From positions 1 to 64,000 of the forward strand of contig NZ_JBDJAW010000004.1 in the NCBI RefSeq assembly GCF_039649665.1: a DNA stretch of 64,000 bases. Direction: 5' to 3'. Shown here piece after piece: positions 1 through 64,000 of this stretch; the stretch's first letter is position 1; each line of letters starts with the position of its first letter. The notes below the pieces were generated by a model. It was not told the origin of the DNA. It saw only the letters and a list, made by a program, of their open reading frames with translations, and searched no databases. Both the position numbers and the translations under genes were made by a program. This stretch comes from Microbispora sp. ZYX-F-249. Its GTDB lineage: Bacteria > Actinomycetota > Actinomycetes > Streptosporangiales > Streptosporangiaceae.

Positions 1-32
1 TGCGGGCCCTGCACCCGTAGTCTGATCACTGA

Positions 33-67
33 ACCCGGTACTCCCCGGTTTTCCGGGAGTGCCGGGT
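33..67. terminator. GC-rich stem-loop flanked by TCTGATCAC repeats
   Basis: The arms ACCCGGTACTCC(C)CGG and CCGGGAGTGCCGGGT pair almost completely around a TTTT loop. The 9-mer TCTGATCAC occurs just before it (21-29) and again at its right edge (67-75). No T-tract follows, so it could be a U-less terminator of a gene off the left edge or a regulatory hairpin in the leader of the methyltransferase that starts at 106. Confidence 0.45.
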
Positions 68-105
68 CTGATCACGCTTAGCCGGCAGTGAGAACAGGAG
101 CACAG

Positions 106-939
106 ATGCCCGACGTGACGGGTCCCGAGCATCCCGAGCAGGTCCTGAAGCGGATCAACACCAAGGTCCCGCACCCCGCGCGCATCTACGACTACCTGCT
201 CGGCGGCAAGGACAACTACGCGGCCGACCGCGAGGCGGCCGAGCAACTCGTCAAGGTCTCGCCGGGCACGCGCGAGGGCGTCCGCGCCCATCGCGCCTTC
301 CTCCGCCGGGCGGTGCGTCATCTCGCCGTCGAAGCGGGGATGACGCAGTTCCTCGACCTCGGCACCGGCATCCCCACGCAGGGCAACACCCACGAGATCG
401 CGCAGCAGGCCAACCCCGAGGCCCGGGTGGCGTACGTGGACAACGACCCCATCGTCCTGGTGCACGGTCGCGCCCTGCTGACCGGCACCGGGGTGACCAC
501 CGTGATCGAGGCCGACATCCGGGAGCCGGAGAAGATCCTCACCCATCCCGAGGTGCTGGCCGTGATCGACTTCACCCGTCCGGTGGCCGTCATCCTGGCG
601 GGGGTCATGCACTTCATCACCGACCAGGAGGATCCGTACGGCCTGGTCGAGCGGTTCAAGGCCGCCGTGCCCTCGGGCAGCCATCTGCTGCTGTCGCACA
701 TCACGCTCGATTTCGCTCCCCAGGTGGGCGATGAGCTGACCAAGCCGTACGACAAGAGCACCGCGCCCATGGTGCCGCGCAGCCACGCCGAGGTGTCGAA
801 GTTCTTCGAGGGCTGGCAGCCGGTCGACCCCGGCATCGTCGAGGTGGTGCGGTGGCGCCCGGACGCGGCCGAGCGTCAGGAGCACATCCCGGGCGGGGGG
901 CACGCCTGGGCGTACGGCGGCATCGCGGTCAAGCCCTGA
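106..939 (+). CDS. SAM-dependent methyltransferase, DUF574 (SAV2177-like) family
   Basis: This is a 277-aa soluble protein of the actinobacterial DUF574 family of Rossmann-fold SAM methyltransferases, whose substrates are generally unknown. The family block is VPHPARIYDYLLGGKDNY followed by AADREAAEQ near the N-terminus. The SAM-binding loop FLDLGTGIPTQGNTHE and the acidic motif AYVDNDPIVLVH follow. I chose ATG at 106 because AGGAG precedes it by 5 nt; an in-frame GTG at 88 has no such site. A paralogue with the same motifs lies at 59740. Family assignment is firm, substrate unknown. Confidence 0.88.
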   Translation: MPDVTGPEHPEQVLKRINTKVPHPARIYDYLLGGKDNYAADREAAEQLVKVSPGTREGVRAHRAFLRRAVRHLAVEAGMTQFLDLGTGIPTQGNTHEIAQQANPEARVAYVDNDPIVLVHGRALLTGTGVTTVIEADIREPEKILTHPEVLAVIDFTRPVAVILAGVMHFITDQEDPYGLVERFKAAVPSGSHLLLSHITLDFAPQVGDELTKPYDKSTAPMVPRSHAEVSKFFEGWQPVDPGIVEVVRWRPDAAERQEHIPGGGHAWAYGGIAVKP

Positions 940-955
940 CCGAGGAGCCCCGCGT

Positions 956-1546
956 TCATCCCTCCGCGACCGGCCGGTACGTGCACACCTGGACGCCGGT
1001 GCCGCCGGTGGTCGCGGAGACCAGTTCGAGCCTGCGCCGCAGGCCGTCGCCGGGGAAGATCGACTTCCCGCCGCCGAGGATGACCGGCATGACGATCAGC
1101 CGGAGCTCGTCGGCCAGGCCCTCGTGCAGGAGGGTGCGTACGAGGCTCGGGCTCCCCATCACGACCAGGTCGCCCTCGCCGGACTCGCGCAGCTCCCGGA
1201 CGCGGGCGACGGCCCCCTCCCCGGGGATCCGCGTGGTGTTCCAGGCCAGCTCGTCGCCCAGCGTGTCCGACACCACATACTTCGGCAGCGCGTTCATCCG
1301 GTCGGCGAACGGGTCGCCGGCGCGCTCCGGCCACGCCGCCGCCATGTTCTGCCAGGTGCGGCGGCCGTAGAGCAGTCCTTCCGCCTTCTCCACCGTGTCG
1401 TCGAACGCGGCGCCGACGGTTTCGGCGTCGAAGAACGGGCCCACCCACCCGCCGTGGGCGAAGCCGCCGTCGGTGTCCTCTTCCGGACCGCCCGGCGCCT
1501 GCACGACGCCGTCCAGGCTCATGAACTCGATGACCACGATGCGCAT
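956..1546 (-). CDS. Dihydrofolate reductase family protein (RibD C-terminal-like)
   Basis: A 196-aa protein beginning MRIVVIEFMSLDGVVQAPGG, the typical opening of the YyaP/RibD-C branch of the dihydrofolate-reductase fold. Such proteins are NADPH-dependent reductases of mostly unassigned substrate, not the housekeeping DHFR. The segment GEGDLVVMGSPSLVRTLL and the later VMPVILGGGKSIFPG are the conserved cofactor-binding strands. The start at 1546 has GGAGAG upstream; an in-frame extension to 1660 reads through the AT-rich intergenic DNA and is unlikely. It is convergent with the methyltransferase and divergent from the glycosyltransferase. Confidence 0.87.
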   Translation of the reverse strand: MRIVVIEFMSLDGVVQAPGGPEEDTDGGFAHGGWVGPFFDAETVGAAFDDTVEKAEGLLYGRRTWQNMAAAWPERAGDPFADRMNALPKYVVSDTLGDELAWNTTRIPGEGAVARVRELRESGEGDLVVMGSPSLVRTLLHEGLADELRLIVMPVILGGGKSIFPGDGLRRRLELVSATTGGTGVQVCTYRPVAEG

Positions 1547-1589
1547 CGCGCTCTCCTTCGCGGGTTTCCTCGATCGGATGGCTCCACCA

Positions 1590-1630
1590 TAGTTACCGAC
1601 AAATAAAATTGTCAAGGCAGTTAGAATGAT
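1590..1630. promoter_or_regulatory. AT-rich divergent promoter region
   Basis: A short island rich in A and T (ACAAATAAAATTGTCAAGG) sits between the divergent reductase and glycosyltransferase genes and stands out from the GC-rich surroundings. TAGAAT at 1622-1627 resembles an actinobacterial -10 element reading rightward. No well-spaced -35 could be assigned. Confidence 0.35.
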
Positions 1631-1658
1631 CGGATGCTCTTCTGGGCATGCCCTGCTC

Positions 1659-2702
1659 ATGGGGGGCGTACGGGTGGGACTCCTGGTGGACAGCGACGCC
1701 TACGGCGGCGCGGAAGTCTACGTACGGCAGCTGCTGCGCCGTCTTCCACCGTCGATCGAGCGTCATCTGGTCGTGGCCGAGCCGGTGGCGCCGCGGTTCC
1801 TCGACCTGGCGGACAGATGCGCGTCCCTGACGCGGATGCCGCTCGCGCGCGGCCGGACGCAGGCGTCCGAACTGCCGCCGCTGCTGCGCGGGATCGGCGC
1901 GGACGTGTGGTGCGTCAACCTCGTGGACCCGGCCGGCAACCGCGCCGCCCTCGGCGCCGCGTGCGCGGCGGCGCCGACCGTGGCGGTCCTGCACATGCCC
2001 GGCGAGGCGGACGGACTGCGGGAGCTGTACGCGAAGGCGGCCGCCGTCGTGACGGTGTCCGAGGAGATCACCGGGCTCCTGCGCGACGACCTGGGCCTGC
2101 CGGCCGACCGGGTGGTCCACGTGCGCAGCGGCGTCGACGTGCCCGAACGGGTGGTTCGACCCGCGCGAGACGGCGGGCCGCTCCGCGTCGGCGCGGTGGG
2201 CCGGCTGACCGGTCAGAAGGGGTTCGACCTTCTGATCCCGGCGGTGGCCGAACTGGTCCGCGGGGGGCATCGGCTCACCGTGGAGATCGCGGGCGAGGGA
2301 CGCGACCACGCCGCGCTCGTCCGCGCCGCGGCGGGGCTGCCGATCCGGTTCGCGGGATTCGTCCGGGACGTGCCCGCCATGCTGTCGTGCCTGGACGTCT
2401 TCTGCCTGCCGTCCCGCCGGGAGGGTCTGCCGTTGGCCCTGCTGGAGGCCATGGCGCACGGCCTGCCCTGCGTCGCGACGGACGTCGGCGACGTCGCGGC
2501 GGCCGTGGGGGACGGCGCCCTCGTCGTGCCGCCGGGGGACGTGCCGGCGCTGACCAGGGCGTTGGAGGCGCTCCTGGCCGACGGGGAGGCACGGCGGCGG
2601 CTGGGGACCAGAGCCCGCGCGGTGGCGGTGCGCCGCTTCGACGCCGCCGCCATGGCGGAGACCGTGGCGCGGATCCTGCTCCGGATAGGCGGTGCGCCGT
2701 GA
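1659..2702 (+). CDS. Glycosyltransferase family 4 (GT-B)
   Basis: A retaining GT-B glycosyltransferase of about 347 aa that would transfer a sugar from a nucleotide donor in the cytoplasm. The N-terminal acceptor domain opens with VRVGLLVDSDAYGGAEVYV. The donor domain contains GRLTGQKGFDLL and the EX7E-type motif REGLPLALLEAMAHGLP. An upstream in-frame ATG at 1626 exists; 1659 places the first beta strand right after the start, but no strong ribosome site decides between them. Its stop overlaps the GTG of the next gene (GTGA at 2699-2702), indicating translational coupling. The pathway is probably surface polysaccharide or natural-product glycosylation; acceptor unknown. Confidence 0.85.
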   Translation: MGGVRVGLLVDSDAYGGAEVYVRQLLRRLPPSIERHLVVAEPVAPRFLDLADRCASLTRMPLARGRTQASELPPLLRGIGADVWCVNLVDPAGNRAALGAACAAAPTVAVLHMPGEADGLRELYAKAAAVVTVSEEITGLLRDDLGLPADRVVHVRSGVDVPERVVRPARDGGPLRVGAVGRLTGQKGFDLLIPAVAELVRGGHRLTVEIAGEGRDHAALVRAAAGLPIRFAGFVRDVPAMLSCLDVFCLPSRREGLPLALLEAMAHGLPCVATDVGDVAAAVGDGALVVPPGDVPALTRALEALLADGEARRRLGTRARAVAVRRFDAAAMAETVARILLRIGGAP

Positions 2703-4497
2703 GCAGGCCCGCCATCTCCGTGATCATGCCGACGTACCGCCAGGCGGCGTTCCTCCCGCGCGCCGCCGGCAGCCTGCTGGCACAGACGACGCGCGACTGG
2801 GAACTGGTGATCGTCGACGACGGGTCGCCGGACGACACCCGGGAGGCCGCCGGGCGGCTTCTCCACGACCCCCGGGTGCGTTACCTGCGGCTGGCGCGCA
2901 ACCGGGGGCTGGGCGCGGCGCTCAACAGCGGGCTCGCCCTGGCCGCCGCGCCGGTGATCGCCTATCTGCCGTCCGACGACCTGTACGACCCCGGCCACCT
3001 GGCGGCGCTGCTCGGCGTGCTGGCCGACCCCGCCGTCCTCATGGCCGTCTCGGGGGCCCGTGGCCGGCGGGACGGCCACCACCTCCAGCTGGTGCAGGTG
3101 GCCCACCGGGCCGTACCCGACCGGTGGACCGAACGCGCCGAACTGGAGAGCGACGACCTCGACCGGCTCTACTGGGCGCGGCTGCGCGCCCGGGGCGGCC
3201 TGCGCGTCACCGGCCGCGTCACCTGCACCTGGACCGACCACCCCGGCCAGCGGCACAAGGCCATCCGGGAGGCGTACGACGGCGGGCTCAACGTCTTCCG
3301 GTCGCGCTACGAGGTGGCGGCCCCGCTGCGCTTCCACTCGACCGACAGCGGCGAGGTCGACGAGGTCGCGTTGTACGACCGGTTCCGGCGCCGGAGCATG
3401 CCACCCGCGGCCGACGGCCTGACGATCCTGCTCGTCGGGGAGCTGGCCTACAACCCCGAGCGGGTGCTCGCCCTGGCCGAGCGCGGACACCGCTTGTACG
3501 GCCTGTGGACGCGGGACGGCCTCGGCTGCAACACCGTGGGCCCGTGCCGTTCGGGCACGTCACCGACCTGCCGCGGGACGACTGGCGGCGGGCGGCCCGC
3601 CGGGTCCGGCCGGATGTGGTCTACGCGCTGCTCAACTGGCGGGCGGTGCCCTTCTGCCACGAGGTCCTGCGCGCGCTGCCCGGGATCCCGTTCGTGTGGC
3701 ACTTCAAGGAGGCGCCCCAGCACAGCATCCGCCGCGGGGAGTGGCCGCTGCTCGCCGAGCTGGCCACCCGGTCGGCCGCCCAGCTCTACTGCTCGCCGGA
3801 GGAGCGGGAGTGGTTCCTCGCGGCACTCCCCGGCGCCGTCGATCCCGGGCGCGCGTACGTCATGGACGGCGACCTGCCCAAGGCCGACTGGTTCGAGGGC
3901 GTGCCCGCCGGGCCGGGCGGCGACGGCGAGGTGCACACGGTCGTGCTCGGCCGCCCGCTCGGGCTCGACGCCGAGTCCGTCGCCGCGCTCGCCCGGCGCG
4001 GGGTCCACGTCCATCTGCACGGCCTGGTGACCGCGCCCGGCGTGAAGGGCGCCTGGGCGTCGTGGCTGCCGCGGGCCGTCGAGGCCGCCCCCGGCCGGGT
4101 CCACGTCCACCCTCATGTGGACCAGCGTGACTGGGTGCGCGTCCTGTCGCGCTACGACGCCGGCTGGCTGCACCGCGTCCGCAGCGCCAACGGCGGTGAC
4201 CTGCGCGTGGCCACCTGGGACGACCTGAACCTCCCGGCCCGCATCCCGCCCCTGATGGCCGCCGGCGTGCCGCTCCTGCAGCAGCGCAGCCCCGGCTGCC
4301 GGGTGGCCGCCGACCGGCTGATCGAGGAGACCGGCGCCGGGCTGCTCTACGACGATCTCGACGGCCTCGCCGACCGGCTGCGGGATGCCGCCGCGCTCCG
4401 TCGCGCCCGGGACGCGGTGGCCGCGCACCGGTCCTCGTTCACCTTCGACGCCCACGCCGACCGGCTGGTCGGGCTGTTCCGCGAGGTGTGCCGCTGA
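2699..4497 (+). pseudogene. Two-domain glycosyltransferase (GT2 + GT-B-like), frameshifted
   Basis: Reading begins at GTG 2699 with a GT2 domain: AISVIMPTYRQAAFLPRAA, the nucleotide-binding VIVDDGSPDD, and the later metal-site-like LPSDDLYDP. A second, GT-B-like domain begins near LTILLVGELAYNPERVLAL. The frame breaks at about 3544: the first frame ends sensibly at LGCNTVGP, and the natural continuation VPFGHVTDLPRDDWRRAAR lies in another frame that runs cleanly to 4497. Adding one G in GGGCCCGTGCC restores a product of about 599 aa. Without it the first frame runs on to 4030 as nonsense. It may be a real mutation or a sequencing deletion. The 3' end overlaps the convergent GT4 gene by 59 nt. 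Confidence 0.75.
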
Positions 4498-5710
4498 CGG
4501 CCTCGGCGTAGAGTCCGAGCAGCGCGGCCAGGTGACGGGCCGGGTCGTGCCTCCGGGCGACCTCGCGCCGGGCGGCGGCTCCGAGCTCGCGGGCGCGTAC
4601 GGGATCGGCCGCGAGGCGGAGCATCGCCGCGGCCAGCGCGTCCGCGTCGCCCGGAGGCACGAGCAGGCCGGTACGCCCGTCGTCCACCAGCTCCGGCAGC
4701 CCGCCGATCCGCGAGGCCACCACGGGCACCCCGGCGACGGCCGCCTCCAGCACGCTCATCGGGCAGTTCTCGTACCAGAGCGCGGGCAGGAGAGCGGCGG
4801 TGGCACCGTCGTACGCCGCCGCCAGGGCACCCGGCCCGGCGAACCCGCGCAGCCGTACGGGCAGCGCCTCGCCGGCCACCCGGCGGCGCAGCGCTCCCTC
4901 GGCCCGGCCCGAGCCGTAGACGTCCACGGTCACGCCCGGCGGCAGGCCGCGGGCGGCGGTCAGCAGGACGTCCAGCCCCTTCTCGGGGACGAGCCGGCCG
5001 CAGTAGAGGAAGCGCGCGGGCCGGGTGGGCGCGGCCGCCGGGCGCCCGAGCGGCAGCACCGGGTTCGGCAGCACGACCAGGCGGTCCTCGGGCAGTCCCC
5101 CCTCGGCCATCCGGTCGCGGAGGAACGCGCTCGGCGCCAGGAACAGCCGCACCGGCCGCCACCAGCCGCACAACCGGCCCAGCCCGGCCTCGACGCCCGC
5201 CGCGGCGGCCCGCCAGGCCGAGCCCTCGCCCGCCAGGCAGCCGTGCCGCAGGGCGTTGGTCAGCCTGCCGCCGCGCAGGCACCGCTCACAGGGACGGCCC
5301 CCGGTGAACAGCCGGTAGTTCGGGCAGACGGCCTTGTAGTCGTGCAACGTCATCACGACCGGCACGCGGTGGCGGCGCAGCGCGGACAGCACCGACAGCG
5401 TCAGGAACTCGTGCACGTGGTGGACGTGCGCCACGTCCGGCCGTGCCACCGCCAGCAGGGACTCCAGCGCCCGGCGGGCGGGCCGGCTGTAGGCGCCCGC
5501 GAGCCGCCGCCCCGGCTCCGTACGCGCCGCCGCTCCGGCGGGCGGCGGGAACCAGGCCGCCCAGGGAGTCGCAAGCGTCCCGGGCTCGGCCGTCGCGAAC
5601 GGCACCACCTCGTGGCCCGCGTCGCGCAGCAGCCGCTCGGTGAGCGCCACCACCGTCTCCGCGCCGCCCGGTCCCGGCGTGTAATGCCCCGTCACCAGCA
5701 GCACGCGCAT
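4439..5710 (-). CDS. Glycosyltransferase family 4 (GT-B)
   Basis: A 423-aa GT4 enzyme. The N-terminal domain starts MRVLLVTGHYTPGPGGAETV and contains HVHHVHEFL and a cysteine-bearing stretch CPNYRLFTGGRPCERCLRGG seen in many exopolysaccharide GT4 enzymes. The donor domain has YCGRLVPEKGLDVLL and the EX7E-type ENCPMSVLEAAVAGVPVVAS. The start ATG at 5710 overlaps the upstream dehydrogenase stop by one base (TGATG), so the genes are coupled. The last 20 residues are basic (ending GRRGRRR) and encoded inside the 59-nt overlap with the convergent GT gene. It probably works with the adjacent dehydrogenase and Gfo/Idh/MocA genes on a dedicated sugar. Confidence 0.86.
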   Translation of the reverse strand: MRVLLVTGHYTPGPGGAETVVALTERLLRDAGHEVVPFATAEPGTLATPWAAWFPPPAGAAARTEPGRRLAGAYSRPARRALESLLAVARPDVAHVHHVHEFLTLSVLSALRRHRVPVVMTLHDYKAVCPNYRLFTGGRPCERCLRGGRLTNALRHGCLAGEGSAWRAAAAGVEAGLGRLCGWWRPVRLFLAPSAFLRDRMAEGGLPEDRLVVLPNPVLPLGRPAAAPTRPARFLYCGRLVPEKGLDVLLTAARGLPPGVTVDVYGSGRAEGALRRRVAGEALPVRLRGFAGPGALAAAYDGATAALLPALWYENCPMSVLEAAVAGVPVVASRIGGLPELVDDGRTGLLVPPGDADALAAAMLRLAADPVRARELGAAARREVARRHDPARHLAALLGLYAEAVSGTPRGTARPAGRRGRRR

Positions 5711-6777
5711 CAGAACGTGAACACCGCCTGGATGACGTGCCGGCGGCGGGCCGCGAGGTCGCGCAGGAAGCCGGGTGCGTCCTCCAGTGGAAGAACGTCG
5801 GTCACGAGATGCCGGCGGATGGCGACGGAATGGGCCCGCAGGAGACCGAGGGCCGCGGCGGACAGGTCGGCGCGGGTCCACGGGCATCCGGGCGGCACAC
5901 GGGAGATCTGCGCGCACCGCAGGGTCAGGCCGTTGTGGTGGAACTCCTCGCCCAGCCGCACCTCGGCCGCGCCGTCCTGGTAGAACGCCAGGTCGACCAC
6001 GGTCCCCTGCGGCCGGAGCGCACGCAGCGCCGTACGCAGGGCCGCCGCCCGTCCCCGGCACTGGAACACGAGGTCGGCGCCGGGCTCGGGGCGGCGCCAC
6101 CGCGTCTTGCACCACCGCGCGGCATCGTGCTCACCTTCGTCCACCACGGCGCAGCCCAGCGCCGCGGCGACGGCGAGCCGCCGGGGGTCGGGGTCGGCGA
6201 CCGCCACGTCGGCCGCGCCGTGGTGCAGCGCGAACAGCGCGGTCAGCAGCCCCACCACACCGGCTCCCGTCACCAGGATCCGGCGGCCCGCGACCCCGGC
6301 CGCCGGTTCCCCCGCCCCGGACGCGTGGAGCAGCCCGTTGACGCAGATCGGCCCCATCTGCGCCGCGTAGACGCCGACCATCGGGTCGAGGTCGTCCGGC
6401 AGCGGCACGACGTGGTCACGCGCCGGGTGCGCGCGATGCGCGCTGCGGTGCCCGTACGCCATGGCCACCAGCGCCCCCGCCGGGACGGCGGCGCAGCGGC
6501 TGCGCCTCACCCGGCCCACCTCCATGTAGCCCAGGGCTCGGATCGGGTAGCGCGCGGTCGGGGCGCCCTCCTCGAACAGCCGCGTCTCCCGGTCGAAGCG
6601 GCGGTGCAGGAAGGGGCTCGTCCCTTTGACCGCGGCCAGTTCCGTGCCCGCCGACAGGCCGCTGAACAGGGTCTCCACGTCGAACTCGCCCTCGTGGGGC
6701 TCTCCCGGGGGCGCGGGCTCGGTGAAGACGCACGGCTCGCCGGCCGCCCGGACGCCGAGGGAGCGAACCTCATCCAT
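5710..6777 (-). CDS. Medium-chain dehydrogenase, threonine dehydrogenase-like
   Basis: A 355-aa MDR-superfamily protein with an N-terminal GroES-like domain and a Rossmann domain (VTGAGVVGLLTALFALHHGA). The catalytic zinc cysteine is absent: the usual Cys-Gly-Thr region reads GLSAGTELAAVKG. This matches the branch that occurs with Gfo/Idh/MocA oxidoreductases in polysaccharide clusters, where a role in sugar dehydrogenation is assumed. It overlaps the Gfo/Idh/MocA gene upstream by 8 nt and the GT4 gene downstream by 1 nt. Substrate is unknown. Confidence 0.8.
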   Translation of the reverse strand: MDEVRSLGVRAAGEPCVFTEPAPPGEPHEGEFDVETLFSGLSAGTELAAVKGTSPFLHRRFDRETRLFEEGAPTARYPIRALGYMEVGRVRRSRCAAVPAGALVAMAYGHRSAHRAHPARDHVVPLPDDLDPMVGVYAAQMGPICVNGLLHASGAGEPAAGVAGRRILVTGAGVVGLLTALFALHHGAADVAVADPDPRRLAVAAALGCAVVDEGEHDAARWCKTRWRRPEPGADLVFQCRGRAAALRTALRALRPQGTVVDLAFYQDGAAEVRLGEEFHHNGLTLRCAQISRVPPGCPWTRADLSAAALGLLRAHSVAIRRHLVTDVLPLEDAPGFLRDLAARRRHVIQAVFTF

Positions 6778-7719
6778 GGCCGGCCTTCCCCGCGGCGGCG
6801 CAGGCGAGCCTGTGGGTCTTCAGCGCCTCGTCGTACGGCGCCCGGATGCGGCACGGACCCCCGCGTACCGCCTCGACGAAGTCGGCGTCCTCACGTTCGA
6901 ACGGGTCGCGCTCGGCCCCGACCGACCAGCGCCGCCTGCCCTCGTCCACGGTCAGCTCCCGCTCGGACAACACACCGTGCGGCCCTGGCAGAAGAACTCG
7001 ATCCCGATGCGGTAGCCCGCGGCGAGCACGGACGTCGCGGCGATCGCGCCGGTGGCCCCGGACGCGAACCGCAGCGTCGAGGTGACCGCCCGGTGGATCT
7101 CACCGGGCTCCGCGCCGGGCCGGTGGGCGCCCGTCGCGTGCGCCACCTCCACCTCTCCCGCCAGGAGCCGGGCCAGGTCGAACAGATGGGTGCCCTGCTC
7201 GACCAGCTGCCCGCCCGACTGGTCCTGCCGCGCCCACCAGCCGGTTCCCGGCGTACGGTCCAGCCAGAAGCCGAGCACCAGCAGCGGCGGGGTGTCGGCG
7301 AGGAGCCCGGCCGCCCGCTCCACCGTGTCGAGATAGCGCCAGTGGTAGCCGGTCGCCGTGACGACGCCCGCCGCCCGGACCGCCTCCGCGATCTCCTCGG
7401 CGGTCCGCAGGTCGCAGGCCACGGGCTTCTCGACGAAGAACGGCAGCCGTCGCGCCAGCACGGCCCGCTCGGGCTCGCCGTGCGCGCCGGGAGGGACGCA
7501 GATGTAGACCGCGTCGAGGCTCTCCCGGTCGAGCATCTCGCCGTACGACCCGTAGGGCCGGGCGCCGGTGGCCTCGGCGAACCGCAGCGCGCGGTCGGCT
7601 CGGGGGTCGGCGACCGCGCCGATCCGCACGTCCGGCAGCCGGGCGAGCGACCCGGCGTGCCGGCCGGCCACATAGCCCGCGCCGACGAATCCCAGCCTGA
7701 CGGCCCGGTCTTTCCTCAC
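6770..7719 (-). pseudogene. Gfo/Idh/MocA family oxidoreductase, frameshifted
   Basis: The first 245 or so residues are a clean NAD(P)-dependent sugar oxidoreductase: VRLGFVGAGYVAGRHAGSLA (Rossmann), VYICVPPGAHGEPERAVL, FFVEKPVACDL (the conserved EKP) and the substrate-domain motif GGQLVEQGTHLFDLARLL. At about 6965 the frame ends in ...GRTVCCPSGS and a stop at 6952. The expected C-terminus (LSERELTVDEGRRRWSVG... to 6770) lies in another frame. The total of 950 nt needs one added base (or two removed, in GTGTGTTG) to be read through. The start is taken at GTG 7719, 11 nt after the NmrA stop. It is the second single-base break in this cluster. Confidence 0.75.
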
Positions 7720-7729
7720 ATTCCGGTAC

Positions 7730-8494
7730 CTACCCGAACAAAGACCCCAGAGCACGTGAGACGACCGTCTCGGCGGACCGGCCGAGCACCCGTTCCAGGT
7801 CGTCGGTCCGCCGCTCCAGCATCCCCGCGCGGATCTGGGCGTTGATCCAGCTCATCGGGCCCGGCCCGGCGTCGGGCACCTCGCGATAGGGGACGCCGAG
7901 CGCCTCGGCCACCTCGGGATAGCTCCACAGGGGCCCGGTGAAGTCGTAGGCCCGGCCCAGGTGTCCCTCACCGGTCAGCACGTTGGCCGCCGCCTCCGCG
8001 AGATCCGACCGGAACACCGTGTTCAGGCCGCGCCCGCCGGTGCTGCTGGTGATCTCACCATCGACGACCCGCGGGACGAACGCGTCGCTGTAGAAGGGAT
8101 GGCGCAGGAACGTGTACGGCAGGCCGCTGCGGAGTATGGCCTGCTCGGTGGCGTGGTATGCCTCCGTCATGCCGGTGGCGGCGACGCCGGCCCCCAGGAA
8201 GCTGGTGAAGACGACCGCGCCGACACCGGCCTCCTTGGCCGCGGTCACCGCGTTCAGGTGCTGCCCGATCCTGCGGGCGGTGTCGAGCTCCGGAGAGGAG
8301 ATCAGGAGCAGACGGGCGGCTCCGTCGAACGCCTCGCGCAGACTCGCCGGCTCGTCGTAGTCACCGCGGCGCGCCGGCACGCCCTCGGGCGCGCGGCCGG
8401 GGTCGCGCACCGCGGCCACCACCTCCGTACGGGTGCGTAGATGCTCGATGACGAGGCGGCCGAGCGCGCCGGAGGCGGCCGAAATAACGATCAT
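7730..8494 (-). CDS. NmrA/SDR-type NAD(P)-binding protein
   Basis: A 254-aa atypical short-chain dehydrogenase of the NmrA/QorB type. The N-terminus MIVISAASGALGRLVIEHL is a glycine-rich dinucleotide-binding loop, followed by VAAVRDPGRAPEGV and RLLLISSPE. Members act as NAD(P)H-dependent quinone reductases or redox sensors. The start ATG at 8494 overlaps the patatin stop by 4 nt (ATGA), so the two are probably cotranscribed. The sugar genes downstream start 11 nt after its stop, so the transcript may continue into them. Confidence 0.83.
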   Translation of the reverse strand: MIVISAASGALGRLVIEHLRTRTEVVAAVRDPGRAPEGVPARRGDYDEPASLREAFDGAARLLLISSPELDTARRIGQHLNAVTAAKEAGVGAVVFTSFLGAGVAATGMTEAYHATEQAILRSGLPYTFLRHPFYSDAFVPRVVDGEITSSTGGRGLNTVFRSDLAEAAANVLTGEGHLGRAYDFTGPLWSYPEVAEALGVPYREVPDAGPGPMSWINAQIRAGMLERRTDDLERVLGRSAETVVSRALGSLFG

Positions 8495-9558
8495 GAGGCA
8501 AGTGAACTCCCGGCCATCGCCACCCTGCCACTGCTTTTCGGGCGGTAACGGGCGCGGTAGTCGTCCCAGTCCCAGGTGGACAGGAAGGCCGCCGCGGCCG
8601 TCCGGCCGTTGCGGTAGAGATGCGCCTTCCCCCGCTCGTCGAGGTCGAAGTCGACCACCCCCACGCTCGCGGTGTCGACCTGGATGGTCCTGGCGCTCAC
8701 CCAGGGCTGGTTCAGATACGTCTGGTCGTGGCCGACGATCGCGGTCCCGACCAGGGACGTCAACAGCCGCAGGGCGGGCAGATGGGGAGTCCCGACGAAC
8801 GGCAGCCTGAGCGTGTCCTCCCGGACCGCGGGGAGCAGCTTCACCCCGAACGTGGGCCAGCGCGGCTGCTCCCCGTCGGGCCGGTCAAGTGTGTCGATGG
8901 GGAAGTTGGACAGCACGCCGCCGTCCACGAGCGTCGACACCAGGCCGGTCTCCGGATTGGTGATCGTGACGGGCTCGAAGAAGAAGGGGATCGACATCGA
9001 GGCGCGGACCGCGTCGGCCACCCGCTGCCTGCCCGGCTCCGCCACGCCGTAGACGCTCCGGTAGTCCCACGGCAGGCGCACCAGCCGGCCCAGGGTGACG
9101 TCCGTGACCGTCACCACCAGGCTGTAGCGCTGGTCTTCGCCCATCCAGGGCGCCGGGTCGTCGAGCGCCAGGTCGTCGAACGTCTCGACGCCGAGGCCGG
9201 CCAGCTCGTCGCCCAGCCACTCCCGCAGGTAGTCGCCCTCGAACACGCCCCGTTCGAACAGCAGGGACAGCAGCGAGAACCCCCTGCCGACCAGCGGGAC
9301 CCGCTCCGCGGCGGACCCGTCCCTGAACCTGCGGTAGTCGACGTCGAACAGCAGCTCGCGCATGCGCTGCGGCGGCATCCTGGCCGCTGCCAGTGCTCCC
9401 ACCACCGCCCCCGCGGACGTTCCCGCGACACGGGTGCCGGCGGCCCGCCCGAACCGGTACCCGGCCGCGTGCAGTTCGTCCAGCGCGCCGGCCAGGCCCA
9501 CGCCCTTGACGCCGCCGCCCTCCAGCACCAGGTCGGCCCGCATGTCTCCCCCGGCCAT
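8491..9558 (-). CDS. Patatin-like phospholipase family protein
   Basis: A 355-aa patatin-fold lipid acyl hydrolase. The oxyanion loop GGGVKGVGLAGAL, the nucleophile motif GTSAG (Ser48) and the later VDGGVLSNFP carrying the catalytic Asp are all present and in order. There is no signal peptide, so it should act in the cytoplasm or on the inner leaflet. GAGG lies about 8 nt upstream of ATG 9558; ATG 9543 is an alternative with too close a ribosome site. It is the promoter-proximal gene of a leftward group that includes the NmrA-like gene. Confidence 0.88.
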   Translation of the reverse strand: MAGGDMRADLVLEGGGVKGVGLAGALDELHAAGYRFGRAAGTRVAGTSAGAVVGALAAARMPPQRMRELLFDVDYRRFRDGSAAERVPLVGRGFSLLSLLFERGVFEGDYLREWLGDELAGLGVETFDDLALDDPAPWMGEDQRYSLVVTVTDVTLGRLVRLPWDYRSVYGVAEPGRQRVADAVRASMSIPFFFEPVTITNPETGLVSTLVDGGVLSNFPIDTLDRPDGEQPRWPTFGVKLLPAVREDTLRLPFVGTPHLPALRLLTSLVGTAIVGHDQTYLNQPWVSARTIQVDTASVGVVDFDLDERGKAHLYRNGRTAAAAFLSTWDWDDYRARYRPKSSGRVAMAGSSLAS

Positions 9559-9667
9559 CGGCCCCGCCTCTCTCCCGTCCGTCCCCGCTGTTCGTGCCCG
9601 TCCGCGGGGAAAACGGTGGTCATGAGCCGGCCCGCACTCGCCTCGGTTCCGGCCGGGGGCGGCGCCG

Positions 9668-10066
9668 TTACGCCTGGTCCTGGGGATACCAGCGCAGCTC
9701 GATGACGTTGCCGTCGGGGTCCTTGACGTAGACGGAGGTGGCGACCCCGCGGGCCCCGAATCGGGGGCCGGGTCCGTCGACGACGGTGAGGACGCCGGAG
9801 TCGATGACCTCCTGCCAGTCCAGCGGGTCGACGACCATGCAGAAATGGTCGACGTTCGACTCCCCGCGGGAGCCGCGCAGCAGATCGATGATCGTGTCCG
9901 GCGACACCCGCACCGAGGGGAACGGCACCTTGCCGGCCCGCCACTCGTCGACGCGCACCGGCTCCAGGCCGAGGACGCCGCAGTAGAACGCCAGCGAGCG
10001 CTCGACGTCCTCCACGGTCAGCACCAGATGGTCGAAGCCCTTCACCCGCAAGTTCGCTTTGCTCAT
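9668..10066 (-). CDS. VOC family (glyoxalase/dioxygenase-fold) protein
   Basis: A 132-aa single-domain vicinal-oxygen-chelate protein. It starts MSKANLRVKGFDHLVLTVED, whose His in FDHLVL is the usual first metal ligand. NVDHFCMVVD supplies a second His and the C-terminal VKDPDGNVIELRW supplies the Glu. Members include glyoxalase I, resistance proteins and ring-cleavage dioxygenases, so function cannot be narrowed. An in-frame GTG three codons upstream is an alternative start. It is monocistronic and divergent from the secreted protein at 10202. Confidence 0.85.
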   Translation of the reverse strand: MSKANLRVKGFDHLVLTVEDVERSLAFYCGVLGLEPVRVDEWRAGKVPFPSVRVSPDTIIDLLRGSRGESNVDHFCMVVDPLDWQEVIDSGVLTVVDGPGPRFGARGVATSVYVKDPDGNVIELRWYPQDQA

Positions 10067-10139
10067 GGGCTCCACGATGCCAGGACCGGCCGACAATCCG
10101 AGGCCCTCCGCGCGTGACCTATTCGGTATGAGCCCTTCT

Positions 10140-10151
10140 GCAACACGTTGC
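10140..10151. promoter_or_regulatory. GCAAC-AC-GTTGC palindrome between divergent genes
   Basis: A 12-bp inverted repeat lies in the 135-bp region between the VOC gene and the secreted-protein gene. It sits inside a looser CTTCT...AGAAG repeat (10136-10165). It is a possible operator; no regulator gene is adjacent. Confidence 0.3.
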
Positions 10152-10201
10152 GATTGCGGTAGAAGATCACTCGTACCATTTCTCCTCTTTTCGAGGTACA
10201 T

Positions 10202-10870
10202 GTGAGAAAGATCCTGCGAGTCGCCGCGGCCCCGATGTTCGCCGCGGCCTTCCTCCTCGCCACCCTGTCCGCTCCCGCGAACGCCGACACGACCACCGGC
10301 ACGACCACCGGCACGACCGAGAGCGACGCCGAGATCGCCCAGGAGTGGCAGACCGCCTGGGACACCTACAAGTTCTCCGACACCACGCCGCCCGCGCCCG
10401 ATTCGGGCCGCAGCCGGGTCACGAACAGCATCTCCGTCGACATCGACGCACCGATGCCGGGCACCTTCTACAAGTACTCGGACTTCAACAACCACATGGG
10501 CAGGAACCCGTTCCTGAAGCGGGTCATCACCCACAAGCAGTGGACCGAGCCCCCGGCGCTCTATCGCAACCTCACCGCGATCGAGGAGATCCCGTACGAG
10601 GGCATGATCGTGGTCAGCAAGACGCACGCACAGCAGCGTCTGCACGCGGACGGGTTCTACTACGAGACCGACAGCTGGTCGGAGCCCAACGTGGTGACGC
10701 ACCAGAAGATCACCTTCACGCCGATGTCCAACGGGAAGACCAGGGTCACCGAGAACCTCACCTTCGAGGCGGACACCGCGCTGATCGACTTCGTCGCCGC
10801 GAACGGCACCGCGTCGCACCAGCAGCTGCAGGCGGCCCTCAAGCAGGCGATCGAGAGCGGCGAGCTCTGA
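10202..10870 (+). CDS. Secreted protein, possibly SRPBCC-like
   Basis: A 222-aa exported protein. The signal peptide is clear: VRKILRVAAAPMFAAAFLLA, then TLSAPANA as a likely cleavage site near residue 29. A Thr/Gly-rich TTTGTTTGTT segment follows. The mature part, including SVDIDAPMPGTFYKYSDFNN and a run of alternating strands before a C-terminal helix, suggests a START/SRPBCC-like ligand-binding fold; that is an inference from pattern only. The start is GTG 10202 with GAGG 6 nt upstream. A 13-bp tandem repeat and a strong terminator follow the stop codon. Confidence 0.7.
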   Translation: MRKILRVAAAPMFAAAFLLATLSAPANADTTTGTTTGTTESDAEIAQEWQTAWDTYKFSDTTPPAPDSGRSRVTNSISVDIDAPMPGTFYKYSDFNNHMGRNPFLKRVITHKQWTEPPALYRNLTAIEEIPYEGMIVVSKTHAQQRLHADGFYYETDSWSEPNVVTHQKITFTPMSNGKTRVTENLTFEADTALIDFVAANGTASHQQLQAALKQAIESGEL

Positions 10871-10879
10871 TCCCGATCC

Positions 10880-10940
10880 GGCACCGAGTACCGGCACCGA
10901 GTACCGGCACTGAGTACCGGCACTGAGTACCGGCACTGAG
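10880..10940 (+). repeat. 13-bp tandem repeat, about 4.7 copies
   Basis: The unit GGCAC(C/T)GAGTACC repeats at 10880, 10893, 10906, 10919 and in part at 10932. The first two copies carry C and the later ones T at the variable position. It lies in the 3' untranslated region between the stop codon at 10870 and the terminator hairpin. Confidence 0.9.
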
Positions 10941-10971
10941 AAGGGCGTCCTCCCGGTGGGAGGACGCCCTT
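10941..10971. terminator. Perfect bidirectional terminator hairpin
   Basis: AAGGGCGTCCTCCC, a 3-nt GGT loop, then GGGAGGACGCCCTT form a perfect 14-bp stem. It ends in TTTTC on the + strand, and A's precede it for the - strand. It separates two convergent secreted-protein genes. Confidence 0.88.
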
Positions 10972-10988
10972 TTCAATGTCGCCCGGCT

Positions 10989-11627
10989 TCATCGTCCGAT
11001 GCCGCTTCTGCTCTCTTCGGCCCGCAGGGTCTGGTTGATCGAGCAGTTGTCGATCCCGTTCTGGCAGTTGCCGCTGAGGGAGTCGGTGAAGACGCTGACG
11101 CTCGACACCTGCTGGGTGCCGGCGAAGTCGACGGCGCTGTTGCCCGCGGGGGCGTTCACGTTCCGCTTGCCGGTGGACAACTGGTAGGGCGGGCTGCTGA
11201 TCGTCGGCGCGTTGGCGGTGTTGACTCCGGTTGTGCGCTGTGTGCCGCCACCGTCGTCGCCGTCTCCGAACCCGCCGCCGAACCCGCCGCCGAAACCGGC
11301 CAGACGGGCACCGAGGCGGGCGCCGTCACCGTGGCCCTTGTTCCCCTTGTTCCCCTTGCCCTTCTTGCCGTTCTTCCCCTTCTTTCCCTTGCTGCCGTTC
11401 TTGCCCTTGCCGCCCTGACCGCCCTTGCCGCCCTGGCCGCCCTGGCCGTGCGGGCCGTGGGCGACCGCGGGGGCCGGCGCCGCCAGCACGTGCGGTGCCG
11501 GCACGACCGCCGGCACCACGACGAGGATCGCGGCGACGGCCAGACGCCGGGCGGTCACCGCCACCACGCGCGAGTTCCCTGCCCTTTTGTCGCCCATCCG
11601 ATCCACACCTGCCTTGTCTCGTGTCAT
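10989..11627 (-). CDS. Secreted Gly/Lys-rich low-complexity protein
   Basis: A 212-aa protein with an N-terminal export signal (RRLAVAAILVVVPAVV, then ...HVLAAPAPAVA). A glycine-lysine repeat tract of about 45 residues follows, with triplets such as GQG, GKG, KNG, KKG and KGN. Next come a GFGGGFGGGFG stretch and a hydrophilic C-terminal domain with one Cys pair (GNCQNGIDNC). The tract is collagen-like in glycine spacing but has almost no proline, so a true triple helix is doubtful. GGAGG lies 4 nt before ATG 11627. A surface or matrix role is inferred; no family recognised. Confidence 0.68.
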   Translation of the reverse strand: MTRDKAGVDRMGDKRAGNSRVVAVTARRLAVAAILVVVPAVVPAPHVLAAPAPAVAHGPHGQGGQGGKGGQGGKGKNGSKGKKGKNGKKGKGNKGNKGHGDGARLGARLAGFGGGFGGGFGDGDDGGGTQRTTGVNTANAPTISSPPYQLSTGKRNVNAPAGNSAVDFAGTQQVSSVSVFTDSLSGNCQNGIDNCSINQTLRAEESRSGIGR

Positions 11628-11711
11628 TCGCCTCCGGCACGTCCGCTTAGGGACACAAGCGGCGCATCCGCCTCATACCCCTCACTTCGCCTCTCTTTTC
11701 CCGCCGAAGGG

Positions 11712-14252
11712 TCAGGACGTGGCGATGGCGGTGAGCACGTCGAGCCTGGCCGCGCGGCGGGCGGGCAGCAGCCCGGCCAGCAGACCGGCGACGGCGGCCA
11801 CCGCGACGACGAGCAGGAGCGGACCGACCGGCAGCGTGAGCGTGGCCTCGGTGGTGCGGCCCAGCGCCGTGACCGTGCCCGCGGCGAAGGCGACGCCCAG
11901 GCCGACCCCCGCGACGATCGCCAGGGCCGCCACGAGAACCGCCTCACCGCGGATCATCCAGCGCATCTGGGCGCCGGTCATCCCGACCGCCCGCAGCAGC
12001 CCGAGCTCCCGGGTCCGCTCGATGATCGAGAGGGCGAGGGTGTTGGTGATGCCCATCAGCGCGATGAGGACGGTGAGCATCAGCAGCGCGGTCACCAGCC
12101 CGAGGACCTGGTCGATCATGGCGTTCCGCCCGGCGACCGCCGCGGCCTGGTCGCGCACCTGCGCGGTCGGGGTGTCGGCGAGGGCCCGTTCGATGGCCCT
12201 CTTGGCCTCCGCGCTCCTCACGCCACCGGCCACCTTGACGAAGACGCTCGCGTCGACGTGCTCGCGGTAGTTCCGCTCGAAGGTGTCCAGCGAGATGACG
12301 TAGCCGGTCGACAGCGCCTGGGCGTCGCGGTCACGCAGCAGGCCGACCACCGGGAGACGCCGGACGCCGGTGCGGGAGAACGTCATCGCCAGGGTGTCGC
12401 CGATCTTGAGGTTCCGCTCCTTGGCGACGTTCGCGGCCAGGACGATCCCGCCGTTCGCGACGGCGTCCAGGCGGCCGGCGACCATGTGGAGCGAGGTGAC
12501 GCGGGGCAGCGTGACCGGGTCGACCGCGGTGAGGGCCTCGGTCGACCGACCGTCCTTCCAGTGGCCGTAGCGCAGGCGGGAGGCCACGGCGACCTGCGGC
12601 AGCTCGCTGACGTGGTGGTAGGCGTGCGCGGGCAGACCGCCCAGCATCTCGTTGCGGGCGCTCTCCACCACGAAGTCGGCGGTGATCGCCTCGGTGTACG
12701 ACCGCGCGGTCGAGTCCTTGATCGAGGTTCCCAGCACTGTCGTGAAGCTGATCAGCGCGAGGCCGAAGGCCAGGGCCAGGGCGGTCGCGGAGGTACGCCG
12801 GGGTGCCCGCGCGGCGGACTCGCGCGCCAGCCGTCCGGGGACACCGGCCGCACCGAGCGGCCGTCCGAGCAGCCGGATCAGAGCGGGAGTGACGGCGGGC
12901 CCGAGCAGGGCGAGCCCCACGACGGCGCAGACCCCCGCCTCGCCGAGCACGACGACCGACCCCGGCCCGGCCAGGACGATCGACAGCCCGGCCACGCCGA
13001 GCGCGGTGAGAACCGCTCCGACGACGGTACGGCCCCAGCCGGCCCGCCCGGGGACGTCGTCGGCCGACGAACGCCGCATCGCCTCGACCGGCGCCACCGA
13101 GGCGGCGCGGCGGGCCGGCCCGAGCGCCGACAGGACCGTGACGCCGACCCCGACCACGAACGCGACGACCAGGGTCCGGGACGTGACGACGAGCCCGCCG
13201 TCGGGCAGGGTCATCCCGAAGGCCCCGGCCAGGTCGCGCAGCCCCGCCGCGCAGGCGACGCCGAGACCCGCGCCCGCCGCGGAGGCGGCCAGCCCCACCA
13301 GCAGGGCCTCGCCGAGCACCGAGCGCATGACCTGGGCTCCGGTGGCCCCGGCCGCGCGCAGGACGGCCAGCTCACGCGTGCGCTGGGTGACGACGATCGA
13401 GAAGGTGTTGGCGATGAGGAACGCGCCGACGAGCAGGGCCGCCGCGGCCAGGGCGAACAGCATCACCTGCAGGTAGGAGATCTGCGTCTTGGCCGCCGCC
13501 GCGCTGGCCGCCGCGACGTCCCGGCTGGAGGAGACCTCGTACTCGGCGCCGATCGCGGCCGACACCGCCGACCGCAGCCGCTGGACATCCGCTCCGTCCG
13601 CGGCGACGACGGCGACCTCCGAGGCGTTCCCGCCGAGTGCGAGCAGACGTTGCGCCGCGGGCCGCGCGACCAGGGCGACCGTGGTCTCGGGCAGTCCCTC
13701 GCCCGGCCCGAACCCGGCCAGCCCCACCACGCGCAGCCGCTCCGTGCGCTCGGCCCGTACGGTCACCTCGGAGCCGAGGCCGATGCGGTGCCGCCGGGCG
13801 GTCGCCGCGTCGACCACGACCTCGCCCTCGGCGGCCGGGGCGCGCCCGGCGCGCAGGGTGAACGCGCCGACCGGGGCGGGCTCCCACGACAGCAGCAACG
13901 ACGGGCCCGCGGGGACGATGGTCTTCCCACCGACGCCGATCAGTCCCTGGCCCCGGACGACGGGAGTGGCGGCGGCCACCCCCGGCACTGCGCGGACGCG
14001 GTCCACGACCTCGGCGGGCAGCGGGTCGCGCTCGACCTCGACGCCCATGGCCGAGTCGAACGCGGCGGCGTCGCGGACGGTCAGGTCGACCCCCGCGGTG
14101 GCCGTACGGAACTGGTCGTCGAGCAGCCGCTGTGAGGTGTCGGTGAGCACCAGGCTGCCGGTGACGAAGGTGACGCCGAGCAGGACGGCGAGCAGGGTCA
14201 GCGCCAGCCTGCCCCGGCGGGCGACGGTGTTGCGGACGATCAGGTGCCACAT
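11712..14252 (-). CDS. ABC transporter permease, FtsX/MacB-type, two FtsX domains
   Basis: An 846-aa membrane protein with the layout TM1 - extracellular core - three TMs - three TMs - second core - three TMs. TM1 is VARRGRLALTLLAVLLGVTFVT. The FtsX signature TQRTRELAVLRAAGATGAQV appears in the middle and IERTRELGLLRAVGMTGAQM near the end. Such permeases pair with LolD/MacB-like ATPases to export lipids, peptides or drugs or to drive cell-wall enzymes. The start is ATG 14252 after AAGGAG. A GTG at 14261 forming a 4-nt overlap with the ATPase stop is an alternative. It is the partner of the ATPase upstream. Confidence 0.9.
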   Translation of the reverse strand: MWHLIVRNTVARRGRLALTLLAVLLGVTFVTGSLVLTDTSQRLLDDQFRTATAGVDLTVRDAAAFDSAMGVEVERDPLPAEVVDRVRAVPGVAAATPVVRGQGLIGVGGKTIVPAGPSLLLSWEPAPVGAFTLRAGRAPAAEGEVVVDAATARRHRIGLGSEVTVRAERTERLRVVGLAGFGPGEGLPETTVALVARPAAQRLLALGGNASEVAVVAADGADVQRLRSAVSAAIGAEYEVSSSRDVAAASAAAAKTQISYLQVMLFALAAAALLVGAFLIANTFSIVVTQRTRELAVLRAAGATGAQVMRSVLGEALLVGLAASAAGAGLGVACAAGLRDLAGAFGMTLPDGGLVVTSRTLVVAFVVGVGVTVLSALGPARRAASVAPVEAMRRSSADDVPGRAGWGRTVVGAVLTALGVAGLSIVLAGPGSVVVLGEAGVCAVVGLALLGPAVTPALIRLLGRPLGAAGVPGRLARESAARAPRRTSATALALAFGLALISFTTVLGTSIKDSTARSYTEAITADFVVESARNEMLGGLPAHAYHHVSELPQVAVASRLRYGHWKDGRSTEALTAVDPVTLPRVTSLHMVAGRLDAVANGGIVLAANVAKERNLKIGDTLAMTFSRTGVRRLPVVGLLRDRDAQALSTGYVISLDTFERNYREHVDASVFVKVAGGVRSAEAKRAIERALADTPTAQVRDQAAAVAGRNAMIDQVLGLVTALLMLTVLIALMGITNTLALSIIERTRELGLLRAVGMTGAQMRWMIRGEAVLVAALAIVAGVGLGVAFAAGTVTALGRTTEATLTLPVGPLLLVVAVAAVAGLLAGLLPARRAARLDVLTAIATS

Positions 14253-14257
14253 CGCGG

Positions 14258-15019
14258 TCACTTCTCCTTCGCGCCGAGACCCGTCATGCGGGCCAGGATG
14301 TCCGGGACCTCGGGGTTGTACAGCTCGCCGGCCACCCGGCCGTCGGCGAGGAACGCGACCTGGTCGGCGTACGCCGCGGCGTTCGCGTCGTGGGTCACCA
14401 TGACGATGGTCTGGCCCAGCTCGTGGGCGGCGTGCCGGAGGAAGCCGAGCACCGCCTCCCCCGCCCGGGAGTCGAGGTTGCCGGTCGGCTCGTCGGCGAA
14501 GACGATCCGCGGGCGGGCGGCCAGCGCCCGGGCCACGGCGACCCGCTGCTGCTGCCCGCCGGACAGTTCGGCCGGCCGGTGCCGCAGCCGGTCGGCCAGC
14601 CCGAGCATCGCGACGATCTCGTCGATCCACGCCTGGTCCGCGCGCCGCCCGGCGAGGGTCAGCGGCAGCACGATGTTCTCGGCCGCGGTCAGCGTCGGAA
14701 CCAGGTTGAAGCTCTGGAAGACGAAGCCCACGTGCTCGCGGCGCAGCAGCGTGCGCTGCCGCTCGCTCAGCCGGCCGAGGTCGGTGTCCCCGATGAGCAC
14801 CTGCCCGTCGTCCACGGTGTCGAGGCCGGCCAGGGCGTGCATCAGCGTGGACTTGCCGGACCCGGACGGTCCCATTACGGCGGTGAACCGCCCGGCGGGG
14901 ATCGACAGGGTCGCGCCGTCGAGGGCCCGGACGGCGGTGTCGCCGCGCCCGTAGATCTTCACGACGTCGCGGGCCAGCGCGGCGACGTCGGTTCGCGAAA
15001 GTGCGTGGGTGATGGTCAT
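14258..15019 (-). CDS. ABC transporter ATP-binding protein, LolD/MacB-like
   Basis: A 253-aa ABC ATPase with Walker A GPSGSGKST, Q-loop FVFQSFNLVPTL, signature LSGGQQQRVAVARAL, Walker B IVFADEPTGNLD and switch THD (VMVTHDANAAAYAD). EPTGNLDS is typical of the LolD/MacB/FtsE exporter class. CAGGAG precedes ATG 15019 by 8 nt. It overlaps the 45-aa ORF upstream by 4 nt (ATGA) and couples to the FtsX-type permease downstream. Confidence 0.93.
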   Translation of the reverse strand: MTITHALSRTDVAALARDVVKIYGRGDTAVRALDGATLSIPAGRFTAVMGPSGSGKSTLMHALAGLDTVDDGQVLIGDTDLGRLSERQRTLLRREHVGFVFQSFNLVPTLTAAENIVLPLTLAGRRADQAWIDEIVAMLGLADRLRHRPAELSGGQQQRVAVARALAARPRIVFADEPTGNLDSRAGEAVLGFLRHAAHELGQTIVMVTHDANAAAYADQVAFLADGRVAGELYNPEVPDILARMTGLGAKEK

Positions 15020-15153
15020 TTGGAGGGCTCCTGAGATGTCGTGATCAGGCGGGCGGGGACGGCCCGGTTCCGCCGGTGCTGCTCGGCCTGCCGCAGCAGC
15101 TCGTGGTGCCTCAGATGGATCAGCTCGGGGAGGACGGGGAGGATGAGGTTCAT
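15016..15153 (-). CDS. Small 45-aa protein coupled to the ABC exporter
   Basis: The ORF reads MNLILPVLPELIHLRHHELL then RQAEQHRRNRAVPARL... It is basic, predicted helical, and overlaps the start of the ATPase gene by ATGA at 15016-15019. Coupling and helical composition argue that it is translated. No good Shine-Dalgarno precedes ATG 15153; a GGAGCG-TCG-CGCTCC hairpin lies just upstream instead. It could be a regulatory leader peptide or a small transporter-associated protein; no family was recognised. Confidence 0.5.
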   Translation of the reverse strand: MNLILPVLPELIHLRHHELLRQAEQHRRNRAVPARLITTSQEPSK

Positions 15154-15230
15154 GACAGGAGCGTCGCGCTCCGGGCTGTCCGGGGGCTGGCCGCCGGCTT
15201 TGCCCGCTCCTTGCGGCCTCCCGCGGGCCC

Positions 15231-15250
15231 GGACAGCGGACGGACAGCGG
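15231..15250. repeat. Direct repeat GGACAGCGG at 11-bp period
   Basis: GGACAGCGG occurs at 15231-15239 and 15242-15250, about 30 bp before the HMA-like gene. Direct repeats with 11-bp periodicity on one DNA face are the known layout of SARP-family binding sites, and an AfsR/SARP gene lies next door. The match to any specific SARP site is not established. Confidence 0.35.
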
Positions 15251-15281
15251 GCCGCCAGACCGGGACGGCACGCTGGACGGC

Positions 15282-15527
15282 ATGGCAGACCAGAGCCGTC
15301 AGGGGGCGGCGGAGGAGACGACCGTGTGGGTGCCGGCACTGCTGTGCCGCCGGTGCGTCCGCCTCCTGAGCAGGCACGTACGAGACGTAACCGGCGTCAC
15401 CTCGTTCGAGGTCGACGCCGCCCGGGGCCTGCTGCGCGTACGCGGGGACGTGGACGCGGGGCACCTGCGGGCGGCGCTGGCGTCGGCGGGGTTCGCGGGC
15501 GACCGGTGCGAGCACCGGCGCCCCTGA
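15282..15527 (+). CDS. HMA-like small metal-binding protein
   Basis: An 81-aa protein whose layout (VWVPALLCRRCVRLLSRHV, GVTSFEVDAARGLLRV, HLRAALASAGFAGD) matches the beta-alpha-beta-beta-alpha-beta HMA fold, with a CxxC at Cys22/Cys25. The usual GMTCxxC loop is replaced by ALLCRRC, so metal preference may differ from ordinary copper chaperones. The N-terminal ten residues are disordered. It lies divergent from the ABC exporter genes and convergent with the AfsR-type gene. Confidence 0.66.
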   Translation: MADQSRQGAAEETTVWVPALLCRRCVRLLSRHVRDVTGVTSFEVDAARGLLRVRGDVDAGHLRAALASAGFAGDRCEHRRP

Positions 15528-15540
15528 GCCGGGACTGAGC

Positions 15541-18474
15541 TCAGTCCGTGAGCGCAGCGGCCGTCTCGCGGGCGCGGGCGGCCTCGTCGGGAAGTCCCGC
15601 CTCGGCGGCGCAGTCGGCCAGGAACGACCACAGGCGGGCCCTGGCCCAGGGGAACTCGCCCTCCTTCAGCAGGGCCACCGCGTCCCGGCATTCCTGGGCG
15701 GCGAGGTCGGCCTTCCCGCGCACGCGCGCAATGCGGGCGCGGCCCCACGCGGCCCACGCCTGGCAGCGGGGGTTGCGCGCCCGGCGAGCGACCTGCCGGG
15801 CCTCGGCGAGCAGCGCCGTCACGTCGTCGTGCTCGTCCAGGTCCAGCCGGGTGTGGGCCATGTGCACGAGGGCGAAGGCCAGCCCGTGGAGGGAGCCCTG
15901 GCCGCGCACGTCGTCCTCGGACTCCCGCAGGACGGCGAGAGCCTCCTCCCGCCGTCCGGACTCCCGCAGGGCGATGGCGAGGTGCGCGAGGATCGCGCTG
16001 CCGATGACCCGGTCACCCGTGAGCCGGGTCAGCTCGAGGCAGCGCCGCCACTCGACGGCCGCGGTCGCGAAGTCGCCCAGGCGAAGGGCCAGCAGGGCCT
16101 CCAGATACTGGCTCATGCCCAGCCACCAGCCGCCGTCGGCGTCACCCAGGTCGCGGCGGCTCCGCTCGATCATCGCCCGGTAGCGCCCGGCGTCTCCGCC
16201 GTACTGGCCGGCCCAGGCCACGACGAGCCGGGAGATCGCGGCATTGCGGACGTCGCCGATCTCCTCGAAGACCGCGAGGCTCTCCTCGGCGGCGGCGACG
16301 GATCGCGGGGTCGGGTAGTAGACGTGCAGGAACCCGATCCCCTGCAGCGCGCGGGCCCGTGCGACGGTGGAGCCGCCACCGGTGTCCAGCAACATGGTCA
16401 GCGCCCGCGTGCCCTCGTAGCGGATCCCGTAGTTCCAGAACCATACGAGCGCGCAGGCCAGCCGGAAGCCGTTCTCGACGTCGCCGCCGTTCACCGCGTG
16501 GTCCACGGCGGCGCGGAAGTTGTCGTGGTCGTCGTTCAGCCGGGCGAAGACGGCGGGGTCGCGGACGCCCAGCCCGTGCTCCTCGGCGAGGCGGACGAAG
16601 TGGGCCAGGTGGCGGTCGCGGCACTCCGCGACCTCGCCGGCCTCCTCCAGCCGGGTCCACGCGTAGTCGCGGACGGTGACGAGCAGCCGGAACCGCCCGG
16701 TGGCCGGCTCCGGCACCACGAGGGACCGGTCGACCAGCCGGAACAGCAGGTCGAGCACCTCCCCGCGGCTGACGCCGCCGCGTTCTCCGGGGAAGGCGCA
16801 CACCTCCTCCGCCGCGGCCGGGGTCCAGCCGCCGCGGAACACCGCGAGGCGGCGCAGCAGCCGCCGCTCGGCCTCCGGCAGCAGATCGTGGCTCCAGTCG
16901 AGGGTGGCGCGCAGCGTGCGGTGGCGGGCCTCGCCGGTACGGGGTCCCGCCGTCAGCAGCGAGAACCTGTCCGCCAGCCGGGCCTCGATGTCGGCCGGAG
17001 ACAGCGCCTTGACCCGGGCGGCGGCCAGTTCGATGGCGAGCGGCATGCCGTCGAGCCTGCGGCAGATGGACGCCACCACGGGAGCGGTCTCGGCGTCGAG
17101 CGTGAACGAGGGCCGTACGGCACGGGCCCGCTCCGCGAAGAGCCGGACGGCGGGATCGTCTCCGAGCGGGCCGACCGCGACCTGCACCTCGCCGGGTATC
17201 GCCAGCGCCTCCCTGCTGGTGGCCAGCACGCGCAGGCTCGGGCAGGCCGCGGCCAGCCGCTCCACGAGAACGGCCACATCGTCCACCACGTGCTCGCAGT
17301 TGTCGACCACGAGCAGCGTGCACCCGTCCCGCAGGTGCTCCTCGACCGCGTCGGCCGCGCCGGTGCCCTGTGTCATCACACCCAGCTCGGCGGCGAAGGC
17401 GCCGGCGACGTCCGTCCCCGGCTCCAGGGCGGCCAGGCGGACCAGCAGCACCCGGTCGAGCAGCGTTCCGACCGGTGTCTCGTCCGGCGTCTCGTTCACG
17501 CGGCGGGCGATCTCGAACGCGAGCGTCGTCTTGCCCATCCCGCCCGGGCCGGTGAGCGTCACCACCCGCGCCTCCGCGAGCCGCTCCAGCGCCGTCGTCA
17601 CGTCGTCCTGGCGGCCGATCACCGACGTCAGCCGCCGTGGCAGCCGGTCGGCGCTCTCCGGCGCCCGTCCCCGGGCGGGGGCGGCGGGCGGCCCGCCGGC
17701 GGACGGGACCTGCTGGCGGAGGATCGCCTCGGCGAGCGCCTGCAGCTCCGGCGACGGGTCGATGCCGAGCTCGTCGGCGAGACCGCGGCGCAGCGCCTGG
17801 TAGGCGGCCAGCGCCTCCGCCTGCCGTCCGCCGCGGTACAGCGCGAGCATCAGCAGGCGGTGCAGCCGCTCGCGCAGCGGGTGCCGCGCCACCAGGCGTT
17901 CGATGTCGGCGACCGCCTCGTTGTGCCCGCCGGACTCCAGCAGGAGCTCGATCCGGTCCTCGACCGCGCCCAGCCGCAGCTCCTCCAGCCGGGCGCTTTC
18001 CGTCGTCGCCCACGTCGTCTGGCCGACGTCCGCCAGCGCGGGCCCCCGCCACAGCCGCAGCGCCTCGTCCAGGCAGCCGATGGCGGCGGTGACGTTCCCT
18101 GCGGCCGTCTCCTCGCGTGCGCGGACGAGCAGCCGCTCGAACACGTGCGCGTCGACGGCCTCGGCGGACGCGGCGAGCCGGTATCCGGGGGCCTGCGTGA
18201 CCAGGACGTCCGTGCCGAGCCCGGCGGCGGCGAGGGCGCGGCGCAGCTTGGACACCCGGATCTGCAGGGCGTTCGCCGCGTCGGCCGGCAGGTCCTCGCC
18301 CTCGTCGCCCCACAACGCGTCCGTCAGGGCGTCCACCGGCACCACGCGGCCACGGGACAGGGCCAGCCGGGCCAGCAGCGCCCGCACGGACGGCGGCAGC
18401 GCCGCCGGGGAGCCGTCGGACCCCCGCACCTCTGTGGGCCCGAGAACCGCGAACGTCACGGCGGTGTTCGGCAT
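15541..18474 (-). CDS. AfsR/SARP-family transcriptional regulator (SARP-BTAD-NB-ARC-TPR)
   Basis: A 977-aa regulator with the full AfsR-like layout. Residues 1-100 are an OmpR-like winged helix (VTFAVLGPTEVRG...NALQIRVSKLRRAL). The BTAD domain follows to about 250 (LLMLALYRGGRQAEALAAY). An NB-ARC ATPase has Walker A LTGPGGMGKTTLAFEIARR near residue 310 and Walker B LLVVDNCEHVVDDV. C-terminal TPR-like repeats run to the end. Such proteins activate secondary-metabolite or cluster genes at 11-bp spaced direct repeats. GAGGAG lies 5 nt before ATG 18474; an upstream in-frame ATG at 18489 lacks this. Flanking copper genes are possible targets. Confidence 0.92.
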   Translation of the reverse strand: MPNTAVTFAVLGPTEVRGSDGSPAALPPSVRALLARLALSRGRVVPVDALTDALWGDEGEDLPADAANALQIRVSKLRRALAAAGLGTDVLVTQAPGYRLAASAEAVDAHVFERLLVRAREETAAGNVTAAIGCLDEALRLWRGPALADVGQTTWATTESARLEELRLGAVEDRIELLLESGGHNEAVADIERLVARHPLRERLHRLLMLALYRGGRQAEALAAYQALRRGLADELGIDPSPELQALAEAILRQQVPSAGGPPAAPARGRAPESADRLPRRLTSVIGRQDDVTTALERLAEARVVTLTGPGGMGKTTLAFEIARRVNETPDETPVGTLLDRVLLVRLAALEPGTDVAGAFAAELGVMTQGTGAADAVEEHLRDGCTLLVVDNCEHVVDDVAVLVERLAAACPSLRVLATSREALAIPGEVQVAVGPLGDDPAVRLFAERARAVRPSFTLDAETAPVVASICRRLDGMPLAIELAAARVKALSPADIEARLADRFSLLTAGPRTGEARHRTLRATLDWSHDLLPEAERRLLRRLAVFRGGWTPAAAEEVCAFPGERGGVSRGEVLDLLFRLVDRSLVVPEPATGRFRLLVTVRDYAWTRLEEAGEVAECRDRHLAHFVRLAEEHGLGVRDPAVFARLNDDHDNFRAAVDHAVNGGDVENGFRLACALVWFWNYGIRYEGTRALTMLLDTGGGSTVARARALQGIGFLHVYYPTPRSVAAAEESLAVFEEIGDVRNAAISRLVVAWAGQYGGDAGRYRAMIERSRRDLGDADGGWWLGMSQYLEALLALRLGDFATAAVEWRRCLELTRLTGDRVIGSAILAHLAIALRESGRREEALAVLRESEDDVRGQGSLHGLAFALVHMAHTRLDLDEHDDVTALLAEARQVARRARNPRCQAWAAWGRARIARVRGKADLAAQECRDAVALLKEGEFPWARARLWSFLADCAAEAGLPDEAARARETAAALTD

Positions 18475-18516
18475 GTCACTCCTCGTCATCCCCGGCCCCG
18501 CCGGGACTGCCCCATA

Positions 18517-19593
18517 TTAAGGGGCGATGAGCGTTTTGCCGGGAATATCGGCGGCGGCCGTCAGCCGCTCGGCCAGGGCGTGCGCGTCGCGCCCCACCCA
18601 TCCCAGCACGGACGAGCCGCGGGCCCGCTGCCAAGGCAGACCGAGGAAATACAGCCCCGGCCAGGCCGTGACGCCCTCGCGGTGCACCGGCGCCCCCTGC
18701 TCGTCCAGCACCGGCACGTGCAGCCAGGGATAGTGCGCGCGAAAGCCGGTGGCCCAGACGACGCCGTCGGGGCGGACGCGGCGGCCGTCCGCCAGGACGA
18801 CGTCCCGCCCCTCGGCGTCCACGGCGCGGTCCACCCGCTCCACCCGCCGCAGCAGCCGCTTCACGTCGGTCCCGATGATCAGCTCCCGGCTTCTGACGCG
18901 GCGCCCGATCCGGCTGTCCCCGCGGATGTCCATGAAGCCCAGCTGGGAGAACCACCAGAACAGGTCACGGCCCAGCACGCGCTGCGGCAGCACCCGGCCC
19001 ATCGACGAGACCGAAAGCCGGACCCGCCGTCCGCTGCCGGCGAGCTCCTCGGCGATCTGCACACCGGTGTTGCCCGCGCCGACGACCAGGATCTCGCCCA
19101 TGGGGAGCTGCTCCGGACGGCGGTACGCCGTGCTGTGCAGCTGGGGGACGTTCGGGTCGAGGCCCGACGCGAAAGCGGGCGTCCGCGGCGTGTGGAACGC
19201 CCCCGCCGCGACCACGACCCGGGACGCCGTATAGGCCCCCGCCGAGGTCTCGACCAGGAACCGCTCCCCCTCGGGCCGCACGGCCGTGACGTGACGGCCG
19301 AGGTGCACCGGGAGGGCGAACCGCTCCGCGTACGCCTCCAGATAGCAGGCGACCTCGTCCTTGTCCGGATGGCCGTCCGGGTCTCCGGGGAACGGCAGGC
19401 CCGGCAGCCCGTCGTACCGGCGGGGCGTGAACAGCGTGAGCGAGTCCCACCGGTGGCGCCATGCGTCTCCGACCCGTTCGTGCGCGTCGAGGATGGCGAA
19501 CCGCACACCCGCGCGGCGCAGGTGGTATCCCAGCGCCAGCCCGGCCTGCCCGCCACCGACGACCAGCGTGTCGTAGTCGGTGTGGCCGGTCAC
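18517..19593 (-). CDS. Flavin-containing monooxygenase / FAD-dependent oxidoreductase
   Basis: A 358-aa flavoprotein with an N-terminal FAD motif (DTLVVGGGQAGLALGYHLRR), a second NAD(P)H motif (EILVVGAGNTGVQIAEELAG) and the late ATGF motif (VVWATGFRAHYPWLHVP). This resembles the CzcO-like/FMO group. GTG 19593 forms a 4-nt GTGA overlap with the CopZ stop, so it is translated in the same leftward operon as the copper chaperone. Substrate unknown; a link to copper or thiol stress is suggested only by position. Confidence 0.88.
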   Translation of the reverse strand: MTGHTDYDTLVVGGGQAGLALGYHLRRAGVRFAILDAHERVGDAWRHRWDSLTLFTPRRYDGLPGLPFPGDPDGHPDKDEVACYLEAYAERFALPVHLGRHVTAVRPEGERFLVETSAGAYTASRVVVAAGAFHTPRTPAFASGLDPNVPQLHSTAYRRPEQLPMGEILVVGAGNTGVQIAEELAGSGRRVRLSVSSMGRVLPQRVLGRDLFWWFSQLGFMDIRGDSRIGRRVRSRELIIGTDVKRLLRRVERVDRAVDAEGRDVVLADGRRVRPDGVVWATGFRAHYPWLHVPVLDEQGAPVHREGVTAWPGLYFLGLPWQRARGSSVLGWVGRDAHALAERLTAAADIPGKTLIAP

Positions 19594-19790
19594 GCCGCCA
19601 CCTCGTAGCCGGCCTCGGCGATGGCCGCGCAGACGGCGTCGCGGCCGGCGGGGCCGGTGACCACGACGGTCTTGGCGGTGAGGTCGACGGCCACCGAGCC
19701 GACGCCGGGCACCTCGCCGACGGACTCCGTGATCGCCTTGACGCAGTGGCCGCAGCTGATGGCCGGCACGGACAGCACGAGCTGGTTCAT
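19590..19790 (-). CDS. copZ: Copper chaperone CopZ-like HMA protein
   Basis: A 66-aa single HMA domain: [20 protein letters not shown] carries the metal-binding [21 protein letters not shown] and the C-terminal [11 protein letters not shown] complete the ferredoxin-like fold. CopZ proteins hand Cu(I) to CopA or to CsoR. It is divergent from the CopA ATPase across a 193-bp intergenic region and overlaps the downstream flavoprotein by 4 nt. AAGGAACGAACG precedes ATG 19790. Confidence 0.9.
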
Positions 19791-19885
19791 CGTTCGTTCC
19801 TTCGCGTCGCGGGCCGCTCCGTACGGCCCGGATGAGAAGACCATGCCGGGCGGCGCTGTCCGGCCCCTGTCCCGAGCCCGACACG

Positions 19886-19913
19886 GCCGACAGGTGCCGA
19901 CAGGGGCCGACAG
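19886..19913. repeat. Three GCCGACAG direct repeats at 10-bp period, copZ-copA promoter region
   Basis: GCCGACAG occurs at 19886, 19896 and 19906 in the 193-bp divergent region. In-phase spacing suggests cooperative binding of a regulator. No CsoR-type palindrome is obvious. The neighbouring SARP regulator is one candidate binder. Confidence 0.4.
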
Positions 19914-19983
19914 CAGACGGGCAGCGGGGGGAAAGCGCCGGGCGGGACCGTCGCCTCGAAGCATTCAACCAGGAGGTGAAGCG

Positions 19984-22900
19984 ATGACGGTCATGACGAC
20001 CGTGCGGGCGCTGGACATCGGCGGCATGACGTGCGCGTCCTGCGTCCGCAGGGTGGAGAAGGCCCTCACCCGCGTCGACGGCGTGGAGGCGGCCGAGGTG
20101 AACCTCGCCACCGAGGTCGCCACCGTCACCTACGACCCCGCCCGCGTCACTGTCGACATGCTCGCCGAGTCGGTCGTACGAGCCGGATACACCGCCCGGA
20201 CCACCGAGCCGGAGCCGGGACCGGAACCTGACCCGGAGCCGGACGGCGAGCAGGACGGGGAGCAGGACGGGGAGGTCGTCCGGCTCAAGCGCACCTGGCA
20301 GGTCACCCTCGCCGCCGGGCTGTCGATGATGGTGCTGATGTATCTGCCGCTGCCCATCGACGCGATGGACTGGCTGATGCCGCTGCTGCTGGTCGTCGCG
20401 ACGGTCGCGCAGTTCTGGGCGGGCCGTCCCTTCTACCGCGCCGCCTGGGCGGCCGGCCGGCACGGCGCGGTCAACATGCACACGCTCGTCGCCCTGGGCA
20501 CGACGGTGGCGTACGGCTACAGCGCCTTCGTCACGCTGTGGCCGGCGGCGGCGGAGCGGCTGGGGCTGCCGCTGCACGTCTACTTCGAGATCTCCGTCGT
20601 CGTCATCGCGCTCGTCCTCATGGGCCGGTGGATGGAGGCGAGGGCCAAGAAGCGTACGACGTCGGCCATCAGGGAGCTGCTCGGGCTGCGGCCGAAGACG
20701 GCCCGCGTCCTGCGCGGGGACGCCGAGATCGAGGTCCCGGTCGAGGACGTCGCCGTCGGCGACCTCGTCCGGATCCGCCCGGGCGAGAAGATCCCCGTCG
20801 ACGGCGTCGTCACCGCCGGCGTCTCCACCGTGGACGAGAGCATGATCACCGGCGAGAGCATGCCGGTGCGCCGGGGTGAGGGCGACCCGCTGATCGGCTC
20901 CACGATCAACCGGACCGGCTCGGTCGTGATGCGGGCCACCGCCGTCGGGCAGGACACGACGCTGGCGCAGATCGTGCGGCTGGTCGAGCGGGCACAGGGG
21001 TCGAAGGCGCCCCTGCAGCGCCTGGCCGACACCGTGTCCGGGTGGTTCGTGCCCGCCGTCATCGGCATCGCCGTGCTCACCTTCGCCGTCTGGGCGGTCT
21101 TCGGCCCCGACCAGGGACGGCTCACCTTCGGCATCGGCACCGCCATCGCCGTGCTGATCATCGCCTGTCCGTGCGCGCTCGGCCTGGCCACTCCCACGGC
21201 GATCATGGTCGGCACCGGGAAAGCGGCCGAGCTGGGCATCCTGATCTCCGGTGGCGACGCGCTCGAACAGGCCCGCCGCCTCACCACGGTCGTCCTGGAC
21301 AAGACCGGCACGATCACCCGGGGCCGCCCCGAGGTGACCCACCTCGCCGCCGTCACGGGCGGGGACGCCGACGAGCTTCTCGCGTACGCCGCCGCGGCCG
21401 AGACGGGCTCCGAGCACCCTCTCGGCGAGGCGATCGTGACGCGCGCCCGGGACCGCGGGCTCCGCCTGCCCGGGGTTGAGGGGTTCGACGCCGTACCCGG
21501 TCACGGCATCGAGGCCCGGGTGGCGGGCCGGGCCGTGCTCATCGGCAACGCCGCGCTCATGCGCCGCCACGACGTGGGCGTCGGCGAGCTGGAGCAGGTG
21601 GCCGCCGCGGCGGCGGCCGAGGGAGCGACCCCCGTGTATGTCGCCCTCGACGGCCGCCTCGCCGGACTGATCGGAGTGGCCGACACGATCCGGCCCGAAT
21701 CGCGCGAGGCCGTCGACCGGCTGCGCGCGCTCGGCCTGGAGGTGTGGATGCTGACCGGCGACAACCGGGTCACCGCCGACGTCGTCGCCCGGCAGGTCGG
21801 CATCGACCACGTCATCGCCGACGTACGGCCCGAGGACAAGGCGGTCCGCGTGGCCGCCCTGCGCGAGAACGGCGCGGTCGTCGCCATGGTCGGCGACGGG
21901 ATCAACGACGCCCCCGCGCTGGCGACGGCCGACCTCGGCATCGCCATCGGCACCGGGACCGACGTCGCCATCGCCGCCTCCGACATCACCCTCGTGGGCG
22001 GAGACCTGCGCGGCATCGTCTCGGCCATCGACCTGTCCCGGCGCACCGTGACCACCATCAAGCAAGGCTTGGCCTGGGCGTTCGCGTACAACGTGCTGCT
22101 GATCCCGGTCGCCGCCGGTGTGCTGTACCCCTTCAACGGCGTGCTCCTCGACCCCTCCCTCGCCGCCGCCGCGATGGCGATGAGCTCGGTGAGCGTCGTC
22201 ACCAACGCGCTGCGCCTGCGCCGCTTCCGGCCCGGCTCCGCCGTTTCCCGGCTCGCCGACTGGGGCTACCTCACCGGCATCGCCTGCCTCGCGCTGGCCG
22301 TGGGCGCCGGGTTCACCGCGCTCAGCCGTACGGAGGCGGCGCAGCGCGGCATGAACGGCGTGCTCGCCTGGGCGCAGGACACCGGCATGCCCATGCGGCC
22401 CGCCATGAGCGTGATGATGACGGCCGAGACCGAACCCGTTCCCGCCGAGGACGCCGGCGTCCGGATGGACATCCGGATCCCCCGGGACGTCACCCCCGGT
22501 GTCCCCGCCACCGTCCGCATCCAGCTGACCGATCCCGCGACCCGCCGTCCCGTCGACGACGTCGTACGCAGCCACGAGGCGTGGATGCACTTCATCACCA
22601 CCCGCTCGGACCTGGGCACCTTCTCCCACGCCCACCCCGAGCCCACGGGCCGGCCCGGCGAGTTCTCCGTCCGGCTGACCTTCCCCACTGCCGGCCGCTA
22701 CCTCGTCAACGCCGAGTTCCGGCGGCGCGGGGAGATGACCGACGTGCTCGACCACCAGGAGATCACGATCGGCCGCCCGGAGGCCTTCGTCACCTCCGGG
22801 ATGACGGCTCCGTCTCCCCGCGAGCAGGTCGTCGGCGGCCTCCGGGTCACCCTCGACGGCGAGGCCGAAGCGGGCGGCAGGAGCGACCTCACCTTCCGCT

Positions 22901-23187
22901 TCGCGGACGCCTCGACCGGTAGGCCCGTCTCCGGCCTGCGCCCCTACCTGGCCGCCGCCGGGCACGTGGTGATCATGCCGCTCGACGGCGAGGGATTCGC
23001 CCACGAGCACGCGGAGGTCGAGGACGACCAGGGCCGCCCCGTCTTCGCCCTCCCGGGTCAGACCTTCGGGCCCGAACTCGGCCTGCACGCCCGGTTCCCC
23101 CGCCCCGGCCTGTACCGCCTGTGGGGACAGTTCCGCGACGCACAGGGCCGGGTCCTCACCACGACGTTCACCGTCGAGGCCCGCTAG
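19984..23187 (+). CDS. copA: Cu(I)-translocating P1B-type ATPase with extracellular C-terminal extension
   Basis: A 1067-aa copper exporter. Residues 8-75 are one HMA domain (GMTCASC at 14-20), followed by an acidic Glu/Asp/Pro linker. The P1B core has CPC at 395-397 in the ion channel, phosphorylation motif DKTGT at Asp439, SEHPLGE and [10 protein letters not shown] near 636. The last membrane segment ends near 785. About 280 further residues follow, unlike the usual 730-800 aa CopA. They look like two beta-sandwich (YtkA-like) domains with His/Met clusters ([24 protein letters not shown]). AGGAGGTG precedes ATG 19984 by 6 nt. Confidence 0.93.
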
Positions 23188-23327
23188 TCGCGTGCACAGC
23201 ACCTGACAGCACGTGCACAGCTCGCGCACTTTGCAGCCCGCCGGCTCCGCACAACCGTACGGCACCCCGCTCGGATGTGCGGAGCTTCAGCGTGTGCCTC
23301 AGCGTCAGGCTCACCGTTCGCGGGCCG

Positions 23328-25055
23328 CTATATCCGCAGCCGCCTGGTGCGGGCCGGGCGGGCCGGGTGGTAGGTGAAGGCCCAGCGGGCTGTGCCGACC
23401 TTGTGGCGGGTGTAGCGGTCGGGATTGTGGTAGCGGTCGCGGTTGTGGAACTGGCAGGCCGGGCCGAGCAATTTGAGGTCGGTCAGGCCGCCGGTGCTCC
23501 AGTTGTCGGCGTGGTCGACCTGGCACCTGGTGGCGGGCAGGGGGCAGCCGTCGATCCAGCAGGTGGCGTAGCGGGCGAAGATCGCCCGCCGCTGCGCCGG
23601 AGTCGCCAATCTGACCTCGCGGCCCATGTCCAGGACCTGTCCCTCGGCGTCCATGACCAGGCGCACGAGGGTGGAGGTGCGGGCCAGCCGGTGCACGGCG
23701 GAGATGGGCAGCACCTGCCCGGTCGCCAGCAGCAACCCCGGCGCCGTTCCCGACAGTGGGCCCGACAGCGCGCCCAGCCTCGCCCCTGGCAGCCCTCCGA
23801 CCCCCGCAGGCCGAGGCCCGGCGTAGGTGTGAGCAGAGGTGTCTCCGGGAGGATCAGGCGACTGCCACTCGCCCCACCGCGACTGCCCCCACCGCGACTG
23901 GCACGACTGCGGCTCCTGCCGCTGTGGCGAGCTTCGCTGTGACTCCCACTGCTTCGGTGAGCTCTGCTGCGGCTCGCTCCGGTGGCTGGTCTCCGCCTGC
24001 GCGTCCTCGGCGTGCCGGGAGTCCCGGCTGGCCCCGGCCGCCTCGGCGTCCTGAGTGTTTGCGGCGCTTTCGGGGTGATCGGTGCCGGGGGTGGGACCGG
24101 CCACGGGGTCGGTGGGGAGGGATTCGGCGTTGACCAGCACCAGGAGCTCGGCGGCGATCTTCTCCTCCAGCAACGCCATGAACGCATCCGCCTGACGCAC
24201 CCGCAGCGGACGGTCATCACCCTCCGCCCGCGGTCGGGCGTAGGCATCCAGCAACGCCTGCAACCGGGCGGCATGCTCACGCGGCAGATAGAACTCCCCT
24301 TCCAGCCCGCCGCCCTTACCCGGGCGGACCCGCAGGAACCGCCGCCCGTAGTCGGCCCGCTCATCGCGGTCCGCACCATCGGGGTCCAGCACCGCCCGCA
24401 GATAACGGCCCGCCTTGGCCACCTCCGCCGCACCCGCCCTGGCCGCCAGCTCCACCAGGACCGGCTCGGCCAGCGCGGCCTGCTCATCCGACAACCCGGA
24501 GATCGCCCCGCAGATGGCTTCGGCCGCCCCCGCCGCCAACGCACCCGTAGCGAACTTCTCCCGCACGAGGGGCAGGCGGGCCAGCTCCACCGCCAACGTC
24601 AGCAGCCGGCCCGCACCCGCCACCGTCATCCCGCCCGAGGTACGCAGCCAGCTACGGGTGGAGGCATGCCCGTGCTGCTTGGCCTGCCCCGCCCGATGCA
24701 CCCGACCCACCCGATCCGCAAGAGCAGACGTGATGCGATCCCGGGCGAACAACAGGTCCTCGGCCTCGGCCAGGCAGATGTCCGCATCGTCGGGGACCGG
24801 CGCCAGCGCCAACGCCTGCGCCGACTCACGAACCGACCCCACCAGCACCCACGACGACCGGCCCCGGCCATCGGTGGTCCCACTGCCGACGGTCCCACTG
24901 CCGGTGGGCGGGTCGTTTTCCACATGCTCGTCGCGGGCCGCCGAGCCGTCGGACGACCATAAAGGAGAATCGGCAGTCAGCCGATCCCACCAGCCGTCAT
25001 CACCATCATTCGAACGACGAGGAGGGACAGCATCCTGATCGAGCAGATCCATCAC
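23328..25055 (-). CDS. DUF222 domain-containing HNH endonuclease-like protein
   Basis: A 575-aa protein with a long helical DUF222 region (about residues 60-330), a Glu/Ser/Gln-rich low-complexity linker (about 330-440) and a C-terminal HNH module. The HNH reads CWIDGCPLPATRCQVDHADN then CQFHNRDRYHN, with the Cys pairs that bind zinc. Actinomycete genomes carry many copies of this family, often called 13E12-repeat-like; mobile or self-spreading behaviour has been suspected but not shown here. No flanking repeats or target duplication were seen. Two ATG codons in tandem start the ORF. Confidence 0.87.
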   Translation of the reverse strand: MMDLLDQDAVPPRRSNDGDDGWWDRLTADSPLWSSDGSAARDEHVENDPPTGSGTVGSGTTDGRGRSSWVLVGSVRESAQALALAPVPDDADICLAEAEDLLFARDRITSALADRVGRVHRAGQAKQHGHASTRSWLRTSGGMTVAGAGRLLTLAVELARLPLVREKFATGALAAGAAEAICGAISGLSDEQAALAEPVLVELAARAGAAEVAKAGRYLRAVLDPDGADRDERADYGRRFLRVRPGKGGGLEGEFYLPREHAARLQALLDAYARPRAEGDDRPLRVRQADAFMALLEEKIAAELLVLVNAESLPTDPVAGPTPGTDHPESAANTQDAEAAGASRDSRHAEDAQAETSHRSEPQQSSPKQWESQRSSPQRQEPQSCQSRWGQSRWGEWQSPDPPGDTSAHTYAGPRPAGVGGLPGARLGALSGPLSGTAPGLLLATGQVLPISAVHRLARTSTLVRLVMDAEGQVLDMGREVRLATPAQRRAIFARYATCWIDGCPLPATRCQVDHADNWSTGGLTDLKLLGPACQFHNRDRYHNPDRYTRHKVGTARWAFTYHPARPARTRRLRI

Positions 25056-25165
25056 GCCTCCTCAATGAATTCGAAAACCTGTATGAATTTTCTCCCAGCC
25101 GACGCACCTTGAGCAACCTCACCAGGCGATTTGTTGGAGCTACAAGCTCGCGTCCCGTCACGGCC

Positions 25166-25840
25166 TCATGGGAAGAGCGGCAGGAGATCGAGCAGGGCGT
25201 GGAACACGTAAGAGAGCCCGACCGCGACAAGGATGGGGATCACCACACTGAGAAAGAGGGCCAGGCCGCAGCCGCGACCTCCGCTCATGGGGTTGGCGAC
25301 CGGTTCCTGCGGCTCCAGCCCATTCCACAGGGATCGGGGTTCGAGGAGGAGGAACAGCATCGCGCCCACCTCGCCGACCGTGAACAGCCAGAACCAGGCC
25401 CATGTGTTCCCCAGCCTGCGCCGTCCCATGCCCAGCATGATGAGGAGCGTGGCGATCCAGGCGACGCCGACGGGCCAGGCCGCGCCGCGGACCGGCACCC
25501 GGAACGGCCAGCCCGAGAAGAACCCCCAGCGGGACTGAGCCGGCGCGGCCTCCGGGCGGGGAACAGCGGCATCGAGATCGTGAAAGAGGTGACTGCGGGT
25601 GTGGGGCTCGGACTGGTCGGCGTGGTACCAGAACAGGGGGCCCGTCGACCAGCGCAGGTCCACCGGGTCCCCCCGGTGGAGCACGTACGTGACCTGCCCG
25701 GCTCGCAGCGCCGTGTGGAAGTCCGCGAGGGTGCGCTCGCGCGGCGTCAGACTGAGCACGGTCACCAGAGCGCCCCACAGCAGGACGACGAGCAGCACCA
25801 CGCGCACCCACAGCCCCGCGATCCGGTACGGCAGTCGCAT
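25166..25840 (-). CDS. Hypothetical membrane protein
   Basis: A 224-aa protein with four hydrophobic segments: GLWVRVVLLVVLLWGALVTV near the N-terminus, VGVAWIATLLIMLGM, WAWFWLFTVGEVGAMLFLLL and LALFLSVVIPILVAVGLSYV. Between TM1 and TM2 is a soluble loop of about 90 residues containing ERTLADFHTALRAGQVTYV. No family was recognised. The start at ATG 25840 has only a weak GGA upstream. It stands alone between the DUF222 and AI-2E-type genes. Confidence 0.7.
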   Translation of the reverse strand: MRLPYRIAGLWVRVVLLVVLLWGALVTVLSLTPRERTLADFHTALRAGQVTYVLHRGDPVDLRWSTGPLFWYHADQSEPHTRSHLFHDLDAAVPRPEAAPAQSRWGFFSGWPFRVPVRGAAWPVGVAWIATLLIMLGMGRRRLGNTWAWFWLFTVGEVGAMLFLLLEPRSLWNGLEPQEPVANPMSGGRGCGLALFLSVVIPILVAVGLSYVFHALLDLLPLFP

Positions 25841-25878
25841 GATCCGAGCTTCACACGGGCGCGCTCCCGGGAAAAGCG

Positions 25879-27111
25879 CTACAGCCGGTCCTGGCGGGGC
25901 AGCACCACCTCGCGGGCCAGGAGGAGCAGGGCCGCCGCCAGCGGGATGCCGAGCAGGGCTCCGACGATGCCGAGCAGCGCCCCGCCGAGAAGCGCCCCGA
26001 CGATGGTCGCCACGGGTGGTACGTCGACCGACGACTTGAACACCTTCGGGGAGATCCAGTAGTTCTCGACCTGCTGATAGACGACGAAGAAGACCACGCA
26101 GGCGATGCCGACCTGCACCGAGGCGAGGAAGCCCACGCCCGAGGCCACCACCGCCCCGATGACCGCGCCCACCAGCGGGATCAGGTCCGTGACCGCGACG
26201 AAGATGGCCAGCGCGAGCGCGTACGGCACCTTCAGCATGGACAGGAACAGGAAGGTCACCACTCCGGCGATCAGCGAGATGATCAGGTTGCCCGCGACGT
26301 AGCCGCCGATCTGGTTGATGATCTCGTCCCCGAGCAGGCGGACCCGCGTACGGCGTGAGCGGGGCACGAACCGGTAGGCCGTCTCCTTGATGGAGTTGAG
26401 CGACCCCAGGAAGTAGAGCGTGAGCACGAGCACGGTGAAGCCGCTGAACAGCGCGCTGATCACGATGCTCGCCACGCCGAGGAGACCGCCGAACATCTGG
26501 GTGGCGAGCCCGCCGCCCGCGACGTACTGCTGGATCTTGTCGAGGATCTGGTAGCGCTCGTCCACCGAGCGGATCACCGGATGGTTCTGGAGCTGCTGCA
26601 CGTAGTCGGGCAGCTGCCGGACGAACCCGGTGGTCTGCTCCGTGAGCGGCGGCACGACCGCGAGCCCGAAGACCACGAAGAACGCGATGACCGACCCGAA
26701 CACGATCGTGATCGCGAGACGGCGCGACAGGTTGCGCCGCTGGAGCGCCTCGACCGCGGGATTGAGGCCGATGGCCAGGAACAGGGAGACCACGATCAGC
26801 ACGATCGCCGAGCCCGCGCTGGCGATCGCCTGGACCAGGAGCCAGGCGGTGAGCACGCCCAGGGCGCCGATCAGGCCGAACATGAACGGGTTGCCACGCA
26901 GCGGGCGTCCCGGCAGGCCGAACGGCCGGTCGGCTGGCATGCCGTGGTCGTGGTCCTGCGGGTTCACGCCGTCCCGGGACCGGTCGGGGGCCGCCGGAGA
27001 GCCGGCCGGCTCCGGCGTCGTCTCGCTCTGGCCGGGGAGCGAGGGGAACACGCTGGAGATGCCGCTTCCTGGGGAAAGACCGCTGTCGGACACGCCCCCA
27101 CTGCTGCCCAA
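25879..27111 (-). CDS. AI-2E family transporter
   Basis: A 410-aa AI-2E/PerM-family membrane protein with about eight TM helices. An N-terminal disordered tail of about 70 residues precedes paired TMs (FGLIGALGVLTAWLLVQAIA, GSAIVLIVVSLFLAIGLNPA). A central soluble loop and the conserved VTDLIPLVGAVIGAVVA and VVYQQVENYWISPKV follow. The family exports varied small substrates; the AI-2 link is shown only for a few members. The ORF opens with TTG 27111. GTG 27093 and ATG at codon 58 are alternative starts, so the N-terminus is uncertain. Confidence 0.87.
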   Translation of the reverse strand: MGSSGGVSDSGLSPGSGISSVFPSLPGQSETTPEPAGSPAAPDRSRDGVNPQDHDHGMPADRPFGLPGRPLRGNPFMFGLIGALGVLTAWLLVQAIASAGSAIVLIVVSLFLAIGLNPAVEALQRRNLSRRLAITIVFGSVIAFFVVFGLAVVPPLTEQTTGFVRQLPDYVQQLQNHPVIRSVDERYQILDKIQQYVAGGGLATQMFGGLLGVASIVISALFSGFTVLVLTLYFLGSLNSIKETAYRFVPRSRRTRVRLLGDEIINQIGGYVAGNLIISLIAGVVTFLFLSMLKVPYALALAIFVAVTDLIPLVGAVIGAVVASGVGFLASVQVGIACVVFFVVYQQVENYWISPKVFKSSVDVPPVATIVGALLGGALLGIVGALLGIPLAAALLLLAREVVLPRQDRL

Positions 27112-27150
27112 CCAAGGTCACTTGACACGGATTTATCAGGACAAGTCGCC

Positions 27151-28467
27151 CTACCCGGCGGGTGAGGCGCGCATGACCCGCGGCGCTCGCGCCATCCGCA
27201 GCAGCGCGGCTCCGGCGAGGTAGACCGGGAGCATCGGCGTGGGCAGACGGTCCGAGCCGATGAGCGCCGCGCCGAGGAGGCCCGCGACGACCAGACCGGC
27301 GCCCACGACGGTGACGGCCGCGGCGCCCACGCCGACGGGCCGGCCGGGCGCCGGGCAGGGACCCGCGCGCCGTTCGAACCGGCCGAACACGGCGACGAGG
27401 ACCGCGAGGACCGCCGTCAGGAACGCGAGCCAGGGCACGCGCAGGAGCAGCCAGGCGGCCGATCCCGGCGGTGGCTGCGGCAGCAGGCCGGTGACGTAGA
27501 GGGCGGGCACGGCGATCACGACCGCGGTCATGTGCCAGAGGAACACCGTCATGATCACGGAGTTGGTCGCGACGACGGCCGTCCACGGGCGCCTGCGCCG
27601 CAGCATGCGCCCGCCGCGCTCGTGCAGCAGCAGGGCGACGCCCGTCTGCGCGACCGCCAGGGTGAGCAGCGCGAGCGTGGGCGGCGAGGTGTTCTGCAGG
27701 CGGTCGCCGGGGTCGGCCACCATGCTCACCGGGTACGGCCCCGGGACGGTGAGCAGCACGAGCGCCGCCAGCCCGCCCGCGACCATGGGCGCCGCGACCC
27801 GGGGACGGGCGGGCAGCGCCCCCTCCCGCCAGGCGATGCCGAGCTGGTAGACCGCCGCCCAGGCCAGCAGGTAGCCGGCCGCGCCGATCACGGCCGGGCC
27901 GCCGAGCAGCCGGGCCGCGTCTCCGAGCGCCACCGGCACCGCGAACACGACGGGCACCGCGAGACCCGCCCTGCGGTGCAGCGCGAGCAGGACAGGCGTG
28001 AGCAGGACGACCGTGACGTACGCGGCGAGGAACCACAGCGGCAGGCAGGCGAGCCAGACTCCCCGGCCGGCCGTGGCGGGGTCCGTCCCCAGGAGGACCG
28101 CGAGCAGGGCCGCGCCGCTCAGCGTGAGGACGAACGCCGTCGTCGGGCGGATCAACCGGTCGGTGCGGCCCAGGAACCATCCGATCGCGCCGCCGCCGCG
28201 GCGCCGGTGGGAGTCGTACGAGGCGGCGTTGGCGAAGCCGCCGACCAGGAAGAACACCGGCATGACCTGGAACAGCCAGGTGAGCGGCCGGGCCCAGGGG
28301 GCGAACGCGAGGACCGTGCCGCCGCCGACGCGCTCGCGGTACGTCACCACGACGGCCAGCCAGTGCCCGAGCACCACCAGGGCGATCGCGACGGCGCGCA
28401 GCAGGTCGACGTGACGATCGCGGCCGGGCGGCGTGCGCTCCGCCGTACGCCGCAGGGTCGTGAACAT
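27151..28467 (-). CDS. Acyltransferase family 3 membrane protein
   Basis: A 438-aa integral membrane protein of the OafA/acyltransferase-3 superfamily with about ten TM helices. The N-terminal block RHVDLLRAVAIALVVLGHWL carries the conserved Arg and the catalytic-type His. VMPVFFLVGGFANAASY and the GRTDRLIRPT region follow. These enzymes acetylate or succinylate polysaccharides, lipids or antibiotics at the membrane. The start codon directly follows the stop of the CBS gene (TAG-ATG), so the two are one operon. Acceptor unknown. Confidence 0.88.
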   Translation of the reverse strand: MFTTLRRTAERTPPGRDRHVDLLRAVAIALVVLGHWLAVVVTYRERVGGGTVLAFAPWARPLTWLFQVMPVFFLVGGFANAASYDSHRRRGGGAIGWFLGRTDRLIRPTTAFVLTLSGAALLAVLLGTDPATAGRGVWLACLPLWFLAAYVTVVLLTPVLLALHRRAGLAVPVVFAVPVALGDAARLLGGPAVIGAAGYLLAWAAVYQLGIAWREGALPARPRVAAPMVAGGLAALVLLTVPGPYPVSMVADPGDRLQNTSPPTLALLTLAVAQTGVALLLHERGGRMLRRRRPWTAVVATNSVIMTVFLWHMTAVVIAVPALYVTGLLPQPPPGSAAWLLLRVPWLAFLTAVLAVLVAVFGRFERRAGPCPAPGRPVGVGAAAVTVVGAGLVVAGLLGAALIGSDRLPTPMLPVYLAGAALLRMARAPRVMRASPAG

Positions 28468-28899
28468 CTAGTCGCTCTGCCGCTGCGGTTCGCTGATCTC
28501 CTTCACCACGGGTGTGAGCAGGTCAGCCGTGAGCTGGTGCATCTGGAGGAGCAGGTCGTCGATCGTCAGCATGCCGACCACACCCGCCTCGTCGGCCACC
28601 GGCAGCCTGCGGAAGGCGTGGTGGCGGAACACGTCGAAGGCCACCTCGACCTCGTCCTCCGGCCGCACCACCACGGGACTTTCCGACATCACCCGGCCGA
28701 CCGGCGTGTCCCCGTCCCCGCCCTGGGCGAGCACGCGCAGGGCGAGGTCCCGGTCGGTCACGACCCCCGCGACCCCCCGTCCTTCGGACACGACGACGCA
28801 CCCGACCCCCGAGTAGTCCATGTGCCGCGCGACGTCCCGCACCGGCGTGATCGGCGGCACGACGACCACGGGCGTGGACATCAGATCTTTGATTCTCAT
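28468..28899 (-). CDS. CBS domain pair protein (Hrp1/Rv2626c-like architecture)
   Basis: A 143-aa stand-alone Bateman module. CBS1 covers MRIKDLMSTPVVVVPPITPV to VTDRDLALRVL and CBS2 covers VGRVMSESPVVVRPEDEVEV to MLTIDDLLLQM. Such proteins bind adenine nucleotides and often respond to energy state. Length and arrangement match the mycobacterial hypoxia-response protein Hrp1, though I could not align them. A GGGAGGG site precedes ATG 28899. It is divergent from the aldolase/phosphatase gene and leads an operon with the acyltransferase. Confidence 0.88.
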   Translation of the reverse strand: MRIKDLMSTPVVVVPPITPVRDVARHMDYSGVGCVVVSEGRGVAGVVTDRDLALRVLAQGGDGDTPVGRVMSESPVVVRPEDEVEVAFDVFRHHAFRRLPVADEAGVVGMLTIDDLLLQMHQLTADLLTPVVKEISEPQRQSD

Positions 28900-29000
28900 G
28901 GCGGGCCCTCCCCCTCGTACGGAAGTCCGCCCTGCTTTGTGACCTAATGCCCTATTTATCCCTCTAAGTCCGAATAAACGTGGAGATGGAGGTGATCCGT
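28900..29000. promoter_or_regulatory. Divergent, relatively AT-rich promoter region
   Basis: This 101-bp region separates the CBS and FBP aldolase/phosphatase genes. It contains TAATGCCCTATTTATCCC and CGAATAAACG, clearly less GC-rich than its surroundings. I could not assign a -35/-10 pair with correct spacing. GGAGGTGATC, near-perfect anti-16S complementarity, precedes the rightward ATG at 29001. Confidence 0.4.
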
Positions 29001-30122
29001 ATGATCACGCTGAGCATCATCAAGGCCGATACAGGGGGGTTCGTCGGCCACACCGCCGTCCATCCCCGGCTGATGGCCGAGGCCAGGCGGGAGATCGAGC
29101 GGGCCAAGTCCTCCGGGCTCCTCATCGACGGCCACGTGGACAGCTGCGGCGACGACATCTCGCTCATCATGACCCACACCTACGGCCAGGAGGCGGGGCT
29201 GATCCACTCCTTCGCCTGGGACACCTTCCAGGCGACCACCCACCTCGCCAAGGAACTCGGCCTGTACGGCGCCGGCCAGGACCTGCTGTCGGACGCCTTC
29301 TCCGGCAACCTGCGCGGCATGGGCCCGGGCTACGCCGAGCTGGAGTTCGAGGAGCGGCCATCCGAACCGGTTCTGTGCTTCCTGGCGGACAAGACCGAGC
29401 CGGGCGCCTGGAACCTCCCGCTCTACAAGATGTTCGCCGACCCGTCCAACACCGCCGGACTGGTCATCGACGAGAAGATGCACGCCGGGTTCGCCTTCGA
29501 GGTGTACGACCTGCGCGAGGACCGGCGCATCGTCTTCGACTGCCCGGCGGACCTGTACGACATGCTCATGTACATCGGCGCCCCGTCGCGTTACGTCATC
29601 CGCGGCGTGCGCTCCAAGACGCTGGGCACGACCGCGGCGGCCACCAGCACCCAGCGGCTGTCGCTGATCGCCGGCCGGTACGTCGGCAAGGACGATCCGG
29701 TGCTGATCGTGCGCTGCCAGTCGGGCCTGCCGGCCGTGGGAGAGGCGCTGGAGCCGTTCGCCTTCGCGTACTCGGTGGCCGGGTGCATGCGCGGCTCGCA
29801 CCACGCGCCGTTCATGCCGGTGTCCGTCGGGCAGGCGCACCCGTCGCGGTTCGACGGCCCGCCGCGGGTGGTCGCGCTCGGCTTCCAGATCAAGGACGGC
29901 AGGCTGCTCGGCCCGCGCGACATGTTCGACGACCCGGCCTTCGACGGAGCCCGGCGGCAGGCCGTCGAGGTGATGGACTACCTGCGCCGTCACGGGCCGT
30001 TCGAGCCGCACCGGCTGCCGCTGGAGGACCTGGAGTACACCACCATGACCTCCCTCACCGCGCGCCTGGCGCACCGCTGGACGCCGATCACGACCGAGGT
30101 CGCGACCCCGGTGGGCGGCTGA
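29001..30122 (+). CDS. Fructose-1,6-bisphosphate aldolase/phosphatase, archaeal type (class V FBPase)
   Basis: A 373-aa bifunctional gluconeogenic enzyme that condenses dihydroxyacetone phosphate and glyceraldehyde-3-phosphate to FBP and then removes the C1 phosphate. Residues I recall from archaeal structures are present in matching spacing. Metal ligands are Asp10 and His17 (KADTGGFVGHT), Asp51/Asp52 (CGDDISL), Gln93 and Asp130. The aldolase set Tyr227-x-x-Lys230-Asp231-Asp232 (RYVGKDDP) supplies the Schiff-base lysine. The start is fixed by GGAGGTGATC upstream of ATG 29001. DUF1918 follows after 2 nt. The family is typical of archaea and deep or thermophilic bacteria, so an actinobacterial copy suggests transfer or a special gluconeogenic need. 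Confidence 0.92.
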   Translation: MITLSIIKADTGGFVGHTAVHPRLMAEARREIERAKSSGLLIDGHVDSCGDDISLIMTHTYGQEAGLIHSFAWDTFQATTHLAKELGLYGAGQDLLSDAFSGNLRGMGPGYAELEFEERPSEPVLCFLADKTEPGAWNLPLYKMFADPSNTAGLVIDEKMHAGFAFEVYDLREDRRIVFDCPADLYDMLMYIGAPSRYVIRGVRSKTLGTTAAATSTQRLSLIAGRYVGKDDPVLIVRCQSGLPAVGEALEPFAFAYSVAGCMRGSHHAPFMPVSVGQAHPSRFDGPPRVVALGFQIKDGRLLGPRDMFDDPAFDGARRQAVEVMDYLRRHGPFEPHRLPLEDLEYTTMTSLTARLAHRWTPITTEVATPVGG

Positions 30123-30124
30123 CG

Positions 30125-30337
30125 ATGAAGGCGTTCGTCGGCGACCACCTGATCGTGGAGAGCATCCGCACGGGCAGGGCGGGCCGCATCGGGATCGTCG
30201 TGGCGCTCTACCACACGGACGGCTCGCCGCCCTACCTGGTGCGATGGCTCGACGAGGAGCGGGAGACCCTGTGCTACTACCCCGGGCCCGACGCCCGGGT
30301 CGAGCACAGCTGGGAGCGGCTGCCCGAGAGCCCCTGA
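30125..30337 (+). CDS. DUF1918 domain-containing protein
   Basis: A 70-aa SH3-like small protein matching DUF1918: MKAFVGDHLIVESIRTGRAG, then a GSPPYLVRWLDEERETL block and YPGPDARVEH. The family is nearly confined to actinobacteria and has no assigned function. It begins 2 nt after the aldolase/phosphatase stop and is almost certainly cotranscribed with it. Confidence 0.9.
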   Translation: MKAFVGDHLIVESIRTGRAGRIGIVVALYHTDGSPPYLVRWLDEERETLCYYPGPDARVEHSWERLPESP

Positions 30338-30349
30338 CGAGGCTGCCGA

Positions 30350-30994
30350 TCAGCCCGCCGCCTGCCGCAGGCACTCGATCACGTCCTCGTCCCGCGTCTG
30401 GCTGAAGTCGTCGTACCAGGCGCCGATCGCGTAGAAGTGATCGGGCGTGTCGAGGCAGACGACCTCGTCCGCGTCCCTGCGCAGGCTCGCGATCGTCTCC
30501 GGGGCGCCGACCGGCACCGCGAGCACCACCCGGGAGGCTCCGTGGGCGCGGGCGACCTGGCAGGCGGCGCGCGCCGTCCCGCCCGTCGCGATGCCGTCGT
30601 CCACCACGATCACGGTACGGCCGGCCAGATCCACGGGCGTGCGGTCACCCCGGAAACGTCGTGCCCGGCGCTCCAGTTCGGCCCGCTCACGCCGCTCCAC
30701 TTCTGCCATCTCGTCGCGGCTGACGTTGGCGAGCCGCAGGACGTCGGGGTTGAGCACCCGCACCCCGCCCTCGCCGATGGCGCCGAAGCCCAGCTCCGGC
30801 TGGTACGGCACGCCCAGCTTGCGTACGACGATCACGTCCAGAGGGGCGCCGAGGGCCCTGGCGACATGGAACGCGACCGGCACACCCCCGCGCGGCAGCC
30901 CGAGGACGACCGCGTCCTCCGCGCCGGGGAGTCCGCGCAACCGCTCGCCCAGGCGCAGCCCGGCGTCCCGACGATCGACGAACACGACAGTCAC
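30350..30994 (-). CDS. Phosphoribosyltransferase family protein
   Basis: A 214-aa type I PRTase-fold protein. The PRPP loop is TVIVVDDGIATGGTARAA. An N-terminal flexible hood contains LRGLPGAEDAVVLGLPRGGV. It resembles stand-alone PRTases of the Rv0571c type whose substrates are unknown, rather than purine salvage enzymes. The start is GTG 30994 or GTG 30985; AGGGG is better spaced for 30985. It is convergent with DUF1918 and divergent from the LacI regulator. Confidence 0.86.
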   Translation of the reverse strand: MTVVFVDRRDAGLRLGERLRGLPGAEDAVVLGLPRGGVPVAFHVARALGAPLDVIVVRKLGVPYQPELGFGAIGEGGVRVLNPDVLRLANVSRDEMAEVERRERAELERRARRFRGDRTPVDLAGRTVIVVDDGIATGGTARAACQVARAHGASRVVLAVPVGAPETIASLRRDADEVVCLDTPDHFYAIGAWYDDFSQTRDEDVIECLRQAAG

Positions 30995-31058
30995 CCCTGA
31001 CCTTCGCCCCTGTTTCTCACGGTCCGTCCCTTCCGGCGTCCGCGGTAGGGCCGAAGGA

Positions 31059-31087
31059 CCCGGGGAAACAGCCCGGGGAAATAGACT
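31059..31087 (+). promoter_or_regulatory. Putative lacI-type promoter with CCCGGGGAAA direct repeat; leaderless start
   Basis: TAGACT at 31082-31087 fits an actinobacterial -10 element. It ends 6 nt before GTG 31094, the geometry of a leaderless transcript. CCCGGGGAAA is repeated at 31059 and 31072 (13-bp period) just upstream and could be an autoregulatory or other site. Confidence 0.45.
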
Positions 31088-31093
31088 GTCGCC

Positions 31094-32128
31094 GTGACCT
31101 CGACCGACCCGGCCCTCGACGGGGAGCTTCCGCGTCAGAGGCTGACCGTGGCCGAGATCGCCCACCTGGCCGGAGTCTCCGCGCCGACCGTCTCCCGGGT
31201 GCTCAACGGTCATGCGGGAGTCGCCCTGGCCACCCGGCAGCGGGTGGAGGCGGTGCTGCGGGAGCACGGCTACCGGCGGCGCGACAGCGAACCCGCGGCG
31301 ATCCTCGAACTCGTCTTCCACGCCCTGGAGAGCCTGTGGGCACTGGAGATCATCCAGGGCGTCGAGCAGGTCGCGCGGGAGCACGAGCTGGCCGTGGTGC
31401 TGACCGAGATGGAGGGCAGGCTGACCCCGGGCAGGGCGTGGACCGAGCAGGTGCTCGCCCGCCGTCCCACCGGGGTCGTGGCGGTCTTCTCCGAGCTCAC
31501 CGTGCAGCAGCAGTCGCAGCTGGCCACCCGCTCGATCCCCCTGGTCGTGCTCGATCCGACCGGTGAGCCGCTGCACCAGACCCCGTCGGTCGGCGCCACC
31601 AACTGGAGCGGCGGGATGGCCGCCACCCGCCACCTGCTCGATCTCGGCCACCGCCGCATCGCGATGCTGAGCGGGCCCACCCAGTGGCCGTGCTGCCGTG
31701 CGCGGCTCGACGGCTACCGTGCCGCGATGGACGCGGCGGGCGTGCCGGTGGACCCCGCGCTCGTGCGCGTGAGCACGCTCTACGTGGAGGGCGGCCTGCG
31801 TGACGGGACCGAGCTGCTGCGCCTGCCCGATCCCCCGACCGCCGTCTTCGCCGCCAACGACCTGCAGGCGCTCGGCGTGTACGAGGCGGCCAGGCGGGCC
31901 GGGCTGCGTATCCCGGAGGACCTGAGCGTCGTCGGGTTCGACGACCTGTCGTTCACGCAGTGGACCGGGCCGCCCATGACGACCGTACGGCAGCCGCTCG
32001 TGCAGATGGGGGCCGCCGCCGCGCGGATGGTCCTGGCCCTCGCGGACGGCGGGCACCTCGAACAGCACCGGGTCGAGCTCGCGACCACCCTCGTCGTCCG
32101 GGAGAGCACCGCGCCGCCGCGCTCCTGA
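31094..32128 (+). CDS. LacI-family transcriptional regulator
   Basis: A 344-aa repressor. The N-terminal helix-turn-helix is LTVAEIAHLAGVSAPTVSRV, followed by the hinge helix region (LNGHAGVALATRQRVEAVL). The periplasmic-binding-like effector domain contains VFAANDLQALGVYEAARRAG and LSVVGFDDLSFTQWTGPPMT, both standard for the family. Effectors are usually sugars. No sugar transport or glycosidase genes adjoin it, so its regulon lies elsewhere. The GTG start appears leaderless. Confidence 0.92.
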   Translation: MTSTDPALDGELPRQRLTVAEIAHLAGVSAPTVSRVLNGHAGVALATRQRVEAVLREHGYRRRDSEPAAILELVFHALESLWALEIIQGVEQVAREHELAVVLTEMEGRLTPGRAWTEQVLARRPTGVVAVFSELTVQQQSQLATRSIPLVVLDPTGEPLHQTPSVGATNWSGGMAATRHLLDLGHRRIAMLSGPTQWPCCRARLDGYRAAMDAAGVPVDPALVRVSTLYVEGGLRDGTELLRLPDPPTAVFAANDLQALGVYEAARRAGLRIPEDLSVVGFDDLSFTQWTGPPMTTVRQPLVQMGAAAARMVLALADGGHLEQHRVELATTLVVRESTAPPRS

Positions 32129-32135
32129 GCGGCGT

Positions 32136-33098
32136 TCATCGCGCCCCTGCCCAGGTGGCCCGCCGCCACAGCCACTCCAGCGGGCCGTACGGGCGCCGGC
32201 GCAGCCAGAGCGTGGACCACAGCCACTGGACGGCGAGGACGGCGGCCGAGGTCAGGGCCACCCGCGCCGAGGACCAGGCGTCCGCCGGGCCGCCGCCGAC
32301 GCGGGCGATCAGCAGGACGAGGACCGTCGCGGTCAGGTAGTTCGTCAGCGCCATCCGCCCCAGCGGCGCGAACAGGGCCGCCAACACCGGCCGCAGCGGC
32401 GTCGCGAGCAGCACCAGCAGGGCGCAGACGTACACCCCGGCGACCAGCAGCCCGCCGAGCGCCAGCACGCGGCTGAAGCCGGGGTCTCCGCCGCCCAGCC
32501 GGGTCTGCCACCACAGGACGGGCGCGGCGAGCGCCGCGAAGGTCAGGCCGAGGACGGCCGGCGCCCGGACGGACCGCTCGATCCGGGCGGTCACGCCGTA
32601 CCGGGTCAGCGTGGACCCCAGCAGGAACAGCCCGGCGACCAGCAGGAACCTCTCGCCTCCGAGGATCAGCGACGCCGTGACGAGCGCGGGGGCGAGCACG
32701 GCGACGGCCGGGCGCGGCAGCCACGTTGAGGGCAGCAGCACCAGCAGCCCGACGACGGCGTACGTGCTGAGGATGTCGCCGGGCCACAGCAGGAAGAAGT
32801 GCGCCAGCCCGGCCGCGAGCAGCACGAGCAGCCGGCGGGCCAGGACCAGCCGCGGCCGGGCGACCCGGGCCGTGGCCGATTCCAGCAGCAGCGAGAACCC
32901 GACCCCGAACAGCAGGGAGAAGATCGGGAAGAAGCGCTGCTCGACCAGCAGCCCCATCCAGGCGTCGTCGGGGGTCGCGGGTTCGCCGGGCGACATGAGG
33001 TCGCCGAGGTGGGCGATCGGTTTGACGTTGGCCAGCAGGATCCCGCACAGCGCGAACCCGCGGACCACGTCGAGCGCGACGATGCGTTCACGTTTCAT
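32136..33098 (-). CDS. DUF418 domain-containing membrane protein
   Basis: A 320-aa polytopic protein of the DUF418/YeiB type. The N-terminus [20 protein letters not shown] is the family hallmark and overlaps in pattern with acyltransferase-type membrane proteins. The C-terminal DUF418 part has [20 protein letters not shown] and ends in [12 protein letters not shown]. Function is unknown. It is divergent from the two-component system at 33220, which may control it. Confidence 0.88.
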
Positions 33099-33207
33099 GG
33101 GGCCTCATGGTGCGCGGCGACCGCCCGGCTCCGGCACCGGCCGGAAGCGGGAATCAGGCCGGTCGCAACCGTACTTTCGGCCGGTTCTGCGCGAACGGCC
33201 GATCTCG

Positions 33208-33213
33208 TAGCCT
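33208..33213 (+). promoter_or_regulatory. -10-like TAGCCT, leaderless histidine kinase start
   Basis: TAGCCT ends 6 nt before GTG 33220. No ribosome-binding site precedes the GTG, which supports a leaderless mRNA. The -35 is not recognisable. Confidence 0.4.
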
Positions 33214-33219
33214 CGCATC

Positions 33220-34365
33220 GTGCGGGTGCGGAGATGGGCGGCCGACATCGGGCTTGGTGTCGTGTTCGCGGTGGTGCTGGCCTTCTGGGCCTCCCGGGTC
33301 GCGGACAGCTGGGGCGGCGGCTACTGGCGGTTCGGCTGCGCCGCGGGGGCAGTGGTCTGCGCCGCCGCCCTCGCACGCCGGCTCGACCGCACACGGGCGG
33401 CCGTGGCCGGCCTGGCCGTCGCGGCGACCGCCGTCCTGGCCTCCCGGTTCGCCGGGCTGCCGAGCGAGCCCGGCCCCGGCATGGCTTTGGGCCTGTCGGT
33501 GCTGGTGGGTTCGGCGGTGCGGGTGCTGCCCGTGCACGTCGCCCGCGCCGTGGCGGGCGGCGGCCTCGCCGTGGCGGTGGGCAGCCTGCTGTCCGCGCAC
33601 GCGCTCACCGCCGGGGTTCCCTCCGTCACCGCGCTGAACGTGGCGGCCTGGCTCGCGGGCGTCGTGGCCGGGCTGGTGCCGCGGCTGCTCGACGCCCGCC
33701 GGCGGGCCGCCGCCGAGGCCGTGCGCCGCGCCGAGCGGCTGGCGCTCGCCCGCGAGCTGCACGACGTCGTCGCGCATCACGTCACGGGCATCGTGGTGCA
33801 GGCCCAGGCCGCCCGGATCGTGGCGCGCAGGAGTCCCGAGAAGGTCGGCGGCGCCCTGGCGGACATCGAGGCCGCCGGTTCCGACGCGCTGGCCGCGATG
33901 CGCCGGGTCGTCGGCCTGCTGCGCGACCCCGGTGACCCCGCAGGCCCGGCCGCACCCGCGGGGCTGGACGAGCTGGTCGGACGCTTCGAGGCCGACGGCC
34001 GCGCCGTACGCGCGCGGCTGCCGGACGAGGAGGAGACGGCCGCGTGGCCGCCCGAGGTGACCGGCACGGTCTACCGGGTCGTGCAGGAGTCGCTGACCAA
34101 CATCGCGCGCCACGCCCCGCAGGCCCGCTCGGTCACGGTCAGCGTGGAGCGGGACCGGGAGGCCGTCACCGTCGAGGTCGCCGACGACTCGCCGCGCGGC
34201 CCCGCGCGGCACCACCAGCGCGGCGGGTACGGCCTGCTCGGGATGCGCGAGCGGGTCGAGGCCCTCGGCGGCACGCTGCGGGCCGGGCCGCGTCCCGGGT
34301 CCGGCTGGTCGGTGCTCGCGACTCTGCCGGTCCCCGGGCGTGACCAGCGATGTGACCAGCGATGA
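33220..34365 (+). CDS. Sensor histidine kinase, HisKA_3 (NarL-partner type)
   Basis: A 381-aa kinase with four or five N-terminal TM helices and little extracellular sequence, so it probably senses a membrane or intracellular cue. The dimerisation/phosphoacceptor motif ARELHDVVAHHVTGIVVQAQ places the phospho-His at residue 181. The HATPase region has VVQESLTNIARHAPQ (N-box) and GGYGLLGMRERVEALGGTL (G-box). It overlaps the response regulator by ATGA at 34362-34365. Confidence 0.92.
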   Translation: MRVRRWAADIGLGVVFAVVLAFWASRVADSWGGGYWRFGCAAGAVVCAAALARRLDRTRAAVAGLAVAATAVLASRFAGLPSEPGPGMALGLSVLVGSAVRVLPVHVARAVAGGGLAVAVGSLLSAHALTAGVPSVTALNVAAWLAGVVAGLVPRLLDARRRAAAEAVRRAERLALARELHDVVAHHVTGIVVQAQAARIVARRSPEKVGGALADIEAAGSDALAAMRRVVGLLRDPGDPAGPAAPAGLDELVGRFEADGRAVRARLPDEEETAAWPPEVTGTVYRVVQESLTNIARHAPQARSVTVSVERDREAVTVEVADDSPRGPARHHQRGGYGLLGMRERVEALGGTLRAGPRPGSGWSVLATLPVPGRDQRCDQR

Positions 34366-35018
34366 CGATCAGGGTGCTGGTGGCCGACGACCAGGCGATG
34401 GTCCGCGGCGGCCTGCGGCTGATCCTGGAAGACCAGCCCGACATCGAGGTGGTCGCCGAGGCGGCCGACGGAGCCGAGGCCGTCGAGGCGGCCCGGCGGC
34501 TGCGGCCGGACGTGTGCCTGGTGGACGTGCGGATGCCCCGGCTCGACGGCATCGCGGTCACCCGCGCCCTGGCCGGGCCGGGCGTCCCCGAGCCGCTGCG
34601 GGTAGTCGTGGTCACCACCTTCGACCTGGACGAGTACGTCCACGGCGCGCTGCGGGCGGGCGCGACCGGCTTCGTGCTCAAGGACTGCGGCCCCGCCCTG
34701 CTGGTGGAGGCCGTGCGGGCCGCCCACCACGGGGACGCGCTGGTCTCCCCGTCGGTCACCCTGCGGCTGCTGCGTCACCTGACGGCCGCCGCGGCGGCCG
34801 CGAGGCCGTCCGCGGACCATCCGCTCTCGAAGCGGGAGATCGAGGTCGTCAGGGCGGTCGCGAGGGGGCGCACCAATCAGGAGATCGCCGCCGAACTGTT
34901 CATCTCGCTGAGCACGGTCAAGAGCCACGTGGCCGGCGTCCAGGCCAAACTCGGCCTGCGCAACCGGGTCGAGATCGCCGCGTGGGCCTGGGAGAACCAC
35001 ATCGCGGACGGCACGTGA
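34362..35018 (+). CDS. NarL/FixJ-family response regulator
   Basis: A 218-aa regulator. The receiver domain starts MTIRVLVADDQAMVRGG with acidic residues Asp9/Asp10, phospho-acceptor Asp55 (VCLVDVRMP) and the later FVLKD lysine. The LuxR-type helix-turn-helix is PLSKREIEVVRAVARGRTNQ with STVKSHVAGVQAKLGLRNR. It is translationally coupled to the cognate kinase. Target genes are unknown; the divergent DUF418 gene is the nearest candidate. Confidence 0.93.
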   Translation: MTIRVLVADDQAMVRGGLRLILEDQPDIEVVAEAADGAEAVEAARRLRPDVCLVDVRMPRLDGIAVTRALAGPGVPEPLRVVVVTTFDLDEYVHGALRAGATGFVLKDCGPALLVEAVRAAHHGDALVSPSVTLRLLRHLTAAAAAARPSADHPLSKREIEVVRAVARGRTNQEIAAELFISLSTVKSHVAGVQAKLGLRNRVEIAAWAWENHIADGT

Positions 35019-35094
35019 CCCTCCCTATTTGTCGGGTTTTGTCCGGTTTTGGCTGGGCAGAAGGGAGGCACCGAACACTAGGGAGGATGGCAGC

Positions 35095-35367
35095 ATGGCC
35101 GTCAGCGGCATCATCTCCGCCATAATCATCGGACTCATCATCGGCGCGCTCGGCCGGCTGGTCGTCCCCGGACGCCAGGCCATCCCGATCTGGCTGACCG
35201 TGATCATCGGCATCATCGCCGCTCTCATCGGCACGGCGATCGCCCGAGGCCTGGGAGTCGCCACCACTCCCGGGATCGACTGGATCGAACTGATCATCCA
35301 GGTGGTCCTCGCCGCCGTCGGCGTCATGGCCGCGGTGGCGTTGTACCGCCGCAAGAGCGTCGGATAG
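35095..35367 (+). CDS. GlsB/YeaQ/YmgE family stress-response membrane protein
   Basis: A 90-aa protein with three TM helices (GIISAIIIGLIIGALGRLVV, IPIWLTVIIGIIAALIGTAI, LIIQVVLAAVGVMAAVALY) matching the transglycosylase-associated/GlsB family, often induced by envelope or acid stress. GGGAGG lies 8 nt upstream of ATG 35095. A strong GC-rich hairpin follows the stop. Confidence 0.9.
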   Translation: MAVSGIISAIIIGLIIGALGRLVVPGRQAIPIWLTVIIGIIAALIGTAIARGLGVATTPGIDWIELIIQVVLAAVGVMAAVALYRRKSVG

Positions 35368-35376
35368 ACCGTGCCC

Positions 35377-35409
35377 GCCGACGGCCCCGGCCCGGCCGGG
35401 GCCGTCGGC
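35377..35409. terminator. GC-rich terminator hairpin
   Basis: GCCGACGGCCCCGGC pairs perfectly with a mirrored arm ending at 35409, giving a stem of about 15 bp with a tiny loop. There is no U-tract. It isolates the GlsB gene from the hydrogenase operon. Confidence 0.75.
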
Positions 35410-35423
35410 GTGTGCGGACTGTA

Positions 35424-35442
35424 GTGATGTTTACGAAATCAC
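35424..35442. promoter_or_regulatory. GTGAT-N9-ATCAC palindrome upstream of hydrogenase operon
   Basis: GTGAT (35424-35428) and ATCAC (35438-35442) form an inverted repeat in an AT-richer patch, about 100 bp before the first gene of the hydrogenase operon. The half-site spacing (GTGA-N11-TCAC) is wider than a canonical CRP site (N8 on this scale), so the binder is unknown. Confidence 0.4.
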
Positions 35443-35538
35443 CGACATCTGTTGATTCCCCCCGTCCCGGCTCGGCGTACGGTCGTTAACCAGGGGTTTT
35501 CCCTATGGGATGACGCGATCCGGGGGAAGTGGTCCGGG

Positions 35539-36156
35539 ATGGACCAGGCGGTCCTTGCACGTGTTCCGGAGGTCTTCGCGCGCCGCGTGGGCCCGGCGCT
35601 CGGCCTGGCCGACGAGGCCGACGCGGTGGCCAGGGCCTGCCACGCGATGGCGACGCGCTTCCACGGCGGCGGCAGGCTCATCGTCTTCGGCAACGGCGAG
35701 GCCGCCACCGACGCCCAGCACATCTCGGTGGAGTTCGTCCATCCGGTGATCGTGGGCAAACGGGCGCTCCCGTCGTTCTCGCTCACGAGCGACGTGGCGA
35801 CGATCACGGGAGTGGCCGCGGCGGCGGGCCTGGAGGAGGTCTTCGCCCACCAGCTTCGCCGTCTCGCCGCGCCGCGGGACATCGCCCTCGGCGTCTCGCC
35901 CGACGGCCGCTGCGTGAACGTGCTCCGTGGCCTGGAGGCGGCACACCGGCTCGGCCTGCTCACGCTGGCGCTGACCGGCGGCGACGACGGCGGGCCGATC
36001 GGCCGCAGCCCGGCCGTGGACCATGTCCTGATCGCCCGCTCCGCCGATCCCCGCGTGGTCAAGGAGGTGCACGTCACCACCTACCACATCCTCTGGGAGC
36101 TGGTGCACGTGTTCTTCGAGCAGCCGGGTGTGCTCGACCCGCGGGTGATCTCGTGA
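35539..36156 (+). CDS. SIS-domain protein, sedoheptulose-7-phosphate isomerase-like
   Basis: A 205-aa GmhA-like SIS protein: GGGRLIVFGNGEAATDAQHI is the phosphosugar-binding loop and IALGVSPDGRCVNVLRGL the second. The canonical FGNGGS is changed to FGNGEAAT and the usual STSGNS to SPDGRC, so catalysis may be lost or altered. It is the first gene of the hydrogenase operon; SIS proteins recur in group 1h hydrogenase clusters with unknown role. ATG 35539 follows GGGGGAAG. The next gene overlaps by GTGA. Confidence 0.82.
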   Translation: MDQAVLARVPEVFARRVGPALGLADEADAVARACHAMATRFHGGGRLIVFGNGEAATDAQHISVEFVHPVIVGKRALPSFSLTSDVATITGVAAAAGLEEVFAHQLRRLAAPRDIALGVSPDGRCVNVLRGLEAAHRLGLLTLALTGGDDGGPIGRSPAVDHVLIARSADPRVVKEVHVTTYHILWELVHVFFEQPGVLDPRVIS

Positions 36157-36386
36157 ACTGCCCCGGCGAGACCTGCGTCACCTGCTCCGACGAGGCGGTC
36201 GCGGTGACCGTCGTACGGCTCCTGGAGCAGGACCTCGCGCTCGTCGACACCGGCCCCAGCAGGGAACACGGCCGGGAGGTGGTCAGCGTCGCCCTGGTGG
36301 ACGCCGGGGTCGGCGACACGATCCTGGTCCACGCCAAGGAGGCCATCGCGGTCATCGCGGTGGCGCGGGAGGTGGAGCGGCCGTGA
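36153..36386 (+). CDS. HypC/HupF-like hydrogenase assembly chaperone
   Basis: A 77-aa beta-barrel protein related to HypC. It begins MNCPGETCVTCSDEAVAVTV, with Cys residues at 3, 8 and 11 in place of the single Cys2 of standard HypC. The C-terminal VDAGVGDTILVHAKEAIAVI is the typical HypC strand pattern. A standard MCLGIP-type HypC is also present at 43802, so this paralogue may serve a specific step. It overlaps both neighbours by 4 nt. Confidence 0.8.
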   Translation: MNCPGETCVTCSDEAVAVTVVRLLEQDLALVDTGPSREHGREVVSVALVDAGVGDTILVHAKEAIAVIAVAREVERP

Positions 36387-37066
36387 CCGACGACATGGAG
36401 GCGCTCTACCCCTTCCTCTACTCGGAGTCCACCGACCTCGACGCGGTCATGACCTCCGTACGTCAGTCGACGGTGGAGAAGGTCGACGAGATCGTCACCC
36501 TGCGCCGGACGGTGCTGGAGCGCGACGGCGACCGGATCGCCGCCTGCGCGCAGGCCATGGCGGAGTCGTTCGCGGCGGGGGCCCGGTTGTTCGCCTTCGG
36601 CAACGGTGGCAGCTCGACCGACGCCCAGGACGTGGCCACGCTCTTCATGAATCCCGGCTTCCTCAACCACGGGGGTCCTGCCCGGCCTCTTCCCGCGTTC
36701 GCCCTCACGGCGGACATCGCGGTCGTGACGGCGCTGGCCAACGACATCGGCTTCGAGGTGGTCTTCGCCCGGCAGCTCGCGGCGTCCGCCTTCGCGGGGG
36801 ACATCGCGCTCGGCCTGTCGACCAGCGGGAACTCCCGCAACCTCATCGCCGCGTTCGAGGAGGCCGAGCGGCGCGGCATGCTCACGGTCGGGCTGGCCGG
36901 CTACGGCGGCGGCCAGATGGCCGAGCTCGGCACCATCGACCACCTGTTCGTGGTGCCCTCGGCCTCGGTCCACCGGATCCAGGAGGCCCAGACCACCGTC
37001 TACCACGCGCTCTGGGAGCTCACCCAGCAAGCCCTGGCGAAGGCCGGTGACAACGATGACGGCTGA
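36383..37066 (+). CDS. SIS-domain protein, phosphoheptose isomerase-like (second copy)
   Basis: A 227-aa GmhA-like SIS protein with intact motifs: GARLFAFGNGGSSTDAQDVA and IALGLSTSGNSRNLIAAFEE. A helical N-terminal region (YPFLYSESTDLDAVMTSVRQ) extends it relative to its neighbour at 35539. The intact phosphosugar site contrasts with the degenerate one in the first copy, so the pair may form a heteromer. The 3' end overlaps the hydrogenase small-subunit start by up to 20 nt. Confidence 0.83.
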   Translation: MTDDMEALYPFLYSESTDLDAVMTSVRQSTVEKVDEIVTLRRTVLERDGDRIAACAQAMAESFAAGARLFAFGNGGSSTDAQDVATLFMNPGFLNHGGPARPLPAFALTADIAVVTALANDIGFEVVFARQLAASAFAGDIALGLSTSGNSRNLIAAFEEAERRGMLTVGLAGYGGGQMAELGTIDHLFVVPSASVHRIQEAQTTVYHALWELTQQALAKAGDNDDG

Positions 37067-38105
37067 CGGACAGAACGAGCCCGTCGTCCACATCCTGTGG
37101 ATAAACGCCGGGCTGAGCTGCGACGGCGACTCGGTCGCGCTCACCGCCGCGACCCAGCCGAGCATCGAGGAGATCGTGCTCGGCGCGCTGCCCGGCCTGC
37201 CCAAGGTCGCGGTCCACTGGCCGCTGATCGACTTCGAGTGCGGCCCGATGCAGGGCGCGGACACCTTCATCGAGTGGTACTTCAAGGCAGACCGGGGTGA
37301 GCTCGACCCGTTCGTGCTGGTCATCGAGGGATCGATCCCCAACGAGTCGATCAAGCGTGAGGGCTACTGGTGCGGGTTCGGCAACAACCCCGACACCGGC
37401 CAGCCGATGACGACCAGCGAGTGGCTCGATCGGCTCGCGCCGAAGGCGACCGCCGTGCTCGCCGCCGGCACCTGCGCGACGTACGGCGGCATCCACGCGA
37501 TGGCGGGCAACCCGACCGGGGCGATGGGCGTGGCCGACTACCTGGGCTGGGACTGGCGGTCGAAGGCCGGGCTGCCCATCGTCAACGTGCCCGGCTGCCC
37601 GATCCACCCGGACAACCTGTCGGAGACGATCCTCTACCTGCTCTACCAGCTCGCCGGGCAGGCGCCGATGATCCCGCTGGACCACGCGCTGCGCCCGACG
37701 TGGCTGTTCGGTCAGACCGTGCACGAGGGCTGCGACCGGGCCGGCTACTACGAGCAGGGCCAGTTCGCCACCGAGTACGGCTCGCCGAAGTGCCTGGTGA
37801 AGATCGGCTGCTGGGGGCCGGTCGTCAAGTGCAACGTGCCCAAGCGCGGCTGGATCAACGGCGTCGGCGGCTGCCCCAACGTGGGCGGCATCTGCATCGC
37901 GTGCACGATGCCCGGCTTCCCCGACAAGTTCATGCCGTTCATGGACGAGCCGCCCGGCGCCCGCGTCTCGTCGACCGCGAGCGCGGCGTACGGCACGGTG
38001 ATCCGCACGCTGCGGAGCATCACGTTCAAGACGGTCGACAAAGAGCCGAAGTGGCGCGCGAAGGGCCGCCGACTGCTCACCGGTTACAAGGCCCCCTGGA
38101 GCTGA
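37047..38105 (+). CDS. hhyS: [NiFe]-hydrogenase small subunit, group 1h-type
   Basis: A 352-aa Fe-S electron-transfer subunit. The N-terminal NAGLSCDGDSVAL carries the proximal-cluster Cys25 and an Asp at 28; the first characterised group 1h enzyme was reported to use a 3Cys-1Asp cluster. Further ligands lie in AAGTCATYGG, VPGCPIHPDN, HEGCDRAGYY, KCLVKIGCWGP and GGCPNVGGICIACTMPGFP. There is no Tat signal peptide and no C-terminal anchor, as expected for this cytoplasmic, membrane-associated group. GTG 37047 or ATG 37056 is the start. The large subunit begins 2 nt after the stop. Confidence 0.93.
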   Translation: MTTMTADGQNEPVVHILWINAGLSCDGDSVALTAATQPSIEEIVLGALPGLPKVAVHWPLIDFECGPMQGADTFIEWYFKADRGELDPFVLVIEGSIPNESIKREGYWCGFGNNPDTGQPMTTSEWLDRLAPKATAVLAAGTCATYGGIHAMAGNPTGAMGVADYLGWDWRSKAGLPIVNVPGCPIHPDNLSETILYLLYQLAGQAPMIPLDHALRPTWLFGQTVHEGCDRAGYYEQGQFATEYGSPKCLVKIGCWGPVVKCNVPKRGWINGVGGCPNVGGICIACTMPGFPDKFMPFMDEPPGARVSSTASAAYGTVIRTLRSITFKTVDKEPKWRAKGRRLLTGYKAPWS

Positions 38106-38107
38106 CG

Positions 38108-39886
38108 ATGACGACCCGGGAACGCGAACTGGTCGAGATGGCCTGGGACCCGATCACCAGGATCGTCGGCAGTCTCGGCATCTACGCGAAGGTCGACTTC
38201 GCCAACCGCGAGGTCGCGGAGTGCTACAGCACCTCGTCGGTGTTCCGTGGCTACAGCATCTTCATGAAGGGCAAGGACCCGCGCGACGCCCACTTCATCA
38301 CCAGCAGGATCTGCGGGATCTGCGGCGACAACCACGCCACCTGCTCGGTTTACGCCCAGAACATGGCGTACGGCGTGCGCCCGCCGCACATCGGCGAGTG
38401 GATCATCAACCTCGGCGAGGCGGCCGAGTACATGTTCGACCACAACATCTTCCAGGAGAACCTGGTCGGGGTCGACTACTGCGAGAAGATGGTCCGCGAG
38501 ACGAACCCGGGCGTGCTGGCGCGGGCCGAGCGGACCGAGGCGCCGCACGCGGCCGACCACGGCTACCGCACGATCGCCGACATCATGCGCTCGCTGAACC
38601 CGCTGGAGGGCGGGTTCTACCGCGAGGCGCTGGCGATGAGCCGCACCACCCGGGAGATGTTCTGCCTGATGGAGGGCAGGCACGTGCACCCCTCCACGCT
38701 CTACCCCGGCGGGGTGGGCACGGTCGCGACCGTGCAGGTGTTCACCGACTACCTCACCCGCCTGATGCGGTACGTCGAGTTCATGAAGCGGGTCGTCCCC
38801 ATGCACGACGACCTGTTCGACTTCGTCTACGAGGCGATGCCCGGCTACGAGCAGGTGGGCCGGCGACGGGTCATGCTCGGCTGCTGGGGCAGCTTCCAGG
38901 ACCCCGAGCACTGCGACTTCGACTACCGGAACATGAACGACTGGGGCCGCAGGATGTTCGTCACCCCGGGAATCGTGGTGGACGGAAAGCTCGTCACCAA
39001 CGACCTGGTGGACATCAACCTCGGCATCCGCATCCTGCTCGGCAGCTCCTACTACGACGACTGGGCCGACCAGGAGCCGTTCGTCACCGAGGACCCGCTG
39101 GGCAACCCGGTGGACATCCGCCATCCGTGGAACCAGCACACGATCCCGCATCCGCAGAAGCGGGACTTCGGCGACAAGTACAGCTGGGTGATGTCGCCCC
39201 GCTGGTTCGACGGGCGGGACCTGCTCGCGCTCGACACCGGCGGCGGGCCGCTCGCCCGCCTGTGGGTCACCGCGCTGTCGGAGCTGGTGGACATCGGCTA
39301 CGTCAGGTCCACCGGGCACAGCGTGGAGATCAACCTGCCGAAGACGGCGAGCCTGCCGGACAAGACCTTCGAGTGGCGGATTCCCCGGCGCGACGGGGAG
39401 CTGCTGTCCAACGCCGTCGAGCGCAACCGGGCCAGGACGTACTTCCAGGCGTACGCCGCCGCGTGCGCGCTGCACTTCGCGGAGCAGGCGCTGGGCGAGG
39501 TCCGTCAGGGGCACACCCAGACGTGGTCGCCGTTCACCGTGCCCGACGAGGCGATCTCCTGCGGCTTCACCGAGGCCGTGCGGGGCGTCCTGTCCCACCA
39601 CATGGTGATCAGGGACGGGAAGATCGCCAACTACCACCCGTACCCGCCGACGCCGTGGAACGCGAGCGTGCGCGACTTCAACGGCACCCCGGGGCCGTAC
39701 GAGGACGCGGTGCAGAACACGCCGATCTTCGAGGAGAACCCGCCGGAGACCTTCAAGGGCATCGACATCATGCGCACTGTGCGCAGCTTCGACCCCTGCC
39801 TGCCCTGCGGCGTCCACATGTACCTGGGCCGGGGCAGGCAGCTGCGCGTGGTGCACAGCCCGCACGCCTTCACGGGGACGCCATGA
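38108..39886 (+). CDS. hhyL: [NiFe]-hydrogenase large subunit, group 1h-type
   Basis: The 592-aa catalytic subunit. The L1 motif SRICGICGDNHATC gives Ni/Fe ligands Cys69 and Cys72; the L2 motif DPCLPCGVHM gives Cys564 and Cys567 with His570. About 22 residues follow His570 and should be removed by the endopeptidase at 42864 after nickel insertion. The N-terminal WDPITRIVGSLGIYAKVD is also standard. The group 1h call rests on L1/L2 form, DUF5947/DUF6084/NifU neighbours and the actinobacterial setting. Enzymes of this group oxidise atmospheric H2 during starvation. Confidence 0.95.
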   Translation: MTTRERELVEMAWDPITRIVGSLGIYAKVDFANREVAECYSTSSVFRGYSIFMKGKDPRDAHFITSRICGICGDNHATCSVYAQNMAYGVRPPHIGEWIINLGEAAEYMFDHNIFQENLVGVDYCEKMVRETNPGVLARAERTEAPHAADHGYRTIADIMRSLNPLEGGFYREALAMSRTTREMFCLMEGRHVHPSTLYPGGVGTVATVQVFTDYLTRLMRYVEFMKRVVPMHDDLFDFVYEAMPGYEQVGRRRVMLGCWGSFQDPEHCDFDYRNMNDWGRRMFVTPGIVVDGKLVTNDLVDINLGIRILLGSSYYDDWADQEPFVTEDPLGNPVDIRHPWNQHTIPHPQKRDFGDKYSWVMSPRWFDGRDLLALDTGGGPLARLWVTALSELVDIGYVRSTGHSVEINLPKTASLPDKTFEWRIPRRDGELLSNAVERNRARTYFQAYAAACALHFAEQALGEVRQGHTQTWSPFTVPDEAISCGFTEAVRGVLSHHMVIRDGKIANYHPYPPTPWNASVRDFNGTPGPYEDAVQNTPIFEENPPETFKGIDIMRTVRSFDPCLPCGVHMYLGRGRQLRVVHSPHAFTGTP

Positions 39887-40353
39887 CCCACGACGTCGCC
39901 GCCACCGGCGAGCGGATCGAGCGGCTCATCGCGGAGCTGACCGGCGAAGGAGCCCGGGCCGGGGCCGAGGAGCTCGTGCGGGAGGTCGTCGGCCTGTACG
40001 GCGCGGGTCTCGAACGGGTCATGGCGATCGTCACCGAGGCCGGGGCGGCCGGCGCGCTGCGCGGGCTGGTGGAGGACCCGCTGGTCTCGGGCCTGCTCGT
40101 GCTGCACGACCTGCACCCGCTGACCACGGCCGAGCGGGTGCGGGCCGCCCTCGACGGCCACCCCGCCGAGCTGGTGAGCGTCGAGGACGGCGTCGTACGG
40201 CTGCGCCTGGAGGGGTCCTGCGGCTGTCCCTCGTCGCGGGTCACGGTCACCGAGTCGATCGAGCGCGCCATCGCCCGGGCGGCCCCCGAGGTGACGCGGG
40301 TGGACGTCGAGAGCGCCGTGACGCTGCTGCAGATAGGCAGGCGCCCGTCATGA
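39883..40353 (+). CDS. NifU-like protein of the hydrogenase cluster
   Basis: A 156-aa protein with an N-terminal helical segment and a C-terminal NifU/Nfu-like domain (about residues 80-150: VRLRLEGSCGCPSSRVTVTE). The normal Nfu metal site is C-x-x-C; here only C-x-C (SCGCPSS) is present, a one-residue deletion. It may carry or insert Fe-S clusters into the small subunit, if the altered site still binds iron. ATG 39883 overlaps the large-subunit stop by 4 nt, as does the next start. Confidence 0.82.
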   Translation: MTHDVAATGERIERLIAELTGEGARAGAEELVREVVGLYGAGLERVMAIVTEAGAAGALRGLVEDPLVSGLLVLHDLHPLTTAERVRAALDGHPAELVSVEDGVVRLRLEGSCGCPSSRVTVTESIERAIARAAPEVTRVDVESAVTLLQIGRRPS

Positions 40354-40955
40354 GCACCGGCCTTCGCCGCTTCCGCGAACCGGCCGGAGTGCCGGAGCTG
40401 TGCGAGATGTGCGCCGACCCGGTGGAGGCGGAGCACGGGCACGTCGTGGACCTGGAGACCAGGGCGCTGATGTGCGTCTGCCGGGGCTGCCGCCTGTTGT
40501 TCGTCCGGCCGGGCGGGGGACGCTACCGCGCCGTTCCCGACCGCTACCTCTACGCGCCGGCCTTCCGGGTCTCCCCCGCCGACTGGGACGAGCTGGGCAT
40601 CCCGGTGCGTACGGCGTTCTTCTTCCGCAACTCCTCGCTGGACCGGACCGTGGCCTTCTATCCCAGCCCGGCCGGGGCGACCGAGTCGCTGCTCCCGCTC
40701 GCGACCTGGGAGCGCGTGCTCGCGGCCAACCCGGCGCTGGCGGACGCCGAGCCCGACGTCGAGGCGCTGCTGGTGGACCGGGCGCCGGACGGGTCGTTCT
40801 CCTGCCATCTCGTGCCGATCGACGCCTGCTACCGGCTCGTCGGCCTCGTACGGCTGCACTGGAAGGGCTTCGACGGCGGGCGGGAGGCGTGGGAGGCCAT
40901 CGACGGCTTCTTCGCCGCCCTGCGCCGGCGGGCCCGCGTTCTTAAGGAGGTTTGA
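40350..40955 (+). CDS. DUF5947 family protein, hydrogenase-associated
   Basis: A 201-aa protein with an N-terminal four-cysteine metal site: LCEMCADPV and CVCRGCRLLFVRPGG. These resemble a rubredoxin-like or zinc-ribbon knuckle. The rest is alpha/beta with no known active site (YAPAFRVSPADWDELGIP, CYRLVGLVRLHWKGFDGG). DUF5947 proteins are found in high-affinity hydrogenase loci and may act in electron transfer or assembly; that is inference. It overlaps the NifU-like gene by 4 nt. Confidence 0.85.
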   Translation: MSTGLRRFREPAGVPELCEMCADPVEAEHGHVVDLETRALMCVCRGCRLLFVRPGGGRYRAVPDRYLYAPAFRVSPADWDELGIPVRTAFFFRNSSLDRTVAFYPSPAGATESLLPLATWERVLAANPALADAEPDVEALLVDRAPDGSFSCHLVPIDACYRLVGLVRLHWKGFDGGREAWEAIDGFFAALRRRARVLKEV

Positions 40956-40957
40956 CC

Positions 40958-41593
40958 TTGGACGATGGTCTCCGCTTCGACTGCCTGGACGTCCGGCCGG
41001 AGCCGTACGCGGCCTCGCCCACGCTCGTCTTCCGCCTGCGCGTGACCGACCCCTCCCCCGAGGGCGTCCACGCCATCGCGCTGCGCTGCCAGATCAGGAT
41101 CGAGCCGCGCCGCAGGCCGTACGGCCCGCGGGAGGCGGCGCTGCTCGCGGACCTGTTCGGCGAGCCGGCCCGGTGGGGCGACACGCTGCGGCCGGTGCAG
41201 TTCGCCATGGCGCAGGCGATGGTGCCCGGCTTCACCGGGAGCACGGTGATCGACATGCCCGTGCCGTGCGGCTACGACCTGGAGGTGGCCGCGGGCCGCT
41301 ACTTCGCCTCCCTCGACGAGGGCGAGATCCCGCTGCTGCTGCTGTTCAGCGGGACCGTGCTGGCGCGCTCCGGCGGGGGCGTGAGCATGCGGCAGGTCCC
41401 CTGGCACTGCGAGACCCGCCATCGCCTGCCGGTCGCGGTGTGGCGGGAGACGATCGACACCGCCTTCCCCGGCTCCGGCTGGCTGCGGCTGCGCCGCGAC
41501 ACCGTACGCGAGCTCCTCCGCTTCAAGTCCGAACGCGTGCTCGCCACCGTCGACGAGGCCGTCGAACTGCTCATGAAGGAGGCAGGCCGGTGA
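40958..41593 (+). CDS. DUF6084 family protein, hydrogenase-associated
   Basis: A 211-aa, mainly beta protein (LRFDCLDVRPEPYAASPTLV, TGSTVIDMPVPCGYDLEVAA, EIPLLLLFSGTVLAR) of the hydrogenase-linked DUF6084. The start is unusual: TTG 40958 is chosen because a perfect AAGGAGG lies 7 nt upstream, while the preceding in-frame TTG 40952 would be 1 nt from it. The strong site with a weak codon may tune its dose. GTGA couples it to the next gene. Function unknown. Confidence 0.84.
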   Translation: MDDGLRFDCLDVRPEPYAASPTLVFRLRVTDPSPEGVHAIALRCQIRIEPRRRPYGPREAALLADLFGEPARWGDTLRPVQFAMAQAMVPGFTGSTVIDMPVPCGYDLEVAAGRYFASLDEGEIPLLLLFSGTVLARSGGGVSMRQVPWHCETRHRLPVAVWRETIDTAFPGSGWLRLRRDTVRELLRFKSERVLATVDEAVELLMKEAGR

Positions 41594-42867
41594 CCGCGCC
41601 GATGGAGGCGGCCCGCCGCGTCGCGGACGCCGTGCTGTACGAGGGCTACCTGCTCTACCCCTACCGCGCCTCGGCGGCCAAGAACCGCATGCGCTGGCAG
41701 TTCGGCGTGCTCGTGCCGCCGGACTACCCCGGCGAGCCGTCCGCCAGCGTGACCGAGTGCCTGCTCGAGGCCCCCGGCGAGGCCCGCCTCGACGTGCGCC
41801 TGCGGTTCCTGCACGTCAGGGGCAAGACGGTCGAGCGGCGAGAGGACGACGGCTACTGGCCTGTGCCGCGGCTGACCGTCGGCGGGCGCGACTACATCAG
41901 CTTCGACGAGGCCGCCGAGCGGGAGGCCAGAACCACCCTGTCCCTGCCGGACGTGACACGCGGGCGGCGCACGATCGAGGTCCGGGTGCCCGGCGAGCGG
42001 GTCATCGAGCCCATCACCGGGCCGGACGGCGAGCGGACGGGCCGGGTCGTCTGCGAGCACCAGCCGCTCGACGCGGAGATGCGGGTCTCCGCCGAACGGC
42101 TGCCCGGGCCGTACGGGCTGGTGCGCCTGCGGGTCGAGGTGGCGAACACCGCCCACTGGGAGCGGGCGGACGCGCCGCGTGAGGAGGCCCTGCGCCGCTC
42201 GCTGGTCGCCACCCACCTGCTGATCGGGGTGAGCGGAGGCGCCTTCGTCTCGCTGCTCGACCCGCCGCTGTGGGCCGAGGCGGCGGCGCGGGAGTGCCGC
42301 AACGAGAACACCTGGCCGGTCCTGGTGGGCGAGCCCGGACGCCGCGACGTCGTGCTGTCCTCACCGATCATCCTGTACGACCACCCGGCCATCGCCCCGG
42401 AGAGCCCCGGCGACCTGTTCGACTCGACCGAGATCGACGAGCTCCTCACGCTGCGCACGCAGACGCTGACCGAGGAGGAGAGGCGGGAGGCCAGGGTCAC
42501 CGACCCGCGCGCCGCAGAGATCCTCGAACGGGCCGCCGACCTGCCGCCGGAGCTGCTCGAACGCCTCCACGGCGCCATCCGTCACCTGCAGGTGCCCGCC
42601 AGGACCGCGCCGGAGGACGACGCGGTGACCGTGTCCGGGGTGCGGATCGGCAAGGGGAGCCGGGTGCGGCTGCGGCCCGGCGCCCGGCGCGCCGACGCGC
42701 ACGACATGTTCCTGACCGGGCGGACCGCCCGGGTCGAGGCGGTTTTCCTCGACGTGGACGGGGTGCGCCACCTGGCCGTGACGCTGGAGGACGATCCCGG
42801 CTCCGATCTCCAGCGCGAGCAGGGACGCTTCCTCTACTTCGCACCGGACGAGGTCGAACCCGCATGA
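41590..42867 (+). CDS. Conserved hydrogenase-cluster protein of unknown function
   Basis: A 425-aa soluble protein I cannot assign to a named family. The N-terminal half is beta-rich with EGYLLYPYRASAAKNRMRWQ and ECLLEAPGEARLDVRLRFL. The middle has SPIILYDHPAIAPESPGDLF followed by a helical, acidic stretch (EIDELLTLRTQTLTEEERRE). The C-terminus reads VRIGKGSRVRLRPG and ARVEAVFLDVDGVRHLAVTL, like a small SH3-type barrel. It lies between DUF6084 and the maturation protease with 4-nt overlaps on both sides, so a maturation or structural role is likely. Start GTG 41590; ATG 41602 possible. Confidence 0.8.
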   Translation: MTAPMEAARRVADAVLYEGYLLYPYRASAAKNRMRWQFGVLVPPDYPGEPSASVTECLLEAPGEARLDVRLRFLHVRGKTVERREDDGYWPVPRLTVGGRDYISFDEAAEREARTTLSLPDVTRGRRTIEVRVPGERVIEPITGPDGERTGRVVCEHQPLDAEMRVSAERLPGPYGLVRLRVEVANTAHWERADAPREEALRRSLVATHLLIGVSGGAFVSLLDPPLWAEAAARECRNENTWPVLVGEPGRRDVVLSSPIILYDHPAIAPESPGDLFDSTEIDELLTLRTQTLTEEERREARVTDPRAAEILERAADLPPELLERLHGAIRHLQVPARTAPEDDAVTVSGVRIGKGSRVRLRPGARRADAHDMFLTGRTARVEAVFLDVDGVRHLAVTLEDDPGSDLQREQGRFLYFAPDEVEPA

Positions 42868-43343
42868 GAACCGGCAGGAGAACCCTGGTGGCCGGCGTGG
42901 GCAACGTCTTCCTCGGCGACGACGGTTTCGGCGTGGCGGTGGCCCGTCACCTCGCCGCCACCGGGGTTCCCGCCGGCGTGGAGGTCGGCGACTTCGGCAT
43001 CCGGGGCATCCATCTCGCCTACGAGCTGACCTCGGGGTACGACCTCGCGATCCTCGTGGACGCGGTCCCGGCGGGGCGGGCTCCCGGCACGCTGTACGTC
43101 CTGGAGCCCGCGTCCCCGGAACCGGCTCCGGCCCTCGTGGACGCGCACGCGATGACCCCCGACGCGGTGCTCACGCTGGCCTCCGGCCTCGATCTCCCCC
43201 GGGGAGGCAGAGTCCTGCTGGTCGGCTGCGAACCCGCCGACGTGTCTCCGGGGATGGATCTGAGTCCGCCTGTCGCCGCCGCCGTCCCCGAGGCCGCCGT
43301 CCTCGTGCTCGAACTAATCGAGAAGGAGGCGGACCCATGCTGA
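42864..43343 (+). CDS. Hydrogenase maturation protease (HyaD/HupD family)
   Basis: A 159-aa nickel-dependent endopeptidase that trims the large-subunit C-terminus. The motifs are LVAGVGNVFLGDDGFGVAVA with the Ni-ligand-type Asp/Glu region, DFGIRGIHLAYELTSGYDLA, AILVDAVPAG and the later DAHAMTPDAVL with the metal-binding His. The final codons overlap the 34-aa membrane-peptide gene by 7 nt. Its substrate should be the tail after His570 of the large subunit. Confidence 0.9.
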   Translation: MRTGRRTLVAGVGNVFLGDDGFGVAVARHLAATGVPAGVEVGDFGIRGIHLAYELTSGYDLAILVDAVPAGRAPGTLYVLEPASPEPAPALVDAHAMTPDAVLTLASGLDLPRGGRVLLVGCEPADVSPGMDLSPPVAAAVPEAAVLVLELIEKEADPC

Positions 43344-43441
43344 AACGCGTGGTCCTCGTGCTGCTGGTGGCCGGGATGACCATCCTGGTCGTCCAGTCGC
43401 TGCCCGACATCCGACGTTATCTGCGGATCAGAAGGATGTGA
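43337..43441 (+). CDS. 34-aa single-TM peptide (DUF6893-like)
   Basis: The peptide reads MLKRVVLVLLVAGMTILVVQ then SLPDIRRYLRIRRM: one hydrophobic helix followed by a basic amphipathic tail, as in the small actinobacterial DUF6893 group. AAGGAGG lies 8 nt upstream of ATG 43337, a better site than most genes here. It is embedded between the protease and HypA. A role in tethering the hydrogenase or its maturation complex to the membrane is inferred; the subunits themselves lack an anchor. Confidence 0.72.
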   Translation: MLKRVVLVLLVAGMTILVVQSLPDIRRYLRIRRM

Positions 43442-43446
43442 TTCCG

Positions 43447-43854
43447 GTGCACGAGTTCGGGATCGCCGAGGCGGTGCTGGAGACCGTCGAGCACCGGGCG
43501 GACGGCAGGCGGGTGCGCCGGGCCCGGGTGCGGGCCGGCGCCCTGCTGCGCATCGCGCCCGCGGCTCTGGACCAGGCGTTCTGCCTGGCCGCCGCCGGAA
43601 CGGTCGCCGAAGGAGCGACGCTCGACCTGGTCATCGAGCCCGCCCGGCTCATCTGCCGGGGCTGCGGCCACTCCGCGATGTGCGCGGATCCGCTGACGAT
43701 CTGCGGACTGTGCGGGGGGATCGACATCGACACGGAGGGCGGCGACAGCCTCGTCCTCGAATCCATCCAGCTCGACCCCGACACCACTGCGGAGGCGTCC
43801 CATGTGCCTGGGCATTCCCGGCGAGATCGTGGAGATCCCACCGGACCAGACTGA
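43447..43854 (+). CDS. hypA: Hydrogenase nickel-insertion protein HypA
   Basis: A 135-aa HypA. The start is GTG 43447, which gives the required Met-His-Glu N-terminus (MHEFGIAEAVLETV) whose His2 binds nickel; the GTG at 43438 would destroy it. The zinc site is formed by CRGCGHSAMC and CGLCGG. The C-terminus runs about 20 residues past the usual end (ESIQLDPDTT...) through a 53-nt overlap with hypC. It should hand Ni to the large subunit, normally with HypB, which is not visible in this window. Confidence 0.9.
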   Translation: MHEFGIAEAVLETVEHRADGRRVRRARVRAGALLRIAPAALDQAFCLAAAGTVAEGATLDLVIEPARLICRGCGHSAMCADPLTICGLCGGIDIDTEGGDSLVLESIQLDPDTTAEASHVPGHSRRDRGDPTGPD

Positions 43855-44077
43855 CCTCGCCAAGGTCGACGTGAGCGGGGTGCGGCGGGCCGTCAACATC
43901 GGCCTGCTCGACGGCCAGCCCTTGGGGCCCGGCGACTGGGTCCTGATCCACGTCGGCTTCGCGCTGTCGAAGATCGACGAGGCCGAGGCCCGGGCCGCGC
44001 TGGAGTTCCTCGAAGGCATCGGCCAGGCGTACGAGGACGAGCTGGCCGCGCTGCGCGACTCCTCGATAGAGAGGTGA
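43802..44077 (+). CDS. hypC: Hydrogenase assembly chaperone HypC
   Basis: A 91-aa HypC beginning MCLGIPGEIVEIP with the conserved Cys2 that carries the Fe(CN)2CO unit with HypD. VDVSGVRRAVNIGLL and GDWVLIHVGFALSKIDEAEA complete the OB-fold and C-terminal helix. It overlaps hypA by 53 nt and precedes hypD by 7 nt. It is the canonical copy, compared with the divergent HypC-like protein at 36153. Confidence 0.94.
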   Translation: MCLGIPGEIVEIPPDQTDLAKVDVSGVRRAVNIGLLDGQPLGPGDWVLIHVGFALSKIDEAEARAALEFLEGIGQAYEDELAALRDSSIER

Positions 44078-44084
44078 GGGACCC

Positions 44085-45209
44085 ATGCGCTTCGTCGACG
44101 AGTACCGCGACGCGGACAAGGCGCGGGCGCTGTCCGCCAGGATCGCGAGCCTGTGCGAACCGGGCCGGGCGTACAAGTTCATGGAGGTGTGCGGCGGCCA
44201 CACCCACACCATCTACAAGCACGGGCTGGAGGACTACCTGCCCGATACGATCACGCTGGTGCACGGCCCCGGCTGCCCGGTCTGCGTCATCCCGATGGGC
44301 CGCGTGGACGACGCGATCCACATCGCGGAGCAGCCGGATGTGATCATGACGTCGTTCGGCGACATGATGCGGGTGCCCGGCGGGCACGGGTCGTTCTTCG
44401 ACTCCACCGCCCGGGGCGCCGACATCCGCATGGTCTACTCACCGCTGGACGCCCTGAAGATCGCCCGGCGCGACCCGGACCGCCGGGTGGTCTTCATGGC
44501 CATCGGGTTCGAGACCACCGCGCCGTCGACCGCCATGACCGTCCTGCGGGCGGCGGCCGAGGGCGTGCGCAACTTCTCGGTCTTCTGCAACCACGTGACG
44601 ATCATTCCCGCGATCAAGGCCATCCTGGACTCGCCCGACCTGCGCCTCGACGGCTTCATCGGCCCCGGCCACGTGTCCACGATCATCGGCTGCCGGCCGT
44701 ACGAGTTCATCGCCCGCGGGTACGGCAAACCGCTGGTGGTGGCGGGCTTCGAGCCGCTGGACATCCTGCAGTCGGTCGACATGCTGCTGCGCCAGCTCGC
44801 CGAGGGACGCTCGGAGGTCGAGAACCAGTACGCCCGGGTCGTGCCGTGGGCGGGCAACGTCAGGGCCCTGCGGGCGATCAACGAGGTGATGGAGCTGCGG
44901 CCGTACTTCGAGTGGCGCGGCCTCGGGTTCATCTCCCACTCGGCCCTGCGGATGCGGGAAAAGTACGCGGCGTACGACGCGGAGCGCCTGTTCGCGATCC
45001 CCGGCGGCCGGGTGGCCGACCCGAAGGCGTGCCAGTGCGGCGAGGTGCTCAAGGGCGTCCTCAAGCCGTGGGAGTGCAAGGTCTTCGGCACGGCGTGCAC
45101 GCCGGAGACGCCGATCGGCACCTGCATGGTGTCCTCCGAGGGCGCCTGCGCGGCCTACTACAACTTCGGCCGCTTCTCGCGGCAGCGGGTGAGGGAGGCG
45201 ACGCGGTGA
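44085..45209 (+). CDS. hypD: Hydrogenase maturation protein HypD
   Basis: A 374-aa Fe-S protein that assembles the Fe(CN)2CO moiety with HypC and HypE. The signatures are FMEVCGGHTHTIYKHG, LVHGPGCPVCVIPMG, FCNHVTIIPAI, GFIGPGHVSTIIG and the C-terminal 4Fe-4S region CQCGEVLKGVLKPWECKVFG with CTPETPIGTCMVSSEGAC. It overlaps hypE by GTGA. Confidence 0.96.
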   Translation: MRFVDEYRDADKARALSARIASLCEPGRAYKFMEVCGGHTHTIYKHGLEDYLPDTITLVHGPGCPVCVIPMGRVDDAIHIAEQPDVIMTSFGDMMRVPGGHGSFFDSTARGADIRMVYSPLDALKIARRDPDRRVVFMAIGFETTAPSTAMTVLRAAAEGVRNFSVFCNHVTIIPAIKAILDSPDLRLDGFIGPGHVSTIIGCRPYEFIARGYGKPLVVAGFEPLDILQSVDMLLRQLAEGRSEVENQYARVVPWAGNVRALRAINEVMELRPYFEWRGLGFISHSALRMREKYAAYDAERLFAIPGGRVADPKACQCGEVLKGVLKPWECKVFGTACTPETPIGTCMVSSEGACAAYYNFGRFSRQRVREATR

Positions 45210-46288
45210 CCGAGACGGCCCGTGAGCGGCAGGTCCTCGAACGCATCGACCGCGCGCGGCAGCGGAAGGCCCGGGTGCGCGAGGAGCACGTCACGATGGC
45301 CCATGGCGCGGGCGGCAAGGCGACCCAGACCCTGATCGAGGCGGTCTTCCTCGACGCGTTCCGCAACCCGCTGCTCGAGCCGCTGGAGGACGGCGCGGTG
45401 TTCGGCGCGGGCGGCGCGCGGCTCGCGTTCACCACCGACTCCTACGTGGTCTCCCCGCTGTTCTTCCCCGGCGGCGACATCGGCGACCTCGCCGTCAACG
45501 GGACCGTCAACGACCTGTCGGTGTGCGGGGCCCGGCCGATGTACCTGTCCGCCGGCTTCGTCCTGGAGGAGGGTTTCCCGGTCGAGGACCTGCGGCGGAT
45601 CACGGCGTCGATGGCGAGGGCGGCCGAGGCGGCGCGGGTGTCGATCGTCACCGGGGACACCAAGGTGGTGCAGCGCGGCAAGGCCGACGGCTGCTACGTC
45701 ACCACCGCGGGCGTGGGACTGCTGGAGCGGGACGCCCGTCTCGGGGTCGCGCACGCGCGTCCCGGCGACGCCGTCCTCGTGTCCGGCCCGATCGGCGAGC
45801 ACGGCGTCACGATCATGCTGGCCCGGGGCGAGCTCGACATCGAGGCCGACGTGACCTCGGACACCGCCCCGCTCAACGGGCTCATCGCCGCCCTCCTGGC
45901 CGCCGCCGGCGAGAACGTGCGGTGCCTGCGGGACGCCACCCGGGGCGGCGTCGCGACGATACTCAACGAGATCGCCCGGGCCTCCGGTGTCGCCGTCGTG
46001 GTCGAGGAGGACGCGGTGCCCGTACGGCCCGCCGTGCGCGGAGCGTGCGAGCTGCTGGGCATCGACCCCCTCTACGTCGCCTGCGAGGGCCGGATGGTCG
46101 CGGTCGTCGACGGGGACGCGGCCGGGGCGGCGCTCGCCGCCCTGCGGGGCCATCCGCTCGGCGAGGGCGCCGCGATCGTCGGCCGCGTCGGGGACGACCC
46201 ACCGGGCCTGGTGCTGCTCAAGACCGCCTTCGGCGGCACCCGGATCATCGACGTGCTGGTCGGCGACCCGCTGCCGCGGATCTGCTGA
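45206..46288 (+). CDS. hypE: Hydrogenase maturation protein HypE
   Basis: A 360-aa PurM-like ATPase that converts the C-terminal thiocarboxamide to thiocyanate for cyanide delivery. The motifs are TMAHGAGGKATQTLIEAVFL, TDSYVVSPLFFPGGDIGDLA, VNGTVNDLSVCGARP and the terminal PRIC ending in the acceptor cysteine. It starts at GTG 45206 within the hypD stop. The N-terminal 25 residues before the AHGAGG block are longer than in many HypE. Confidence 0.96.
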   Translation: MTETARERQVLERIDRARQRKARVREEHVTMAHGAGGKATQTLIEAVFLDAFRNPLLEPLEDGAVFGAGGARLAFTTDSYVVSPLFFPGGDIGDLAVNGTVNDLSVCGARPMYLSAGFVLEEGFPVEDLRRITASMARAAEAARVSIVTGDTKVVQRGKADGCYVTTAGVGLLERDARLGVAHARPGDAVLVSGPIGEHGVTIMLARGELDIEADVTSDTAPLNGLIAALLAAAGENVRCLRDATRGGVATILNEIARASGVAVVVEEDAVPVRPAVRGACELLGIDPLYVACEGRMVAVVDGDAAGAALAALRGHPLGEGAAIVGRVGDDPPGLVLLKTAFGGTRIIDVLVGDPLPRIC

Positions 46289-46306
46289 CCGGGAGGTGAC
46301 TTCATC

Positions 46307-46630
46307 ATGAGCGAGACCGAGCGACCGGACAGCGAGGTCAAGCGGGCCGGCGACCTGGCGTTCCGGCCGGAGGCCGCGGGCGGGCCCGGGCCCGGGCGGG
46401 AGCCGTCCGCCGAGGAGGAGACGGGTGTGCCCGCGGGCGAGTCGCTCACCCGGGGCGGCGAGGAGCTCGCCAAGCAGAAGCAGGAGCCCGGCCGTGACCA
46501 GGTGGGCGTGCAGGGCGAGACCGACCGTCCGCACGGCCGCTCCACCCTCGAGGACTCCACCGGCATCGCGCCGGAGGGGCCCATCGACGAGGAGAGTCCG
46601 TCGCTGCCCGCGGGCGACCAGGGCGGCTGA
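46307..46630 (+). CDS. Disordered hydrophilic protein at the end of the hydrogenase operon
   Basis: A 107-aa protein rich in Glu, Gly, Pro, Asp and Arg, with no hydrophobic core and no cysteine. Recurrent motifs such as GGPGPGRE and GEELAKQKQEPGRDQ suggest intrinsic disorder. GGAGGTGA lies 7 nt before ATG 46307, so it is probably translated as the last gene of the operon. No family was recognised. The convergent hypF gene ends 2 nt later. Confidence 0.65.
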   Translation: MSETERPDSEVKRAGDLAFRPEAAGGPGPGREPSAEEETGVPAGESLTRGGEELAKQKQEPGRDQVGVQGETDRPHGRSTLEDSTGIAPEGPIDEESPSLPAGDQGG

Positions 46631-46631
46631 T

Positions 46632-48902
46632 TCAGGCGCGGTCCAGCGCCGCGGCGACCGCGGCCTGGCCGAGGCTGACGCCGCCGTCGTTCGGGGGCAC
46701 GCGGTGGTGGGTGAGCACCGTGAAGCCGCGCTCCTCGAGCAGGGTCACGGCCCGGCCGAGCAGCAGCAGGTTCTGGAACACGCCGCCGGACAACGCGACC
46801 GTGGACAGGCCGCGGGCCTGCCTGATGAGGGTGCAGCCGTCGGCGACGACGCGGGCCACGGTGTTGTGGAAGCGCGCGGCGACGACGTCGCGCGGGACAC
46901 GCGCGCGCAGGTCCTCGGCGGCCGCGCGGACCAGCGCCACGCCCGGCACGGTGAACCGCGTGCCCGTTGCGGCGAGGGCGCAGGGATACGCCTCGTCCAC
47001 CGCGGGGTCGGCCAGCTGCTCGAACTCGACCGCGGCCTGACCCTCGTAGGTGATCACGTCGCGCACCCCGGCGACCGCCGCCACCGCGTCGAACAGGCGG
47101 CCCATGCTGGAGGTGACGGGCGGGTTGAGAAGCGCGTTCCCGCCCCGGCGGGCCAGCGCGACGACGGCCGCCCACCGCTCGGCGTTGCGCCGTACGACGT
47201 CGAGGTCCTCCGGGACGTCCCCGCCGTAGGCGAGGTCGAGGTAGGCCGCCGCCATGCGCCAGGGCTGCCGGATCGCGGTCGCGCCCCCGGGCAGCGGCAC
47301 CGGCGCCAGGTGTCCCGCCCGTTCGAACCCCGCCAGGTCGGCCACGAGGAACTCGCCGCCCCACAGCGTGCCGTCCGGGCCGTAGCCGAGGCCGTCGAAG
47401 GCCACTCCCGCGACCGGCCCGGCGACGCCGTTGTCGGCCAGGCAGGAGGCGATGTGGGCGTGGTGGTGCTGCACGCCGACCAGGTCCGCGTCCTGGTCGA
47501 GGGCCCACTTCGTGGACAGGTACTCGGGGTGCAGGTCGTGGGCGACCACCTCGGGCGTGATGTCGAACAGCCGCCGGAAATGATCGACGCCCTCGGTGAA
47601 CGACCGCAGGGTCTCGTAGTTCTCCAGGTCGCCGATGTGGTGGGAGACGACCGCGCGGTCACCCTTGAGCAGGCAGAACGTGTGCTTCAGCTCGGCGCCG
47701 CAGGCGAGCACGGGCCGGGGGGCCGCCCGGGCGAGCGCCAGCGGTCGCGGCACGTACCCCCGCGACCGCCTGATCGGCAGGTCGCGGCCCCGGAAGACCC
47801 GTACGACCGAGTCGTCCGTGCGGATGTGGATGGGGCGGTCGTGGGTGAGGAAGGCGTCGGCGATGCCGCCGAGCCGTTCCAGCGCGTCCTCGTCGCGGTA
47901 GGCAATCGGCTCGTCGGACACGTTGCCGCTGGTCAGCACGATGGGCTGCCCGAGCGCCCGGAGCAGCAGGTGGTGCAGCGGGGTGTAGGGCAGCAGCACG
48001 CCCAGCCACCGGTTGCCCGGTGCCACGGACGGTGCGACGGGAGCGTCGGGCAGGCGCCGCAGCAGCACGACGGGGCGGGCGGGCCCGGTCAGCAGGCGCT
48101 CCTCGGCCGGGTCCACCACGCACAGCCGCCGCGCCTCGTCCAGGTCGCCCGCCATCACCGCGAACGGCTTGTCCTCGCGGTGCTTGCGCGACCGCAGCGC
48201 CGCCACGGCGGGCTCGTCCGCCGCGAGCGCCGCCAGGTGGTAACCGCCGAGCCCCTTGACCGCCAGCACCCCGCCCGCCCGCAGCAGCCGTACGGCCCGC
48301 GCGAGTGGGTCGCCGGCGTTCCCGGGACCGGCGAAGCGCAGCCGGGGCCCGCAGGCGGGACAGCACACGGGCTGGGCGTGGAAGCGCCGGTCGGCGGGGT
48401 CGTGGTACTCCCGGGCGCAGTCCGCGCACATCCGGAAGCCGGCCATCGTCGTGTTGGCCCGGTCGTACGGCACGTCGCGGACGATGGTGAAACGCGGCCC
48501 GCAGCCGGTGCAGTTGGTGAAGGCGTAGCCGTGCCTGCGGTCGGCGGGGTCGGTCAGCTCGCGCAGGCAGGCGGCGCAGGTCGCCACGTCCGGTGAGACG
48601 AGCGCGCGCCGGTCCCCGCAGGCCGCGCTGGGTGCGATCACGAAAGTCCTGCGGCCGGTGACCGGCGCCGGGCCCGTGCTGATCCGCTCGATCACCGCCA
48701 GCGGCGGCGGGTCGCCGGCCAGCGCGGCGAGGAACTGCTCGACCGGCGCGCTGCCGCCCTCGACCTCGATGAAGACACCGCGCTCGTCGTTGCCGACGAC
48801 CCCGGCGAGGCCGAGCCGCGTGGCGAGGCCGTACACGAAGGGCCGGAAGCCGACCCCCTGCACGATCCCCTCGACCCGGACGGCGACGGCACGCCTGCTC
48901 AC
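46632..48902 (-). CDS. hypF: Carbamoyltransferase HypF
   Basis: A 756-aa enzyme that makes the thiocarboxamide precursor of the cyanide ligands. Domains in order: acylphosphatase-like (VRVEGIVQGVGFRPFVYGLA), paired zinc fingers (CAACLREL, CTGCGPRF, CADCAREY, CCPACGPR), YrdC-like (KGLGGYHLAALAADEPAVAA) and Kae1-like carbamoyltransferase (GVQHHHAHIASCLADNGV). The start is GTG 48902. It is encoded opposite to the rest of the locus with only 1 bp between the convergent stops and no visible terminator. Confidence 0.95.
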   Translation of the reverse strand: MSRRAVAVRVEGIVQGVGFRPFVYGLATRLGLAGVVGNDERGVFIEVEGGSAPVEQFLAALAGDPPPLAVIERISTGPAPVTGRRTFVIAPSAACGDRRALVSPDVATCAACLRELTDPADRRHGYAFTNCTGCGPRFTIVRDVPYDRANTTMAGFRMCADCAREYHDPADRRFHAQPVCCPACGPRLRFAGPGNAGDPLARAVRLLRAGGVLAVKGLGGYHLAALAADEPAVAALRSRKHREDKPFAVMAGDLDEARRLCVVDPAEERLLTGPARPVVLLRRLPDAPVAPSVAPGNRWLGVLLPYTPLHHLLLRALGQPIVLTSGNVSDEPIAYRDEDALERLGGIADAFLTHDRPIHIRTDDSVVRVFRGRDLPIRRSRGYVPRPLALARAAPRPVLACGAELKHTFCLLKGDRAVVSHHIGDLENYETLRSFTEGVDHFRRLFDITPEVVAHDLHPEYLSTKWALDQDADLVGVQHHHAHIASCLADNGVAGPVAGVAFDGLGYGPDGTLWGGEFLVADLAGFERAGHLAPVPLPGGATAIRQPWRMAAAYLDLAYGGDVPEDLDVVRRNAERWAAVVALARRGGNALLNPPVTSSMGRLFDAVAAVAGVRDVITYEGQAAVEFEQLADPAVDEAYPCALAATGTRFTVPGVALVRAAAEDLRARVPRDVVAARFHNTVARVVADGCTLIRQARGLSTVALSGGVFQNLLLLGRAVTLLEERGFTVLTHHRVPPNDGGVSLGQAAVAAALDRA

Positions 48903-48930
48903 CCGCCCATTGTCTCAGCCGGGCGAGATC

Positions 48931-49257
48931 TCAATCGGGCAGGCCCAGCACGTCGTCGAGGGCGACGACCTCGATCAGGTGGCGCAGATAGGGGGTGAGC
49001 GCGACGATCCGGAAGCCGGCCCCGCGCTCCCCCGCCCCCATGTAGGCGTTCATCATGACGGCCATGCCCGAGGAGTCGATGAACTTCAGCCCGGACAGGT
49101 CGAGTTCGAGCAGGCGCAGGTCTTCGGCGAGCGCCTTGTCCACCGCGGCGGACGCCTCGTCCGCCGCGCTGAAATCGAGCTCACCGGTCATCACGAGGCG
49201 CACGGCGCCGGGCTCGGAAACAAGCGACTCGACCTGGAACGGGGGCGTGTCCTGCAT
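48931..49257 (-). CDS. STAS-domain anti-anti-sigma factor
   Basis: A 108-aa SpoIIAA/RsbV-type antagonist. The conserved phosphorylation loop is LKFIDSSGMAVMMNAYMGA with phospho-acceptor Ser62. The N-terminal strand pattern GAVRLVMTGELDFSAADEAS is typical. ATG 49257 overlaps the stop of the cobalamin-binding gene by one base (TGATG), so the trio SpoIIE-B12-STAS is one coupled operon. Dephosphorylated, it would sequester an anti-sigma kinase, which is not encoded nearby. Confidence 0.92.
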   Translation of the reverse strand: MQDTPPFQVESLVSEPGAVRLVMTGELDFSAADEASAAVDKALAEDLRLLELDLSGLKFIDSSGMAVMMNAYMGAGERGAGFRIVALTPYLRHLIEVVALDDVLGLPD

Positions 49258-50264
49258 CAAACGCTCGTCTCTGTTCGTCGGACCGCGCAACACGACCGTG
49301 CCGCGGTGACGCCCTCGGTCAGCAGCACCCGGGCGCGGGGGCAGTCCGCCAGTACATCACGGAAAATGTTCAGCCCGAGCACGACGGACTCCGCCGGCAC
49401 GTTCCGGGCCGCCAGGACCCGGCAGGTCCAGGTGACGAAGTCGGTGAACAGCGAAGCGTCGTGGACGTAGATCGCGGCGATGAGGAAGTCGGCGAGGTGA
49501 CCGAGGTCCTCGCCGGTGTGCTCCCCGAGCGTGTCCATGACGCGGGACAGCAGTTCGGCGCGGTGCCGGGTCAGGTACGCGTACTCCTCGTCGCCAAGTT
49601 GGACCGCACCGTCATGGGCGGCGGGAAAGGACGGCAGCCCGGCGGCGAGCCGGTCGGCCGCCGCGTCGGCCGTGGGCGCCCACGCGTCCGCGCCGAGCAG
49701 CCGGGCGTAGCGGCCGTCGGCGCCGAAACCCGCCCCGCCGGCCAGCACGGGGATGCCCACGGCCTGGCAGGCCGCGATGGTGGCGTGCGCCCGGGGCAGC
49801 CGGGTCGGCAGCGTGCAGCCGAGCGCGACCACATCGGGTCCCGTCTGATGCAGATGAGAGATCAGGTGCGGCCCGGGCACGCTGGCGCCCAGGAAGTCGA
49901 CGTCCCACCCCCGCAGGCGCAGCACCTCCGCCATGATGCGGGTGGGCAGCGCGTGATACTCGCCGTCGGCGCAGGCCACGGCCACCCGGCCGCGTGTCGG
50001 CGCGGGCCGGACGTGCCCGCTGACGGCGGCCACCGCGCGCTCGCTGACCGCGGTGGCGGCGTGCTCGCGCGCCACCGACCACTCGTTCGACGCCCACAGC
50101 TCGCCCACCCGGCGCTGGCCCGGCGCGATGACCCTCAGCAGCACGTCCTCGGCGGGGACGCCCCCGTCGATCAGGTTCACGACCAGGTCGACCGCGCCGT
50201 ACTCGTCGGCCCGGCCGATCAGCTTCAGGTAGCGCCCGGTGGCGGCCTCCAGGTCCGGCGTCAT
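49257..50264 (-). CDS. Cobalamin-binding sensor with CarH-type photoreceptor signature
   Basis: A 335-aa soluble protein. Residues 1-80 form a helical bundle ending in Trp57-x9-Glu67-His68 (LWASNEWSVAREH), the motif that caps adenosylcobalamin in CarH photoreceptors. The B12 Rossmann domain (about 90-215) has Glu102-x-His104 as the probable lower axial ligand and GGAGFG at the end. No MerR DNA-binding domain is present. The C-terminal helical part (about 215-335, YVHDASLFTDFVTWTCRVLA) is unassigned. ATGA overlap with the SpoIIE phosphatase and TGATG with the STAS gene suggest it tunes a partner switch in response to light or B12. Confidence 0.87.
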   Translation of the reverse strand: MTPDLEAATGRYLKLIGRADEYGAVDLVVNLIDGGVPAEDVLLRVIAPGQRRVGELWASNEWSVAREHAATAVSERAVAAVSGHVRPAPTRGRVAVACADGEYHALPTRIMAEVLRLRGWDVDFLGASVPGPHLISHLHQTGPDVVALGCTLPTRLPRAHATIAACQAVGIPVLAGGAGFGADGRYARLLGADAWAPTADAAADRLAAGLPSFPAAHDGAVQLGDEEYAYLTRHRAELLSRVMDTLGEHTGEDLGHLADFLIAAIYVHDASLFTDFVTWTCRVLAARNVPAESVVLGLNIFRDVLADCPRARVLLTEGVTAARSCCAVRRTETSV

Positions 50265-51832
50265 CGCGACGTCCCCCTCCCCGCGCTCACGGCGAGCAGC
50301 GCCCGGTCGTCCTGCTGCCCGCCCCGCAACCACTCGGTGCTGAGCTGCTCCAGCCGCTCCACCAGCGCGTCGACCGGCATGCCCGCGCAGGTCGCCAGCG
50401 CCCGCTTCAGCCGCTCGTCGCCGAACATCTCCCGGCCGCTCGGGCCGCCGAACGCCTCGGTGATCCCGTCGCTGTACAGCAGGCACACATCGCCGGGCGC
50501 CAGGTCGAGCGTGACGGGCCACAGGCTGATCTTCTTCAGTGCGCCGAGGAGCGAGCCGCGGACGGCGACCTCCTCCACCGTGCCGTCCCGGCGCAGGACC
50601 AGCGGCGGCGGGTGCCCGGCGACGGACAGGTCCACCAGCACGTGATCGCCGGGGGCGCTCCGCAGCGCCGCGAGGATCATCGTGACGTAGGAGTTCGGCG
50701 ACGGGGACGCGAGCAGCGACCGGTTGAGCAGTTCCAGCAGCCGTTCGGGACGGCTTTCCAGCAGCAGCAGCGTACGCAGGCTGTGGCGGACCTGACCGGC
50801 CAGGACCGCCGCGCGGGCGCCCTTGCCGCAGACGTCGCCCAGGATGACCAGCGGAGGCCGCTCCACGATCCCGCTCTCCGGCGCGGCCTCGGGCAGGTAG
50901 ACGTCGTAGAAGTCGCCGCCGATGGCGCCCGCCTGCTGTGAGGCCCGCAGCCGGCCGGCCAGCCGCATGCCCTCGATCTCCGGCAGGTCCGGCGGCAGCA
51001 GGTCGCCGGTCAGGATGGCGTTGACCGTGCTCTGCTCCCGGAACAGGGAGGCCGCCGAGATCGCGGCGCCCGCCCGGGTCGCGAGATCGCACACCATCAC
51101 CTGGTCGTCCTCGTCGAACGGCGGCCGCCCGGCGCGGCGGGCGAGCACGATCGCTCCGGCCGGCACGCCGTTGCCGGGCAGCGGGAGCACCAGCAGGTGG
51201 CCGACCGGGCCGAAGCCCTCCGGCAGCAGCCAGCCCGGCGTGCCGGCCGGGTCCTGCCGTCCCGCGGCGTCCTCCCGCAGGCCCGCGAGCGCGTCGGTCA
51301 GGCCGGGCACCTCCGCCGCGGCGGCGGCCGGCACGACGCCCTCGTCCGGGCCGGAGCGGCCGGAGACGGCGCGCACCCACTCCATCCGGCGGCGGGCGGT
51401 GGGCGGCAGCAGCACGACCGCCGCGTCGCACAGGAAGTCGGTGCCCAGCTCCGTCGCGGCCCGGGCGCACCGGTGCGGGTTGAGCGAGGCGGACAGGCGC
51501 CGCGCGGCCTCCAGCAGGAACGTCGTACGCTGCGTCTGCCGGGGTTCCGGGGGCGTTTCCGCGGTCAGATACCAGGCGATCCGGCCTCCGCCCAACTCCT
51601 CGGCGCGGACCCGGATGTCCCGGCCGCCGTGCGTCAGGGTCCGTTCCTCCGGGGCGGACTGGACGGCGCCGAACAGGGCGGGCAGGGGCAGCCCCGGCTC
51701 GAGCCGCGGCACCAGTCGGACCGCGGCCGGGTTGGCCAGCGTCACGACGCCGTCGGCGTCGCACAGCACGACGCCCTCGCCGCCGCGCTCGAGCAGCGCC
51801 GCTATGACGTCGGGGGCGATGGCCCCTTTCAC
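50261..51832 (-). CDS. PAS/GAF-SpoIIE (PP2C-type) serine phosphatase
   Basis: A 523-aa regulator. The N-terminal PAS-like region is GEGVVLCDADGVVTLANPAA. A GAF-like domain (about residues 100-270, including RCARAATELGTDFLCDAAVV) follows. The catalytic SpoIIE domain has QQAGAIGGDFYDVYLPE, LVILGDVCGKGARAAVLAGQ and CLLYSDGITEAFGGPSGREM with the metal-binding Asp residues. It should dephosphorylate the STAS antagonist encoded two genes on. GTG 51832 has no strong ribosome site. The next gene overlaps by ATGA. Confidence 0.92.
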   Translation of the reverse strand: MKGAIAPDVIAALLERGGEGVVLCDADGVVTLANPAAVRLVPRLEPGLPLPALFGAVQSAPEERTLTHGGRDIRVRAEELGGGRIAWYLTAETPPEPRQTQRTTFLLEAARRLSASLNPHRCARAATELGTDFLCDAAVVLLPPTARRRMEWVRAVSGRSGPDEGVVPAAAAAEVPGLTDALAGLREDAAGRQDPAGTPGWLLPEGFGPVGHLLVLPLPGNGVPAGAIVLARRAGRPPFDEDDQVMVCDLATRAGAAISAASLFREQSTVNAILTGDLLPPDLPEIEGMRLAGRLRASQQAGAIGGDFYDVYLPEAAPESGIVERPPLVILGDVCGKGARAAVLAGQVRHSLRTLLLLESRPERLLELLNRSLLASPSPNSYVTMILAALRSAPGDHVLVDLSVAGHPPPLVLRRDGTVEEVAVRGSLLGALKKISLWPVTLDLAPGDVCLLYSDGITEAFGGPSGREMFGDERLKRALATCAGMPVDALVERLEQLSTEWLRGGQQDDRALLAVSAGRGTSR

Positions 51833-51926
51833 CTGTGCGTCCCCGTCATGGCCGCGTCCCCCGATTCCCGATTCGATCCTCCAGACTACCTTTGCCCCAT
51901 TGATGGAAATATCGCACTAATTTCGG

Positions 51927-52850
51927 TCAGCCCGGCACGCCGACGTCCTGGATCAGGACGAGGGCGGCGGCGCCGAACAGCCCGGCGTCACGGCCCAGAG
52001 AGGTCGGGTCCACCCGCAGTCGCCGCAGGAAGCCGAGCCCGGCGTTCCTCTCGATCGCCCGCCTGAGCGGGTCGAAGAGAATCGGCCCCGCCGCGGCGAC
52101 GCCTCCCCCGATGACGACGTGGTCCAGGTCGACCAGGGCGGACGCCGTGAGCACGGCGGTGGCCAGCGCGCCGGCGGCGCGCCGGAAGGCGAGTGCGGCG
52201 GTGGGGTGCCCGGCCCGGGCGTCGGCGGCCAGCGCCCGCGCGTCCGCGCCCGACCAGCCGTTCGCGGCGGCCCACCGGACCATGCCGGGCCCGCTCGCGA
52301 TGGTCTCCACGCACCCGGCGCCGCCGCAGGGGCACGGCTCGCCGCCGGGGTCGACCGTGATGTGCCCGATGTGCCCGGCGTTGCCGGTCGGGCCGACGTA
52401 CGGCACGCCGTCGAGGACGAAGCCCCCGCCGACGCCGGTGGAGACCACCATGCCGAGCATGGCCCGGCTCCGCGCCGAGCGGTCCTCGCCGAGGCCGCGC
52501 CACCACTCTCCGAGCGCCATGCACTGGGCGTCGCCCGCGAGCCGTACGGGCCGGCCGGGAAGCACCTCGCCCAGCGCGTCCACCAGCGGGAACTCCCGCC
52601 AGGTGGGGATGTTCACCGGGCTGACCGTGCCCCGGAGGGGGTCGAGCGGCCCGGCCGAGCCCACGCCGATCCCGTCCAGTCGCGCGGGCGCGACGCGCTC
52701 GGTGATCCGGCCCACGACCTCCGACAGCGTCTCGCCGGCCGAGGCCGGGCCGCGCAGCGGGACCTCGGCGCGGGCCAGCATCTCGCCGCCGGGGGCGACG
52801 GCCGCCGCGGCGAACTTCGTGCCGCCGATGTCCACCGCGAGGACGGCCAC
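51927..52850 (-). CDS. ROK family sugar kinase
   Basis: A 307-aa ROK kinase. The ATP/phosphate motif is LAVDIGGTKFAAAAV; the sugar-binding part has NAGHIGHITVDPGGEPC; and the zinc motif is CPCGGAGCVET. No helix-turn-helix is present, so it is an enzyme (glucokinase or related) rather than a repressor. GTG 52850 follows GGGAG by 6 nt. A near-perfect palindrome at 52863-52878 lies directly upstream. Confidence 0.92.
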   Translation of the reverse strand: MAVLAVDIGGTKFAAAAVAPGGEMLARAEVPLRGPASAGETLSEVVGRITERVAPARLDGIGVGSAGPLDPLRGTVSPVNIPTWREFPLVDALGEVLPGRPVRLAGDAQCMALGEWWRGLGEDRSARSRAMLGMVVSTGVGGGFVLDGVPYVGPTGNAGHIGHITVDPGGEPCPCGGAGCVETIASGPGMVRWAAANGWSGADARALAADARAGHPTAALAFRRAAGALATAVLTASALVDLDHVVIGGGVAAAGPILFDPLRRAIERNAGLGFLRRLRVDPTSLGRDAGLFGAAALVLIQDVGVPG

Positions 52851-52862
52851 TGGTCACTCCCT

Positions 52863-52878
52863 ACTTAACCGGATAAGT
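52863..52878. promoter_or_regulatory. Palindromic operator ACTTAaCCGGaTAAGT
   Basis: A 16-bp inverted repeat with a central CCGG lies 13 bp upstream of the ROK gene start, between it and the divergent TauE-like gene. Central CG symmetry is common in LacI- and ROK-type operators. The regulator is not known. Confidence 0.6.
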
Positions 52879-52957
52879 CCGGGCAACGGTATGCGTTCGA
52901 TGACCATCGCGTCAACGGTCGCCGCCCCGGGGGTATCCGTATTTCCGATGGGTTTGG

Positions 52958-52963
52958 TAGGGT
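52958..52963 (+). promoter_or_regulatory. -10-like TAGGGT, leaderless TauE start
   Basis: TAGGGT ends 6 nt before GTG 52970 and no ribosome-binding site precedes the GTG, so translation from a leaderless mRNA is likely. Confidence 0.45.
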
Positions 52964-52969
52964 AAATGA

Positions 52970-53938
52970 GTGGATTTCGACTACACCATGGCGATCGGCT
53001 CCTTCCTGGTCGCCGTCGTCGTCGGCCTGACCGGGATGGGCGGCGGCGCCCTGATGACGCCCATGCTCGTGACCTTCTTCGGCGTGCCGCCTCTCGCCGC
53101 CGTCTCGAGCGACCTCGTCGCCGCCGCCGTGATGAAACCGGTGGGGAGCTTCGTGCACCTGCGCCGGGGGACGGTCAACCTGCGGCTCGTCGCCTGGCTG
53201 TGCGCCGGCTCGGTCCCCGCGGCGTTCTGCGGCGTGCTCCTCGCCCGCGCGCTCGGCGACGGCGAGGGCGTGCAGAACGTGATCCAGAAGGGCCTCGGCA
53301 TCGCGCTGCTCATCGCGGCGGCGGGCCTGGCCGTACGCGGCTATCTCGCCATGCGCGACCGCGCCGAGGGCCGCACCCCCGAGACCGGCCGGCGCACCGC
53401 CGCCCCCGGCGAGCCGGCCGCGACCGAGATGCCCGCCGTCACCGTACGGCCGCTGCCGACCGCGCTGGTCGGGGCCGTGGGCGGGCTGGTGGTCGGCATC
53501 ACCTCGGTCGGCTCCGGCTCGCTGATCATCGTGGCCCTGCTGGCGCTCTATCCCGCGTTGAAGGCCAACCAGCTCGTCGGGACCGACCTGGTCCAGGCCG
53601 TGCCGCTGGTCATGTCGGCCGCGCTCGGTCATCTGATGTTCGGCGAGTTCACGCTGTCGGTCACGGTCGCGCTGCTGGCCGGGTCGATCCCGGGCGTCTA
53701 CCTCGGCTCGCGGATCTCCTCGCGCGCCCCCGGCGGGCTGATCCGCCGCGTCCTCGCGTTCGTGCTGCTCGCCTCCGCGCTGAAGATGTTCGGCGTCGGC
53801 AACACCGAGACCGTCTGGACGCTGCTCGCCGTGCTGCTGCTCGCCCCGGTCTTCTGGATGCTCCTGCGCGTGCGGTGCGGCCTGCCCGCGCTCCCCTGGA
53901 AGCGGGAGGCGCGGGAGGCTCAGACCGCCGGGAGGTGA
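52970..53938 (+). CDS. TauE/SafE family sulfite/organosulfonate exporter
   Basis: A 322-aa membrane protein with about eight TM helices arranged as an inverted repeat. Conserved glycine-rich motifs are VAVVVGLTGMGGGALMTPML in the first half and VGGLVVGITSVGSGSLIIVA in the second. A cytoplasmic loop of about 50 residues (AEGRTPETGRRTAAPGEPAA) separates them. The family exports small oxidised-sulfur anions. The 3' end overlaps the convergent dienelactone hydrolase gene by 19 nt. Confidence 0.91.
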   Translation: MDFDYTMAIGSFLVAVVVGLTGMGGGALMTPMLVTFFGVPPLAAVSSDLVAAAVMKPVGSFVHLRRGTVNLRLVAWLCAGSVPAAFCGVLLARALGDGEGVQNVIQKGLGIALLIAAAGLAVRGYLAMRDRAEGRTPETGRRTAAPGEPAATEMPAVTVRPLPTALVGAVGGLVVGITSVGSGSLIIVALLALYPALKANQLVGTDLVQAVPLVMSAALGHLMFGEFTLSVTVALLAGSIPGVYLGSRISSRAPGGLIRRVLAFVLLASALKMFGVGNTETVWTLLAVLLLAPVFWMLLRVRCGLPALPWKREAREAQTAGR

Positions 53939-54645
53939 CGGCGCAGGAAGTCCACGGCCAGCGCCCACGCCGTACGGCCCGCCTCGGGGTTGTGGAACAT
54001 CGGCGCGTAGAAGTTGTGGAAGGCGTGACCGGCCTCCTCCTGCACGTGGACCTCCACGTCCGGCCGCCCGGCCGCCGCCTCCTCCACGATCGCCACCCGG
54101 TCCCGGGGGATGTAGGGGTCCCGCCCCCCGAAGTGGAACTGGATCGGGCAGCGGATGTCGTTCATCAGCTCCGGCGCGTCCGGGACGGCCGAGCCGTAGA
54201 AGGACAGCACGGCCGACAGGCCGCTTCCGTCACCGCGGGCCGCCACCGCGTAGGCCAGCGAGCCGCCGAGGCAGAAGCCGAGCGCGCCGGTCCCGCCCGT
54301 CACCTCGGGCCGCGCGGCGAGCGCGCCGAGCGCGGCGGCGCAGTCGTCCGCGGCCTTTTCGGGGTCGAGGTCCGTCACCTGCGCCAGCGAGGCGCGCAGC
54401 CCCTCCTCGTCGTGCGCGGCCGCCCAGCCGGGGTTCAGCCGCCAGAAGAGGTCCGGCACGCCCACGACGTAGCCGAGCCCGGCGAGGTCGGCGGCGACGG
54501 CCCGGATGTAGTCGCTCACGCCGAAGATCTCGGGAATGAGCAGCAGCCCCGGGCCGCTCCCCCGCTCGGGAATCCACAGGCGCAGGTCGAACCCGCCGTC
54601 CACGCCACCGTCCGTGACCGTCACCTTCTGCGTGCGCTCGGACAC
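53920..54645 (-). CDS. Dienelactone hydrolase family protein
   Basis: A 241-aa alpha/beta hydrolase with the Cys-Asp-His triad of this family: Cys125 (LGFCLGGSLAYAV), Asp176 (GGRDPYIP) and His207 (EEAGHAFHNFY). GLLLIPEIFGVSDYIRAVA forms the oxyanion side. GTG 54645 is chosen because GGAGG lies 5 nt upstream; an in-frame ATG further upstream would add an unrelated tail. The natural substrate is unknown. A 56-bp gap separates it from the F420-type oxidoreductase upstream on the same strand. Confidence 0.89.
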   Translation of the reverse strand: MSERTQKVTVTDGGVDGGFDLRLWIPERGSGPGLLLIPEIFGVSDYIRAVAADLAGLGYVVGVPDLFWRLNPGWAAAHDEEGLRASLAQVTDLDPEKAADDCAAALGALAARPEVTGGTGALGFCLGGSLAYAVAARGDGSGLSAVLSFYGSAVPDAPELMNDIRCPIQFHFGGRDPYIPRDRVAIVEEAAAGRPDVEVHVQEEAGHAFHNFYAPMFHNPEAGRTAWALAVDFLRRHLPAV

Positions 54646-54701
54646 TCGTTCCTCCCCATCGACGAAGCCGAGCGCGATCATCTCACGGCCGTGCGGGCTT
54701 C

Positions 54702-55667
54702 CTACAGGTCGCGCAGCGCGGGGAGGAGCTCCTTCTCCGACCACTCGAAGAACTCCCGCTGCCGCTCCCGCCCGACCTGCACGAGCGCGAGATGGGTGAA
54801 GCCGGCCTCGGTGTACTGCCGCACGGCCTCGACCACGGCGTCCACGTCCGCGCCGCAGGGCACCTTCTCCGCCACGTCCTGCGGCCGTACGGTCTCGGTC
54901 GCGGCGGCGAAGTTGACCGGCGCGGGCAGCTCCGACATGACCTTCCAGCCGGTCACCGCCCAGCGCCACATGCGGTGCGCCCGCTCGATCGCGGCGTCCC
55001 TGTCGGGGTCGTAGCAGACGGCGAGCTGGCCGTAGACGGGCTTGCCTTCTCCGCCGGACGCGGCGTACTTCTCCACCAGCGACCTGTCCGGGTCGGTCGA
55101 CACGAGGCCGTCGCCGAGCTCGGCCGCGATGTCCACCGACTGCTCGCCGGACGCGGCCACCGCGATGGGCACCGGCCGCTCGGGCAGGTCGAACAGCCGG
55201 GCCGAGTCGAGGTCGAAGTACTCGCCGCGGTAGTTGCGGTAGCCGCCCTGGAAGAGCTCCTTGATGACCTCGATGGCCTCGCGGAACATCTCGTGCCGGG
55301 TGTTGACCGGCGGCCAGCCGTGCCCGACGACGTGCTCGTTCAGGTTCTCGCCCGCGCCCACGCCGAGGGTGAACCTGCCGTCGCTGAGCACGCCCATCGT
55401 GGCCGCCTTCTGCGCCACCACGGCCGGGTGGTACCGCATGATCGGGCACGTCACGTACGTCATCAGCGGCAGCCGTTCGGTGGCCTGCGCCACCGCGCCC
55501 AGCACCGACCAGGCGTACGGAGAGTGGCCCATCTCCTCCAGCCACGGGAAGTAGTGGTCGGAGATGACGGCGTAGTCGAAACCGGTCCGTTCGGCCGCGA
55601 CCGCGTCCTCCACCAGCTCCTTCGCGGGCGTCTGCTCGCACATAAGGGTGAAACCGATCTCTGCCAT
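54702..55667 (-). CDS. LLM-class F420-dependent oxidoreductase (G6PDH-like subfamily)
   Basis: A 321-aa luciferase-like TIM-barrel enzyme. The N-terminus IGFTLMCEQTPAKELVEDAV with FDYAVISDHYFPWLEEMGHS matches the subfamily that includes F420-dependent glucose-6-phosphate dehydrogenase. GRFTLGVGAGENLNEHVVG is the cofactor-binding part. It should use F420, which fits an actinomycete host; the substrate is not predicted. ATG 55667 has GGGGTGG upstream. It lies just downstream of the OYE-like gene on the same strand. Confidence 0.88.
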   Translation of the reverse strand: MAEIGFTLMCEQTPAKELVEDAVAAERTGFDYAVISDHYFPWLEEMGHSPYAWSVLGAVAQATERLPLMTYVTCPIMRYHPAVVAQKAATMGVLSDGRFTLGVGAGENLNEHVVGHGWPPVNTRHEMFREAIEVIKELFQGGYRNYRGEYFDLDSARLFDLPERPVPIAVAASGEQSVDIAAELGDGLVSTDPDRSLVEKYAASGGEGKPVYGQLAVCYDPDRDAAIERAHRMWRWAVTGWKVMSELPAPVNFAAATETVRPQDVAEKVPCGADVDAVVEAVRQYTEAGFTHLALVQVGRERQREFFEWSEKELLPALRDL

Positions 55668-55695
55668 ACGGCCACCCCTACCCACGTCCGGGCGT

Positions 55696-56793
55696 TCAGA
55701 CCGCCCAGCCGTACTGGTCGGGCCGGCGCGCGGCCGCCCCCAGCTCGCGCGCCGCGTTGTGCGGCCAGTACGGGTCGCGCAGCAGCTCACGGCCGAGCAT
55801 CACCGCGTCGGCCTGCCCGGAGGCGACGATCTCCTCGGCCTGGCGCGGCTCGGTGATGAGGCCGACGGCCGACGTGGGCAGGTCGGTCTCCGCCTTCACC
55901 CGGGCCGCGAACGGCACCTGGTATCCCGGCCCCATGGGGATCCGGGCCTTCGGCGCGTTGCCGCCCGTCGAGACGTCGAGCAGGTCCACCCCGTGGGCGA
56001 GCAGCTCCTTGGCCAGCCGTACGGTGTCGTCGGCGGTCCAGCCCTCGCGGGGGTCCTCGGGGTTCTCGCTCAGCCAGTCGGTGGCCGAGACCCGGAAGAA
56101 CACCGGCAGCTCCTCCGGCCATTCGGCGCGTACCGCGTCGACCACCTCCAGGGCGAAGCGAGCCCGGTTCTCGAAGCCGCCGCCGTACGCGTCGGTGCGA
56201 TGGTTGCTGAACGGCGACAGGAACTCGTGGATCAGGTAGCCGTGGGCGCCGTGGATGTCCACCACCTTGAAGCCGGCCGCGAGCGCGCGGCGCGCGGCCG
56301 CCGCGAAGCTCTCCACCAGCCGCCGGATGCCGGCCTCGCTCAGCTCGTCGGGCACCGGGTGGCCCTCGGCGAACGGGATCGGGCTGGGCGCGACCGGCCG
56401 CCAGCCGTGGTCCTCGGGGCCGACCGGCGCGCCGCCCCGCCAGGGGCGGTCGGTGGACGCCTTGCGCCCCGCGTGCGCGAGCTGGATGCCGGGCACCGCG
56501 CCCTGATCGGCGAGGAACCGGGCGATGCGGCCGAACCGCTCCTGCTGGCGCTCGTTCCACAGCCCGAGGTCGGCGGGGCTGATCCGGCCTTCGGGGGACA
56601 CGGCGGTGGCCTCGACCACGATCAGCCCGGCCCCGCCCACCGCGCGGGAGCCGAGATGGGTCAGATGCCAGTCGGTCGGGACGCCCTGCTCCGGCCCTTC
56701 CACCGCCGCGCTGTACTGGCACATCGGCGACATCCAGACGCGGTTGGGGATGGTCAGGTTCCGCAGGGTCAGGGGCTCGAACAACGCGCTCAC
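55696..56793 (-). CDS. NADH:flavin oxidoreductase, YqjM-like old yellow enzyme
   Basis: A 365-aa FMN ene-reductase. The opening ALFEPLTLRNLTIPNRVWMS runs into SPMCQYSA, whose Cys is the redox-tuning residue of thermophilic-like OYEs such as YqjM. GIQLAHAGRKAS supplies the active-site His and the C-terminus PDQYGWAV fits the dimer-interface finger. GTG 56793 follows AGGAG by 6 nt. A -35 TTGACA and a -10-like TATCGT (19-bp spacing, minus strand, 56855-56825) overlap the twin operators, so the adjacent ArsR-type protein probably controls it. It reduces activated alkenes or quinones. Confidence 0.92.
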   Translation of the reverse strand: MSALFEPLTLRNLTIPNRVWMSPMCQYSAAVEGPEQGVPTDWHLTHLGSRAVGGAGLIVVEATAVSPEGRISPADLGLWNERQQERFGRIARFLADQGAVPGIQLAHAGRKASTDRPWRGGAPVGPEDHGWRPVAPSPIPFAEGHPVPDELSEAGIRRLVESFAAAARRALAAGFKVVDIHGAHGYLIHEFLSPFSNHRTDAYGGGFENRARFALEVVDAVRAEWPEELPVFFRVSATDWLSENPEDPREGWTADDTVRLAKELLAHGVDLLDVSTGGNAPKARIPMGPGYQVPFAARVKAETDLPTSAVGLITEPRQAEEIVASGQADAVMLGRELLRDPYWPHNAARELGAAARRPDQYGWAV

Positions 56794-56823
56794 GCCGTGC
56801 TCCTCTCGTCGTCGGGACTCTTG

Positions 56824-56873
56824 TACGATAGCTCTCGTAGTACGGCATCTGTCAAACTACGAAGACCTTCGTA
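56824..56873. promoter_or_regulatory. Twin palindromic operators in the OYE-arsR divergent promoter
   Basis: Two 16-bp inverted repeats share half-site TACGA: TACGA-N6-TCGTA at 56824-56839 and TACGAAG-AC-CTTCGTA at 56858-56873. They are 34 bp apart and straddle the minus-strand -35 (56850-56855) and -10 regions. The arrangement is classic for autoregulation by the adjacent ArsR-type repressor. Confidence 0.7.
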
Positions 56874-56887
56874 CAAAGGAGGCTCCG

Positions 56888-57217
56888 ATGACTCCTCGGA
56901 CGCTCGACCATCCGGACCGATCCGAGATCCGGCTCGAGAACGTGCTGCACGCGCTGTCCGATCCCGTACGCCTCCAGGTGGTGTGCTACCTCGCCGGCAG
57001 CGGCGAGTCGTCCTGTTCGGCGATCGACCTCGCGGTCAGCAAGTCGACGAGCACCCACCACTTCCGAGTGCTCCGCGAGGCGGGCGTGATCAGGCAGGTC
57101 TACCGGGGCACCGCGAAGATGAGCTCCCTGCGCCGCGACGACCTCGACGCCCTCTTCCCCGGCCTGCTCGACACCGTGATCCGGGCGTACGACATGCGGC
57201 GGGCCGCGACACCGTAA
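56888..57217 (+). CDS. ArsR/SmtB-type winged-helix regulator
   Basis: A 109-aa repressor with the ArsR core: VLHALSDPVRLQVVCYLAG, recognition region AVSKSTSTHHFRVLREAGVI and wing RQVYRGTAKMSSLRRDDL. The metal-binding CxC of ArsR/SmtB is missing (ESSCSAIDL has a single Cys), so it likely senses an organic electrophile or redox cue, as do regulators of ene-reductase genes. AAAGGAGG precedes ATG 56888. The gene stop lies inside the inverted repeat that begins at 57214. Confidence 0.9.
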   Translation: MTPRTLDHPDRSEIRLENVLHALSDPVRLQVVCYLAGSGESSCSAIDLAVSKSTSTHHFRVLREAGVIRQVYRGTAKMSSLRRDDLDALFPGLLDTVIRAYDMRRAATP

Positions 57218-57292
57218 CTGTCCAAGGCAACTTGACCAGTTACTCCTCTTTGCCGTACCTTTGTAACTGACTAAGCCAATTAGGACAGTTAC
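57214..57292. promoter_or_regulatory. Two identical-arm 30-bp inverted repeats GTAACTG-N16-CAGTTAC with promoter
   Basis: The arms GTAACTG and CAGTTAC occur as 57214-57220/57237-57243 and again as 57263-57269/57286-57292, both with exactly 16 bp between arms. Start-to-start distance is 49 bp. A plausible promoter lies between them: -35 TTGACC at 57232-57237 overlaps the first repeat, and -10 TACCTT at 57256-57261 (18-bp spacer) puts the start site in the second. This is the layout of a tightly repressed promoter for the 54-aa gene at 57312 and perhaps the oxidoreductase beyond. Confidence 0.75.
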
Positions 57293-57311
57293 AACGACGA
57301 CCGGGACGGCA

Positions 57312-57476
57312 ATGATGTTCTACGACTACTCCCTGGCCACCGAGCGCATCACCGAGCTGCACCGCGAGGCCGACAACGCGCGCGTCGCCAGCCGCCTGGT
57401 CGCGGCCCGGCGCTGGTCGCGTCTCGCGTCCTGGGCCCAGCGGCAGGCCCGGAGAGCGAGCCACGACCTGGGCTGA
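57312..57476 (+). CDS. 54-aa Arg-rich small protein
   Basis: The ORF reads MMFYDYSLATERITELHREA then a helical DNARVASRLVAARRWSRLAS and WAQRQARRASHDLG. It looks like one long amphipathic, basic helix. It sits directly behind the twin inverted-repeat promoter, which argues that it is expressed. GGGACGG is a weak upstream ribosome site. Small Arg-rich proteins like this recur in actinomycetes; no family name is assigned. An ATG pair begins it. Confidence 0.6.
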   Translation: MMFYDYSLATERITELHREADNARVASRLVAARRWSRLASWAQRQARRASHDLG

Positions 57477-57514
57477 CGGGTTCGTCACCGCGCCGGCCCG
57501 GAAGGGAAGGGCCG

Positions 57515-58573
57515 ATGCGTACGACCTCCGGCATCCGCGCGGCGGTGGTGAAGCCGACGACCGCCGACCTCATGGAGGACGCGGGCACCGGCCTCGACTA
57601 CGGCACCCGGCCCGACCGCCTGCCCGGCCTGCTCACTCCCACCGACCGGTTCTTCGTCCGCAACCACGCCCCGACCCCCTGTCTCGACGCGCGGACCTGG
57701 GCGCTGCGCGTCGAGGGCGGCGGCGTACGCCGGACCGTCCGCTACACCTACGACGACCTGTGGCGCCGCTTCCCCCTCGTGTCCGTCGTCCGGACCCTCG
57801 AGTGCGCGGGCAACCGGCGCGCCCTCCTAGGCGCCGAGCACGGCCACCGCTTCGGCGGGGTGCAGTGGGGCCGCGGCGCGATCGGCACCGCCGAATGGAC
57901 CGGAATCCCGCTGCGCGACCTGCTCGAACCCGCCGGCCTCACGGACGCCGCCGTCGAGGTCATGCCCGAGGGGCTCGACGGGGCGCGCGGACGCCGCCCG
58001 ATGCCCCTCGCCAAGGCCCTGGCGTCCGACACCCTGCTCGCGCTCGCCATGAACGGCGAGATCCTGCCGCCCGACCACGGCTTCCCCGCCCGCGTGATCG
58101 TCTCCGGCTGGCTCGGCGCGGCGAGCATCAAGTGGGTGGGCCGCATCGAGGTGTCCGACCGGCCGCTGCGCGCGCCGTGGAACACCGAGGACTACGTGAT
58201 CGTCGCGCCCGGCCGGGAGGCCGTGCCGATCACCTCCACACCGGTCGCGAGCCTGGTCGAGCTGCCCTGGCCCGCGCGCCTGAGCCCCGGCCCGCAGACG
58301 ATCCGCGGCCGCGCCTACGCCGGGGAGGACCGCGTCGCGGCCGTCGCCTACCGGATCGACGACGGTCCCTGGCTGCCGGCCGCCCTCGACGGTCCGGACC
58401 TCCCCGGCGTCTGGACCCGCTGGCGGTTCCCCTGGGATCCCGCCCCCGGCGCGCACGTCGTGCGGGTGCGGGCCACCGACGAGCACGGCCGCTCCCAGCC
58501 GGACGCCACCCCCTGGAACGACCTCGGCTACTGCCACAACTCCGTGCTCCCCCACCCCGTCCTGGTGGCCTGA
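57515..58573 (+). CDS. Sulfite oxidase-like molybdopterin-dependent oxidoreductase
   Basis: A 352-aa protein with an Oxidored_molyb domain: the Mo-ligating Cys97 is in VVRTLECAGNRRALLG. GGVQWGRGAIGTAEWTGIPL, NGEILPPDHGFPARVIVSGW and GAASIKWVGRIEVSD follow. The C-terminal Ig-like Mo-co dimerisation domain (about 245-352) contains VAAVAYRIDDGPWLPAAL. There is no signal peptide, so it acts in the cytoplasm. Substrate may be sulfite or another oxidised species. GGGAAGG lies upstream of ATG 57515. It may be cotranscribed with the 54-aa gene. Confidence 0.9.
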   Translation: MRTTSGIRAAVVKPTTADLMEDAGTGLDYGTRPDRLPGLLTPTDRFFVRNHAPTPCLDARTWALRVEGGGVRRTVRYTYDDLWRRFPLVSVVRTLECAGNRRALLGAEHGHRFGGVQWGRGAIGTAEWTGIPLRDLLEPAGLTDAAVEVMPEGLDGARGRRPMPLAKALASDTLLALAMNGEILPPDHGFPARVIVSGWLGAASIKWVGRIEVSDRPLRAPWNTEDYVIVAPGREAVPITSTPVASLVELPWPARLSPGPQTIRGRAYAGEDRVAAVAYRIDDGPWLPAALDGPDLPGVWTRWRFPWDPAPGAHVVRVRATDEHGRSQPDATPWNDLGYCHNSVLPHPVLVA

Positions 58574-58578
58574 CGGGG

Positions 58579-59568
58579 TCAGGGCACGAGGACGACCTTG
58601 CCCGTGGTCGCGCGGTTCTCCAGCGCGGCGTGCGCGGCGGCGGCGTCCTTGAGCGGGAAGCTCTGCACCAGCGGGACCAGCGCGCCCGACCCCGCGGCCG
58701 CCAGCGCCCGCTCCTCCAGGCCCCGCAGGCCGCCCGGCCGCTTCAGCACCCGGGGGCCGACCGCCACCGCCGCCGTGATGCCCCGCGCGTACAGGTCCTC
58801 CGTGGTCAGCGCGGTCGGGCCGCCCTGCGCGTCCGCCCAGCCGAACAGCACGATCCTGCCGCCGACGCCGAGCAACTCCAGGGTCGTGCGCCCGAGGTCC
58901 CCGCCGACGCCGTCGAGCGCCAGCGTGACCTCCCGGTCGCCGAGGAGCGCCCGCACCTGGTCGGGCCAGCCGGGCGCGGTGTAGTCCACCGCGTGGTGCG
59001 CGCCCAGCGCGAGCACCCGGCGAGTCTTCTCCTCGCCGCCGGCGAGCCCGACGACCGTGGCGCCGGCCCGCACCGCCGCCTGCACGAGCAGGTTGCCCAC
59101 GCCGCCGGCCGCCGCCGTCACCAGGGCGACGTCGTCCGCCCGGATCTCCGCGACGTCGAGGATGCCCATCGTGGTCCGGCCCGTGCCGATCATCGCCACC
59201 GCCTCGCCGTACCCGAGGCCGTCCGGGATCTCGTGGATCGCCGTCGCGTCCCGTACGGCCAGCTCGGCGTAGCCGCCGGGGGCCATGCCGAGATGGGTCA
59301 CCACCCGCCTGCCGACCAGACCGGGATCGACCTCGGGGCCGACCGCGTCGACGACCCCGGCGACCTCCCGGCCGGGGATCGTGGGCAGGTCGGGGACGGG
59401 GATCGGGCCGCCCGCGTACTTCCCGGCGCGCAACGTGGTGTCGACCAGGTGCACCCCGGCCGCCCGTACGGCGACGCGGACCTGGCCCGGCCCGGGCTCG
59501 GGGTCCTCGACCTCCTCGTAGACGAGATTCTCGGCGGGACCGAAAACGTGCAATCTGATGGCGTACAT
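58579..59568 (-). CDS. Quinone oxidoreductase-type zinc-less MDR dehydrogenase
   Basis: A 329-aa NADPH:quinone reductase-like protein. The N-terminal GroES-like fold starts MYAIRLHVFGPAENLVYEEV. The nucleotide motif is LVTAAAGGVGNLLVQAAVRA, the hallmark AAGGVG of this branch. The C-terminus PLKDAAAAHAALENRATTGK is canonical. There are no zinc cysteines. A -10-like TATAAC (59575-59580, minus strand) ends 6 nt before ATG 59568, so the transcript is probably leaderless. It is convergent with the sulfite oxidase-like gene. Confidence 0.91.
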   Translation of the reverse strand: MYAIRLHVFGPAENLVYEEVEDPEPGPGQVRVAVRAAGVHLVDTTLRAGKYAGGPIPVPDLPTIPGREVAGVVDAVGPEVDPGLVGRRVVTHLGMAPGGYAELAVRDATAIHEIPDGLGYGEAVAMIGTGRTTMGILDVAEIRADDVALVTAAAGGVGNLLVQAAVRAGATVVGLAGGEEKTRRVLALGAHHAVDYTAPGWPDQVRALLGDREVTLALDGVGGDLGRTTLELLGVGGRIVLFGWADAQGGPTALTTEDLYARGITAAVAVGPRVLKRPGGLRGLEERALAAAGSGALVPLVQSFPLKDAAAAHAALENRATTGKVVLVP

Positions 59569-59574
59569 ATGCCC

Positions 59575-59580
59575 GTTATA
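59575..59580 (-). promoter_or_regulatory. -10 element TATAAC, leaderless start
   Basis: TATAAC on the minus strand ends 6 nt upstream of ATG 59568, a good actinobacterial -10 for a leaderless mRNA. No ribosome-binding site lies between. Confidence 0.55.
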
Positions 59581-59691
59581 GGTTTCCGGGCCGTGCCTCC
59601 ACATCGGGCGATGGTCCTAGGTCCCTTGTGAGCCGATAGATGGAGTCACAGAGTTATGGCGTTCTTCGCTGGGTTTCTCCCGGCCGGCCCT

Positions 59692-59697
59692 TATGCT
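59692..59697 (+). promoter_or_regulatory. Possible -10 element TATGCT for the methyltransferase
   Basis: TATGCT lies 42 nt before GTG 59740 in the 171-bp divergent region 59569-59739. No convincing -35 was found. The same region contains GGTCCTAGGTCCC (59613-59625). Confidence 0.35.
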
Positions 59698-59739
59698 CGC
59701 AGCACGTCCTCTTTACTTCCATGAGTGAGGAGAAGTTGC

Positions 59740-60561
59740 GTGGCCGATGACGCGCCGCCACCACCGGGTATCGATTCGCGCGTCCCCAACCCCGCGCGCA
59801 TGTACAACTACTTCCTGGGCGGCAAGGACAACTTCGCCGCCGACCGGGAGGCCGCGGAGCAGGTTCTGCGGGTCGCGCCCGAGGCCCGTGCGCTGGCCCG
59901 CCGCAACCGGGCCTTCATGCGCCGGGCCGTCCGCCACCTGGTGGCCGAGGCCGGGATCCGGCAGTTCGTGGACATCGGCACCGGACTGCCGGCCGAGGGC
60001 AGCGTGCACGAGGTGGCGCACGAGATGGACCCCGGCGTCCGGGTCGCGTACGTGGACAACGACCCGGTGGTGCTCGCACACTCCCGGGCCCTGCTGTCGG
60101 GCACCGCGGCCAGCACCGTGACCGTGCAGGGGGACCTGCGGCGGCCCGAGGAGATCCTGGCCCACCCGGAGCTGCGGTCGCTGATCGACCCCGCCGAGCC
60201 GGTCGCGATCCTGCTCGTGGCCGTGCTGCACTTCCTCACCGACGACGACAAGCCGGCCGAGCTGGTGGCCCGGCTCCGGGAGTCCGTCGCCCCCGGAAGC
60301 CACCTCGTGCTGTCCCACGTCACCGACGAGGAGCGGTCCGGCGACGCGCACGACGGGGCGGCCGTCTACCGGCAGGCCAGCAGCGGCGTCACCCTGCGCA
60401 GCCGCGAGCAGATCCTCGAGCTGTTCGACGGCTTCCGCCTCGTCGAGCCGGGCCTGGTCCCGCTGGACGACTGGCGGCCCGACGACGAGAACCTGCTCGC
60501 CCGGCAGGCCCGGCGGCACCTGCCCACCTGGTTCCTCTGCGGGGTCGGACACGCGCACTGA
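59740..60561 (+). CDS. SAM-dependent methyltransferase, DUF574 family (second copy)
   Basis: A 273-aa paralogue of the protein at 106. The same blocks are present: VPNPARMYNYFLGGKDNF, AADREAAEQVLRVAPEARAL, FVDIGTGLPAEGSVHEVAHE and AYVDNDPVVLAHSRALLSG. GTG 59740 is preferred over GTG 59725 because GGAG lies 7 nt upstream. Substrate unknown. Two members within 60 kb fits the large expansion of this family in Streptomyces and Streptosporangiales. Confidence 0.9.
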   Translation: MADDAPPPPGIDSRVPNPARMYNYFLGGKDNFAADREAAEQVLRVAPEARALARRNRAFMRRAVRHLVAEAGIRQFVDIGTGLPAEGSVHEVAHEMDPGVRVAYVDNDPVVLAHSRALLSGTAASTVTVQGDLRRPEEILAHPELRSLIDPAEPVAILLVAVLHFLTDDDKPAELVARLRESVAPGSHLVLSHVTDEERSGDAHDGAAVYRQASSGVTLRSREQILELFDGFRLVEPGLVPLDDWRPDDENLLARQARRHLPTWFLCGVGHAH

Positions 60562-60637
60562 AAAGGCCGTGAATATTGTGTTACGTCCTGCGTGTACTGG
60601 TTTCTTCCTTTAGGTGCCGTACGCCAGGCTAGGCGGC

Positions 60638-60913
60638 ATGCTCAAGCGCACTCGGCTGTTCGGGCAGAAGACCCGAGTCACTTTCACCCTGCCCGTCGAC
60701 GACCCCACGGGGACGGTCAGCGTGGTCGGCGACTTCAACGACTGGCTGCCCGGCCGCCACGAACTGCTGCGGCGCAGGAACGGCACCCGCACCGTGTCGG
60801 TGATCCTTCCGCCCGGCGCGCACCGGTTCCGCTACCTCGCGACGGGCGGGGTCTGGTTCGACGACGACGGCGCCGATCACGTGGACGAGCAGGGCAGCGT
60901 GCTGCACCTCTGA
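60638..60913 (+). CDS. Isoamylase N-terminal / CBM48-like glycogen-binding domain protein
   Basis: A 91-aa single Ig-like early-set domain: VSVVGDFNDWLPGRHELLRR is the signature of AMPK-type glycogen-binding modules, and GAHRFRYLATGGVWFDDDGA completes it. It stands alone, with no catalytic domain, so it may bind glycogen or storage polysaccharide as a regulator. The start is ATG 60638. An in-frame GTG at 60614 is an alternative; upstream DNA (TACGCCAGGCTAGGCGGC) has no ribosome site, so a leaderless start is possible. Confidence 0.86.
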   Translation: MLKRTRLFGQKTRVTFTLPVDDPTGTVSVVGDFNDWLPGRHELLRRRNGTRTVSVILPPGAHRFRYLATGGVWFDDDGADHVDEQGSVLHL

Positions 60914-60995
60914 CCCGGAAAGGGCCGTTTCTCCCGCCAGAAGTAGGGCATACGGGAACGATCGCGACACCCCGGCCCTTTTCTGGAGGGGAACC

Positions 60996-62177
60996 ATGAA
61001 GGCAGTTACCTGGCACGGCAAGCGCGACGTACGGGTGGACGAGGTCCCGGACCCGGCCATCAAGGAACCCACCGACGCGATCATCCGAGTCACCACGACC
61101 GCGATCTGTGGATCCGACCTGCACCTGTACGAGGTGCTCGGCCCGTTCATCGGCGAGGGCGACATCCTGGGCCACGAGCCGATGGGCATCGTCGAGGAGG
61201 TCGGCGCGGAGGTCACCCACATCAAGCCCGGCGACCGTGTGGTGATCCCGTTCAACATCTCGTGCGGCCACTGCTACATGTGCGACCGCGAGTTGTACGC
61301 CCAGTGTGAGACCACCCAGGTCCGCGAGTACGACACGGGCGCCGCCCTGTTCGGCTACACCAAGCTGTACGGCGAGGTGCCCGGCGGCCAGGCGGAGTAC
61401 CTGCGCGTCCCGCAGGCGCAGTTCGGGCCGATCAAGGTGCCGGACGGGCCGCCGGACGAGAGGTTCGTCTACCTCTCCGACGTGCTGCCCACCTCCTGGC
61501 AGGCCGTCGAGTGGGCCGAGGTGCCCGACGGCGGCAGCGTCACCGTCTTCGGCCTCGGCCCGATCGGGCAGATGTCGGCCCGCATCGCGCGCCACCGCGG
61601 CTACCGGGTCATCGGCGTGGACATCGTCCCCGAGCGCCTGGAGATGGCCCGCAGGCACGGCATCGAGGTGATCGACGGCAACGAGACCGACGACGTGCCC
61701 GAGGCGGTCCGCTCGATGACCGGAGGCCGGGGCACCGACTCGGTCATCGACGCCGTGGGCATGGAGGCGCACGGCTACACCGTCGGCAAGTTCGCCCAGA
61801 CGGTCACCGGGATGCTGCCCGACAAGGCCGCCGCCGCCATGATGACCCGCGCCGGCCTCGACCGGCTCGCCGCCCTGCAGGACGCCATCGAGACCGTGCG
61901 CCGCGGCGGCACGATCTCGATCAGCGGCGTCTACGGCGGGATGACCGACCCCATGCCCATGCTGCAGATGTTCGACAAGGGCATCGCGCTCCGGATGGGC
62001 CAGGCCCACGTCAAGCGGTGGATCGGCGACCTCATGCCGCTCCTGACCGGCGACGGCGACCCCCTGGGGGTCGGGGACCTGGCGACCCACCGCCTGCCGC
62101 TCGAGCAGGCGCCGCACGGCTACGAGATCTTCCAGAAGAAGGAGGACGGCGCGATCAAGGTCCTGCTCAAGCCCTGA
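60996..62177 (+). CDS. Zinc-dependent alcohol dehydrogenase (formaldehyde dehydrogenase-like)
   Basis: A 393-aa Zn-MDR enzyme. Catalytic zinc ligands are Cys38 (AICGSDLHLYE) with His60/Glu61 (LGHEPMG). The structural zinc is held by Cys90, 93, 96 and 104 (CGHCYMCDRELYAQC). The Rossmann loop is TVFGLGPIGQMSARIA. The long insert before the C-terminus is typical of the glutathione-independent formaldehyde dehydrogenase-like group; actual substrate unknown. GGAGGGGAACC precedes ATG 60996. The stop overlaps the convergent metal-transport permease by 11 nt. Confidence 0.92.
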   Translation: MKAVTWHGKRDVRVDEVPDPAIKEPTDAIIRVTTTAICGSDLHLYEVLGPFIGEGDILGHEPMGIVEEVGAEVTHIKPGDRVVIPFNISCGHCYMCDRELYAQCETTQVREYDTGAALFGYTKLYGEVPGGQAEYLRVPQAQFGPIKVPDGPPDERFVYLSDVLPTSWQAVEWAEVPDGGSVTVFGLGPIGQMSARIARHRGYRVIGVDIVPERLEMARRHGIEVIDGNETDDVPEAVRSMTGGRGTDSVIDAVGMEAHGYTVGKFAQTVTGMLPDKAAAAMMTRAGLDRLAALQDAIETVRRGGTISISGVYGGMTDPMPMLQMFDKGIALRMGQAHVKRWIGDLMPLLTGDGDPLGVGDLATHRLPLEQAPHGYEIFQKKEDGAIKVLLKP

Positions 62178-63006
62178 CGGCCACTCTCCTCGCCGCGGCC
62201 CGCCTGACCCGGCCGCGTACGGCGGTCCCGAGGAAGACCGTCCCGAACACCAGGCCCACGAACAGGGCGATGGAGGCACCGGTCGCGACGTTCCACCGCG
62301 TGGAGACCCACACGCCCGCGAGCGCGCAGGCGACCCCGATCGCCGCGGCGAGCGGGAACAGCGGCGCGAGCCTGTCGGTGAGCAGGCGGGCGGTCGCGGC
62401 CGGGCCCACGATCAGCGCCACGGCGAGGATCGTCCCCAGCGCGGGCACGGTGGCGACGACGGTCACCTCGACGACCGCGAGCAGGGCGAAGTCCAGCAGC
62501 AGGGTGGGCAGCCCGAGCGCCGCCGCCCCCACCGGGTCGAACGCCGCGAGCAGCAGTTCCTTGCCCACCAAGGCGAGCAGGAGCAGCACCCCCACGGTGA
62601 CGGCGGCGGTCGCCACCAGGTCGCCCGTGCCCACGGCCAGGACGTCGCCCACGGTGTAGGCCGCCAGGTCCTTGGTGAAGCCGTCCTGCGCCGACACCAG
62701 CACCACCCCGAGCGCGAAGCCGCCCGACAGCGCGATTCCGGTGGCCGTGCCGAAGTCCTGCCCGCGGCCCCGGCCGAACAGGAGGACCGCGGCGACCACC
62801 AGCAGCCCGAACAGCCCGCCGCCGAGATAGAGGTTCACCCCGAGCAGGGCGGCGATCACGATGCCGGGGAACGTCGCGTGCGTGAGGGCCATCGTGAAGA
62901 ACGGCAGCCGCCGCGCGACCACGAACACCCCGACCACCCCGCCGAGCACGCCGACCAGGACGGCCTCGACCAGGGCCCGGTGCACGGTGGAGTCAAGCCA
63001 GCTCAT
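62167..63006 (-). CDS. Metal ABC transporter permease (ZnuB/MntB family)
   Basis: A 279-aa polytopic permease with about eight TM helices. The family block FFTMALTHATFPGIVIAALL carries the conserved His/Pro region. ALGTILAVALIVGPAATARL is the second conserved helix pair. It imports Zn, Mn or Fe with a binding protein not present here. ATGA overlap at 63003-63006 couples it to the upstream permease. The C-terminal tail is Arg/Ala-rich. Confidence 0.9.
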   Translation of the reverse strand: MSWLDSTVHRALVEAVLVGVLGGVVGVFVVARRLPFFTMALTHATFPGIVIAALLGVNLYLGGGLFGLLVVAAVLLFGRGRGQDFGTATGIALSGGFALGVVLVSAQDGFTKDLAAYTVGDVLAVGTGDLVATAAVTVGVLLLLALVGKELLLAAFDPVGAAALGLPTLLLDFALLAVVEVTVVATVPALGTILAVALIVGPAATARLLTDRLAPLFPLAAAIGVACALAGVWVSTRWNVATGASIALFVGLVFGTVFLGTAVRGRVRRAAARRVAVRA

Positions 63007-63887
63007 GCGGCACTCTCCACCACCGCGCGGCGGCGGGCGCGGCTCAGGCCCGCCTTCCTGCGTACGGCCCCGGCGGCGTGGGCCAGGCCGTACAACGCGA
63101 CCAGGACGAGCACCACGGTCGCGCCGGAGGCGAGCCGCACTCCGTGCTCCACCGACGCCTCGTAGCTCACGACGAGCCCGAGCCATCCGCCGGCCGCGCC
63201 GACGAGGCAGGCCAGCGGCACGATGACGGCGAGCCGGTCCGACAGGCACCGGGCCGCCGCGGCCGGCACGATGAGCAGCGCGATCACGAGGATCGTGCCG
63301 ACCGCCTTCACCGCGGCCACGACGACCAGCGCGACCGCGATGTTCAGCACGAGGTCGAGCAGGCCCACGCGTACGCCGGCCGCGCGGGCGCCCTCGGGGT
63401 CGAAGGCCCGCAGCAGGAGCGGGCGCCGCAGCACCGCCAGCAACGCCACGACCACGACCGTCACGACGGCGGTCTGGGCGAGTTGCTCCTCGGTGACCGT
63501 CAGCACCCGTCCGAACAGGAACGCCGTGAGGTCGGAGGTGAAGCCCGTCTGCCGCGAGACCACCACGACGCCGACGGCGAACAACGTGGTCAACAGCATG
63601 GCGAGCGCGGCGTCCTCGCTCACGCGGCGGCGGTGCGTCAGCAGCGTGAGCAGGACGGCCGTGAGGACCCCGGCGGCCAGCGCCCCCCAGAAGATGCCGC
63701 CGTCCCCGGCCATGAGGTGGCCGATGACCACGCCGGGGAAGACGGTGTGCGTCAGGGTGTCGCTGACGAAGGCGAGCCGGCGCAGCAGCACCAGCACGCC
63801 GACCGTGCCCGCGAGCGCGCCGAGGAGGACCAGTTCGACCAGCGCCCGCGCCATGAAGGGCAACTGGAACGGCTCGAAGAACATCAT
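63003..63887 (-). CDS. Metal ABC transporter permease (ZnuB/MntB family), second subunit
   Basis: A 294-aa permease homologous to its neighbour: FVSDTLTHTVFPGVVIGHLM and VGTILVIALLIVPAAAARCL are the matching conserved segments. Two permease genes in tandem suggest a heterodimeric channel, as in many Mn/Zn importers. ATGATG at its start overlaps the ATPase stop by 4 nt. The C-terminus is basic (RRKAGLSRARRRAVVESAA). Confidence 0.9.
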   Translation of the reverse strand: MMFFEPFQLPFMARALVELVLLGALAGTVGVLVLLRRLAFVSDTLTHTVFPGVVIGHLMAGDGGIFWGALAAGVLTAVLLTLLTHRRRVSEDAALAMLLTTLFAVGVVVVSRQTGFTSDLTAFLFGRVLTVTEEQLAQTAVVTVVVVALLAVLRRPLLLRAFDPEGARAAGVRVGLLDLVLNIAVALVVVAAVKAVGTILVIALLIVPAAAARCLSDRLAVIVPLACLVGAAGGWLGLVVSYEASVEHGVRLASGATVVLVLVALYGLAHAAGAVRRKAGLSRARRRAVVESAA

Positions 63888-64000
63888 GTCTGGGTCACGA
63901 TCACCCGGTCGCCGCGCAGTTCGAGCGCGTGCCCGCCGTACGTCGCGCGCAGCCGCTCGGGCGTCAGCACGTCGCCGGTCGGGCCGAAGCCGAACTGGTG
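63884..64000 (-). CDS. Metal ABC transporter ATP-binding protein, C-terminal fragment
   Basis: The last 38 residues of a gene cut by the window end: HQFGFGPTGDVLTPERLRAT then YGGHALELRGDRVIVTQT. FGPTGDVLTPERL.ATYG is the usual C-terminal tail of Mn/Zn ABC ATPases. It overlaps the first permease by ATGA, giving the order ATPase-permease-permease. The catalytic part lies beyond position 64000. Confidence 0.78.
   Translation of the reverse strand, partial: HQFGFGPTGDVLTPERLRATYGGHALELRGDRVIVTQT

Follow-up and report, generated by a model that had tools for sequence, protein, structure and literature searches.

Can a light-sensitive B12 protein set the state of a sigma-factor partner switch, rather than act on a promoter directly? 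The question is raised by three genes on the minus strand of a 64,000-nucleotide stretch of Microbispora sp. ZYX-F-249 DNA (hereafter the window), which encode a SpoIIE-type phosphatase, a cobalamin-binding protein and a STAS-domain protein (Table 1). As a preliminary description of the locus had noted, each gene overlaps the next on the same strand, by 4 nt between the first two (50261–50264) and by 1 nt between the second and third (49257). The conserved block upstream of the phosphatase gene is, from its alignment, a possible promoter or regulatory element. A SigB-type promoter (GTTT-N12-18-GGGNA) was absent from the stretches scanned upstream of this gene. A mini-ORF also lies here, ATGACGGGGACGCACAGGTGA (MTGTHR*; 51829–51849, minus strand), whose stop codon overlaps the GTG start of the phosphatase gene; similar mini-ORFs occur in most, but not all, of the aligned Microbispora upstream regions.

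Table 1. Predicted features of the three-gene locus (positions in the window).
Feature	Position	Strand	Basis
SpoIIE/RsbU-type PPM phosphatase, 523 aa, GTG start	50261..51832	-	Pfam, AlphaFold2, Foldseek
Photocobilin, 335 aa, ATG start (coordinates include stop)	49257..50264	-	phmmer, AlphaFold2, VIA-align
CarH-type cobalamin-binding module: four-helix cap (W57, E67-H68) and Rossmann domain (E102-x-H104 lower ligand)	49632..50264	-	
C-terminal phycobilin-type globin domain (photoglobin) of the photocobilin	49275..49607	-	residue mapping, fold match
Site of 14-residue (42 nt) in-frame deletion just N-terminal of bilin-binding Asp253, in comparison with SasPcob and with L180, the nearest relative	49515..49530	-	
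STAS-domain anti-sigma-factor antagonist, 108 aa, ATG start	48931..49257	-	Pfam, motif
Block GGGGCAAAGGTAGTCTGGAG, 5' of SpoIIE, largely conserved in Microbispora with differing flanks	51879..51898	-	upstream alignment

Identity of the cobalamin-binding protein

Pfam assigned the middle protein to B12-binding families (B12-binding PF02310, E = 1e-15; B12-binding_2 PF02607, 2e-14). Searching solved structures with phmmer matched its residues 11–320 to SasPcob (8J2W/8J2X, E = 8e-89), a photocobilin from Saccharothrix syringae (Zhang et al. 2024, PMC10979010), and also retrieved AbPcob (8J2Y) at 2.5e-45; CarH was matched at ~1e-6, over the B12 part only. Identity to SasPcob was ~50% (53% in the structural alignment to 8J2X). 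An AlphaFold2 model built from 61 relatives (mean pLDDT 94, pTM 0.90) aligned to 8J2X with a Z score of 37.6 over 321 residues (VIA-align) and, through the first ~210 residues, to CarH with a Z score of ~20; residues 220–326 of the model matched allophycocyanin (9i1r_I) at Z 13.0. The last ~110 residues of the protein, overlooked in the preliminary description, are thus a phycobilin-type globin. Together, the sequence match to SasPcob, the fold match to 8J2X and the allophycocyanin-like C-terminus identify the middle protein, by sequence and model, as a photocobilin: a CarH-type B12 domain with a C-terminal phycobilin-type globin.

The middle protein had previously been described as CarH-type and lacking a DNA-binding domain. 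The motifs of the adenosylcobalamin (AdoCbl) site on which this assignment was based, W57-x9-E67-H68 and E102-x-H104 (E102-Y103-H104), are both exactly there in the sequence, and no DNA-binding domain was found, as Pfam reported B12-binding domains only and the model begins at the four-helix cap. The protein is not, however, a stripped CarH. CarH/LitR proteins have in common with it the cobalamin module, W-x9-EH and E/D-x-H, but CarH has a MerR DNA-binding domain at its N-terminus and lacks a globin, the opposite of the window protein on both counts. The domain order, cobalamin ligands and bilin contacts are instead those of SasPcob, whose residues W61, E71, H72, H108, H137, D270 and W296 correspond to W57, E67, H68, H104, H133, D253 and W279 here; the biliverdin-contact residues (Asp270, Trp296 and His137 of SasPcob) are therefore all present. 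Unlike SasPcob, the window protein has a 14-residue gap immediately N-terminal of the bilin Asp. AbDPcob (8J2Y) has the photocobilin core in common with the window protein at 35% identity, but has His in place of Asp270.

Across the aligned relatives, W61, E71, H72, E106, H108, D270 and W296 (SasPcob numbering) are near-invariant. Exceptions are an Asn for D270 at locus L020, a Tyr for W296 at L023, and the broken gene at L050. The W-x9-EH capping motif, checked in homologues, was kept in all complete relatives aligned.

The phosphatase, the STAS protein and their conserved linkage

The phosphatase matched SpoIIE in Pfam (PF07228, E = 1e-38), with a weak match to GAF. Its AlphaFold2 model (pLDDT 91) comprises a PAS-like domain (residues 7–91), a GAF domain (119–233), a 38-residue linker helix (241–278) and a PPM domain (289–517) that, by Foldseek, resembles the RsbU/RssB/SpoIIE phosphatases. 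The predicted metal-binding aspartates D307, D333, D455, D508 and D509 were invariant in 45 partner phosphatases. In RsbU, a related phosphatase, linker-driven dimerisation activates the enzyme, which the authors argue to be general (PMC12143880). Having PAS and GAF domains of its own, the window phosphatase may answer to other signals. The STAS protein (STAS_2 PF13466, 3e-16; STAS, 7e-14) has a candidate phosphoserine within D61-S62-S63-G. A PPM phosphatase with N-terminal PAS/GAF domains and a linker helix, together with a STAS antagonist, is the arrangement of RsbU/RsbP-RsbV-RsbW, Rv1364c and OsaC; the window differs from these systems in that its proposed input is a separate photocobilin and that no kinase adjoins.

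To ask how widely these genes travel together, we inspected photocobilin loci in other actinomycetes (nearly 90 records, some of them one place counted twice). A SpoIIE gene was the direct upstream neighbour, on the same strand, at every locus listed except the broken L050, in the window's family and in several others, including Micromonospora (L048) and Mycolicibacterium (L049). Distant B12-domain matches (L051–L062) had no SpoIIE neighbour and were not counted as photocobilin loci. The stop codon was compatible with a 4-nt ATGA/GTGA overlap at 25 of the 27 SpoIIE-photocobilin junctions inspected, a count that is only supportive because A or G is common before a TGA stop. In most lineages a STAS gene lies directly 3' of the photocobilin gene, often at -4, although it is often too diverged to be detected with the window's STAS protein. 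The coupling of a B12 sensor to a PP2C phosphatase and a STAS protein, proposed from the window alone, is thus a tight and widely conserved gene linkage. In a subset of Streptosporangiaceae no STAS gene was found directly downstream of SpoIIE-photocobilin, so the STAS protein need not be the sole substrate.

Several loci depart from this arrangement. In some Microbispora (L005, L006, L038, L045 and L186–L188), the SpoIIE and STAS genes flank a pair of neighbouring photocobilin genes; neither copy has lost the cobalamin or bilin residues in the rows inspected, and a heterodimer is therefore possible. A second SpoIIE-like gene adjoins the STAS gene on the opposite strand at two loci (L009:487-1125 and L010:2904-3584). 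In Planomonospora parontospora (L050:6001-6577), the photocobilin is broken into three separate matching pieces with no neighbouring SpoIIE match.

We also compared the partner phosphatases by phylogeny (IQ-TREE). The 54 photocobilin-adjacent phosphatase domains and the window copy formed one clade (98/98) that excluded 19 other SpoIIE paralogues of the window's genome, in a tree with several long branches whose partners came from many genomes and whose paralogues came from the window's genome only; four further paralogues from that genome gave no usable match. The tree places the photocobilin-adjacent phosphatases in one clade, which points to their common ancestry.

The window holds no RsbW-type kinase, as originally reported: its sole HATPase match, near 34000, belongs to an apparent two-component histidine kinase. 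Nor did we find a kinase or sigma factor adjoining the three genes in the window's genome. The missing neighbour is a local feature, as two loci from two other families (L153 and L154) have STAS, HATPase kinase, SpoIIE and photocobilin genes in one row. Similarity to the kinases of these two loci gave no unique candidate for a cognate kinase in the window's own genome, which holds many HATPases and so leaves the assignment ambiguous. At L153, a gene for an ABM-domain protein (PF03992; L153:7968-8291) sits between SpoIIE and photocobilin. The ABM fold family includes heme-degrading enzymes of the IsdG/MhuD type.

A candidate light-gated partner switch

The three genes are likely to be a single operon, translationally coupled, that works as a light-sensing partner switch. 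The dark state of the photocobilin would be a head-to-tail dimer with AdoCbl bound. Green light, or also red light if biliverdin is bound, would break the Co-C bond and free the adenosyl group, and this photolysis would remodel the Glu67-His68 helix and the photocobilin dimer. Altered engagement of the PAS-GAF-PPM phosphatase by the photocobilin would then change the linker-controlled phosphatase dimer, and the phosphatase would dephosphorylate the STAS protein at Ser62/63. Unphosphorylated STAS protein would sequester an anti-sigma kinase encoded elsewhere, freeing the sigma factor.

The steps of this model differ in their footing. For SasPcob, the photochemistry and a dimer-to-monomer change are established, and AbPcob and SasPcob control a diguanylate cyclase in trans (PMC10979010); loss of the adenosyl group and a change in the dimer are the likely first steps in the window photocobilin as well. 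AbDPcob is a precedent for enzyme control by a photocobilin, although its output is a fused GGDEF domain (diguanylate cyclase) and that of the window would be a separate PPM phosphatase. Direct binding to SpoIIE, the sign of control, the STAS protein as substrate and the sigma-factor output are steps that we infer. As a whole, a light-gated partner switch is a well-supported inference from the identity of the photocobilin, its linkage to SpoIIE, the single phosphatase clade and the families in which the row includes a kinase.

The operon is not a new idea, because photocobilins have been described and STAS/SpoIIE partners already proposed: SasPcob, like the window protein, is standalone, and Zhang et al. 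2024 named STAS, SpoIIE and PP2C proteins as its potential interactors (PMC10979010). The present analysis adds that the gene row is conserved, that the partner phosphatases probably share an ancestor, that some relatives include a kinase gene, and that heme oxygenase is missing from the Microbispora genomes examined (below).

Alternative readings and the supply of biliverdin

The photocobilin might regulate something else and merely share a transcript with the phosphatase and STAS genes. We find this improbable, as adjacency to SpoIIE is near-universal, with stop-start overlap, and the partner phosphatases form a single clade across several families. Somewhat less remote, but still unlikely, is a sensor that reads the supply of AdoCbl, with phosphatase activity depending on whether the protein is in its apo or AdoCbl-bound form and with photolysis as a by-product. 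Fold and motifs would also suit such a sensor, and apo and AdoCbl-bound AbDPcob differ in enzyme activity in the dark (PMC10979010); yet the complete relatives aligned all retain W/EH, the mark of photosensitive CarH-type domains, and the nearest relative with a solved structure responds to light.

A third possibility is a variant of the light-gated partner switch rather than its opposite. Here the Microbispora photocobilin would use B12 only, its globin serving as a structural or interaction domain with no biliverdin, so that the protein would respond to green light only and possibly with inverted sign. Heme oxygenase (PF01126) occurs in 76 of 151 genomes of the window's family, but a search of 15 Microbispora genomes gave no match; HugZ-type DUF2470 was not found in the window's own genome, nor a PHY-domain bacteriophytochrome in the genus. 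In addition, half of the primary Microbispora photocobilins (6 of 12), that of the window included (14 residues), carry deletions of 8–14 residues immediately before the bilin Asp, and among the rows listed no complete relative outside Microbispora does. With no PF01126 in these 15 genomes and deletions in half of the Microbispora photocobilins, the sensor may work without biliverdin, whose supply in Microbispora we regard as doubtful. Precedents exist: AbDPcob is a natural photocobilin with low biliverdin binding, and SasPcob without biliverdin reverses the effect of light and dark on AbDGC (PMC10979010). Against this, Asp253 and Trp279 are retained, many mycobacterial photocobilins occur without PF01126 yet carry no deletions, and biliverdin might come from other heme-degrading enzymes or from the environment. 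Relaxed selection on the Microbispora globin was likewise unsupported by divergence and dN/dS comparisons: the globin/B12 dN ratio was 2.05 in Microbispora, not clearly raised over the 1.11–2.06 seen elsewhere, and omega was below 1. Photocobilin and heme oxygenase co-occurred only weakly, both in the family (26/39 versus 50/112, Fisher p 0.025) and in the class (33/64 versus 127/331, p 0.053), comparisons that are confounded by ancestry. On balance we treat a B12-only photocobilin as a tentative possibility that we lean against. If true, a photoreceptor for two colours would have become an input that reads green light only, feeding a sigma-factor partner switch perhaps with opposite sign.

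To our knowledge, no physiological output has been established for standalone photocobilins. The SpoIIE-photocobilin(-STAS) row found in several actinomycete families, with a kinase in two of them, offers one that can be tested, running from light through a PPM phosphatase and a STAS protein to a sigma factor, and the loci L153 and L154 are small operons suited to reconstitution of the complete pathway. With the light-gated partner switch as the preferred reading, these soil bacteria probably use light to set a switch in gene expression.
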